Source of the DNA: Planctomycetota bacterium
Lineage (GTDB): Bacteria > Planctomycetota > Phycisphaerae > Sedimentisphaerales > Anaerobacaceae
Reading direction: 5' to 3'
Assembly (NCBI GenBank): GCA_014384025.1
Contig: JACNGQ010000182.1
Coordinates: 1 to 42,145 of the forward strand
DNA: 42,145 nucleotides
The notes under the pieces are model-generated. The model made no database searches and had not been told where the DNA came from. It saw only the letters and a list, made by a program, of their open reading frames with translations. The translations under genes and the position numbers were made by a program. Positions 1 to 42,145 of the stretch are shown piece after piece (position 1 is the first letter of the stretch; every line of letters begins with the position of its first letter).

Positions 1-1801
1 TGTGGTCTTTAATGGGCGAGTGCAGGTAGATAACATAGTAGTACGGCGAAAAAAATCGGATCACCGGACACGCGCTGTATTCGTGGTTCACACCGGTGAA
101 GATCAGACCCGGCATCTTCTCCCACTGCGACAGATCTCCGGACCGGGCGAACTTGAAACAAAACTGCACGGGCTTGTTCGACTCATAAGCCATCAGAAAG
201 CCCTTCTCATCGCGGCATACAGACGCATTGAAAAGGTGCTCGTTTCCTTCCCTCGGAATCGCCGGCTCGCGCTTCCACGTCTTGAGATCGCGGCTCGAGA
301 AGTGATAGAGGCTTTGGAACCAGTCATGGTTGCTCCCTTCGCTGGCGAACACGTGGAGTTCCGGCCCGTTCATAAAAGCGCTGGCGAAGGAGTGACCTTC
401 GCCGAAGCGGCACAATTCATTGCCCGTGTTCAGGTCGATGGCGTAGAGATACATGCTCTTAGTATAGTCGTCGGTGTTGTTCTTGGTGTCATCGCGATAA
501 TTGAGCACATGCAGCGGCCGGCCACCTGTGAAGACGACCGGCGTGTTCTCCATGGCCCTGGGCATAGCGAAGGGCAATTTCGTCAACTTGGGCCGCTTGG
601 AGTTCGCCGGGGATTGAGAGGGAAGTCGTGGTGGGGCGATCTGAAAGAACAGGTCCGTGGGCCACAGCCCCAGCCGCTCGAAGCCTTCGGGCACGTCTTG
701 CTTGAATTGCACGTAAGCTCTCGTTTTACCCCGGGTCGTATAAGTTACTGCTTTCCTCGCCTCTCCAGATGTAAAGACACTGTAACCGGCCAGAATACAG
801 TCCTCCACATCGACATGCAGTCGTCCAGTGGGCGCGTGCCCTTGCGTACAGATGATACCCGTGGACTTCCCGCCCATTTCCGGCTGGGTGAAGTTCAGCA
901 CGATCATGCGGCAGTTGACAAATCTCGCCCGAGCACAGCCGCTGGCGTAGGAAATGGCCACAGCATTGTCAGAATGTACAAGGGTGCAATCTTCGAAAAC
1001 GACGTGGGGATATTTGGGCATCGCCTTCTCCCATCCTCCCACCAGGACGGCCGCAGTATCACCGACCCAGTCGAGGGCGAGAAAGTAGCACCGCCGAAAC
1101 ACGCTTGGCTCATTCTCTCGCACCGTCGGATAGACCACTCCGCCGCCGAAAGCGCGGCCCGTGCCCACACAGTCCTCGACCACAACGGTGAATCCCTCAC
1201 CGCTCTTGTTGGTGAGGTCCCAGAAGAAGCCGGCGTCTCCTCCAGCCGTGTAGAGATGACGCAGGTTCCATCGATCCCAGATGATGCTGGAGAAGGTCTC
1301 CTGGTTGTTACCATGCGGCCAATGTTTGTCAGAGGCGCGAATCGGCCCCCACCAATCCCAGCTCTTGAATCCCTTTTCGGGATCTCCGGAATCGATTACT
1401 GTCCAGCCTTTGGCGCCGGAGCCGTGACTGCCGTCGAAATCGCCGATCAGGTTGTTGTATGCTGCTGTTGCACCTTTGTGGGCCGGCGCTAAATTGGCCT
1501 CGACATAGGTGTCTGGCCGGATAATGACGTTATGGCCGCCCTTGTCATCGGGCACGGCATTAAGTGCCTTCTGAATGGTATGGAAAGCGGTTTTCCAGCT
1601 CCGCCCGTCCGTGTTGTCGCCCAGCTTGGAAACGTAGAGCGTCACTCCGCGTCGAATGTCATTCGGAGCAGCAGATGGTTCCGTCCCCAGTGAGATGCAA
1701 GGCGAAAGGATTGCTGTGAGCAGCGTCAGCAGGAAGATGGTTTTCATGATAGCAAGGGCAAATCCCCAAGGCAGTAATCTGTGAAGTAGTTGCCGCGTCA
1801 T
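1..1801 (-). CDS. Exported beta-helix / propeller-like protein (3' end outside window)
   Basis: The minus frame is open from the ATG at 1801 to the window edge, at least 600 codons, so the C-terminus is missing. The start at 1801 is chosen because GGAGG sits 8 nt upstream. A downstream in-frame ATG at 1747 lacks this site. Residues 1-40 form a long signal peptide. The N-terminal half opens with YVSKLGDNTDG and IQKALNAVP and contains recurring VxxEDCxLxxS-type turns, the pattern of a right-handed parallel beta-helix (DUF1565/pectate-lyase-like). The second half has FxSxDLKTWKR and FARSGDLSQWEK, which resemble blades of a GH43/sialidase-type propeller. It is probably a secreted polysaccharide-active protein. 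The enzyme class and substrate cannot be named from what is visible. A 496-codon open frame on the opposite strand is a GC-driven shadow. Confidence 0.8.
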   Translation of the reverse strand, partial: MTRQLLHRLLPWGFALAIMKTIFLLTLLTAILSPCISLGTEPSAAPNDIRRGVTLYVSKLGDNTDGRSWKTAFHTIQKALNAVPDDKGGHNVIIRPDTYVEANLAPAHKGATAAYNNLIGDFDGSHGSGAKGWTVIDSGDPEKGFKSWDWWGPIRASDKHWPHGNNQETFSSIIWDRWNLRHLYTAGGDAGFFWDLTNKSGEGFTVVVEDCVGTGRAFGGGVVYPTVRENEPSVFRRCYFLALDWVGDTAAVLVGGWEKAMPKYPHVVFEDCTLVHSDNAVAISYASGCARARFVNCRMIVLNFTQPEMGGKSTGIICTQGHAPTGRLHVDVEDCILAGYSVFTSGEARKAVTYTTRGKTRAYVQFKQDVPEGFERLGLWPTDLFFQIAPPRLPSQSPANSKRPKLTKLPFAMPRAMENTPVVFTGGRPLHVLNYRDDTKNNTDDYTKSMYLYAIDLNTGNELCRFGEGHSFASAFMNGPELHVFASEGSNHDWFQSLYHFSSRDLKTWKREPAIPREGNEHLFNASVCRDEKGFLMAYESNKPVQFCFKFARSGDLSQWEKMPGLIFTGVNHEYSACPVIRFFSPYYYVIYLHSPIKDH

Positions 1802-2114
1802 TGTCTAATCCTCCATTCAAACATATCTGGTGGTTCCCGGTCTCGCCCAACAATGTTTATCTGGTTTCCGTATAACATCCCAGGCGAGTATGAAACCACA
1901 AATCGCGACGTTACCGCTTCAGAGCTGTCCGCGATCTTCAATCATAGATGCTGTCCCTCTGTTGAGCAAGAAAAAACGGGGAAAAAATGAGCCCATTCTA
2001 CCTTTCTCCTTTATTATGTGGTTTGTATCTTGGGTTTACTTCGTGAGATAGGCGCAGCCGTCATTGAACTTCAGGGAGACAGTTGGCAGTCACGGAGATT
2101 TTTTGTGATTTCAA

Positions 2115-2143
2115 TTGAAATTCTACATGTAATATGTTATAAT
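2115..2143 (+). promoter_or_regulatory. Sigma70-type promoter
   Basis: TTGAAA (2115-2120) and a perfect TATAAT (2138-2143) are separated by 17 bp. No protein gene begins within 450 bp downstream. The first transcribed bases would be the hairpin-rich stretch at 2153-2240 and, further on, the tRNA-Sec gene. Confidence 0.6.
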
Positions 2144-2149
2144 ACGCAT

Positions 2150-2258
2150 ATATTAGCCAGCAGGCTAACGCAAATCGCCAGTAGGCGAAGTTCAGGCCGG
2201 AAAGCCAAGTCAAACTTGTCCCGGATTGTCTACATCGGGATTCCCTTAAGGAAATCTT
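2150..2258 (+). ncRNA. Candidate structured RNA (tandem small hairpins)
   Basis: Immediately downstream of a consensus promoter lie consecutive short perfect stems: TTAGCC-AGCA-GGCTAA (2153-2168), CGCC-AGTA-GGCG (2176-2187), GGC-CGGAAA-GCC (2195-2206), CAAGT-CAA-ACTTG (2206-2218, sharing one base with the previous stem) and TCCCG...CGGGA (2219-2240). The first two share the core GCCAGYAGGC. No open reading frame with a ribosome binding site covers the stretch. It does not match a riboswitch class I recognise. It may be a small RNA or the leader of the selC transcript. The assignment rests only on base-pairing potential. Confidence 0.3.
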
Positions 2259-2356
2259 ATGACTATATACCAAATACTAATGACTAAATACAAACGACTA
2301 TTCACTAACGACTATCAAATCTCTACGAATTCTTACGTACGAAATTATAAGCAAAT

Positions 2357-2557
2357 TATGCAAAACAAACCCAATTTTGAAAATGACAAAATGGACATAA
2401 GTTTAGACTTGGCAAAGGATTACAAAGAATATACGGATAATACCCATGGAAAAACAAACCCAATTCAAAGCCAATTTAAACCCAAACAAACCCAATTTAA
2501 GCCAATTTTAAGGCCTGGCAAAGCCAAAACAAACCCAAACAAAGCCAATTTCAAACG
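2357..2557 (+). repeat. Planctomycete-type dispersed CCAATT/AAACAAA repeat block
   Basis: The block begins ATGCAAAACAAACCCAAT and continues with tandem imperfect 10-12 nt units of the forms AAACAAACCCAATT and CAAAGCCAATTT. One frame reads as NPIQSQFKPKQTQF-like peptide, which is not a real protein. Two further blocks of the same family lie at about 23.9-24.2 kb and 41.75-41.99 kb in the opposite orientation. Confidence 0.8.
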
Positions 2558-2627
2558 GGGCATATACTCATTGACAGGGCAAAGCAGATTCATTACTATG
2601 GTAGCTGATAAAATAGGAAAAATATAC

Positions 2628-2722
2628 GGAGGTGACTGGTGCCTGGTGGTGCCCCTGGTCTTCAAAGCCAGTGTGGGGCTGATAAGGTCCCGGGTGGGTT
2701 CGATTCCCATTCGCCTCCGCCA
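2628..2722 (+). tRNA. selC: tRNA-Sec (anticodon TCA)
   Basis: This 95-nt gene includes an encoded CCA. It has the 8-bp acceptor stem typical of tRNA-Sec (GGAGGTGA paired with TCGCCTCC), an anticodon stem-loop with TCA at 2662-2664, a long variable arm (2672-2690) and a T arm with GGTTCGATTCC. The segment GGTCCCGGGTGGGTTCGA is close to the variable/T region of Escherichia coli selC. It inserts selenocysteine at UGA. It lies just upstream of the operon encoding the deiodinase-like selenoprotein and about 3-9 kb from four further predicted selenoprotein genes. selA, selB and selD are not in this window. Confidence 0.95.
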
Positions 2723-2824
2723 TTTATTTCCGGGCCGGATAAAACAGGACTATTTGCTTGTCCTTGGCCGATATTAAAGTATAATGAATCAGAATGTAGT
2801 ATTTGAATAATAGAAGTCGTTTTC

Positions 2825-3073
2825 ATGCTGACAAAAAATACAAAAATCATCGTTTTTTTCCTGTTTATTCTGCTCGGGGCGGTTTTAATCACGTACGGCG
2901 CGGTTTTTCATTCTACGAACGTTTTACCCCAAAACCAGGACGGTTCTCCGGCGGTTGCCAAATCTGAACCGGCTCTTATCAAAGATGCTTCAGTTGGCGG
3001 CCTAACGAGAGATGAGTCGGGCAAGATTAAGCAAACATACACCGGCCAATCTCCGCAAGCATGCGCTACGTGA
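2825..3073 (+). CDS. Small membrane-anchored protein upstream of Fe-S membrane protein
   Basis: This 82-aa ORF has a single N-terminal hydrophobic segment (about residues 8-28) followed by a polar, probably periplasmic tail with no recognisable motif and a single Cys near the C-terminus. It ends 19 nt before the chosen start of the 4Fe-4S membrane protein, so the two are probably co-transcribed. There is no clear Shine-Dalgarno site. It could be an accessory subunit or anchor for the electron-transfer module that follows. I do not recognise the family. Confidence 0.55.
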   Translation: MLTKNTKIIVFFLFILLGAVLITYGAVFHSTNVLPQNQDGSPAVAKSEPALIKDASVGGLTRDESGKIKQTYTGQSPQACAT

Positions 3074-3092
3074 GGCACTTAAAAAGGGGACC

Positions 3093-3959
3093 ATGGTGGC
3101 CATGGTCGAAAAGACTAAATTAAGCAATTTCGCTTCAAAAATTCTCGGCTGGCGGATGTGGGTGCAATCGGCATTCCTTCTGGTTTGGCTGGACCCATTG
3201 GGTCTGCGTATGCACACTGTCTGCTCGCCTGTTTTTCATTGTTATGCGTGCCCGTTGTCAACTTTCGCCTGTCCTATCGGAATCATCGCCCAGTTCGGCG
3301 CACTGCATATCTTTCCATTTATAGCAGTTGGGTTGTTAATAGCGGTCGGCGTTTTATTTGGGACTCTTATATGCGGCTGGGTTTGTCCCTTTGGTTTTCT
3401 GCAGGATATTGTCGCCAAAATTCCAACACCCAGGTTCGACCTGCCTAAATGGACTGGTAATTTGCGTTATGTAGTTTTAATTGTCACAGTGCTTGCAGTA
3501 CCTTATTTTTTCGGCGAAGGGCATTGGCTTTTTGTCTGTCGGGTCTGTCCGGCCGGAGCGCTTGAAGCGGCGGTGCCAAATATGGTCGGCCAGGCGGTTG
3601 GAGGCGATAAAATTATCTGGCCGAGCGCATTGAAGCTGACTATCCTCGGGCTGTTTTTAATAGCTATTTTCTTTATGAAAAGACCGTGGTGCAGGATATT
3701 GTGTCCGCTTGGTGCGATATTTTCACTTTTCAATCGTGTATCCGCATTCTTCCTGCGATTTAATCCTTATCAGTGTACCGAATGCAAACAGTGCCATAAA
3801 ATGTGCGAGTACGGCATAGAGCCGGAAAAGAGCCCGAATGATTCGCGGTGCGTTCGCTGCCTTGAGTGCATCGGCTGCAAGCCGGGCGCATTGACTCTCG
3901 GCAGTATCTTTGAAAATTCAAAAACAAACACTTCTCTCGATATTGAGAAACGGGAGTAA
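3093..3959 (+). CDS. NapH/NosR-type polytopic 4Fe-4S membrane protein
   Basis: The protein has 288 aa and several transmembrane helices. It carries the cysteine signatures of the NapH/NosR/RdxA 4Fe-4S membrane family: CYACPLSTFACP, CGWVCPFGFLQD, CRVCPAGALEA and CRILCPLGAIFS. A C-terminal ferredoxin-like part follows, with CTECKQCHKMC and CVRCLECIGCKPGAL. Family members pass electrons from quinol or membrane carriers to periplasmic reductases. Here the next gene, 82 nt downstream, encodes an exported hexaheme selenoprotein, which suggests a direct electron-transfer partnership (inference). The start at 3093 follows AAAAAGGGGA and lies after the previous stop. In-frame alternatives are 3012, which overlaps the upstream gene, and 3102. 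Confidence 0.85.
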   Translation: MVAMVEKTKLSNFASKILGWRMWVQSAFLLVWLDPLGLRMHTVCSPVFHCYACPLSTFACPIGIIAQFGALHIFPFIAVGLLIAVGVLFGTLICGWVCPFGFLQDIVAKIPTPRFDLPKWTGNLRYVVLIVTVLAVPYFFGEGHWLFVCRVCPAGALEAAVPNMVGQAVGGDKIIWPSALKLTILGLFLIAIFFMKRPWCRILCPLGAIFSLFNRVSAFFLRFNPYQCTECKQCHKMCEYGIEPEKSPNDSRCVRCLECIGCKPGALTLGSIFENSKTNTSLDIEKRE

Positions 3960-4041
3960 ACTGCGATAATTATTATTGATTTAGCGGATCAAATCCGGCA
4001 GAATATATAGTGTTCTACTGATTTAGGATAAGGAGTTAACG

Positions 4042-5736
4042 ATGAAACAAGTTTGCAGAAAAGCTTTCCGAAACACTCCCTTCTGGTTGACAATCGTATT
4101 TCTACTGGTATCCCTGATAGCAAATATCGGCGAAGGTCAACAAAGCAAAATGCCTCGCGGTTATAATCCCAAGATTAATATTGGAGAATTTCCACCCGAT
4201 TTCGAACTGCCCAGACTGGTGATTGAAACCGATGAAACGGGAAAATCTCAGGGAGTAATCAGCGAAACCGATACAGTGAAATTATCATCCTTCCGGGGTA
4301 AAAAACCGGTCTGCATGATTATGTCGAGCTATACGTGACCCCCGTTTACATCCCGTGCAGCAGACATGGAAAGATTGTACGCGTCGTACAATGAAGATAT
4401 CGAGTTCCTGATTGTTTACATCCGCGAGGCCCACCCTGAAATGTTGAGAGAGGGCAACAAAACGGGCATCGTCGGCAGACCAAAAGATATTGATGAGCGG
4501 ATTATTCTCGCGAGCGAGTGTGTAGCCAGGTACAAATTTACCATACCGATGGTCATAGACGGTATGGACGGCAAGGTCAATGACGATTATAAGGCCTGGC
4601 CTGTCCGGGTTACCGTTACTGATATTGACGGCAAGGTTGCCTTTTACGCCGGGCCCGGGCCTTTTGATTTCAGACTTCCGCCTGTTGAAAGGGTACTGAA
4701 AAAACTTATCGCCAACGGCGGCCGGATGCCGCCACCACCGGTGCCGCAATGGGGACAGACGGTTAACGGTCTGCGCTGCGGGCTAAGTATCGATCCGGAA
4801 AAACTGGTTATGGGTGACGTAGTTGCGGCCAAATTAATATTTGAGAACACGACCGACAAACCAATTGACTTCTATTACAAAGCTGCCGACGCTGCCAAAA
4901 ACATTGAGATTATTAATAGCAGCGGACAGGCTTTGAGCATTAAAGCCGGTGGTGGTAGTCGAATGCGTTCGAGGAGCAGTAATCCGGTTCAGAGGATTGC
5001 CCCCGGAAAAGCTTTTGAAGCCGAAGTCGAAGGTACAGTCGTTGCTCCCGGCGACCAGGCGGTGTTTGCTGTGGGGCAATTCAGCGCTGTGTACAACAAC
5101 GAAGTCAATGACGATACGCTGGCTCAAATCGAGCCGGCTCCCGCACGAGGGGCTTGGAAAGGTAAACTCAGTTCGGGTAAGTTTGCTATCGATTTAGAGC
5201 TGCCTCATCAGGAGGGGTGTATCGATTGTCACGGTGAGTCGGATTATCACCACGTAAAGGATGAAAACTGTGAGTACTGCCATGTAGGAGAAGTTGGTAC
5301 TGATGACTTTGGTGAAAAGGATGAGGTGTGTGTCGATTGCCATCCCCGCGAAGGTGTGTATGGCCGCAGACAAATCCTTGGACCGGAAGGAGAATTTGAT
5401 CTGGCTTCGAAGCACATTTCCGGCGAGATTACAGACAAAAGCTGCCTGTTATGTCATGACAACAGTAAACATCGCAACGGTGTCGTAAGTCTGATTGACC
5501 CGGATTCCGGTGGCGCTGAGCCCTGGACGGGTACTCGTACGGAATTCTGTCTGACCTGTCACGATGGCCAGCCGCCTGACGGCCTGTCTTTTCCTGCGAA
5601 ATCCATGGGCACCGGATTCGACAAAAAAGAATTCCTGGGCTCAGCCCTTTCACGGATTAAGGATGGCTGCAGCTATTGCCATACTCCGCACGGTTCACAA
5701 TATCCGTCACTATTAAAGAATCTGCATAGCCACTGA
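4042..5736 (+). CDS. Deiodinase-like selenoprotein fused to hexaheme cytochrome c (Sec99)
   Basis: One 564-aa protein is read through an in-frame TGA at 4336-4338. Residues 1-34 are a signal peptide. Residues about 50-230 form a thioredoxin-fold, iodothyronine-deiodinase-like domain, with FPPDFELPRL, the active site SSYT-U-PPF and YIREAHP at about 126-132. These match the family's xCTUPPF and YIxEAHP hallmarks. A beta-sandwich region follows. The tail holds six CxxCH haem sites at about residues 393, 410, 430, 468, 503 and 543. The start has AAGGAG upstream. A conventional reading would split it into two unrelated ORFs at the TGA and leave a cytochrome with no export signal. Deiodinase-like Sec domains are thiol or dehalogenation redox enzymes. 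The haem tail suggests it receives electrons from the Fe-S membrane protein encoded just upstream. The substrate is unknown. Confidence 0.9.
4353..4369 (+). promoter_or_regulatory. Candidate bacterial SECIS hairpin after Sec99 TGA
   Basis: CCGTG (4353-4357) pairs with CATGG (4365-4369), including one G-T pair, around a 7-nt loop CAGCAGA. The stem begins 14 nt after the TGA at 4336-4338, the usual spacing for a bacterial SECIS inside the coding region. The stem is short, so the element is plausible rather than certain. Confidence 0.4.
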
Positions 5737-5845
5737 TAAAAATGCGTGGGTGAAGTTGAAGAAGATTACACTTTCTTCGAGCTGTGACGCGAGCGGTGTT
5801 TTCTGAGACCGGATTACTGTCTCCAAGTCTTATCCGGCGTTGTCT

Positions 5846-7243
5846 TTATTGCTCAGAGGAGAGGTTGGTATCAGACTGCGCTGCAGTTGTCGGCATCGAT
5901 TTGAGACGCAAACATGCATAAAATCGTTCTCGGAAAAAGGGACTGTAAAATGCCAAAATCATAAAGGGAAATACAATAACATATAAACAGGCGCCTAAAA
6001 TCAGGCTTACTATGGGGATCATAATCAATACTGAAGAAATGGAAACAGTTATTTTTTGAATAATACACATACTGAAGAAAAGCACAAACATACTCACAAG
6101 ACAGACCACTATAGTCCAGAAGGCAAGATATAGCATAAATCGTAAGCTGCTGTAACGAATTCGGCATCGCCAACCTGCCAGGACAAAGCCAAGCAGAATT
6201 ACCAATGCCGACATAATTGACATTATCAGGGTTTCGAAGGTTTGCTGCGAAAAGTTAAGTCCGAAGTAGGATATTTCGCCTACCAGACAAATGACTGCCA
6301 TTAGGGCAAGAGCCCGAAGAAATGTGAGAAAGTGATTGCGATTTCCAAGCTTATGTGCTATCAAACCCATTACAGTGATACTTATAGATATAGATTGAAA
6401 CAGCATATCATACTGTTGGACAACTGAGGAAGACATGCCTGAGATATTCTTTAAGAGCAGGTATAATAGATTCACAATCACAAGCGGCGCAATGATAAGC
6501 AGCGCCCGGCGATCATGGTTTGACTTGGGTAATACAAACGCAACAATCAATGCCAGCCACAAAAGCACTCCTGGCGCTGAGTAATGCCACATCCAATTAT
6601 AAATGACTGCTGCACTTTGTTTTGTTCCCAGTATTCCGATATCCTGTGAAGCGACAATCCTGAATTTGCCAAAGGTTTTTGGAGGTACTCGCCACGAGTA
6701 CGAGCATGTGCCGCCTCAGCCAAACTCGAACTTGCCTGATGCTATTTCTTTGTCCCCTTTATAAATAGTAAAAGTGGGCGGTTTGCTCCTGTCTGAGCTG
6801 GTATATATTTCACCACCACCACCAAGCAGCTCATAATTCAATATAAGAGCACTTCCCCGTCTTTTAACTTTCACTGTTTGTGTCAGAGGGGCACCGAGTT
6901 TTAACACTGCCGGCCTATCCTCGGCAATGGTTACCCAATCACCAGAAGGTGTGCGATTACTCCGGCAAGAGTATCCGTCTATCAGATGTGTCTCCAGCAG
7001 ATGATATTCTCCCACTGGCAATTTTACGATTTCGTCCGGATGGTCTAAGCTTTGCGTTCGTCCATCTCTTTGCCTCAGAACCAGCCGCTCAATATATTTA
7101 CCCTCGATCTTTAGTTCGCCTTTGGCAGAATCCTGCTTATTGGTCTCCTGCGCCGGGCATATACATACTGCAGTTATCAACAGAAGTGAAATGACTGTAA
7201 TTTGATTGATTCGTCTGAATTTGGGGCTCTGTGCGAATATCAT
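5846..7243 (-). CDS. FG-U-GGTC family selenoprotein with 7-8 TM C-terminal domain (Sec176)
   Basis: Two ORFs (7243-6716 and 6592-5846) lie in one frame with no stop other than the TGA at 6718-6716. Read through, they give 465 aa. Residues 1-32 are a signal peptide. A beta-rich domain with KLPVGEY and YKGDKEIASGKFEFG resembles the C-terminal domain of the three paralogues encoded upstream. Then come Sec176 and GGTCSYSWRVP, about 30 linker residues, and 7-8 transmembrane helices (about 215-445) with no recognised motif. GTACTCG-TGG-CGAGTAC, a perfect 7-bp hairpin, follows the TGA. It is the last gene of the selenoprotein operon, 98 nt after its neighbour, with AAAGG 9 nt before the ATG. Fusion of the redox motif to a polytopic membrane domain suggests electron transfer across or within the membrane. 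Function is unknown. Confidence 0.8.
6685..6701 (-). promoter_or_regulatory. Bacterial SECIS-like hairpin (Sec176 TGA)
   Basis: GTACTCG / CGAGTAC form a perfect 7-bp stem with a TGG loop, starting 14 nt after the TGA at 6718-6716. Position and loop match the other three members of the family. Confidence 0.65.
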
Positions 7244-7341
7244 TTTTTCATACCTTTCTCGCTGCTCATCTATTTAATATTATAGACGCAAAGCGGTCTT
7301 TTGCGTTACAAAAAAACAAAGATTTCTATGCCCCTGTATTT

Positions 7342-9048
7342 TCAATCCTGATGAATCACAATCTGCCGTGTTGCTGTTACTTTTCCGTAAAGCTCCAGCG
7401 TATCGTACTGAACCTGTACGTTGAAAGTCTCTTCGTTTCCGTTTAGTTTAAGGTCGGTTGGCACTCGCCACGAGTACCCGCAGGTGCCGTCTCACCCGAA
7501 GGGCATGGCGCCCTCGGTGACCTTTTCGCCGTTGGTACGTGTGATGAGGACTCGTGGCACAACCTTGTCGTAACCTGTTTTAGGGCCTAAAGCAGGCAAG
7601 GCGATAAGGCAGGCAATCAGGACAACGGCTCCCAATGCTGATATTAAAGGCAGGAAACGATATCGCCGGCGCAGTTTAGGCAACAGGAGCCACAAGGCTC
7701 CGGGCAGGATGAGGATTATTATAGATAGCTTTACGAGCAAGAGAGAATCTGCGTAAGAGGGCTTGGCCTCGAGGCCGCGAATCATAATGTTCAGTTTTGG
7801 GTCAACCAGGACAGCTTTTACGTCCAGTTCATCCCCCGGCTTAAGACGAAGGTTCGCAGCCGGGGATGCGAAAATGACATCAGGTTTATTGGAGAAATTC
7901 AAAACAAACGGCTTATTCTTTCTGATTTTTATGCCATAGACCGCAGGACTCCCACCCCTGTCACGTGGTTTGCCGTCTGAATGGTAATTATCCGAGATAT
8001 TAATATGCAGGGACCCGAATGTTATATTCAGCATAGCAGGCAAATAGTCACCGACGGGAAGACGACAGCTTCGAGCGTCTTTGGGCCAGCCATCTTCCAA
8101 ACCTTTACCGACAACCAGGGCTGCGTCCTTGGAGAGTAAGGAACCTTTCATTTTCTTGTTGAAGACAAGGCGCCATCCAGAACCGATCCTGAATATGCCG
8201 AAGTCTCCATCATAATGCTGCACGAATAGTTTGTCACCCGCCGGTGTAGCTGAAAAGCGATAATATGTCCCCTCAATTTTATGGATCCCCCTGAGCTGAT
8301 CCGAACCCAACCATCTTGAGCGATAATTCTTATCATCTTTCGGCATGAGGTGCAAAGCCGTCGATGGTTGGTCGAACCACCCGTCTAAAAGATAATTATG
8401 TCCCAGGTAAGCTGTGTATTTTTTACCAGCGAACTCGATTTCGCCTTTGTGCACCTGAGTAGTAATGAAGGCCAAAGTTGAGTATCCTTTTTCAGAAATC
8501 GTCAGGCGCGGCATAATCTCCAAAGGGCACAGGCCGTCTGAACCGAAATCAAAATTCACATTAAGATAATCGAAGCAGACTTGCTGCTCAATCCATTCGT
8601 AGTCGAGCTTAGCTCCATCCGGAGGATTCTGCAGAGATTGACATAGTGTATCGTTTGTCAGATCGAGATCGCGGTTCAAGTCAAAATATAGCCGGTCATA
8701 TCCCATACCGGTCCCTGCTGATTAGTCAATCGCGAAATGGTATTGAATTCCGGAATTCATATTGCCGTATTCGCTTGCAAACCAGACAGAGCCGTAGAGC
8801 GGCTTGCCGGATTTGAAGGCGGGGTAGGTTCCAACATCGGCCTGGGGCTGTTCCTCACAGCCGCTAACGTGTCCTCTGACAAATCTACCGACTATCTGTT
8901 CATCAATATCAAAGACGGAGATTTCTTCCAGATTGAATGCAAGCTGCTCGGCTTCGTTTTTTTTGCCAAATACAGTGACGACCAAAACGCATAAGATTAT
9001 AAGGCCTGCGGTGGTTAAGAACTTCCAACATTCTGCCTTTGTTCTCAT
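7342..9048 (-). pseudogene. FG-U-DGTC family selenoprotein interrupted by an in-frame TAA
   Basis: The frame runs from the ATG at 9048 (AAGGA 8 nt upstream) to the TGA at 7344-7342, 568 positions. It is broken by TAA at 8724-8722 (codon 109) and contains a TGA read as Sec at 7494-7492 (codon 519). The neighbouring paralogue reads IDESAGPGKGYD where this gene has ID-stop-SAGTGMGYD. GAA to TAA is one substitution, and everything downstream stays intact and homologous. Features are an N-terminal hydrophobic segment, a YDRLYFDLNRDLDL motif (Ca-binding-like), two TM segments (about residues 435-490), then EGAMPFG-U-DGTCGYSWRVP and a conserved 36-aa tail. It could be a recent nonsense allele, a sequencing error, or a gene reinitiating at 8706. 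Without recoding it appears as two or three separate hypothetical ORFs. Confidence 0.7.
7460..7478 (-). promoter_or_regulatory. Bacterial SECIS-like hairpin (TGA at 7494-7492)
   Basis: GGTACTCG-TGG-CGAGTGCC forms an 8-bp stem with one T-G pair. It begins 14 nt after the TGA and has a 3-nt TGG loop. The same structure recurs after the TGA in each paralogue. Confidence 0.7.
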
Positions 9049-9082
9049 ATTCAGTTCCTTATGCAAAGAATATCTAATCAAG

Positions 9083-10669
9083 TTAATCCTTATAAATCAC
9101 GATCTGCCGTGATGCGGTTACTTTGCCGTAAAGCTCAAGTGTATCGTATTGAACCTGAACGTTGAAAGTCTCTTCGTTTCCGTTGAGTTTAAGGTCGGTT
9201 GGCACTCGCCACGAGTACCCGCATGTGCCGTCTCAGCCGAAGGGCATTACACCTTCGGCGACTTTTTCTCCGTCGGCCCGTGTAATGATTACTTTTGGGT
9301 CAAGCGAGGTAAGTTTTTGATTTCGTCTTTTTTTGCCATCGGAGTAATACGTGTCCATCATTTTGCTGAGATGTCGAATCATGATGTCGAGTACTGGATC
9401 TATCAGGACGGCCATTACCTTGACCTCTTCGCCGTCTTTGAATCGTTGGGTTCTTGTCGGCTCAATAAAGAGAACTTCCGGTTCATTCGAGAAATCCAGG
9501 ACAAAAGGGCGGTCTTTTCTAATTTTGATGCCGTAAACCCACTTTTCAAATGCTAATTTTGGGCGGATCTTTGCCATTCGTTGACCATCACTATGGTAAT
9601 TCTTTGAGATGCCGATTGACAGAGGCCCATATTGAATCGTCGTAGATGACAGCGTGTAATCGCCTGTGGGCAAACGACAGGAACGAGCCAACTTCATCGC
9701 TCCGGCTTCAGTAATATCACTGCCGATTGCCAGTCCGTGGCGGTCGGAGGAAAACGCCGATCCCTTTATTCCCAGATTTTTAAAGTCGCGGCTGCCCGCT
9801 CCGAGCTCAAGTGTGCCGAAATCACCTTCATACTTAATTGCAGTGACTTTGTCGCCATGGACGGTAGCCGAGAATTGATACCAGGAGCTGCCAATCCTGT
9901 GCGTCGCGATAAGCGATCCTGCCCATTCCCATGTGGCCGGAGTCTCTGGATCATTCTTGTTGACCAGAAAGAAAGAACACAAAGGATCATTGAGCTTGTC
10001 CCGTACTGAGTCATAGCCAAGGTAAACGTCAAATTTGTTGCCGGCCAGCTTAAAACGTCCCCTGCGTACTGTTGTCGGTACTAATTTGAGCCGCGGGCTG
10101 CCATTGTCAAACCACAATCGCGGCATGACTTCAATGGAATGGTTGCTGTTGTTGTCGTTATCAAATTCGAGGATAAAAGTTGAAAAACACGTTTGTTGTT
10201 TCATGTATTCCTTTTTCAATACCGCGCCTTTCGGTGGTGATTTCTGAACGGTCAGCGGCTTGTCATTGCCCAGATCCAGATCATTGTTCAGGTCCACAAA
10301 GAAGGTGTCATAACCTTTACCCGGACCGGCCGATTCGTCAATCACCCAGTACAGAGTCTTGGAAACGTTCAGCAAATCACTATACACCGGCAGCTCGCCG
10401 TACAAGGGTTTATCGGTGTGCAAATCGGGATATTGTATCACCTCCTTGAAAGGTTCATCTTTGGGCCAGGCATATATCCCTCCGGTAAAGTCCATTCGGT
10501 TTCGCGATGGCGCCATGAACGCGGAAATTTCCTTCATATTGATTACGAATTGATCGGCTTGTTCGTCAATCTTTTTCCTGCAGCCGGATGCAATTAGCAT
10601 CAATGAAAGGCATAATATGACAAGGGTGCCGGGAATTAAGAATCTCAAGAAAAACGATTTTTTCCGCAT
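9083..10669 (-). CDS. FG-U-DGTC family lipoprotein selenoprotein, full-length copy (Sec479)
   Basis: The protein has 528 aa when the TGA at 9235-9233 is read as Sec479; read conventionally it stops at 478 aa in ...EGVMPFG. The N-terminus is a lipoprotein signal with lipobox LIASGC. Then come a long periplasmic region with VDLNNDLDLGND (Ca-binding-like), a beta-rich middle, RLPTGDYTLS, KIRKDRPFVLDF and VIITRADGEKVAEGVMPFG, then U-DGTCGYSWRVP and the tail ending in IVIYKD. AAGGAG lies 6 nt before the ATG. It starts 34 nt after the previous paralogue and ends 34 nt before the next, so this is one operon. The 49-codon tail differs from that of the next copy by 9 synonymous and 3 non-synonymous codons, so it is translated. 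No known family recognised; UxxxC could form a selenenylsulfide. Confidence 0.85.
9201..9219 (-). promoter_or_regulatory. Bacterial SECIS-like hairpin (TGA at 9235-9233)
   Basis: An 8-bp stem GGTACTCG / CGAGTGCC with TGG loop lies 14 nt after the TGA, identical to the copy at 7460-7478. Confidence 0.7.
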
Positions 10670-10703
10670 ATATAGCTCCTTCCGCTAAAAAGCTCGAATC
10701 AGG

Positions 10704-11942
10704 TTAATCTTTATAAATCACAATTTGCCGTGATGCGGTTACTTTGCCGTAAAGCTCCAGCGTATCGTATTGAACCTGAACGTTGAAGGTTTCTTTGCTG
10801 CCGTTTAGTTTAAGGTTGTTTGGTACCCGCCACGAGTACCCGCATGTACCGCCTCAGCCAAAAGGCATGACGCCCTCGGCGACCTTTTGGCCATTGGCAC
10901 GAGTAATGACCACATTAGGGTCGAGTGATAGATTTCGTTCGTAGGTGTGTTTTTCGCCGTCAGGACTTACGTATTCTTGTTTTTGCTTTTTCGTAGTATC
11001 GTAGAGACGGCGAATCATAATATCCATTTTTGGGTCAACCAGAACGGCTTCAAATTTTAATTCATGACCCAATCTGAGACGTTGGTCATTATCTGGCTTG
11101 GCGATCAACACCTGGGGTTTGGCAGAAAAGTCAAGAACGTATGGCTGGTTTTGGCGGATTTTAATACCATGAAAGGATTTGTGGCTTCGATAAACTTGAT
11201 TTTGGCTATTTAAATGATAGTAGTTGTCCGAAATAGCTACCTGAACCTTCCCGATTGTCACTTGTAGATAGACAGGGGTGTAATCGCCAACAGGTAATTG
11301 ACACGATCTCACCGGTGCCGGCCAGCCTTCATCCAGTTCTCCGCCGACAGCTATGGAGAAGGCATCTCTGGAGCGCAGCGAACCCTGCATTCCTATTTCC
11401 TGGATATTACGTCCACCGGCGAGCACCTCGAAAATTCCAAACTCACCTTCATAATGACGAACGAGTAATTTGTCGCCATTTGGTGTTATATTAAAAGAAT
11501 AATATTTCTCCCCTATCAAGTGCATAGATTTCAACTGTTCAGCACCAATCCAGCGGGGATAATTCTGTGGGTTGTTTTTTGGTATCAGACAAAAATCTGT
11601 CCCGCGATAAGGAGCCAGGAAAACATCATAATCGATTCCGTCAATTTTTATTTGGCTTCTGCGTACCGTTCCCGAGCGACTTAGAAGACGCGGCTGTGAC
11701 GGGCCTGAGAAGTCCCCATCGGATACGGAGACTTGCTCAAGTTCAAAGGTCATTCCATCCAACGGCTCTTCTCTGACGACCTCTTTAGTCTGTTTCTTAC
11801 TGGCAGCCACTTCGACCCGTTTTTTGCTACTGATCTCCCGTTTTTTTTCCTTGCAGCCGGATGCAATCAGCATTAATGAAAGACATAACATTACAAGAGT
11901 GCCGGGAATTAAGAATCTCAAGAAAAACGGTTTTTTCCGCAT
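10704..11942 (-). CDS. FG-U-GGTC family lipoprotein selenoprotein, shorter copy (Sec363)
   Basis: The protein has 412 aa with Sec363 at the TGA 10856-10854. It has the same lipoprotein signal as the next copy (LIASGC lipobox) and an almost identical 5' leader with AAGGAGC before the ATG. It then carries a Lys-rich linker (residues 31-60). It lacks roughly 110 residues found in the next copy, including the DLNNDLDL motif. It keeps the later domain: QLPVGDYTP, KIRQNQPYVLDF, and VVITRANGQKVAEGVMPFG before U-GGTCGYSWRVP and a 36-aa tail ending in IVIYKD. It is first in the operon, behind a probable promoter at 12015-12041. Tandem duplication followed by internal deletion explains its layout. Confidence 0.85.
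10822..10840 (-). promoter_or_regulatory. Bacterial SECIS-like hairpin (TGA at 10856-10854)
   Basis: GGTACTCG-TGG-CGGGTACC forms an 8-bp stem 14 nt after the TGA. Relative to the other copies the 3' arm has two changes, A to G opposite T and G to A opposite T. Both keep pairing by exchanging T-A and T-G pairs, so the stem is conserved although its sequence changed. Confidence 0.7.
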
Positions 11943-12014
11943 ATATAGCTCCTTCCGCTAAAAAAGCCCGAATCAGGTTGATTCAACCGCGTTGAGATGC
12001 TACAGACATTTATT

Positions 12015-12041
12015 ATTATACAAGACGGCCCGAAAAGTCAA
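12015..12041 (-). promoter_or_regulatory. Probable promoter of the selenoprotein operon
   Basis: Reading the minus strand, TTGACT (12041-12036) and a perfect TATAAT (12020-12015) are separated by 15 bp, shorter than the ideal 17. The leader to the ATG at 11942 would be about 65 nt. The rest of the 378-bp divergent gap to the channel gene at 12321 is AT-rich, and I see no other gene or clear operator in it. Confidence 0.5.
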
Positions 12042-12320
12042 ATGTTATACACAAAATTCATCAATTTTCTTGAAATATTCTTTTACATTGTGTTTCGACC
12101 TTGATTTCATAAGATTCATAGTGGTTTTCAGGCCGGTGAAATATTCAGGAAATAAATCACATTCCGGGTGGTTTTTGAAATCGAGCTTGATTTGAGAAAT
12201 TTTGCCGACTATAATCAAGCGCACAATTCGTCAAATTTATTAAAAGATTGTTGCAATGATTAAATACACCGAGGACAACGTAACTAACGAAACATTATTC
12301 GCAGGCTTAAGAGACAGTTT

Positions 12321-15300
12321 ATGCTCGATAAGTTATCAGGCAGATTTATGCATGTCCAAACCACAAGCAGAGTCTTGATGGTGACCTTCGCTGTTATTTT
12401 TGCTCTGGCTATCTTTGTTCCTCTTCAAGGTCAACCCCAGCAAAACACTTCTATAATCGCCGGTGGAGTGCAGGATGCCAACTCGGCCAGCCTGAAATCT
12501 GCGGTTGTTCAGGAAGCAGCGACAACAGATGCCGCCGAACAGATCACTACGCAGAAACTCCAGGATAGGAAGAAGCAAATAACCGAATCGCAGGACTTGA
12601 CTGACGAGGTCAAAGCGAAAATTGCAGAGATTTACGACAAAGCAATCGCTCAATTAAAATCTGTTGCCGAATTCGAATTAAAAGGACAACAATACAGTCA
12701 GGCCCGGAAAGATATCCCGGGCAATCTGGTCAAGTTTAAGGAACTTCTGGCCGGGCTGGCCAGTGCTGCCGCGCCTCAAGCCGGGACTGAGACCACACTG
12801 ACACAAGCAGAGCAAAGACTCGTAACGGTAAGGCTAAACCTTGAGGAAGCCAGGAAAAATGTAACCAATTTGGAAAACGAGCCGAAACTAAGGGCAGATC
12901 GAAAGACCAAAATTCCCGAAGAGACGAGCACGGTTAAGAAGGCGCTCGAAGATATTAAGAGCAAACTTGCGCTCGGCGCACCTGAAGGGCAGACAGCCGA
13001 AATGACTCAGGCCAGCCGGGCGTTGCTGCTTGCCCAACAGCGTGTCTTTGAGAGTCAGATAGCCACCAATACGGAAGAGCTGTTGTTCTATGAAGCTGCC
13101 GGAGATCTTCTAACTGTTCGCAGGGACGTGGCATCTCGGCAGTCGGCTGTGGCAGAAAAGACCGTGGAATTTTGGCAGCAAAAGGTGAATGACTTGCGGC
13201 AGAGGGAGGCAGAGGCTGCCAAACAGGAGGCCATCCGCGCAAGAAAATACGCCCATCCCGCCATTGAGGCAATTGCACAAAAGAATGTGGAGCTTGCGCA
13301 AACCCAGACAGAACTCGTTGCCGAGATGGAAACTGTTACGAAATATTATGAGTTAATCAACACCAAGCTTGCGGCAGTGAAAAAGAGCTTTGAGGAAGTA
13401 AGCGCCAAAGTCGATACTGCCGGGAAAGTGACGGATGCAATGGGAATGGCTCTGTTGGGCCAGCGCGAACAGCTTCCTGATGTAAGAGAAAATCAAAGGC
13501 GCATGCGAAACCGACCCTCGGAAATTTCTTTCGCACAATTGCATGGGATGGAGTATGGCAAGGAAAGGTCTGACTTAAGCGACCTTACTAACGAGCTGGA
13601 AGCAGTTCTTTCCCAGCTCGATCCTTCCGTCGGTGAGGCGGAACGCGAGGCCATTAAACAGGAGGCAACAAACTACTACGAAAGCCAGCGTAAAATCCTT
13701 GAAGCGATAACAGACTTCCACTGGGATTACTCGACTAAGCTGGCAAACCTTGACGCTGTAGAGCGCCAGTACGTTGATACTGTACAGGCGTATGGAGATT
13801 TCATCGATGCGAACATCCTGTGGGTCAAGAGCAGTCTGGTCTTAGGTTTGTCCGACCTTCGTGCGAGTTTATTTGCATTGGGTTGGTTTCTTTCTCCGGC
13901 TAACTGGCACCAGGTTGCAATCAACCTTTGGATGGATTTCAAGGAAGACATCTTGGCTTGTCTGGCAGTCTTGCTAATTGTCGTTTCGTTGGTTGTGCTT
14001 CATCCAAAGGCGCATAAGGCCGTTGAAAATATCTCAAAGCGTGTCCGTCAGGTGCAGACCGACAGTTTTCTGCATACTCTAAAGACACTCGGGCTTACGG
14101 TTTTTCTGGCTTCAACGTGGCCCATAGTCCTCTTTTTGATTCAATGGCGTCTGTCTTCGAGCGCTTTCGATGAAGACTTCTCGCAGGCGATCGCTTCGGG
14201 TTTACGGGCCGTAGTTCCGGTGGTTTTTATGTTGGGCTTTCTTCGCCATTTCTCAATGCCGCACGGTCTGGCTCAGGAGCACCTGCGCATGCGTAATGAG
14301 CCGCTGTCTTTCTTTCGGCGGCTGCTCGGCTGGTACTTTGTTCTGGCGATTCCAGTTGTTTTTTTAGTCGAAGTCATGCAGACCCAGCAAACGAATGAAC
14401 AATGGTATAACTCCGCGGGTCGTTTGTTCTTTATGTTCGGTCTTTTGGCACTTGCCTTGTTTCTATTTATCCTGCTGAGCCCAACGGGAATTCTGATGAA
14501 ACCTTATCTTAAGCAGAGGCACGGCGGCTGGGTAGAACGTCTGCGCTATGTCTGGTATCCGCTCTGTTTCTGTCTTCCGGTGGTTTTTGCCGTCTTAGCT
14601 GGCATGGGCTATTTCTACGCGGCACGGCAGCTCTCCGAGAAACTAATAGTAACAATCATCCTGATATTGCTTGCAATAATGGTCCGGGCCATGTTCGTCC
14701 GCTGGTTAATGGTTGCGCAACGCAAGCTTGCTTTGCTGGAGCGTCAAAAACGTGAGGCCGCCGAACAAGAGAAACTGTCCCAGGAGGAATCTGCTTTAGT
14801 AAAAGAATCCCAGCAAAGCAAGGCAAAAGAAGATACCTCAATTTTTCAGATATCGCAGCAGACCCGCCGGCTGATCGATGCGATTACGGTATTTCTGCCG
14901 ATCGGGGGGATTTGGTACGTCTGGAATGATGTCTTACCGGCTCTCGGCGAGCTGGCGAAAAACGAGCTTTGGAGAATGAGTGCCGAGGAAATTGTAACTC
15001 TCGGGTCACTGGCGATGGCGTTGTTTCTGGCGGTATTGACTGTGATTGTTACACGGAACGTTCCGGGTCTGCTCGAGATTATCGTATTGAGGCGGCTGCC
15101 CCTCGAAAGCGGCGTGCGCTTTGCGATAACGACTCTCTTCCGCTATACGCTTGCCGTCATTGGAATGGTCCTGGCCTTCGGTAAAATTGGGATAGGCTGG
15201 TCGAAGGTCCAGTGGCTTATAGCCGCGATGACTGTCGGGCTGGGTTTTGGTCTGCAGGAGATATTCGCCAACTTCGTTAGCGGTCTGATTATACTCTTCG

Positions 15301-15809
15301 AGCAGCCCATCCGTGTCGATGACGTAGTTACAATCGGCGAGGTTACTGGGAATGTAACCAAGATAAGAATTCGGGCAACGACCATTCGCAGATGGGACCA
15401 GCGTGAGCTTATTGTACCTAATAAGGAGTTTATTACGGGCCATCTGATAAACTGGACCTTGTCCGACAATGTTCTGCGACGGGAGTTCCTCGTGGGTATC
15501 GCTTATGGTTCGGACACGGCCAAGGCAGAGAGAGTTCTCTATGAGGTTGCAAGAGCGAATCCTTTGGTATTAGAGGAACCGGAGCCGAAGGTTATTTTCA
15601 AGGCCTTTGGGGACAGCAGCCTGGAGTTTGAGCTGCGTGTTTACATCGCAGGTATAGATAACTATGTCCCGGTTTGGCACGGTATCAACTGCGCCATCGA
15701 TCGGGAATTCCGAAAGGCCGGAATCGAGATTGCATTTCCACAGCGTGATATTCATATCCGTTCTGTCGATAAAAGCATACCCATCGACACTAAAATAATA
15801 CAGCAGTAA
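12321..15809 (+). CDS. Large MscS-family mechanosensitive channel (MscK/KefA-like)
   Basis: The protein has 1162 aa. An N-terminal signal/anchor (about residues 15-38) leads into a long Gln/Glu/Lys-rich periplasmic coiled-coil region (about 60-500). About ten transmembrane helices follow, interrupted by a charged cytoplasmic stretch near residues 800-845. The C-terminal MscS core starts around residue 960. Its pore helix and beta domain read VGLGFGLQEIFANFVSGL, then FEQPIRVDDVVTIGE and VPNKEFITGHLINWTLSD, which are diagnostic for MscS. The size and layout resemble MscK/MscM rather than the short MscS. Its role is release of solutes on hypo-osmotic shock. It is transcribed divergently from the selenoprotein operon with no shared function evident. 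Confidence 0.92.
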   Translation: MLDKLSGRFMHVQTTSRVLMVTFAVIFALAIFVPLQGQPQQNTSIIAGGVQDANSASLKSAVVQEAATTDAAEQITTQKLQDRKKQITESQDLTDEVKAKIAEIYDKAIAQLKSVAEFELKGQQYSQARKDIPGNLVKFKELLAGLASAAAPQAGTETTLTQAEQRLVTVRLNLEEARKNVTNLENEPKLRADRKTKIPEETSTVKKALEDIKSKLALGAPEGQTAEMTQASRALLLAQQRVFESQIATNTEELLFYEAAGDLLTVRRDVASRQSAVAEKTVEFWQQKVNDLRQREAEAAKQEAIRARKYAHPAIEAIAQKNVELAQTQTELVAEMETVTKYYELINTKLAAVKKSFEEVSAKVDTAGKVTDAMGMALLGQREQLPDVRENQRRMRNRPSEISFAQLHGMEYGKERSDLSDLTNELEAVLSQLDPSVGEAEREAIKQEATNYYESQRKILEAITDFHWDYSTKLANLDAVERQYVDTVQAYGDFIDANILWVKSSLVLGLSDLRASLFALGWFLSPANWHQVAINLWMDFKEDILACLAVLLIVVSLVVLHPKAHKAVENISKRVRQVQTDSFLHTLKTLGLTVFLASTWPIVLFLIQWRLSSSAFDEDFSQAIASGLRAVVPVVFMLGFLRHFSMPHGLAQEHLRMRNEPLSFFRRLLGWYFVLAIPVVFLVEVMQTQQTNEQWYNSAGRLFFMFGLLALALFLFILLSPTGILMKPYLKQRHGGWVERLRYVWYPLCFCLPVVFAVLAGMGYFYAARQLSEKLIVTIILILLAIMVRAMFVRWLMVAQRKLALLERQKREAAEQEKLSQEESALVKESQQSKAKEDTSIFQISQQTRRLIDAITVFLPIGGIWYVWNDVLPALGELAKNELWRMSAEEIVTLGSLAMALFLAVLTVIVTRNVPGLLEIIVLRRLPLESGVRFAITTLFRYTLAVIGMVLAFGKIGIGWSKVQWLIAAMTVGLGFGLQEIFANFVSGLIILFEQPIRVDDVVTIGEVTGNVTKIRIRATTIRRWDQRELIVPNKEFITGHLINWTLSDNVLRREFLVGIAYGSDTAKAERVLYEVARANPLVLEEPEPKVIFKAFGDSSLEFELRVYIAGIDNYVPVWHGINCAIDREFRKAGIEIAFPQRDIHIRSVDKSIPIDTKIIQQ

Positions 15810-16004
15810 CCGTCAAACGTTTTCTGAACAAACCAGTCCTTCGGGAATACAGAGGGCTGGAAACAATGGTTCGAGGAAAATAGGGATAGAATCTTTTTCG
15901 GCGATGTTGGTGGTTATTAATTCTTCGTCACTCCAGAAGGATACATGGACACAAAATGATCCGGGGCCGTCAAGTAGAAAGTTTGATTTTCGTCATAACG
16001 AATG

Positions 16005-16730
16005 TTAAGGGATTGGCAGGCCGAGCTCGGTTAGGACCTTCTTCATATCTTCCCAGACCTTTCTGCGATTATCCGGTGAGTAATTTCGCAACAGATAGGC
16101 GGGGTGATATGTTGCCATAAGCTTAATAGGGGGTTTGTCGATTCCGGTATAGTACTCGAGGAATTGGCCTCGCAACTGGCCTATCGATTTGGTAGTGTTC
16201 AAAAGTGTTTTGGCTGCGTGTGCACCCAGGGCTACGATGATTTCGGGATTTATTATCTCAATCTGTCTTTGAAGATACGGCAGGCAGTTTATTATCTCAT
16301 CGGCGCGGGGATCACGGTTATCCGGCGGGCGGCACTTCAGGATGTTGCCTATATATACATCGCTTCGTTTAAGGCCGCAGGCTGCGATTATCTTATCCAG
16401 TAGCTGTCCCGCTCTTCCTACGAATGGCCGGCCTTGTGCATCTTCGTCGGCACCGGGACCTTCACCGATAAACATAATTCGGGCGTTCGGGTTGCCCTCG
16501 CCGGGGACTGAGTTTGTTCGTGTCGAGCCCAGGTCGCATTCGCGGCATTTGTTAACTTCGGCGGCTATTGTTTCAAGCTCGGCGGCTTTTGGGGCTGCGG
16601 GCATATCATCTTCTTTCTGTTGTTGTGGTTCGGGTGTTCCGGCTGTGCCCTTAAGAGAAAAGCCGGAAAAAAACTGCTCCATCTCAAAGTGCTGACGAAC
16701 AACTTTATCAATGTTTACGTCTTTTCCCAT
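16005..16730 (-). CDS. Family 4 uracil-DNA glycosylase
   Basis: The protein has 241 aa and excises uracil from DNA in base-excision repair. The UDG4 signature is complete: CRECDLG (two cluster cysteines), FIGEGPGADEDAQGRPFVG (uracil-binding motif), ILKCRPP and INCLPYL (the other two [4Fe-4S] ligands), and TYHPAYLLR (catalytic loop). An N-terminal extension of about 60 residues is longer than usual for the family and of low complexity. It lies downstream of gdhA on the same strand but behind a terminator, so it probably has its own promoter. Confidence 0.93.
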   Translation of the reverse strand: MGKDVNIDKVVRQHFEMEQFFSGFSLKGTAGTPEPQQQKEDDMPAAPKAAELETIAAEVNKCRECDLGSTRTNSVPGEGNPNARIMFIGEGPGADEDAQGRPFVGRAGQLLDKIIAACGLKRSDVYIGNILKCRPPDNRDPRADEIINCLPYLQRQIEIINPEIIVALGAHAAKTLLNTTKSIGQLRGQFLEYYTGIDKPPIKLMATYHPAYLLRNYSPDNRRKVWEDMKKVLTELGLPIP

Positions 16731-16765
16731 CGGAAGCGAATTGTAACGGTATCTTGAAAATTACG

Positions 16766-16801
16766 CAATAAAAAAGGGCGTTTACATCAGTAAGCGCCCT
16801 T
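16766..16801 (-). terminator. Rho-independent terminator of gdhA
   Basis: AAGGGCG (16801-16795) and CGCCCTT (16780-16774) pair around a 14-nt loop and run into a T tract on the minus strand, 24 nt beyond the gdhA stop. Confidence 0.8.
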
Positions 16802-16824
16802 GGAGTATCTTGAAGCTGTTTTAG

Positions 16825-18171
<1,347 letters not shown>

Positions 18172-18356
18172 TTAAGTAATCTCCATTAACAATCATAATT
18201 TGTCTTTTTATTGTTTTTGCAACTATTAAAATAAGTTAAACTAATAGGTAAACCGCATAATTGTGTTGCTAACAGCCAAAGTAAACCATTAAAATAGCAC
18301 ACTTAAGGAATAGCACAAGACATTAATGTTAATACATTTTATTAGGTCAGCTTATA

Positions 18357-19244
18357 ATGCATATAGATATATTAAAGGTATTCTGTGATTTAGCGGATTT
18401 GCGAAGTTTCTCAAGAACGGCTGAAAAACACCTTTTGAGTCAATCTGCGGTCTCACAGCAGCTTGCACAACTTGAGCTTGCTCATAAGTGTCAGTTGATA
18501 AACCGCAAAAAAAGACCTATTGAACTTACTAAGGCCGGGCAGTTGCTTTACGAGGCCTCTAAAGATATGCTTGACAGATATGAACAGCTCAAGAACGAGC
18601 TGAATGCCTTACGGAAGTCTTCTTTGAGCAGGGTAAACGTAGCTGCGATTTTCAGTATTGGGATGCATACACTGCCTGACTATGTTAAGAAATTTATGGT
18701 CAGCTATCCGAATGTTAATGTCCATATCGAATATTTTAGTGCCAGCAGGATTTATGAGCTGGTTTTATCCGGTAATGTCGATATCGGCCTTGTAGCTGTC
18801 CCTAAAAGGGACAAAAGACTCGAAGTACATGATTTTGAGGATGAGCCGCTGGTAATGGTCTGCAGCCCGAAACATCCGTTTTCACACGAACAGCAGGTCG
18901 ATATTCACAGGCTACAGTTTGAAAAATTCATCGCTTTTGAGAAAAGTGTTCCCACGCGAGCGTGGATAGATAGTATTCTGGAGCGCTATAATGTTGCTGT
19001 CCGGCAGGTGATGGAGTTCGATAACATCGAAACGATCAAACGGGCGGTGGAAATAAATTCAGGAATAAGTATATTGCCCCAAACGGCAATCCTTCCGGAG
19101 CTGAGCAGTGGAACAATAAAGGCAATACCCTTTTCTAATGAAAAATTTATTAGAACTACCGGAATAATTCTTCGTAAAGGTAAAATTATAGGCCAGGCTG
19201 GCCGATACTTTATTGAGTTGCTGCGAAAAAAACGTGAAACTTAA
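18357..19244 (+). CDS. LysR-family transcriptional regulator
   Basis: The protein has 295 aa. The N-terminal winged HTH is clear: FCDLADLRSFSRTAEKHLLSQSAVSQQLAQLE (given here only as a region, residues 9-40). It is followed by the LTTR linker helix. The rest is a type-2 periplasmic-binding-like effector domain, with IFSIGMHTLPDYV, FSASRIYELVLSGNVDIGLV and LVMVCSPKHPF. It resembles the CysB/CysL/Cbl branch in general form, but the effector cannot be read from sequence. It is divergent from gdhA across an AT-rich 185-bp gap and 45 nt upstream of a HAD gene, so it may regulate either side. Confidence 0.92.
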   Translation: MHIDILKVFCDLADLRSFSRTAEKHLLSQSAVSQQLAQLELAHKCQLINRKKRPIELTKAGQLLYEASKDMLDRYEQLKNELNALRKSSLSRVNVAAIFSIGMHTLPDYVKKFMVSYPNVNVHIEYFSASRIYELVLSGNVDIGLVAVPKRDKRLEVHDFEDEPLVMVCSPKHPFSHEQQVDIHRLQFEKFIAFEKSVPTRAWIDSILERYNVAVRQVMEFDNIETIKRAVEINSGISILPQTAILPELSSGTIKAIPFSNEKFIRTTGIILRKGKIIGQAGRYFIELLRKKRET

Positions 19245-19289
19245 CTGGGTGGATTATGGGGCTTATAACCGCATCCGCGAAGTACGAAA

Positions 19290-19883
19290 ATGCAGATTAA
19301 AGCTGTAATATTTGATTTGGACGGAACAATAACCCAGCCCTTCTTCAATTTTGACGATATTCGGGAGGAAATAGGGTTAGACAGAGATTCCGGGCCTTTA
19401 CTGGAGTCGATGGAAAAGATGACCGCTCAGCAGCGGCAGGATGCGGAAAAAATACTTTATTATCATGAGCAAAAAGCAGTAACAGAATCCAGGCTTAACG
19501 CCAATGCAAAACAGACGCTTTCTGCGCTTCGTGCAGCAGGTATTCATATCGGGATATTGACGCGTAATAAGCGTGAAAATGCCTTTGCTATCGCCAACAT
19601 GCATGAGCTGGAATTCGATATTGTTATCGGTCGGGAAGACGGGCCGGTCAAGCCCGATGCTTTCGGGGTTTTGCATATATGTCAGCAATTCGGTGTGGAA
19701 CCTAAGGAAACTATGCTGGTAGGCGATTACCTCTTTGATTTACTCAGTGCAAAGGCGGCAGGTGCTGTCGCAGTGCTTCTGGCTAATCACAGTCAAGCCG
19801 ATGAATTTGTCGAGCATGCGGATTTTTGTGTTGAAGATATCAGCCGGATACTTGAAATAATCGATGGAAAAAATAGCGAATAG
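19290..19883 (+). CDS. HAD-superfamily hydrolase (phosphoglycolate-phosphatase-like)
   Basis: The protein has 197 aa with all four HAD motifs: DLDGTI (nucleophile and acid/base Asp), LTRNKR (motif II), KPDAF (motif III Lys) and VGDYLFDLLSAKAAG (motif IV Asp pair). A small helical C1 cap occupies about residues 20-80. This is the layout of Gph-type phosphatases. The substrate cannot be assigned. No strong ribosome binding site is visible. It lies 45 nt downstream of the LysR gene and 20 nt upstream of the next ORF, so it is probably in one operon. Confidence 0.88.
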   Translation: MQIKAVIFDLDGTITQPFFNFDDIREEIGLDRDSGPLLESMEKMTAQQRQDAEKILYYHEQKAVTESRLNANAKQTLSALRAAGIHIGILTRNKRENAFAIANMHELEFDIVIGREDGPVKPDAFGVLHICQQFGVEPKETMLVGDYLFDLLSAKAAGAVAVLLANHSQADEFVEHADFCVEDISRILEIIDGKNSE

Positions 19884-19903
19884 AGAAAAAGGAACTCGGA
19901 ATA

Positions 19904-20800
19904 ATGAATAAAAAGATAATTATCAAATCAGCCATTATTTTGTTATGGGTGGTGAGCACTTGTTTGGCTTCTGAGGCCAAGGTAGCTTGTCAGTGTCCGA
20001 ATTGTTCGAATACAAAACAGCCGGCAGAGGAAAAGACTAATGAAGTTGATACAGTCTTAAAACAGTTGAATCAGAAGACATCGGAGCTTACGTCCATTCA
20101 GGCACAGATTGAGTATAAATTCACTCAGCCGCTCCTCGAATCAGAAAAGCTGCAGAAAGGTATTTTTTATTATGCCAAGATCGGCAACAGTTCAAAGCTG
20201 AGACTAAATTTTCAAACAAGGACAGTAGATGATGAGGAAGAAGAAAAATACGTCGAGGAATATATCGTGCTCGGCGGCGACAATCTTTCTCATCCCGGCT
20301 ACCGCTTCGAAGGGATGTGGGCTGTTCAGATCGACTACGAAATAGAGTCAGTCAGGTATATTCAATTAGCCGATGTGCAGGACCCGAATAAGCCGATGGA
20401 TGTTTTTGATTTGATTAACAAGAATTTTCCAATGGTTGGATTTTCCAGGATTGAAGATATAAAAAAGCAGTTTGAGATTACGTTAGTTGAGCAAAAAAAG
20501 TCCGGATCCGAAGATTTTATTCAAGTGCATTTGGAAGTTAAGCCGAATTCGATTTATAAAGATAACTACGTATCTATTGATTTCTGGATTGATAAGAAAT
20601 TGGGCCTGCCGGCCAAAATAGTGACGGTTTCGACTGAGCCGGCTACTGAACCGGTAGAGCTGAAAGATGTTTTCGAGATAAAATTTCTCAAGCCGGAATT
20701 CAATGCAAAAGTAGACAAGAAGGTTTTCGACTTTAAGATACCCGCAGGTTTCGATGAGCCGGAAATAATGCCGTTACCGAAAAAAGGCGAATTAAAATAA
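19904..20800 (+). CDS. Exported LolA/DUF1571-like protein
   Basis: The protein has 298 aa with AAAAGGA before the ATG. A signal peptide covers about residues 1-25, followed by a Cys-rich CQCPNC segment. The body is beta-rich: SIQAQIEYKFTQPLLES, GIFYYAKIG, SKLRLNF, VSIDFWIDKKLGLPAKI and VFDFKIPAGFDEPEIMP. This is the half-barrel pattern of LolA/LolB/DUF1571-type outer-membrane lipoprotein-sorting proteins. The CQCPNC pair near the N-terminus is unusual and could bind metal or form a disulfide. It sits 1 nt before the HPr-domain gene. Confidence 0.7.
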   Translation: MNKKIIIKSAIILLWVVSTCLASEAKVACQCPNCSNTKQPAEEKTNEVDTVLKQLNQKTSELTSIQAQIEYKFTQPLLESEKLQKGIFYYAKIGNSSKLRLNFQTRTVDDEEEEKYVEEYIVLGGDNLSHPGYRFEGMWAVQIDYEIESVRYIQLADVQDPNKPMDVFDLINKNFPMVGFSRIEDIKKQFEITLVEQKKSGSEDFIQVHLEVKPNSIYKDNYVSIDFWIDKKLGLPAKIVTVSTEPATEPVELKDVFEIKFLKPEFNAKVDKKVFDFKIPAGFDEPEIMPLPKKGELK

Positions 20801-20801
20801 T

Positions 20802-22349
20802 ATGGGTTCAGCAACAGTTACTGATAAAGCTTTTCAGAAGCTGATAGCAAAACGTGCCCGGACATTGCTCGGCCTTGCGCGCCACCTGTCGGAGTGCAAA
20901 ACGAACGAGAAAATTATGATACGTCCGTTTCTGGGCCAATTGCTTTCACAATCTATGCAGATTGAGGAGCTTCTCGACGCCTACGATGCAGGCAATAGTT
21001 GCCGCTGGTGCTCATTCAGGTCACTGACGGCTGCGATGAAGCTTTTTTCTGACGTAAGTTATGAGCTGCTCCACATTCAACACTCATTGCCTGCGTATCG
21101 GCTTTTGCCGATCGAGAGAGATTTCGACAAGGCGACGGAAGAGGCACTTAAGTTTACCGGCGACATACTTTTGCGGGCTGGAAAGCAAATGATCGACAGA
21201 TCCGGTCAGCTTGGCCTTGCGATTCCACAGGGAAGTTTACGTGAGAAGTCTTACGCAGAAGATCTGCCGGCCGGCCGACTGCCACATGACTGCGGCACGC
21301 GCAGGATAGAGACGGTCTCCGAGACAGTAACTTTACTTGCCACAGCCTTTTTGAATTTGGCTGCTGACAGTAAGGATGTTCGCGCTGCCAGTCGGGCTAA
21401 GCCTGAAACATACGCTTCCTACGTTCTGGACTCGATTAGTGAGGAAATGTTGCGAAGTCTCGAGCTTCGATTCCACAATCTTCAGTCACTGTACGATACC
21501 TACGTCTCAGGTACAGAAGCAGAAGATTTGGATACAGACTTGCCCGTTTTGAGAGGCCATATAAGCGTTGTTTTTCATTTGCTCAAAACGGCCACATCAT
21601 TCGCCCACTATTACGAACGGCATGTGAATAAGGATATTTGCGATTCACCGACTCAATTTAAGCCGCTCGTAAAAGCCGAGGAACTGCTGGGGATTCTGAT
21701 GAACTACTCGGTTACGAGCATAAGTCTGTATATTGATTGTGCCGAGCATCTGTGTCAAAGGATGCTCAAGCGTTACGCTGAGGTTGGCCGAGTCGAGGTT
21801 TCCGTTCCTCCCTATCGCGGTTTTCATGTTCGCCCGTCCACGTTGATTTCCAAGCTTGTCCTGCATTATGGAAGCGAAGTTCGTATGCAGATGGATGAGG
21901 AGGATTATGATGCAGGCTCACCGCTGGAGTTGTTCCGTGCCAATGAGAAGGTAAATGCGCAAAAACGACGGTGGCTGGCCTCGGAAATTGTTCATCTTAA
22001 GATTATCAGGGAAATGGAACAGGCCGGCCAGAACAAAATTGATCCCGTCGTTAGAAGCATTGTACTGACATTGGCAGAGCGGGGTAAACTAATCCTGTAC
22101 GAGCAGCCTTTGCAGTTGCCGGAAGAGCCGGCTGGAAAGGAAGGGACGCTGCTGGAAAAGGTCACCGACGAAATAGCCCGGCTGCTGGCAATGGGTAAGA
22201 TTGACGTGGATGCCAATCTGACCGCAACTTTTATCGGGGACAAGCGGGTGCTGGCTGATATAAAATTATTGGCAGAGTCGGGGTATGGCGAGGATAAATT
22301 CGGTAACAATACTCCTCTTCCGGACAAACTTGTTTACTTGCGTAGATGA
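20802..22349 (+). CDS. HPr-domain protein with large helical N-terminal region
   Basis: The protein has 515 aa. Residues 1-320 are mostly helical with no motif I recognise. From about 330, VPPYRGFHVRPSTLISKLV matches the HPr active-site strand, where the His is phosphorylated and an Arg follows two residues later (GxHxRP). The HPr-like fold appears to continue through GSPLELFRANE. A free HPr has about 85 residues, so this is a fused or regulatory protein rather than a sugar-PTS carrier. No PTS enzymes are in the window. It directly follows the exported LolA-like gene and overlaps the next start region by 4 nt. Confidence 0.72.
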   Translation: MGSATVTDKAFQKLIAKRARTLLGLARHLSECKTNEKIMIRPFLGQLLSQSMQIEELLDAYDAGNSCRWCSFRSLTAAMKLFSDVSYELLHIQHSLPAYRLLPIERDFDKATEEALKFTGDILLRAGKQMIDRSGQLGLAIPQGSLREKSYAEDLPAGRLPHDCGTRRIETVSETVTLLATAFLNLAADSKDVRAASRAKPETYASYVLDSISEEMLRSLELRFHNLQSLYDTYVSGTEAEDLDTDLPVLRGHISVVFHLLKTATSFAHYYERHVNKDICDSPTQFKPLVKAEELLGILMNYSVTSISLYIDCAEHLCQRMLKRYAEVGRVEVSVPPYRGFHVRPSTLISKLVLHYGSEVRMQMDEEDYDAGSPLELFRANEKVNAQKRRWLASEIVHLKIIREMEQAGQNKIDPVVRSIVLTLAERGKLILYEQPLQLPEEPAGKEGTLLEKVTDEIARLLAMGKIDVDANLTATFIGDKRVLADIKLLAESGYGEDKFGNNTPLPDKLVYLRR

Positions 22350-22366
22350 AAATGGAAAGGGTAAAA

Positions 22367-22843
22367 ATGCCAAAGGGTATAGTTATCTATTACTCAAGAA
22401 CAGGTAATACCGAAGAAATGGCTCAGATAATAGCAAAGGCTATGAATGAGACTGATTTGCCTACCGAATGCAAGCCCATCAGTGAAGTAAAAGCTACGGA
22501 CGTGTTCGATTATGATGCAATAGTAATCGGCTCTCCAACATACTATGGTCAGATGGCGGCTCAGATTAAACAGTTGATAGATGATTTGGTAGGCAGGCAC
22601 GGTAAGCTCGACGGTAAAGTGGGGGCGGCATTTACGAGTTCAGCAAATATCGGTGGTGGTAATGAGACTACGATTATGGGTATATTAGGGGCAATGCTTA
22701 TCTGTGGTATGGTGGTACAGGGTGATCCTAAAGGTGATCACTATGGGCCGGTTTCCATCAATAAGCCCGACCAGCGGGTAGAAAAACAGTGCCAGCGATG
22801 CGGTCAAAGAGTTGCAGAAATGACCAATAAAATTGTGGCCTAA
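22367..22843 (+). CDS. Flavodoxin / NAD(P)H-quinone reductase-like protein
   Basis: The protein has 158 aa. YYSRTGNTEEMAQIIA is the FMN phosphate-binding loop of flavodoxins; IVIGSPTYYGQMAAQIK and FTSSANIGGGNETTIMGIL are the second and third FMN-contact loops, as in WrbA-type proteins. It is a one- or two-electron carrier or a quinone reductase. The start at 22367 is chosen because GGAAAGGG precedes it. An ATG at 22346 overlaps the upstream stop (ATGA) and adds seven residues. The C-terminus has two cysteines (CQRCG), which are atypical. Confidence 0.88.
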   Translation: MPKGIVIYYSRTGNTEEMAQIIAKAMNETDLPTECKPISEVKATDVFDYDAIVIGSPTYYGQMAAQIKQLIDDLVGRHGKLDGKVGAAFTSSANIGGGNETTIMGILGAMLICGMVVQGDPKGDHYGPVSINKPDQRVEKQCQRCGQRVAEMTNKIVA

Positions 22844-22959
22844 CAGGCTGATATTATGTTTTGAGATGCTTTTCAGGTTTCTCAAATGTCCGGAATTACG
22901 TAAAAAACCATCAAATTGTGAAAAAAAATGTCGTTTTTTTAAAAAAAAGGCATTTTTCT

Positions 22960-22988
22960 TTGACAAAACTGTAAAGCATAGTTAAGTT
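22960..22988 (+). promoter_or_regulatory. Possible promoter of the Hc1-like gene
   Basis: A perfect TTGACA (22960-22965) lies 17 bp from a poor -10, TTAAGT (22983-22988), within a very A/T-rich stretch upstream of the small histone-like gene at 23046. Confidence 0.35.
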
Positions 22989-23045
22989 TTGGGCGATTCT
23001 AATCAAAAAAGAGCAATTTTAATCCACAAAGTGGAGGTATCTTAA

Positions 23046-23219
23046 ATGCAAGAGTATGAAGACCTGAAAAGGCTGGTTGCCGAAGTTGAAAACGATATCA
23101 GCAAAGCCGAAGGCGGAAATAAGGCAGCAGGAACGCGGGTTCGCAAGCAAATGCAGGGAGTAAAGCAGGCTGCTCAAGTTGTTCGCAATCGCGTTCTTGA
23201 AATCAGATCAGCCCAATAG
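23046..23219 (+). CDS. Histone H1-like (Hc1-type) small DNA-binding protein
   Basis: The protein has 57 aa: an acidic N-terminal helix (residues 1-22) followed by a basic, Ala/Gly-rich region with GGNKAAGTRVRKQMQGVK and VVRNRVLEIR. The pattern AGTRVRKxMQxxK is characteristic of the Hc1-like proteins common in Planctomycetes and Chlamydiae, which bind and compact DNA. A strong GGAGG lies 8 nt before the ATG. It is monocistronic. Confidence 0.75.
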   Translation: MQEYEDLKRLVAEVENDISKAEGGNKAAGTRVRKQMQGVKQAAQVVRNRVLEIRSAQ

Positions 23220-23358
23220 CCATCACAAGTATTCGTTAAGTACTTGTATCAATATGCATCATGCGTTGTGTATGGCGCGCATTGAAGTATTGCGTATGAA
23301 CAGTTGTAAGTGATAATACGCAATATGAAGGCGCGCGAAGTTTTTATTAAGGAGAATA

Positions 23359-23847
23359 ATGCCCCCTCCCTTATTATTTGATTTATCGTCCATAGATCTT
23401 CAAGCCGAGCCTGTATTCGACAGAGAGGCAATTTGTAAAGTAAATCCTCAGCGATTTGAGATGCAGCATCTTGATGGTATCCTTTGGATTGATAAGGACA
23501 AGCGTTTGCTTTTAGGCTACAAGGATGTAACGGATAGCGAATTCTGGATTCGCGGGCACATCCCAGGTCGGCCATTGATGCCCGGTGTAATAATGGTTGA
23601 GGCGGCAGCCCAGCTTTCGAGCTTTTTTATGAAGCAGGTTTATGAACTGAGGGGTTTCGTGGGTTTTGCCGGTATCAATTCCGCGAAGTTCCGTTCTGTT
23701 GTCGAGCCTGGCCAAAGATTGTATCTGCTTGGACATATAACGAAATTCAAACGCCGGAGAGATACCGCCCATGTTACGACAAGTGTGCAAGGGGTCGTTG
23801 ATGGTGCTATTGTATTTGAAACGGCCATATCCGGTATGAAAGTTTGA
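23359..23847 (+). CDS. FabZ-like beta-hydroxyacyl-ACP dehydratase
   Basis: The protein has 162 aa with AAGGAG before the ATG. It has a hot-dog fold with the FabZ/FabA active-site pattern GHIPGRPLMPGVIMVEAAAQ, where the His and the Glu of VEAAAQ are the catalytic pair. The end FKRRRDTAHVTTSVQGVVDG is also typical. It would dehydrate 3-hydroxyacyl-ACP in fatty acid synthesis. There are no other fab genes nearby, so it could be a second FabZ paralogue or serve a lipid side pathway. Confidence 0.88.
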   Translation: MPPPLLFDLSSIDLQAEPVFDREAICKVNPQRFEMQHLDGILWIDKDKRLLLGYKDVTDSEFWIRGHIPGRPLMPGVIMVEAAAQLSSFFMKQVYELRGFVGFAGINSAKFRSVVEPGQRLYLLGHITKFKRRRDTAHVTTSVQGVVDGAIVFETAISGMKV

Positions 23848-23904
23848 ACGGTCGGGTGTTTTCATTTTCATATTCCTCTATAACATTAAAGTTGCGTTCA
23901 TTTT

Positions 23905-24213
23905 GCCCTTTTAAGCAATTGGGTTTGAATTGGGTTTGTTTTTTTCTGGCCATATCCGCATTATTCTTCATAATCCTTTGTAAATACACACTTTGCATCA
24001 ATTTTGGCCTTTCGACAAATTGGGTTTGAATTGGCTTTGTTTTGGCTTTAATTGGCTTTGAATTGGCTTTGTTTTTCCATGTCTAAAATCTTCATATTTT
24101 TCATAATCCTTTGTGGTAAATAAGTTTGCGCTCATTTCGGTTTTGTGGAAATTGGCTTTGTTTTGCATAAAAAGGTGTGATTTGTAGAGAGTTCTCTACA
24201 ATTGTAGAGGAAA
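23905..24213 (-). repeat. Planctomycete-type dispersed repeat block with terminal palindrome
   Basis: Tandem imperfect AATTGGGTTTG/AATTGGCTTTG units end in GGCTTTGTTTTGCATAAAAAGG (about 24152-24172). A perfect palindrome CTCTACAATTGTAGAG follows at 24194-24209. This is the opposite orientation to the block at 2357. The flanks to about 24800 hold no convincing gene. Confidence 0.75.
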
Positions 24214-24813
24214 TCTCAAATTCGTATCTCGTATCTCGTGAAGCGTATTTCGTACTTTGAAAGTATAGTTTCATATCTTTACCATGTCTTATGTGAGGCT
24301 AAAAAACCACTGCCTCTATAATTAGACGGGTGTGCAGTTTTGAGCCGAAAAAAGTCTCGATTTTTGATGCTGGATTCTTGTAACTCGATGTGGATAAAGG
24401 AGATAAAAATTTTGGAAATATTTTATTTTTGTTTTTCACAGTGCGCGTTTTTGAACGAAAATTCGGCCTGGTTCAGAACAGGGTAACACTTTTCTATGCC
24501 CTACAAGTTACCATTTTCTCCGCAACTCCTGTTTTAATAGACTGTTATGATTGTTTGTGGCCATTGCACCATCTTGAAAAGTGTTACCTCTGGGCATATG
24601 AAATTGAACCATGCCGAAAAATGAGCTAAGACTCAAGACTTAAGATGTACTGGTTCAGCGTGAATTGGACAAATCCACTTTTCTGTTAAGAGACTTTTTT
24701 TGCCTTCGACAAGCATGTTTTTGGGGTATATCAAAGCTCTGCATTGTCTTTGCAACCTTTTCATATCGGTCCGTTTTATTTTCCCCCTCACCTTCTTACG
24801 AAGGAAAAAAATA

Positions 24814-25023
24814 GGGTGCGTCCCGAATGGCGCCGGCCCCCTGCGAGAGATTCCGCATATCGGCTACCGTGTGGAAAACGCAGAAGCCATTACTGAGGCC
24901 GCCCAAGGTATGAAGGTCTTACTCGAGCCTTTTGATGCCGGCTTTGCCGTGGCCGGATTCTACCAGACCCCTGACGGCGCGGTTGTCGAATTCGTCACGT
25001 ACAAGGACGGACCATCGCCTTGA
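24814..25023 (+). pseudogene. C-terminal fragment of a glyoxalase/VOC-family protein
   Basis: A stretch of about 70 codons reads IPHIGYRVENAEAITEAA, VLLEPFDAGFAVAGFYQTP and DGAVVEFVTYKD. This is the last beta-alpha-beta-beta-beta unit of a VOC metalloenzyme, with Glu of VEF as the metal ligand. No N-terminal half or start with a ribosome binding site is present. The sequence upstream in the same frame is non-homologous and low in complexity, so it is a remnant in accessory DNA. Confidence 0.6.
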
Positions 25024-25325
25024 TCGCGCACTCGCACGTGATGACGTATGCATTGTGAATACGGAGAATTCCGATGCGGAGTGTGAATCGCCGGAGATTC
25101 CTTCACTATGTGTGCTTTTTAATTTAAGCAGGCATCAGACCGCTGTATTATTGATTCAGCAAGGATTTCACATATGCAGGAAAAGGCCAATGTTTTTCGA
25201 CAAATTCGCGTCACCAAAATGTCTCCACAGATGTCAAATTGCATGATTGATAGAAGCAGTAAACCTCAATTATTGCCGAAAAAAAGAAGCTAACAGACAG
25301 ACAGCTAAAAGTTGTTCCCGTAATT

Positions 25326-25646
25326 GTGGCAAACGCTACTTATACCGAAGGCTGTAGGAAAGCCAAGCTCAACAGGACAACATTTTATAAGTGGCTCAAG
25401 ATACCAGAGTTTAAGACTGAGCTTGATAGACAGAGGGATGAGGTAGCTTCTGAGGCATTTGGAATATTATCCCAAAGCCTGACCAAAGCTGTAGAAACCC
25501 TTGCAGGTCTATTGGACAACAAAGACGACAGGCTCAAGAGGCTGGCGGCTAAGGACGTTATTGACTTTATTGTCCGGCACAAAGAGAACGAGGATTTCGA
25601 CAAACGACTCACAATTATAGAGGAACGACTTTCTGAGCAGAAATAA
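25326..25646 (+). CDS. HTH protein resembling phage terminase small subunit
   Basis: The ORF has 106 codons from a GTG start; the frame is open about 60 nt further upstream (KKLTDRQLKVVPVIV) without an ATG, so the true N-terminus may be longer or lost. Motif CRKAKLNRTTFYKWLK is a phBC6A51-type helix-turn-helix used by terminase small subunits and some transposon regulators. A helical C-terminal part contains LAAKDVIDFIVRHKE. No terminase large subunit is nearby, so it is an isolated mobile-element gene. Confidence 0.55.
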   Translation: MANATYTEGCRKAKLNRTTFYKWLKIPEFKTELDRQRDEVASEAFGILSQSLTKAVETLAGLLDNKDDRLKRLAAKDVIDFIVRHKENEDFDKRLTIIEERLSEQK

Positions 25647-25669
25647 ATACCTTTTGAATTTAGCTTATG

Positions 25670-27247
25670 TTATCGTACTCTCTCCGATTGCTTATTATAA
25701 AATTCCTTAGCTGCCTTCTGTGCCTCTGCTATCTGTTCTTTTGTCATTTCTTCCTTCAAAGTATCTCTAAAACCATAGTATCTATCACTTTTCGCCGCAG
25801 CGAGGATAGCCCATTTGTAAGCTTGAACATAATCTTGGATTACACCCTCTCCACGATAATACATACGAGCAAGTTCATATTGAGCCAAGTCATATCCATG
25901 TTCTGCGGCCTTTATATACCACTCCGCTGCTTTTCTATAGTTTCTTGTTGTGCTTTCGCCTCTGTAATACATACGTCCCAGACTATATTGGGACAAATAG
26001 TGTCCCTGCTCTGCAGCTTCTTTATACCATTTGAATGCGTATTCGTAATTTTGGTCAACACCTTTTCCATAATAATACATTTGTGCAAGAGCAGATTGAG
26101 CCATCTGATCACCGTGTGGCGCAAGTTTCTGCCACCACTTAAACGATTCTTTTGGATTCTTAGGTACATCTTCTCCTAAGCTGTAAATCACTGCCAAAGA
26201 ATGTTGTGCTTCATGGTATCCTTGCTCAGCCGCTCTCGTATACCATTTTATTGCCTCGTTACAATCCTTCACTTCTTCAATATACATATATGTACTGGCC
26301 AGCTCATATTGAGCTTTAATATGCCCCTTTTGTGCAGCTTGTTTTAACAATCCAACCACATTAGAATAATATTTTTTCTTCTTATAATGGGAACTGAGGT
26401 GATACTGAGCGACAGGGTCTCCTTTCTCAGCTGCTTTCTTATACCATTTCATCTGTTCAAATTCGTTTACAGGAGCGAAAGAATATATACGACCTAAAGC
26501 ACGTTGAGCTTTGATACTTCCGCGTTGAGCGGCCTTCTCGTAATTTTGTATGGCTTTCCATCGCCATATCGCTGCTTCAACATTATCTTCAATATCAGGC
26601 AATATACCCATATACATTCTTGCAAGTATAAATTGAGCTTCTGCGTTACCATTCACCGCCAAATTCTTAATCTGGGGATATGCCAACCTAATCAGCCTGC
26701 TGACTTCTTCTTTGGTTCTGTCCATTTTTATTTTTGCGTCTGGTAATCCCTTTATTGTGTTTTGAAGATTTTTGGGTAAGTGAATATGTAAATATGCTAT
26801 CCCAAGGTAAAACTGTGCGCAGCCTAAATCCTTTTCCGAAGCCTTCTTGAACCAATAAGCGGCCTTTGTCGGATTTTCTGGCACTCCTGAACCTTCAAGG
26901 TACATATGTCCGAGTTCATATTGAGCTTGGACATCTCCTTGTTCTGCTGCATCCTTCAGCTCCTTAGCGACAACAGCAAGATTTATGTTGATTTTAGGCT
27001 CATGGTCAAATTCTTGTATATCATTATACTGGGCTGTATCTTCACTTTTATTGTAAACAGTGACTTGGGTGTTCTGAGCAGATGAAATTGATTGGCCTTG
27101 TGTTGGTACGCTATCTAATGATTCGGTTGCTGTTCTTATTAGTTCTGTTTTCTCTTGTTCATAAGGAGCAAGTGTAACTTTGTCAGAACTATTGTGACAA
27201 CCAGTGATAATAACAAGTAGCATGATATAATAATTTCTTACGCACAT
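25670..27247 (-). CDS. Sel1-repeat (TPR-like) lipoprotein
   Basis: The protein has 525 aa from the ATG at 27247, chosen because it gives a short lipoprotein signal with lipobox VIITGC; an ATG at 27277 adds ten residues. From about residue 90 onwards it is built of Sel1-like repeats of 36 residues, at least ten, each with the pattern A(E/Q)xGxxxAQYxLGxMYYxGxG. The last ones read MYYRGEGVIQDYVQAYKWA. Sel1 proteins mediate protein-protein contacts in envelope or signalling complexes. It lies in accessory DNA between mobile-element genes, and 340 bp upstream of it contains no other gene. Confidence 0.88.
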   Translation of the reverse strand: MCVRNYYIMLLVIITGCHNSSDKVTLAPYEQEKTELIRTATESLDSVPTQGQSISSAQNTQVTVYNKSEDTAQYNDIQEFDHEPKININLAVVAKELKDAAEQGDVQAQYELGHMYLEGSGVPENPTKAAYWFKKASEKDLGCAQFYLGIAYLHIHLPKNLQNTIKGLPDAKIKMDRTKEEVSRLIRLAYPQIKNLAVNGNAEAQFILARMYMGILPDIEDNVEAAIWRWKAIQNYEKAAQRGSIKAQRALGRIYSFAPVNEFEQMKWYKKAAEKGDPVAQYHLSSHYKKKKYYSNVVGLLKQAAQKGHIKAQYELASTYMYIEEVKDCNEAIKWYTRAAEQGYHEAQHSLAVIYSLGEDVPKNPKESFKWWQKLAPHGDQMAQSALAQMYYYGKGVDQNYEYAFKWYKEAAEQGHYLSQYSLGRMYYRGESTTRNYRKAAEWYIKAAEHGYDLAQYELARMYYRGEGVIQDYVQAYKWAILAAAKSDRYYGFRDTLKEEMTKEQIAEAQKAAKEFYNKQSERVR

Positions 27248-27563
27248 AATAATCTCTTTCCGAAAAAAGCCTCTCATCTAATTTTTGAAAGCTCTACATG
27301 CGCACAGCACCCCATAATTGGGGCATTGAGCTTCTGCGTTTTGGAGTAGGCTCTGGTGATTTTAGCCGAAACTCTAAAAAAGCTCAATATAGTAATGCTA
27401 TCAACTCACAAATCTTACAATAACTGATTTACTGTGGGTAAACAAGAAAAAACGCTACATATTGCCATTTAGGGCAAAAATGCTTAGAATCCCGTATATG
27501 CTTAACATCGGGACGACCGGCAAGCTACCGGTCAAGCGGTTTGAGCAGTGGTAAGGTTTTTCA

Positions 27564-27615
27564 TTCACCTGTCTAACCTGCCGCTGTTCAGGCCGACCCG
27601 AAAAGGACAGGTGAA
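27564..27615 (+). promoter_or_regulatory. Inverted repeat sequestering the ribosome binding site
   Basis: TTCACCTGTC (27564-27573) is the exact reverse complement of GACAGGTGAA (27606-27615). The right arm contains the AGGTG that would serve as Shine-Dalgarno for the ATG at 27618. A further short stem ACCGG/CCGGT lies upstream near 27518-27534. Translation of the following gene could be controlled by this fold. Confidence 0.4.
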
Positions 27616-27617
27616 AA

Positions 27618-28508
27618 ATGAACACATGCAAGCAAAACAAATCCTTAAAATCCACTCAAAAAGACTTGAATAATTTAGACGACCTTGAAGAATACAAGAA
27701 TGTTCTGTTAGAAATTGCCAGAGAGGTTTATAGCCGTGTCTTTGGTGATAATAAAGACAGGAATTTATTGCGACAGCTTCGGAAAGCCCTGAGAGACCTT
27801 GCTAACCAATGCAAAAAACATCGTGAATACATGAAGGAACAACCATCTATATCGAGTAATATGCAGATACCCGATGAATGCGAAGATCCTGCTTATAAAT
27901 ATTTTCATGTGGACAAAACAAGAACCTTCCCACTGAAAAAAGTGCCGTCTAATATTTTTTGTCCAGATGGTATTCCGGGAAAAATTACAAAGAAGCTAAC
28001 TGAGCTAAACAAACGAGAAGCGAAAGAAAGAAACCTTATAGGGCTTGCATGTATCTATGATAATTGCCGAGTCAGAATAGGAAGGCAAACTAAGATAAAC
28101 AATTCTATTGTGCCTGAAAATGTATATAGGTATATCTGGTGGAGTATTTCCAGTGAGGCAGCATTTTTTGAGGGCAGAGTTGAATTATGGAAAAATGCTT
28201 TGGAATCAATTTGCCGAAAAAGTAAGAGAGTAGAAACAGAGCAGAACAAAGGCGAACAGGATGAAAAGCAAAAGAAAATCACAAAGCTAACAGATTTCAT
28301 TCGTGATAATTGTGAAGACACAACAAGCATTTCAAGTAAAGTTAATCGAATACACGAACTCGTTAAAAAATGCAAAATTAAGTTTATGCCTAAACCCGTT
28401 AATAAACCCAAACGCAACCAAACAAAACTCTATGTCGAAGAAGAACTCCGACAAATATGGCCAAAGCTAAAAGAAAAAATTGTATCTCTGCCAAATCTCA
28501 AGGATTGA
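27618..28508 (+). CDS. Hypothetical protein in accessory region
   Basis: The protein has 296 aa, is Lys/Asn-rich and probably cytoplasmic (no signal or TM). The N-terminal 75 residues are strongly charged and helical (KDLNNLDDLEEYKNVLLEI). The middle is mixed, and the C-terminus is basic (VNKPKRNQTKLYVEEELR). AGGTG precedes the ATG inside an inverted repeat. The next three ORFs on the same strand are small HTH-type genes. Function is not recognised; position suggests a cargo gene of the integrated element. Confidence 0.6.
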   Translation: MNTCKQNKSLKSTQKDLNNLDDLEEYKNVLLEIAREVYSRVFGDNKDRNLLRQLRKALRDLANQCKKHREYMKEQPSISSNMQIPDECEDPAYKYFHVDKTRTFPLKKVPSNIFCPDGIPGKITKKLTELNKREAKERNLIGLACIYDNCRVRIGRQTKINNSIVPENVYRYIWWSISSEAAFFEGRVELWKNALESICRKSKRVETEQNKGEQDEKQKKITKLTDFIRDNCEDTTSISSKVNRIHELVKKCKIKFMPKPVNKPKRNQTKLYVEEELRQIWPKLKEKIVSLPNLKD

Positions 28509-28590
28509 TTTACAGTTTTTTACATACTTTTACCCACTTTTAACCCATCCTCTATTATTTGTTTTTTTCGTTCTGTAAATTAAAGCAGTT

Positions 28591-28791
28591 ATGGAAAAAA
28601 CAAATTCATATTTTGTTTCACTTAGTTGTTTATCAAGAAGCTTGAAACTACCAAAAGATTACTTGATAGAGCTTGCTCGAAAAGCTGAAATTCCTTGCTT
28701 AGATGTTAAGGGTAGATTCCGTTTTAATCTTGAATCAGTCCGACAAGCTCTTGATAAACTTCCAGAGCAGGGGGCAAAGAATGAGCAATAA
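28591..28791 (+). CDS. Small excisionase/HTH-like protein
   Basis: The protein has 66 aa. LSRSLKLPKDYLIELARKAEIPCLDVKGRFRFNLESVRQAL (region residues 13-54) has the layout of a MerR/AlpA-type HTH followed by a wing and the FNLESVRQAL helix. There is no obvious ribosome binding site. Its 3' end overlaps the start of the next HTH gene, so the two are coupled. Confidence 0.55.
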   Translation: MEKTNSYFVSLSCLSRSLKLPKDYLIELARKAEIPCLDVKGRFRFNLESVRQALDKLPEQGAKNEQ

Positions 28792-29032
28792 TCAAGCCCC
28801 TGAAAAAATAGCCCCTGCACTTTTGACGATAGACCAGGTTTGTGCATATTTGAATATCGCAAGGCCGACCTTTTACAGAATTAAAGCTACAGGGGCGTTC
28901 GGCTTGTTACCCGTCAAGCTGGGGACACTTCGGAAGGTTCTTTATTCTCGAATCGAACTGGATGCTTATTTGAAGGCGGGATGCCCACACCGCAAAATCT
29001 GGCAAACACAAAAAAAGGAGACTAAATTATGA
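28781..29032 (+). CDS. AlpA/excisionase-type HTH protein
   Basis: The protein has 83 aa. The start at 28781 is set by GGGGGC upstream and overlap with the previous stop. Motif LTIDQVCAYLNIARPTFYRI is the typical first-helix and recognition-helix signature of AlpA-like prophage regulators and excisionases, followed by LPVKLGTLRKVLYSRIELDAYL. It ends in an ATGA overlap with the next ORF. Confidence 0.7.
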   Translation: MSNNQAPEKIAPALLTIDQVCAYLNIARPTFYRIKATGAFGLLPVKLGTLRKVLYSRIELDAYLKAGCPHRKIWQTQKKETKL

Positions 29033-29250
29033 AAACAAAAAAGGCCGTCGTGGGGACGGCCAAGAAAAACGAACTACACAACACAGCATATCCTGAATCC
29101 AAACAATCGTCAAGGTTAAAAGTTTTCATTGGTGAACTTTTATTATTCGGGGACAAACAGCGAAAAGAGACTTGGTGGTTGTTTGACTCAAAGCTAAGGA
29201 AGTACATAGATTTGAGAATATCTGGGGGTGATTGTGAACGACAAACGTAG
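29029..29250 (+). CDS. Small hypothetical protein
   Basis: The protein has 73 aa and starts in the ATGA overlap with the excisionase-like gene, so it is probably translationally coupled. The sequence is basic (LKVFIGELLLFGDKQRKETW) with no recognised motif. It may be an accessory gene of the integrated element. Confidence 0.45.
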   Translation: MKTKKAVVGTAKKNELHNTAYPESKQSSRLKVFIGELLLFGDKQRKETWWLFDSKLRKYIDLRISGGDCERQT

Positions 29251-29425
29251 AGCGCAAGTAAACTCTCTGAAAACCAGAGAGCAGCGGTTTAGAGCAATGA
29301 AATGGGACAGGATGTTTGTGTCCCGAAGTGTGATAACATCCAAGGCTTTTTTGGCTTTGAGAACTGCTGCTGCCTGTCAGGTCTTCTCAGTAAGTGCCGA
29401 TGGCAGAAATTGCAAGCGAAAATAG
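29228..29425 (+). pseudogene. Probable frameshifted fragment of a mobile-element gene
   Basis: An ORF of 65 codons with a GTG start overlaps the previous gene. It reads EQRFRAMKWDRMFVSRSVITSKAFLALRTAA in the first part. After ACQVF the reading would continue better in another frame (SKCRWQKLQAK), a form I recall from replication or regulatory proteins of integrated elements, so a frameshift near 29386 is likely. About 350 bp of non-coding sequence follows. The assignment is tentative. Confidence 0.35.
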
Positions 29426-29440
29426 AATCAACGTCTATCG

Positions 29441-29549
29441 ACAACTGTTGAGTAACCGTTGTCGGTAACTGTTGTAACAAAGACGGAGTAAAGACAATGC
29501 TTGATAATAGAGTTAGAAAAAGGGTTAGAAAAGTAGTTTCAACAGTTGT
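29441..29549 (+). repeat. AACTGTTG motif cluster, possible operator or iterons
   Basis: ACAACTGTTGA (29441-29451) and its exact reverse complement TCAACAGTTGT (29539-29549) flank a third partial copy TAACTGTTGTAAC (29466-29478). The 350-bp stretch from 29426 to 29775 otherwise holds only a doubtful 39-codon basic ORF (29498-29617). The cluster could be a regulatory site for the neighbouring HTH proteins or an origin-like site. Confidence 0.35.
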
Positions 29550-29775
29550 CTATAACTGCGCCTTACGTATATTCCACCCCCTATACTCTGCGCAGCTTAG
29601 AAGCAGGTTAGAATAATGTATTTGATTAAACATAATGGAGAGATATAAGAAAATATAAAAATTTTTGGGATTTTCTGCTTGATTTTGCCGAAGTTATATG
29701 TTACATTCTATAGTGTTAAGTAACCTATGTTACCTATATAAAACTAATATAACATCATAACTACAGGCAGGACAA

Positions 29776-30033
29776 ATGGTTAAGCAGAAATATATAACAA
29801 TACCAGAATTGGCGAAATTACTGGGACTAAGCCGTATCGAGGTTTACAGGAAGGTCAAGAAAGGCCAAATACCGGCTATTAAGATTGGCAGGAATTATGC
29901 AATTTCTGACCGTGATATAAATCATATTCTGGGTAAGGAAATGAGTGATAAAGAAAAAAAACGTGTTGATGCTGCTGTTAGGAAAACAGTGCGAGAATAC
30001 GGAGAAGTATTAAAGAAGTTAGGTAAAGAGTAA
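29776..30033 (+). CDS. HTH-domain antitoxin partner of Doc
   Basis: The protein has 85 aa. An N-terminal excisionase-type HTH (TIPELAKLLGLSRIEVYRKV, KIGRNYAISDRDI) is joined to a charged C-terminal helix (VDAAVRKTVREYGEVLKKLG) of the sort that wraps a toxin. The stop overlaps the Doc ATG by 1 nt, the classical antitoxin-first arrangement. It probably represses its own operon. Confidence 0.75.
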   Translation: MVKQKYITIPELAKLLGLSRIEVYRKVKKGQIPAIKIGRNYAISDRDINHILGKEMSDKEKKRVDAAVRKTVREYGEVLKKLGKE

Positions 30034-30485
30034 TGAAACTTATCACAGTAAAAGAGGTTGAGTATATTGCTTTCCGGCTTGCGCGAGAGCATCTATCGTT
30101 TGACGAGCCGATTCCCGATTTCTCGACACGATTCCCGCATATTCTTGAGAGCTGTTTGGTTACACCATTCCAAAAATTTTCCGGCAAGTCGCTATATCCT
30201 TCTTTGATTTCAAAGGCAAGTATGCTTCTTTATCTTATGATTAAAAACCATCCTTTTCAGAATGGCAACAAAAGGATTGCGATAACTACTTTGCTTGTGT
30301 TTTTGGATAAAAACAGCAAGTGGCTTAAAGTGGATTCGCAAAACTTTTATAATTTTACTGTGTGGGTTGCACAAAGTCCGGCTGAACTTAAAGAGTCGGT
30401 TGTTATGGGTATAGAAACATTCATTAAGACATATTTAGTGAATGTAGATCATACGCTCGAAAACACACTAAAAAAGGTAAGGTGA
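30033..30485 (+). CDS. doc: Doc (death-on-curing) family Fic toxin
   Basis: The protein has 150 aa. The Fic active-site motif is intact: HPFQNGNKR, matching HxFx(D/N)GNKR. It is preceded by KASMLLYLMIKN and FDEPIPDFSTRFPHILESC, also typical of Doc. Doc phosphorylates EF-Tu and halts translation unless bound by the antitoxin. It is slightly longer than the P1 Doc (126 aa). It sits between its antitoxin and the integrase, a common place for stabilisation modules of integrated elements. Confidence 0.88.
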   Translation: MKLITVKEVEYIAFRLAREHLSFDEPIPDFSTRFPHILESCLVTPFQKFSGKSLYPSLISKASMLLYLMIKNHPFQNGNKRIAITTLLVFLDKNSKWLKVDSQNFYNFTVWVAQSPAELKESVVMGIETFIKTYLVNVDHTLENTLKKVR

Positions 30486-30489
30486 TATT

Positions 30490-31842
30490 ATGAGAGTTTA
30501 TAAAGCTACCTATAAAGACAGGGACGGCAAGAAGCGGAAAACGGCTAAATGGTATATTGACTTTTCTGACCATAACCAGCTTAGACATAAGATACCGGCC
30601 TTTGCCGATAAGCGATTGAGTGATGGTTTGATGCGGAATATCGAAAGCCTTGTCAATTGCAGGATTTCAGGTCTTGAGCCTGATGTAAAACTGAACCAGT
30701 GGATAGAAAACCTGCCGGATAGTTTGTTGAGAAAATTTGTGTCATGGGGCATAATTGAAGGGCAGCGGACAGAGATAACAAAGCCTTTAACTCAGCATAT
30801 CAGCGATTATGTTAAGACCCTTGAAGCTAAAGGATACTCAAAAGACTATGTTGTTCGAACGAAAAACCGGCTTAAAAAGATTGTTACTGATTGCAGATTA
30901 ACATATTTCAGAGATATTACACAGTCAGCGGTCGAGATTTATTCAGGCAAGCTTAACAAAGACGGTTATGGCAAAACCAGCAGAGCGCATTATATTGATG
31001 CTCTTAAAACATTCCTGAACTGGGCAGAGCAAGACCAGAGGATTATCCGAAACCCGATAGCAAAGATGGAAAAACCAGCAAGAGATTCAGAGAAAAAGGG
31101 AATACTGGAGCCTGAGCAGTTTGTCCACCTAATTAAGACAACCTCTGAAAAGAATATTCTCATCGGCAGGACAACAGGACAAGAGCGGGCTGTGCTTTAT
31201 CTTCTGGCGGGTTTGACAGGGCTTAGACGAAAAGAACTGTTGAATCTCACTTGGGATGCCATAAGCTTGTCGGCAGATAATAACTCTGTCAAGGTAAAGG
31301 CTTCAATAGCTAAAAACGGAAAAGAAGCTGAGCAGCCTGTCCCCCCGATACTGATTAACGTTCTTACGGCATTGAAAGCCAATGTGAGGCCAAACGCTGG
31401 TGATAGAGTATTCTTGTCCTTTGGCAAGTGGATTAACACGGCAGAGCTTATCAGAGAAGATTTGAGGATAGCGGAACTTGAACTGATAGACAGAGAAGGC
31501 AATGAGATTTTTTTCCACAGTCTGCGAAACAGCTACATATCATTCCTTGCGAACAGCCAGACCCCTGCCAAGGTTGTCCAGAAACTTGCAAGGCATTCAG
31601 ACCCCCGATTGACTTTCAATACCTATGCAAGAACCTTTGAGGATGCTGAGCAGAAAGCAATAAATTGCCTGCCGAACTTTGGGAATTTTGTCTTGTCCAC
31701 CTGCTTGGACAAAGTGTGCAGAAAACAGGAGATTTCCATAGACAACCATAGACACAAAAACAGCCAAGACACGCTAAAAAACGCATTCTCGGCTGAAAAT
31801 CAAATAGCCCCAAGGGGATTCGAACCCCTGTTGCCGGGTTGA
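30490..31842 (+). CDS. Tyrosine recombinase / integrase, 3' end within tRNA-Glu
   Basis: The protein has 450 aa. It has an N-terminal arm-binding region, a SAM-like core-binding domain (about 100-200, KTLEAKGYSKDYVVRTKNRL) and a catalytic domain with the tyrosine-recombinase set: R246 (TGLRRKELL), H343-S-L-R346, the later His of RHSDPRLT, and nucleophile Y379 (FNTYART). Its last 13 codons lie inside the tRNA-Glu gene on the opposite strand, as expected when integration restored the 3' part of the tRNA and reading continued through the att core. A Doc module lies 4 nt upstream. Confidence 0.93.
   Translation: MRVYKATYKDRDGKKRKTAKWYIDFSDHNQLRHKIPAFADKRLSDGLMRNIESLVNCRISGLEPDVKLNQWIENLPDSLLRKFVSWGIIEGQRTEITKPLTQHISDYVKTLEAKGYSKDYVVRTKNRLKKIVTDCRLTYFRDITQSAVEIYSGKLNKDGYGKTSRAHYIDALKTFLNWAEQDQRIIRNPIAKMEKPARDSEKKGILEPEQFVHLIKTTSEKNILIGRTTGQERAVLYLLAGLTGLRRKELLNLTWDAISLSADNNSVKVKASIAKNGKEAEQPVPPILINVLTALKANVRPNAGDRVFLSFGKWINTAELIREDLRIAELELIDREGNEIFFHSLRNSYISFLANSQTPAKVVQKLARHSDPRLTFNTYARTFEDAEQKAINCLPNFGNFVLSTCLDKVCRKQEISIDNHRHKNSQDTLKNAFSAENQIAPRGFEPLLPG
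31805..31842. other. Putative attachment site (tRNA-Glu 3' half)
   Basis: The T arm and 3' acceptor of tRNA-Glu overlap the integrase 3' end, the usual att position for tRNA-directed tyrosine recombinases. No second copy of this sequence is visible elsewhere in the window, so the other boundary lies outside or has been lost. Confidence 0.5.
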
Positions 31843-31879
31843 AAACCCGGTGTCCTAGGCCTACCTAGACGATGGGGCC
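31805..31879 (-). tRNA. tRNA-Glu (anticodon TTC)
   Basis: A 75-nt cloverleaf lies on the minus strand: acceptor GGCCCCA paired with TGGGGCT (one G-T at the end), anticodon arm CCGGG-TTTTCAA-CCCGG with TTC, and T arm AGGGG-TTCGAAT-CCCCT. CCA is not encoded. It is the integration target of the adjacent recombinase. Confidence 0.93.
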
Positions 31880-31887
31880 AACCAGGA

Positions 31888-32061
31888 TTATTCCATAGTG
31901 ATTGCTTCATCAGGACATGCATCAACGCAAACGCCGCAATCGATGCAGTTTTCAACGTCCACGAGGGCCTTCTCAGAGGCCATGCTTATAGCCTCGCTTG
32001 GGCATTCTGCCACGCAAGTTTCACAACCAGTGCATTTTTCTTCATCTACTTTAGCCGGCAT
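31888..32061 (-). CDS. 2x[4Fe-4S] ferredoxin
   Basis: The protein has 57 aa with two complete clusters of Cys ligands, CTGCETCVAECP (residues 10-21) and CIDCGVCVDACP (residues 39-50). It is a clostridial-type low-potential electron carrier. AAAGGG lies 9 nt before the ATG. It follows the tRNA-Glu gene by 8 bp on the other side of the integration site and is too short to be caught by a 60-codon filter. It could serve any anaerobic redox enzyme; no partner gene is adjacent. Confidence 0.95.
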   Translation of the reverse strand: MPAKVDEEKCTGCETCVAECPSEAISMASEKALVDVENCIDCGVCVDACPDEAITME

Positions 32062-32282
32062 TTACACAACCCTTTCAAAAAAACTCCAAACTTACTAAAT
32101 ATTGACTAACCTTTACAATACTTTAGTTACGAAATAGGAAACGGAATGTTACAAGATTATATCGATTTTACAACCTCTTTTTGAGGAAATTTTATGTTGT
32201 GGGCAAATTTTATGTAAATTCCGCCAAATTCAATTAAACAACAGTTGTTTATAAGGGGATTTAGGCTGTATTACATCTGATA

Positions 32283-34709
32283 TTACCGTACAGAGATCGA
32301 TGACCTAAGGGCAATTGCCAAATCGCGAACAGGCTTGCTTGCGTCGTTTTTTGCCGTCCAGTCGAGGACCTTATCGAAAGTTCTATCATTTGTTTTACTC
32401 AGCAGGTAAACGGCCATCATCCTTACTGCCCAATTATTATCGTTCAGATTCTTTGCCAGCGCACCTATAAGTTCATAATCCAGCGGCAAAGAAAGCGTCT
32501 CGGCCATAGTGTGCACCTTTACAATCCACTGGCCGTTTGCAGAGTTACGCAGCAGTCCGGCTTCATGTAATAGTGCGTTCCTCAATAAAGGCCCCATCCA
32601 GTCAGCATACATGAATTTGTAAAGTGGCTTATTATTCAGCATCTCATGCTGTTCTTTCAAAAGGCTGGTGAAAAGCCGGGCGATTTTGATTTTTTCATTG
32701 ATGTTTTCTTTCGAGATTAAATTAAACCGGCTTCTCAGGTATTGACTGGTTAGTTTGACTCCCGGGCGTTTTATTTGCAGTCTGGTTGGTTGAAGATTCG
32801 TAAGTCTGTTAGTTATATTACCCTGATTAGTTGCTATAGGGTCGAGATACAGTGTAAAGTCTATGGTCAAAGTTGCCTGCGGATAGGTAGAAAGCATTTC
32901 TCTAAACTTACCTGTGAGAAGGCGCACGGGAATGAGGATACTGCGGCCGGGCTCGATGAACAAGGCCGTCCGAATTTTTGCAGAGAACAGGTTCGGTATT
33001 TTTCTGTTAAGATCTCCGCTGATTTCGGCGTCAATCCTGATATTGCCCTTAAATAAGGCATCATCGCTGATGACGAGAGGCTCGGCGGAATTATTTGTTA
33101 TTTCGACATTGCCGTTGAATTCACTGCCGAATGGAAACTCATCGCCCCGAATATTAAGCTGGGCCGAAAACATATTCTCCGCAGGAGTAAATACGGGAAC
33201 GAGAGTTTGCTCAAACACTTTCTCCAACATATTTAAGACAGCATCCGGGTCAATAGGCGGGGTGTATTGTTGGCCCTGTTGGGTCAGAATTTCTTTGGCA
33301 CGTTCGGCGGCAAATGATCCGGGGTCTCTGGCGATTGCAGTGTTTAGAGTTTCTATTGCCAAGTCCCTTTGGCCCTGTGCCAGTTGAATCTGAGCCAGAG
33401 TTAAATTTGCAATTTGATTGTCCTGAAAATTATTGATAATAGGTTTGGCCCATTCCGTCTGATTATTCATCATCAGCGCATAGGCCAAAATAGCACGTGA
33501 GGCGGGCGAATTAGGCTCAGCCAAGTTTGCCTTATTAGCCCAGTGTAATGCTTTGTCCGGAATCGGCAGGGCAAAGCAATAAAACCAGGCGAGCTTGTTA
33601 ACACTTACCTGCTGCGAATCACTGCTTTGCAGGTTTTCGTTGTTTATGGTTTGTCCCGGGGCTTGCAAGAGGAGCTGTTGGGCTTTTTTTTCGGCGTCCT
33701 GGAATATCTGGGTTGCCACTTCACCGTTGCCCATTTTCGTTACTACTTTACCTGCTATGGCCTCTAAAAGGAGGTCAAATTGGCCTTCCTGCTGGATTCG
33801 TTGTGCAATTTGGAGGCATTTGGATTGATTTTGCTTGGTGTTGTAGCTGCTAATAGCCCAGGGCAGATAAATGCGGGCGGGAAGGGGCTGCGACGGATAA
33901 AGGTAACTAAACAAACCGGCACAGTATTCATAAACACCTGCGGCGGTATCATAAAGTTGCAGCCGTTCAGCCTGCTGCGCAAAGGCAAGGGCGGCGTTGA
34001 TATCCGATGGATTCTCACGCAATGCCAATCGCAGGCGTTCAAGATATATTGGCGGCCCAATCCTTTCCGGTTTAATTTCCATCAGCTTTGTAAAGGCCGA
34101 CTTATTGTATCTATTTTTTTTGTAGGCCTGCATAAGGTAAAATTCAGCAGCTTCCACATCCGCCTTCTCAGCCTTCAACTGGCCAAGCAAGGTTGTCAGT
34201 TCGGAACCGAGTACGACGTTCTTACCGCCGAGAGTCCCCAATATCTGCTCAAGAAGCTTCTCTCTTTGCTCGCGGGTATTCAGTTGAGCCAATAAATACA
34301 CAACAGCTTTTTTGGCCACTTCAACATCAGAGGACTCATCTACATAACTGGCAAGTAAACTATACACCAGTTCGGAATGGTCCTGCTGTGAGTTGCGACA
34401 TGCAAGCTTAATAAGCAAGGCGTGAGCATTTGTGAAGTTGTTGTCAAGCTCCATAGCTGCGGCCAGGAATGCCATTGCCTGATCAATCTGTGGAGCTTCG
34501 GCATCTTCTGAGTTGGCAAGTTCATAAGCTAACTCATAAAACTTTTGACTGACAGAAGACGAAAACATCTGCTGCCTCGAGCTTTCCCCTGAAAGCAAGG
34601 GCGCAGGTGCAGATAAGAAACAGAAAAAGAAAAGAAGCGCCGAAAATACCACGTAGTATCCCGCTTGACAGGAAACCAAAGACACTTTCTTACACATTTG
34701 TTTCGACAT
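32283..34709 (-). CDS. Exported TPR/HEAT-repeat protein
   Basis: The protein has 808 aa. The start at 34709 gives a signal peptide over about residues 1-40 (YYVVFSALLFFFCFLSAPAP). Residues 40-450 are TPR-like (for example AQIQLAQGQRDLAIETLNTA). A beta-rich part follows (about 470-640, VTFxAxLxI patterns, PGVKLTSQYL). The C-terminal end resembles HEAT repeats (NDNNWAVRMMAVYLLSKT). Such proteins are envelope scaffolds. The next gene on the same strand is murJ, 270 bp upstream; whether they are linked is unclear. Confidence 0.75.
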   Translation of the reverse strand: MSKQMCKKVSLVSCQAGYYVVFSALLFFFCFLSAPAPLLSGESSRQQMFSSSVSQKFYELAYELANSEDAEAPQIDQAMAFLAAAMELDNNFTNAHALLIKLACRNSQQDHSELVYSLLASYVDESSDVEVAKKAVVYLLAQLNTREQREKLLEQILGTLGGKNVVLGSELTTLLGQLKAEKADVEAAEFYLMQAYKKNRYNKSAFTKLMEIKPERIGPPIYLERLRLALRENPSDINAALAFAQQAERLQLYDTAAGVYEYCAGLFSYLYPSQPLPARIYLPWAISSYNTKQNQSKCLQIAQRIQQEGQFDLLLEAIAGKVVTKMGNGEVATQIFQDAEKKAQQLLLQAPGQTINNENLQSSDSQQVSVNKLAWFYCFALPIPDKALHWANKANLAEPNSPASRAILAYALMMNNQTEWAKPIINNFQDNQIANLTLAQIQLAQGQRDLAIETLNTAIARDPGSFAAERAKEILTQQGQQYTPPIDPDAVLNMLEKVFEQTLVPVFTPAENMFSAQLNIRGDEFPFGSEFNGNVEITNNSAEPLVISDDALFKGNIRIDAEISGDLNRKIPNLFSAKIRTALFIEPGRSILIPVRLLTGKFREMLSTYPQATLTIDFTLYLDPIATNQGNITNRLTNLQPTRLQIKRPGVKLTSQYLRSRFNLISKENINEKIKIARLFTSLLKEQHEMLNNKPLYKFMYADWMGPLLRNALLHEAGLLRNSANGQWIVKVHTMAETLSLPLDYELIGALAKNLNDNNWAVRMMAVYLLSKTNDRTFDKVLDWTAKNDASKPVRDLAIALRSSISVR

Positions 34710-34979
34710 TAACAATCCCAAAAAAACTCATCTGCCGCCGCTGATTTGCCTGGCAAACGAAGCAAGACAACGGGCATTAGTATATTTCGGACAATTTCCA
34801 TTTTCGCTTTAGATTAGATATAACGACAAAAAGACAGATTAAACGTCTGCGTATCACTTAAATGCTTATATGTCAAGTGCCATTTGTGATTGGAATAGGT
34901 TTTTATAGGTTAATGGCAAATTGCTTTTTGCCCTCAATAGCTGGTTTATTCAGGAAATTATATAAAAACGGTTCCGGCT

Positions 34980-36548
34980 TTAGCCGGCGTTTTTCTCATG
35001 CCGGGGCTTGCCGCCTGTGAATAGAGAAAGCATTTCGATATGGAGGAGTTTTGCTGCAAGCGTGTACACTGCTATTGCCGACGGCACAACAACGGCGAGC
35101 CTGAATACATCAAAAGATGTTCCATCGGGCAAATTTCTCATCAGAATCATAATTGCAGAACCGCTGAGAAACATAACGCCGCTTGCTATAACTGTTTTGG
35201 TCAGAGTAATACGCAATCCATCTAATATCGAACGGCCTAATTTTCTCCGAAGTGCCCTGACAAGGATTACGACCTGCAGGTATGAGCAAGCCGCCGTCGC
35301 AGCGGCCAGTCCCGCTGTTCCAAGGAACCAGATAAGAGTGAGATTCAGAAAAATGTTGGCAACGACTGCATAGACAGCACTTAGTGCGGGCGTCTTGGAA
35401 TCCTGAACAGAATAAAACGCTCTTGTCGTTACCTGCTGGCAAAAATAACCGCAAAGCCCCAATGCATAGAACGAAAGCGTTAATGCTACTATCGGTGTGT
35501 CTTCACTATTGAATTCGCCATGTTCGAATATGGCTGAGACTAACGGCCTGGCTACCAGAAAGATTCCTGCGATGGCCGGAATTGAGACGAATACCGCGCC
35601 CCTTATTCCCCTTGCGATTGTTTTTGTAAGCGCGTCGAAATCTTTTCTGGCTGCATCGGCGCTCATTGCCGGAAAGATTGCCGTTGCAAGGGATATTCCC
35701 AATACACCCAAAGGGAACTGGTAAAGACGCTGTGCATAGTATAGATAAGATAGTGCGCCGTAACTTAACGGGTCACCTTGCTCATTCATAAAGCACAGAG
35801 CAATAATATCATCTCCGAGTGTATTTAACTGTGTTGCTGTAAGGCCGAGTATCATAGGGCCCATCATAATGATAACTTTCTTAAACGGTTCGCAGTGGAT
35901 ATCCCAGGCCGGCCTGATTGAAACTCCGCTGGCGCGCAGAGGGGGAATCTGAATAGCTATCTGGACAAATCCTGAGAGAAGGACTGCGACAGCTACGAAA
36001 AAGACCTGCTGTTGGGCTTCAATTTTCATCACCCAGCCGGTAAATAACAAGCTTGCAATAATGAATGTATTTAACACGATAGGCGCCGCGGCGGGTGTGG
36101 CAAAATGTCTGTGTACGTTAAGAATGCCGGCCAGAATTGCCACTATACAGATACATATCATATAGGGCAGCATAATGGAACATAGTAACAATCCGAGTCG
36201 AGGGCCGGTTCTGGTTTCGAAAAAACTGTAGTAGCTCCATACCATAACCTGGCCAATAATGACAATTGCCGCAAGTAATACGAACAGGACTGTTACCGCG
36301 GTGTTGGCCAGGCGTTTTGCCTGCTCCGGATTGCTGTGAAGCTGTTCACTGTAAACGGGAATAAGAGATGCCGAAGCTGCGCCTTCCCCGAATAGTCTTC
36401 GTGCAAGATTTGGAATCTTGAAACCCATTGTCCAGGCTGACATCAGCCAGTCCGCACCGAAGAAATGGGCGAAAGCCATATCCCTGACCATGCCGAATAC
36501 TCTGCTGAGTGCCGTTATGGAAGCAATTTGTCTGAACCCTTTTATCAT
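34980..36548 (-). CDS. murJ: Lipid II flippase MurJ
   Basis: The protein has 522 aa with about 14 TM helices, the MOP-family length. The N-terminus FRQIASITALSRVFGMVRD is the MurJ/MviN signature (TxxSRxxGxxRD). FGADWLMSAWTMGFKIPNLARRLFGEGAASASLIPVY (region residues 34-70) is also diagnostic. The protein flips undecaprenyl-linked lipid II across the membrane for peptidoglycan synthesis. The rodA gene lies 100 bp upstream on the same strand, so both belong to a cell-wall elongation unit. Confidence 0.95.
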   Translation of the reverse strand: MIKGFRQIASITALSRVFGMVRDMAFAHFFGADWLMSAWTMGFKIPNLARRLFGEGAASASLIPVYSEQLHSNPEQAKRLANTAVTVLFVLLAAIVIIGQVMVWSYYSFFETRTGPRLGLLLCSIMLPYMICICIVAILAGILNVHRHFATPAAAPIVLNTFIIASLLFTGWVMKIEAQQQVFFVAVAVLLSGFVQIAIQIPPLRASGVSIRPAWDIHCEPFKKVIIMMGPMILGLTATQLNTLGDDIIALCFMNEQGDPLSYGALSYLYYAQRLYQFPLGVLGISLATAIFPAMSADAARKDFDALTKTIARGIRGAVFVSIPAIAGIFLVARPLVSAIFEHGEFNSEDTPIVALTLSFYALGLCGYFCQQVTTRAFYSVQDSKTPALSAVYAVVANIFLNLTLIWFLGTAGLAAATAACSYLQVVILVRALRRKLGRSILDGLRITLTKTVIASGVMFLSGSAIMILMRNLPDGTSFDVFRLAVVVPSAIAVYTLAAKLLHIEMLSLFTGGKPRHEKNAG

Positions 36549-36589
36549 AGTAAATTCTAAAATTAAAAATAAAAAATCAAAATTGTGGA

Positions 36590-36608
36590 ATTGCCGCTTT
36601 GCGGCAAT
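36590..36608 (-). promoter_or_regulatory. Perfect hairpin between rodA and murJ
   Basis: ATTGCCGC / GCGGCAAT form an 8-bp perfect stem with a 3-nt loop in the 100-bp gap between rodA and murJ, without a clear T tract. It may be a processing site or weak attenuator. Confidence 0.4.
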
Positions 36609-36648
36609 GACCTCCTCAATTTTGCACTTTGCATTTTGCTTTCTTCAT

Positions 36649-37890
36649 TTATTTTTTCGGCGCTACGGTAAAAGGTCTGCATCGTCCGATGTTGTTTAAC
36701 AAACCTATGGAGGCCATATTAACCAACAGGCTTGAGCCGCCGTAGCTTATCAGGGGTAAAGTCAGACCTGTTATAGGCATAAGTCCCAGCGTCATGCTCA
36801 CATTGACTATAACCTCGACGACAAACATCGCTACAATACCGACTGCTAACAATTTGCCGAACGGGTCGGTATTGTGCACTGCGATTTCCAGACCGCAGCT
36901 AACGATAATAGTATAAAGGATGAGTAAGACCATGCAGCCCAAAAAGCCCCATTGCTGGGCAATGATGGCAAAGATGAAGTCATTGTGTCTTTCTTGAAGA
37001 AAGTTGTATTTGACAAAGGGACCCTTTCGAAAACCGTATCCTTTGATACCGCCGGAAGCAACAGCGTATTTTGAGCGAATCAGATGCCAGCCCCAATCAC
37101 TCTTCCATTGCTTTTCACTGAATTTTGTGCCGACAAGGACCTGGCCCAACCACGGGTACTTCTCGGCCTTTTCACGAACCCATGTGTTTTGCAGTACGAC
37201 GCTGCTGATTCTATTTCGCTGATAGGTCTTCATCTTATTCCATAGCAGCGGACTGACCAGAAGTGCCATAAGTATAATAATCAGAAGATGTTTGACCTTT
37301 GCACCGGCCACAAACAGCATTGTAAACAGGATTGGCATCATTAAGAGCACTGTACCCAGGTCAGGCTCAAGGAGTATAAGGACCATTGGCAGGAGGGTTA
37401 GAGCAAAAGGGCCGATTAGGGTGCTAAGGCTACGGTAATTGCTGCGATAGCGCAGATACCAGGCTAAAACCACTATGTATGCGAGTTTGCAGAACTCTGA
37501 GGGTTGGATCCTGGGCAGACTTGGATGCAGCACAATCCAGCGGTGTACTCCTTGTCTGCTGGGCGGCGCAAAAGGCAGCTCGACCAGATATCTGCTGACC
37601 AGCAAATAAGCCAGCAGTACGAGCACACCGGCGAAAAACCAGTAGCTTATCGAGCCTAAACGCCTGTAATTGATCAAGTTAACCACTATAAAGCCTAATA
37701 TGGCGACTACGATGTATTGGATCTGTGTTTTCCAGAGATTGCTCAAATTACCGGTTTCACTGGCCGGGCTTAGTTCCGCGGGATTACCGACAGAATAGAT
37801 AGTAGCTATACCGATACCTACCAGCACCAAACAGGCCGCCATCAGGCATAGTCTTACAATTATTAGTCGTCCCTTTAGGAAATTGTACAT
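36649..37890 (-). CDS. rodA: SEDS peptidoglycan glycosyltransferase RodA
   Basis: The protein has 413 aa with about 10 TM helices. SEDS motifs are present: GVHRWI, PSEFCKLAYIV, LEPDLGTVLLMMPILFTMLF, GRNDFIF-like (QERHNDFIFAII), and GLMPITGLTLPLISYGGSSL near the end. RodA polymerises peptidoglycan for cell elongation with its PBP2 partner, not seen here. No strong Shine-Dalgarno precedes the ATG. Sits upstream of murJ. Confidence 0.93.
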   Translation of the reverse strand: MYNFLKGRLIIVRLCLMAACLVLVGIGIATIYSVGNPAELSPASETGNLSNLWKTQIQYIVVAILGFIVVNLINYRRLGSISYWFFAGVLVLLAYLLVSRYLVELPFAPPSRQGVHRWIVLHPSLPRIQPSEFCKLAYIVVLAWYLRYRSNYRSLSTLIGPFALTLLPMVLILLEPDLGTVLLMMPILFTMLFVAGAKVKHLLIIILMALLVSPLLWNKMKTYQRNRISSVVLQNTWVREKAEKYPWLGQVLVGTKFSEKQWKSDWGWHLIRSKYAVASGGIKGYGFRKGPFVKYNFLQERHNDFIFAIIAQQWGFLGCMVLLILYTIIVSCGLEIAVHNTDPFGKLLAVGIVAMFVVEVIVNVSMTLGLMPITGLTLPLISYGGSSLLVNMASIGLLNNIGRCRPFTVAPKK

Positions 37891-38496
37891 AATGGCAACA
37901 TTAACATAGAAACATTAAAATTGCATACACATACTATAAAGTTGTAAAAAAACTTACTTTATTAAGGCAAACAAGCACATATTTTCTATGTGTTAAATCG
38001 GGCAATTATATATAAAAATCTGATTTTTTTCGGTTTTTTTATATTTCTCTATAACTTTTACACACACTCGTGGTGTTTTTGCACTTAATTTTCACCCCTG
38101 AGCTATTGGTTCTTATTTCTTTGTGTATTTTCTTTGATTGCCGAGAACCGGTAGTTTCAATGGATTTTCAGGCTCAATTTCCGGATTTTCGCAAATTTCT
38201 CTTGAAATTTATAAAAATTTCTGTTACGATAATATTGATCTTCACCAATTAGGTTTTGTGCTTATATTGTAGGGCACATATTTCGCTTAATCAGCGAGAA
38301 AGGAGGATGCATCGGGAAGGATTTTGTTTATTTCCGGCAGCTCCTGCCGGCGCTGGAGCGCTATGTTCAATGATTAAAGTACTTTCTGTCATAATGAACA
38401 AGCGTGCTTAATATTTTTTGTTAAGGCAGGAAACAAAGCCAAGAGGCCAGAGTGTATTGCTCTGTGCAGACAAAACGAGAAGAAAGGGGTTGTACT
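37891..38496. other. 606-bp intergenic region, AT-rich with one GC hairpin
   Basis: This divergent gap lies between rodA (minus) and the dockerin-like gene (plus). From 37990 to 38240 it is very AT-rich. A perfect 7-bp hairpin CCGGCAG-CTC-CTGCCGG sits at 38334-38350, followed by GCGCTGGAGCGC. A 34-codon ORF (38307-38411) has AAGGAGG directly abutting its ATG, too close for normal initiation. No convincing gene is seen; it is probably the regulatory leader of the downstream gene. Confidence 0.4.
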
Positions 38497-39387
38497 ATGA
38501 GAAAATTGTTATTTGTTCTGGTTGTGGCAGTGCTCACTTCACCAGTGTGGGCTACGGTTACCATTACTGCCACTGACCTGGGCGAAGGAGTAGTCTCGAT
38601 TGACTACTCGTCGGATGAGACTGAACTGGTCAGAGCGTTTGCTCTGGACATTATAGTTGACTCCGGTACTATCGATGCTATTAGTGATTTCAAGGTGGGT
38701 GACGACAACAACGGTTACGGCATTTTTCCGGGTAATTTCAGTCTGTTCATTACTGTGGACCCTGCGACCGGTGAAGTCAGCGATTGGGGTGTGGCCGGTT
38801 ATTCGCCCGTGGCTGATGGTAATGACCCGGGTGCGCTTGGCGGCCTGGGTACGAATGGTATCACAATCGAAATGGGCTCACTCTATGACACTAAAGCTCC
38901 ACCCAAGCAGGGAAGGCTTTGCACTGTTACATGCAGTGAACCATGCCTGCTGACTGTTACCACAAATGCCACACGGGGTAATGTTGTACTGGAAGATGCT
39001 TCAGAAGCCGTCGTGGATTTGACCGGGGCAACCAATGTTCAAACCAGCCTTGGTGCAACTGAGTCATACACCGGTCCTAACAAAGACGAATGGTTTGCAG
39101 TAGGTTCGCCTGAGTGCTGGATTGCCAGTATTAATCCGAGACAGTGTCATGGTGACGCAGATGGTGCTTCTCAGGGTAAAGATAAGTACTGGGTATCAAC
39201 TAATGACCTGGACATCTTGATTTCAGCATGGAACAAGCCTCTGGAATCACTGACGGGTAATCAGATTTGTGCTGATTTCGACCACCTGTCTCAGGGTACA
39301 AATAAGTATCGTGTCTCGACCAATGACCTGGACATCTTGATTGCCAACTGGCAGCTTCCTGATGTTCCGGCTCCGGACTGTCCGTGA
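38497..39387 (+). CDS. Secreted cohesin-like protein with dockerin-like repeats
   Basis: The protein has 296 aa. The start at 38497 is chosen for GAAAGGGG about 9 nt upstream. A signal peptide covers residues 1-20 (ends PVWA). Residues about 21-200 are beta-rich (VTITATDLGEGVVSIDY, VRAFALDIIVDSG), the cohesin-like pattern. The C-terminus has two dockerin-like units: DADGASQGKDKYWVSTNDLD and DFDHLSQGTNKYRVSTNDLD (Ca-binding loops), each followed by a DILIxxW helix. Dockerin pairs with this spacing are frequent in secreted proteins of Phycisphaerae. Probably an attachment or cell-surface protein in polysaccharide metabolism. Confidence 0.82.
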   Translation: MRKLLFVLVVAVLTSPVWATVTITATDLGEGVVSIDYSSDETELVRAFALDIIVDSGTIDAISDFKVGDDNNGYGIFPGNFSLFITVDPATGEVSDWGVAGYSPVADGNDPGALGGLGTNGITIEMGSLYDTKAPPKQGRLCTVTCSEPCLLTVTTNATRGNVVLEDASEAVVDLTGATNVQTSLGATESYTGPNKDEWFAVGSPECWIASINPRQCHGDADGASQGKDKYWVSTNDLDILISAWNKPLESLTGNQICADFDHLSQGTNKYRVSTNDLDILIANWQLPDVPAPDCP

Positions 39388-39491
39388 TTAGAGTCCACAG
39401 GATTCGTATTAATTACAAAATTAAAGAGCCGGGATATTAAAGGATTTGTTGTTTCGAGAGAATAACATCTACAAAACGGAAGGAGATTTTG

Positions 39492-39600
39492 ATGAAAAGA
39501 CAGTGTTTGCTGATGTTGGTTTTGTTATGACATTAGCAACAGTTGCTGTGCTTATTCAAGAGAATGGTCAAGACTTTGGTCTGTTTCTGTGTCGAAAGTA
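39492..39600 (+). pseudogene. Remnant of a signal-peptide ORF
   Basis: GGAAGGAG precedes an ATG whose frame, MKRQCLLMLVLL, ends after 12 codons at TGA (39528-39530). A second ATG in another frame at 39526 continues with TLATVAVLIQ for about 24 codons. It looks like the broken start of an exported protein. The terminator at 39649 follows. Confidence 0.3.
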
Positions 39601-39648
39601 AATAAGATTGTTAGTTTTGGCCAGGGCCGGCATAATTTGGTTTGCAAA

Positions 39649-39681
39649 GAAGCAAGTCTTCGGACTTGCTTCTTTTTTTTT
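39649..39681 (+). terminator. Rho-independent terminator
   Basis: GAAGCAAGTC-TTCG-GACTTGCTTC forms a perfect 10-bp stem with UUCG tetraloop and is followed by nine T. It ends the dockerin-gene transcript. Confidence 0.95.
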
Positions 39682-39733
39682 GTCTTGCGGGGAGCGCCGG
39701 CGTTGCTTAATATTTAAAGATGGATTTTGGCCT

Positions 39734-40309
39734 ATGAAAAAAATATTTGTCTTATCGATTTGTGGTTTCTTTATTTTTCTGCCCGGCGGCTGTCAGAGTC
39801 CGGCTGGCGGTAAAAGCGAAGTTGAAGTAATTATTGACGGCGACGGACAGTTTCCGGAATATCTTGTCGGCGGATGGAAAGCGGATAAAGGCGGGTGGGA
39901 GATTGTTTTTGAGCCGGATGGTAAGATTTCTTCTGTAGTGGTGAGTCTCGGCAGGGTGAGAATAAAACCCGGAGAGGTAACTACAACGCAAATGGTATTG
40001 GGCGGCGAAGGGTTTTTCGAGCCGGGCAAGTGGACTGTTCAATACTCTCAGGAGAGTCGGGAATTGGTTGTTGAGATTGCAATAAAGCATTTTCGTGTCG
40101 AACTTGGTGACAATGTAGTGCACGGTAAAACCCGTGATTATTTTATCGGTTCGGTTTCCGCCGACGGGCTATTGTGGTGGGCCGACCGATATAAATTTCC
40201 CGAATACGTCGTAGATACGAAGAAACATCCGAATTTGAAGCTGCCCTTTGACCCTAATGACAGCTCGCGTGAGAGTTTAATTTTCCAAAAGGTTATAACA
40301 TCACAATAG
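39734..40309 (+). CDS. Lipoprotein of unknown function
   Basis: The protein has 191 aa; the start at 39734 gives a lipoprotein signal with lipobox PGGC. An upstream in-frame extension crosses the terminator and is not used. The mature part is beta-rich, with VGGWKADKGGWEIVFEPDGK and GKWTVQYSQESRELVVEI, the pattern of a lipocalin-like or META-like small domain. No catalytic motif. It converges with the pectate-lyase-like gene. Confidence 0.7.
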   Translation: MKKIFVLSICGFFIFLPGGCQSPAGGKSEVEVIIDGDGQFPEYLVGGWKADKGGWEIVFEPDGKISSVVVSLGRVRIKPGEVTTTQMVLGGEGFFEPGKWTVQYSQESRELVVEIAIKHFRVELGDNVVHGKTRDYFIGSVSADGLLWWADRYKFPEYVVDTKKHPNLKLPFDPNDSSRESLIFQKVITSQ

Positions 40310-40348
40310 TTGCTATGACGGATATATTCGCAGCGTCGAAATCCAAGA

Positions 40349-41671
40349 TTAGTCACTGACGTTCAGGCCCATTTTTACATTTCCCTCGGAGTAATTTGTG
40401 ATACGTTCCGGGCCGGTGAAGATGTTCTCGGCAATTATCGCCCGGGTGACGTCCTTTTGGAGCAGGATGTGCGGGCGGTCCTGCCGGAATTCACATCCGC
40501 GAATCAGCACGGTGCCGCTTTTGGCCTGTATTGCCGGGCGAGAGCGTTCTTTGCCGCCCCACTGGACAAACGTGCAATCACTGAAGCCAACGGTACCGGT
40601 ACCTGCTATCTTTGCGATTTGGTTGCACGGGCCCCAGAATGCGCAATTCACAAAACGAACGCTGCCGGTATTTGTTTTTTCGATTTCTATCATTGTCGGG
40701 TCCGGCCCGTGAAACGAGACAAATTCGCCATTGGTGATTAACAGGCCGTATGGGGCGCAGTGTTCGACGACAAGGGCGGTGTGGCAATCATCGGCTCCGA
40801 TGCCGAGGAAGTTGCCGTTGCATTGACCTGACTGGCTTTTTATGAACTTGTAGCCGACTTTGTAACCGAAACAGAAGGTGTTATAAACGTACTGCCAGTC
40901 GGACTTGCCGAATATGAAGGCTTCGCCGTTTTCCATCTGCCATTGAAACAATTTCGGTTTCATGCTCCACCAGGGGTTGAAGTGGACGTTCTCGATGCGT
41001 CCGATGTCATATATGTGGTCAACCAAAATTCCCCGGCGGATGGGCTGGCCGTGTACGTCTCGAATGAGATGGCGCTCGTTCCGGCTGGCGTCGATGCCGT
41101 TATATGGGTTGAGCATTTCGACTGCGAGGACGGCGGGATTCTTGCCTCGCATTGCGATGGCCCAGGAATAGGGCTTGGGGATGTCGTCCACGTTTTGCTC
41201 GGGATAGTATAAGACGACCCCTTTGAGGGTGCTGTTGGTATTTAGAGTGATGAAGGGGGGGGCATCTTCTTTGCCTGCGCCCTCGGTTACCATAAATGTG
41301 GTGCCGTCGTCGGTTGGCTTTGGAAGGCCGCGGTTACGAATACCGTTGTGGGCGGGGACTGATTGCCAGACGCCGGCCAGCGTCACGGCCTTTGGTACAT
41401 TCAGGTGGCCGGCGAAGAGATAGTTGCCGACAGGGGCGTAAACGACTCCGCCGTTGGCCTGGCCTGCGGCGTCCAGTGCTTTTTGAAAGGCCGGGGTGTC
41501 ATCTGTTTTTCCATCTCCCAGGGCGCCATAGTCGCGTACATTGAAATCATCTGAGAAGGCGGCAAAAAGCGGTTTTGATGGAAAAAGCATAATCATCGAA
41601 AGGAATGATGCCCAGAGGATGAATTTATGGGTTTTGTTTAAGGTTTTTGATTCAGTAATATCATTTTTCAT
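40349..41671 (-). CDS. Secreted pectate-lyase-like beta-helix protein
   Basis: The protein has 440 aa from the ATG at 41671, set by TAGGAG 8-9 nt upstream. An open frame extending to 41950 only reads the repeat block and is rejected. The signal peptide spans about residues 1-36. FNVRDYGALGDGKTDDTPAF is the Pectate_lyase_3 entry motif, followed by beta-helix coils such as VRFVNCAFWGP and VGFSDCTFVQWG. It is likely a polysaccharide lyase or hydrolase, or a structural beta-helix; the substrate is unclear. Confidence 0.88.
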   Translation of the reverse strand: MKNDITESKTLNKTHKFILWASFLSMIMLFPSKPLFAAFSDDFNVRDYGALGDGKTDDTPAFQKALDAAGQANGGVVYAPVGNYLFAGHLNVPKAVTLAGVWQSVPAHNGIRNRGLPKPTDDGTTFMVTEGAGKEDAPPFITLNTNSTLKGVVLYYPEQNVDDIPKPYSWAIAMRGKNPAVLAVEMLNPYNGIDASRNERHLIRDVHGQPIRRGILVDHIYDIGRIENVHFNPWWSMKPKLFQWQMENGEAFIFGKSDWQYVYNTFCFGYKVGYKFIKSQSGQCNGNFLGIGADDCHTALVVEHCAPYGLLITNGEFVSFHGPDPTMIEIEKTNTGSVRFVNCAFWGPCNQIAKIAGTGTVGFSDCTFVQWGGKERSRPAIQAKSGTVLIRGCEFRQDRPHILLQKDVTRAIIAENIFTGPERITNYSEGNVKMGLNVSD

Positions 41672-41703
41672 TTGTTTTACTCCTAAAGTTTTGTTGATTA
41701 GAG

Positions 41704-41726
41704 ACCAGAGTATAAGGCATTCTGGT
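41704..41726 (-). promoter_or_regulatory. Hairpin with ATAAGGC loop upstream of the beta-helix gene
   Basis: ACCAGAGT-ATAAGGC-ATTCTGGT forms an 8-bp stem (one G-T pair), 33 nt upstream of the gene start. The same loop and adjoining bases recur at 42106-42136. Confidence 0.4.
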
Positions 41727-41754
41727 AAATTGGGCAAGCATCCTTTAGGGTGGT

Positions 41755-41991
41755 AAAATTGGCTTTGTTTTGGGTTTGTTTTGGGTTTGAATTGGGTTAA
41801 ATTGGGTTTGTTTTGGCTTAAATTGGCTTTGAATTGGCTTTGAATTGGGTTTGTTTTTCCACCCAGCCAAGTGTCTAATTTTACGTATCTCATTGTTATG
41901 AAAGTGTTTATGTTCATTGTGTCATTTCTAAAATTGGCTTTGTTTTGCATAAAAAGGGTGGATTTGTAGAGCTTTCTCTACAGTTGTAGAG
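41755..41991 (-). repeat. Planctomycete-type dispersed repeat block with terminal palindrome
   Basis: Units of AATTGGCTTTG/TTTTGGGTTTG run to about 41950, ending in TTGGCTTTGTTTTGCATAAA, and are followed by CTCTACAGTTGTAGAG at 41976-41991. The order of parts is the same as in the block at 23905-24213. From 41992 to the window end I see no gene, only the hairpin at 42106. Confidence 0.75.
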
Positions 41992-42105
41992 GGAAAATGA
42001 GTTAAGAGTGAGCTAAAGTGCCTAAAGTGAGCTAAAGTTGGATTTTCGATGCTCATGCCTTTCAGATAAATGTTAAATATTGGCTATTTAGTGAGGGCAG
42101 AAAAA

Positions 42106-42136
42106 CCCCATTAGAGTATAAGGCACTCTAACGGGG
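42106..42136. promoter_or_regulatory. Second ATAAGGC-loop hairpin at window edge
   Basis: CCCCATTAGAGT / ACTCTAACGGGG form a 12-bp stem with one mismatch around the loop ATAAGGC. The core AGAGTATAAGGCAYTCT is shared with the hairpin at 41704. Confidence 0.4.
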
Positions 42137-42145
42137 CAAGGCACT

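Follow-up and report, generated by a model that had tools for sequence, protein, structure and literature searches.

A candidate bacterial selenoprotein family with selenocysteine in a predicted macroglobulin/Ig-like domain and a covarying intragenic SECIS hairpin

Four consecutive minus-strand genes on contig JACNGQ010000182.1 of a Planctomycetota bacterium (42,145 nucleotides analysed, here called the window) raise the question of whether the TGA ending each of their open reading frames is a stop codon or a selenocysteine (Sec) codon. A sequence-only reading of the locus had proposed an operon of four paralogous exported proteins forming a new selenoprotein family. All four ORFs indeed stop at TGA directly after FG, and past each TGA the same frame reads (D/G)GTC(G/S)YSWRVP. 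Copy 1 (10704..11942, minus strand; UGA at 10854..10856) encodes a lipoprotein-like protein of 412 aa with Sec as residue 363, and copy 2 (9083..10669, minus strand; UGA at 9233..9235) a lipoprotein-like protein of 528 aa with Sec as residue 479; both end at TAA. Copy 3 (7342..9048, minus strand, with the frame start at about 9048; UGA at 7492..7494) is terminated by a second, genuine TGA at 7342-7344. Copy 4 (5846..7243, minus strand; UGA at 6716..6718) encodes a 465-aa protein consisting of a signal peptide, beta domains with Sec as residue 176 and about 7-8 predicted transmembrane (TM) helices. The tails following the TGA are 49 codons long in copies 1-3 and 289 codons long in copy 4. As had been noted, exactly 9 synonymous and 3 non-synonymous changes separate the tail of copy 2 from that of copy 3.

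The initial description needs some corrections. The series of four genes stands as far as the TGA codons and tails are concerned, but the frame of copy 3 is interrupted upstream of its Sec codon by an in-frame TAA (8722..8724, minus strand). This TAA is a nonsense allele or an assembly error, since paralogues and homologues read GAA at this site and the counterpart of copy 3 in a relative (G003, L021) is uninterrupted. The four proteins have the Sec domain in common, but copy 4 shares nothing else with copies 1-3, and no family was identified for its TM tail in Pfam-A, NCBIfam and PDB sequence-profile searches, a missing fold match that proves nothing. As for the operon, it is the spacing of the genes on the same strand that suggests one.

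Homologues were found to continue in frame past the TGA as well. A GTDB-wide DNA scan for the family motif pattern gave 125 matches, 123 of which have TGA at the Sec site; the other two, from Massilia (L100, TGT) and Bacterium HR39 (L125, TGG), are chance matches to unrelated sequences with no family context. The pattern matches in G124 and G053 (TGG/TGC) and G023:C22 (TGT), also without family context, were likewise discarded as chance. In 61 related genomes, a profile search detected 97 domains, exactly one TGA being present in 95 of them. In the remaining two, the TGA is replaced by AGA (Arg) or both Sec and Cys are deleted, and both variants keep the tail in frame. Altogether, well over a hundred relatives occur in other uncultured bacteria, and a single genome can carry as many as 11 copies. 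None of the members seen comes from a cultured organism, and nearly all records are metagenome-assembled genomes (MAGs). The cysteine four residues after Sec is present at 156 of 158 Sec sites, which were collected without requiring it; it is replaced by Gly in two members, which means that not every member can form a Sec-Cys bridge.

A TGA that is a true stop, followed by a pseudogene remnant or by untranslated RNA with a role such as attenuation, is the reading at which automatic annotation would arrive by ending the ORFs there, and a conserved hairpin does follow the codon. The tails themselves make this hardly credible. The pN/pS ratio across the tail was below 1 in all 111 pairs compared, and the purifying selection reaches tens of codons past the hairpin. 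Tail lengths cluster at 41, 49 and about 270-320 codons, and all three stop codons are used as ends. The two homologues lacking TGA hold the tail within one ORF, the tail completes a predicted domain (see below), and the occurrence of the family tracks the Sec machinery.

The hairpin, 21 nt after the UGA, lies at 10822..10840 in copy 1, 9201..9219 in copy 2, 7460..7478 in copy 3 and 6684..6702 in copy 4, all on the minus strand. It has 8 bp, or 7 bp in copy 4, and its apical loop UGG is a Trp codon. Folding energies ranged from -13.3 to -15.2 kcal/mol (60-nt folds, copies 1-4); when 45 nt were folded, copies 2 and 4 each showed another pairing that was slightly more stable. The hairpins of all four copies agree with the published description of bacterial SECIS elements, i.e. 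a loop of 3-9 nt, a stem of 4-16 bp, a G in the first two loop positions, a spacing of 16-37 nt and an MFE <= -7.5 (PMC13188914). Across 117 distinct sequences, all six inner pairs were formed in 95.7%, compared with 4.8% after synonymous-codon resampling. The covariation score was 0.440, against 0.127 (sd 0.028) for shuffled sequences and at most 0.101 when the hairpin was slid. Reverse-complementary codons face each other across the stem as Tyr/Val (TAC/GTA), Leu/Glu (CTC/GAG), Ala/Gly (GCC/GGC) and Phe/Glu (TTC/GAA), and also as TAT/ATA and TGC/GCA; Thr ACG is partnered by CGT in 14 of 14 cases and Ala GCG by CGC in 2 of 2. Pairing is maintained through coordinated amino acid changes, the RNA having visibly dictated the adjacent protein sequence. 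Since the RNA signal forces paired changes, the strong protein conservation beside the Sec codon cannot simply be read as protein function.

The genes coincide with the machinery that such a signal would need. A selC gene (tRNA-Sec with UCA anticodon, 2628..2722, plus strand, 76 bits) lies 3-4 kb from the cluster and, as had been stated, 3-9 kb from the four copies; selA, selB, selC and selD are all present in the source genome, and selA, selB and selD are on a single contig next to two further family copies. Among the 61 relatives, the family was found in 15/15 genomes with tRNA-Sec (14 by pattern, G002 by protein) and in 5/46 without it (Fisher p=2e-10). This count refers to the pattern scan; G007 and G016 were added by the profile search that followed. 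SelB is present in three of the five family-bearing relatives without tRNA-Sec. tRNA-Sec was not found in the family-bearing MAGs G003, G004, G007, G016, G021, G022 and G029, and SelB is missing or merely EF-Tu-like or partial in G004, G016 and G022. At an E threshold of 1e-60, SelB was detected in 23/30 GTDB-scan genomes with real family matches, and the distance between selC and a family copy is at most 20 kb in 13/18 genomes, compared with 0.7 expected. The genomes of homologues thus do carry the Sec machinery, as judged by the tRNA-Sec association and SelB. In the phylum sample, tRNA-Sec exceeded the cut-off in 275/392 genomes and the strict motif occurred in five, which makes its phylum-wide presence a weak test, consistent but uninformative; the sample of relatives is the informative one.

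What the sequences establish is read-through as such, the identity of the residue being deduced, and UGA might be decoded as another amino acid, either by Trp or near-cognate read-through or in a reassigned code. We regard this as very improbable. In the window, 21 ORFs reach 240 aa or more; 8 of these stop at TGA, and the long ORFs have no internal TGA. The hairpin fits the SECIS model, the genes are located beside selA, selB, selC and selD, and most genomes without Sec machinery lack the family. Computationally, translation is shown to continue at each UGA under the direction of the hairpin 21 nt downstream, in a genome equipped with selA, selB, selC and selD. We infer that the residue inserted within FG-U-x-G-T-C is selenocysteine.

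The conserved TGA, the machinery, selection on the tail, the covarying SECIS and the lack of a catalogued match support the proposal that copies 1-4 belong to a new bacterial selenoprotein family, to which we assign a probability of about 95%; the figure covers the family claim and not the function. Copies 1-4 gave no match above the curated cut-offs of Pfam-A or NCBIfam 20.0. FG-U-xGTC is absent from the 119 catalogued prokaryotic selenoprotein families when names and Sec motifs are compared, GUxG being the only overlap (PMC13188914 Table 1), and a literature search that covered neither preprints nor most subscription journals found no paper with the strings YSWRVP or FGUDGTC.

Cys homologues are usual for selenoproteins, without strictly defining them, and the lack of one is unusual. 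A Cys-for-Sec homologue, the absence of which had been named in advance as grounds for refutation, was found neither in the GTDB pattern scan nor in the 61-genome profile search, which yielded only the Arg and deletion variants; throughout the sample, the family is obligately Sec. This does not refute the selenoprotein assignment, since the covariation, the association with the machinery and the two TGA-losing variants are independent evidence. It does explain why discovery methods that need Cys homologues, a dependence acknowledged as a limitation (PMC12013277), would have missed the family.

In the AlphaFold model of copy 2 (pLDDT 88.8), Sec sits in a macroglobulin/Ig-like beta-sandwich that is completed by the tail strands 485-488, 499-509 and 516-526; a stop at TGA would leave it without its last three strands. 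Matches of the Sec-domain model to PDB folds were weak (Z about 7-8 over about 100 residues, rmsd 2.1-2.8), with E. coli and Salmonella alpha-2-macroglobulin (A2M) among the top rows; the best Foldseek match was also weak (E 1.9e-3), and PDB sequence-profile searches gave no clear macroglobulin match and nothing useful. The tail supplies the last strands of the predicted sandwich and, in copy 4, also a membrane domain. Every membrane-spanning part of copy 4 being encoded after the UGA, the codon might act as a selenium-dependent switch, termination giving a short soluble or misfolded product and Sec insertion the complete protein, membrane-embedded in copy 4. The strands missing from the truncated domain would fit such a role. 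We found no evidence for a stable or functional truncated form, and selenoproteins in general show incomplete Sec insertion; a switch seems quite improbable.

Our preferred, still tentative view of the function is that the proteins are exported and anchored by a lipoprotein modification, an N-terminal helix or a multi-TM tail, and that Sec and the Cys four residues on may form a reversible selenenylsulfide in an envelope redox carrier or reductase. Electrons could be supplied via a NapH/MauN-like membrane ferredoxin (Fer4_5; 3012..3959, plus strand, in the window), which recurs near the family in other genomes; a NapH-like gene is present in 14 loci, several directly abutting. Alternatively, Sec, with Cys, may be an envelope ligand or scavenger of metals or metalloids. 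The fold of the domain is not that of a redox enzyme, an ArsM/DVU_1556-like methyltransferase and double-cubane proteins are repeatedly encoded close to the family genes, and the handling of metals or metalloids has been proposed for several Sec families that lack a thioredoxin fold (PMC13188914). Nevertheless, only Sec and a single Cys are conserved in the motif, and redox chemistry is favoured by the ferredoxin and thioredoxin-like proteins that recur as neighbours, so that we consider a ligand role rather unlikely.

Taken together, the family may represent a superfamily of PVC, Sumerlaeota and Hydrogenedentota that exists in the Sec form only, in up to 11 copies beside sel genes, with Sec located in an Ig/macroglobulin-like domain of the envelope, and that forms the core of a Sec-dependent envelope electron-transfer system, its 'active-site' peptide partly written by RNA pairing with two positions as reverse-complementary codons; we put the odds of this whole picture at somewhat less than even. 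The family is a widespread addition of the kind that standard discovery, with its reliance on Cys homologues, overlooks by design. Its existence suggests an under-annotated selenoproteome in uncultured Planctomycetota and neighbouring phyla, with every such gene cut short at its UGA. The family also offers an unusually clean case of an intragenic RNA signal forcing paired amino acid changes. To our knowledge, the Ig/macroglobulin-like fold is not normally used for selenium chemistry, and Sec in so unusual a fold makes the function testable.

Among known systems, the deiodinase-like selenoprotein (PF00837) adjoining the family in the window (4042..5739, plus strand; SYT-U-PPF, UGA at 4336-4338; carrying a fused CXXCH multihaem domain) is a neighbour and not a member; it differs in its thioredoxin-like fold, SYTUPPF motif and unrelated sequence, and in the window the SECIS model (R1) matched only copies 1-4, not its UGA. 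Hypothetical protein DG (NF049953, ribbon_DG_selen; deep-Sep, Desulfosediminicola) has a listed motif, GUxG, that fits the family string. Its model gave only sub-threshold matches in five family-bearing genomes (at best 21.5 bits, the NCBIfam cut-off being 130 bits), those in G000 lying away from the family loci, so membership was rejected; the authors who described DG state that Cys homologues of it exist, whereas none was found for the FG-U-x-G-T-C family. The recurrent neighbour resembles NapH/MauN ferredoxin-type membrane proteins (E 2.5e-16, below the curated cut-off) and stands outside the family. The likeness to alpha-2-macroglobulin and complement MG2-type domains is that of the Sec-domain fold, at 10-20% identity; the A2M side has no Sec and no conserved Cys known at this loop, and the family lacks the protease-trap architecture. 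A thioredoxin-like selenoprotein (UxxC/CxxU) was ruled out by the UxxxC motif and the all-beta sandwich model matching MG/Ig domains. With bacterial selenoproteins in general (SelA/SelB/SelC/SelD, bSECIS), the family shares the in-frame UGA, the downstream hairpin and the Sec machinery, and it differs from them in that the searches yielded no Cys homologue, in its copy number (as many as 11 in one genome), in its UxxxC spacing and in having an Ig/macroglobulin-like domain instead of a thioredoxin-like or metalloenzyme fold.

The four genes on the minus strand of the window at 5846-11942 (copy 1, 10704-11942; copy 2, 9083-10669; copy 3, 7342-9048; copy 4, 5846-7243) each carry an in-frame TGA after FG, and past it (D/G)GTC(G/S)YSWRVP follows in the same frame, so the motif proposed in the sequence-only reading was present in 4/4. 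Copies 1 and 2 are lipoprotein-like, and in copy 4 the shared selenocysteine (Sec) domain is followed by about 7-8 TM helices. Copy 3, which is homologous to copies 1 and 2, has an upstream in-frame TAA (8722-8724, minus strand) where paralogues and relatives have GAA and relative L021 is intact; it is either a recent nonsense allele or an assembly error. None of the four scored over the cut-off against Pfam and NCBIfam. A recount of the two tails (the in-frame parts after UGA) at 7342-7494 and 9083-9235 (copies 3 and 2) reproduced exactly the earlier 9 synonymous and 3 non-synonymous differences. Since these tails are much closer at synonymous sites (pS 0.27) than the 20 codons before UGA (pS 0.63), gene conversion of the tail is suggested.

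Homologues continuing past the TGA were found by protein search, profile search and a DNA scan, as the same reading had anticipated, and its expectation of selection there was borne out by tail pN/pS values below 1 in 111/111 comparable pairs. The protein search of 61 related genomes gave many matches through the TGA, the long ones with 29-59% identity, and the Sec-domain profile found 97 matches in 22 of these genomes, 95 of them with exactly one TGA. In the first exception (L186, G001:C22:6484-6774), the TGA is replaced by AGA (Arg) and the SECIS, the hairpin directing Sec insertion, is damaged; in the second (L025, G032:C238), a deletion has taken out both Sec and Cys. In either case Sec was lost naturally, and the tail is still part of a single ORF. 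The DNA scan of GTDB 220 (one genome per species, any TGN allowed at the Sec site; at least 116 stretches, practically all records being MAGs) yielded, among the matches listed, 123 TGA, one TGT and one TGG. The TGT in Massilia (L100) and the TGG in HR39 (L125) were both out of context and were rejected as family members. The record titles, among the matches listed, name Planctomycetota, Verrucomicrobiota, Lentisphaerota, Sumerlaeota/BRC1, Hydrogenedentota and one Riflebacteria. Tails fall into three length groups, of 40-42, 48-50 and about 270-320 residues, with TAA, TAG or TGA as stops. In one subfamily (L063, L068, L072, L080, L099, L120, L136), Sec is followed by SLSWREP (or SLTWREP/TLSWREP), with a CTC/GAG codon pair; its genes sit directly downstream of those for TM-tailed members.

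The hairpin lies 21 nt after UGA; its stem measures 8 bp, or 7 bp in copy 4, and its loop is the Trp codon UGG. It agrees with the published bacterial SECIS criteria for loop size, stem length, loop G, spacing and energy (PMC13188914). The Tyr codon within it is TAC in 136/136 Tyr cases, while TAT makes up 57% of the window usage. All six inner pairs were formed in 95.7% of the observed sequences vs 4.8% when synonymous codons were redrawn according to the usage of the gene concerned. Shuffle and slide controls of covariation agreed; they used 20 sequences picked for diversity, and codon resampling is thus the less selected test. Residues change in pairs: Tyr/Val TAC/GTA or GTG (135), Leu/Glu CTC/GAG (9), Ala/Gly GCC/GGC (4), and further Phe/Glu TTC/GAA, Tyr/Ile TAT/ATA and Cys/Ala TGC/GCA. 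Where Ser is replaced by Thr (ACG), the partner is always CGT; where it is replaced by Ala (GCG), the partner is CGC; and in L037 and L044 a Pro-to-Ala change accompanies a G-to-C change in the pairing partner. Such paired amino-acid changes are the strongest evidence for the SECIS. As they are chemically odd as protein pairs but exact base-pair exchanges, the RNA dictates the conserved YSWRVP at least in part.

The Sec machinery is encoded in the same genome: selC (tRNA-Sec) at 2628-2722 of the window, and on contig C288 SelB (911-2791, E 3.5e-111), the adjoining SelA (TIGR00474, E 3.3e-161) and SelD (E 1.2e-109). Two further family genes on C288 and two on C441 bring the total to eight copies. 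On C288, one cluster (L017, 875-14000) comprises selB-selA, two family genes, a DUF3034 outer-membrane-like protein, a DVU_1556-like methyltransferase, HGD-D/double-cubane-type proteins, a BadF-type activase and selD; other genomes repeat this neighbourhood (methyltransferase at 8 loci, HGD-D at 11). The window also encodes a deiodinase-like selenoprotein (4042-5739, plus strand; SYT-U-PPF, UGA at 4336), which is of a known type and, unusually, is fused to a C-terminal multihaem CXXCH domain; the SECIS model of the FG-U-xGTC family gave no match at its UGA. In a Verrucomicrobia MAG, SelD with a C-terminal AhpD/carboxymuconolactone-decarboxylase-like domain (L054, 362-2065, plus strand) lies beside a family gene.

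Homologues had been expected to accompany Sec machinery, and the family does track both tRNA-Sec and SelB. It occurs in 15/15 of the relatives with tRNA-Sec (15/61; 14 by DNA pattern, G002 by protein) vs 5/46 of those without a match (Fisher p=2e-10), the latter count being from the pattern scan; G007 and G016 were recognised later, by the profile search. SelB was over the cut-off in three of these five (G003, G021 and G029, the others being G004 and G022), so tRNA-Sec was probably missed in these three incomplete MAGs. Among the matches listed, SelB (E < 1e-60) was present in 23/30 GTDB-scan genomes with genuine family members; it was not found at this threshold in the Massilia control genome. 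In 13/18 genomes vs 0.7 expected, selC has a family copy no more than 20 kb away. As it is rare among Sec-encoding genomes of the wider phylum, the family is a selenoprotein of restricted lineages rather than a universal one.

AlphaFold2 models built with family alignments (pLDDT 88.8 and 86.2) place Sec479 of copy 2 in a loop between strands 469-474 and 485-488. Strands 485-488, 499-509 and 516-526 all come from the tail, and termination at UGA would therefore leave the predicted sandwich incomplete. Read-through, the SECIS, the Sec machinery and the need of the domain for its tail are shown by computation, and we infer that the residue at UGA is selenocysteine. Sec and the Cys four residues after it may form a redox pair; this Cys is present in 156/158 Sec sites in a search not requiring it. 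Gly replaces it in L047 (minus strand, about 5499) and L094 (plus strand, about 4970), with FEPG-U-SSTG / SGTG, so at least these two would work without a Sec-Cys bridge, which argues that the pair is not universal in the family. The main functional rival to the redox pair is a role of Sec as a metal ligand. For the redox pair, electrons might, more tentatively, be supplied through the NapH/MauN-like membrane ferredoxin, whose gene is near family genes at 14 loci including the window, often directly adjoining them or overlapping them at the end.

Neither a 119-family catalogue (May 2026) nor NCBIfam 20.0 or Pfam contains the family, the literature covered being that outside preprints and most subscription papers. 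By its own statement, deep-Sep may miss selenoproteins without Cys homologues (PMC12013277). The sole overlap with the motif, a short string in NF049953, was tested and found to be unrelated. The FG-U-xGTC proteins are a new selenoprotein family with unusual traits, namely obligate Sec, an MG/Ig-like fold, gene multiplication and an RNA-written peptide. The modelled copy 2 domain (394-528) has its best matches in macroglobulin domains from alpha-2-macroglobulin, bacterial and human, and from complement, and its middling scores (Z up to about 8, rmsd 2.1-2.8; Foldseek E 1.9e-3) indicate a likeness in fold class only.
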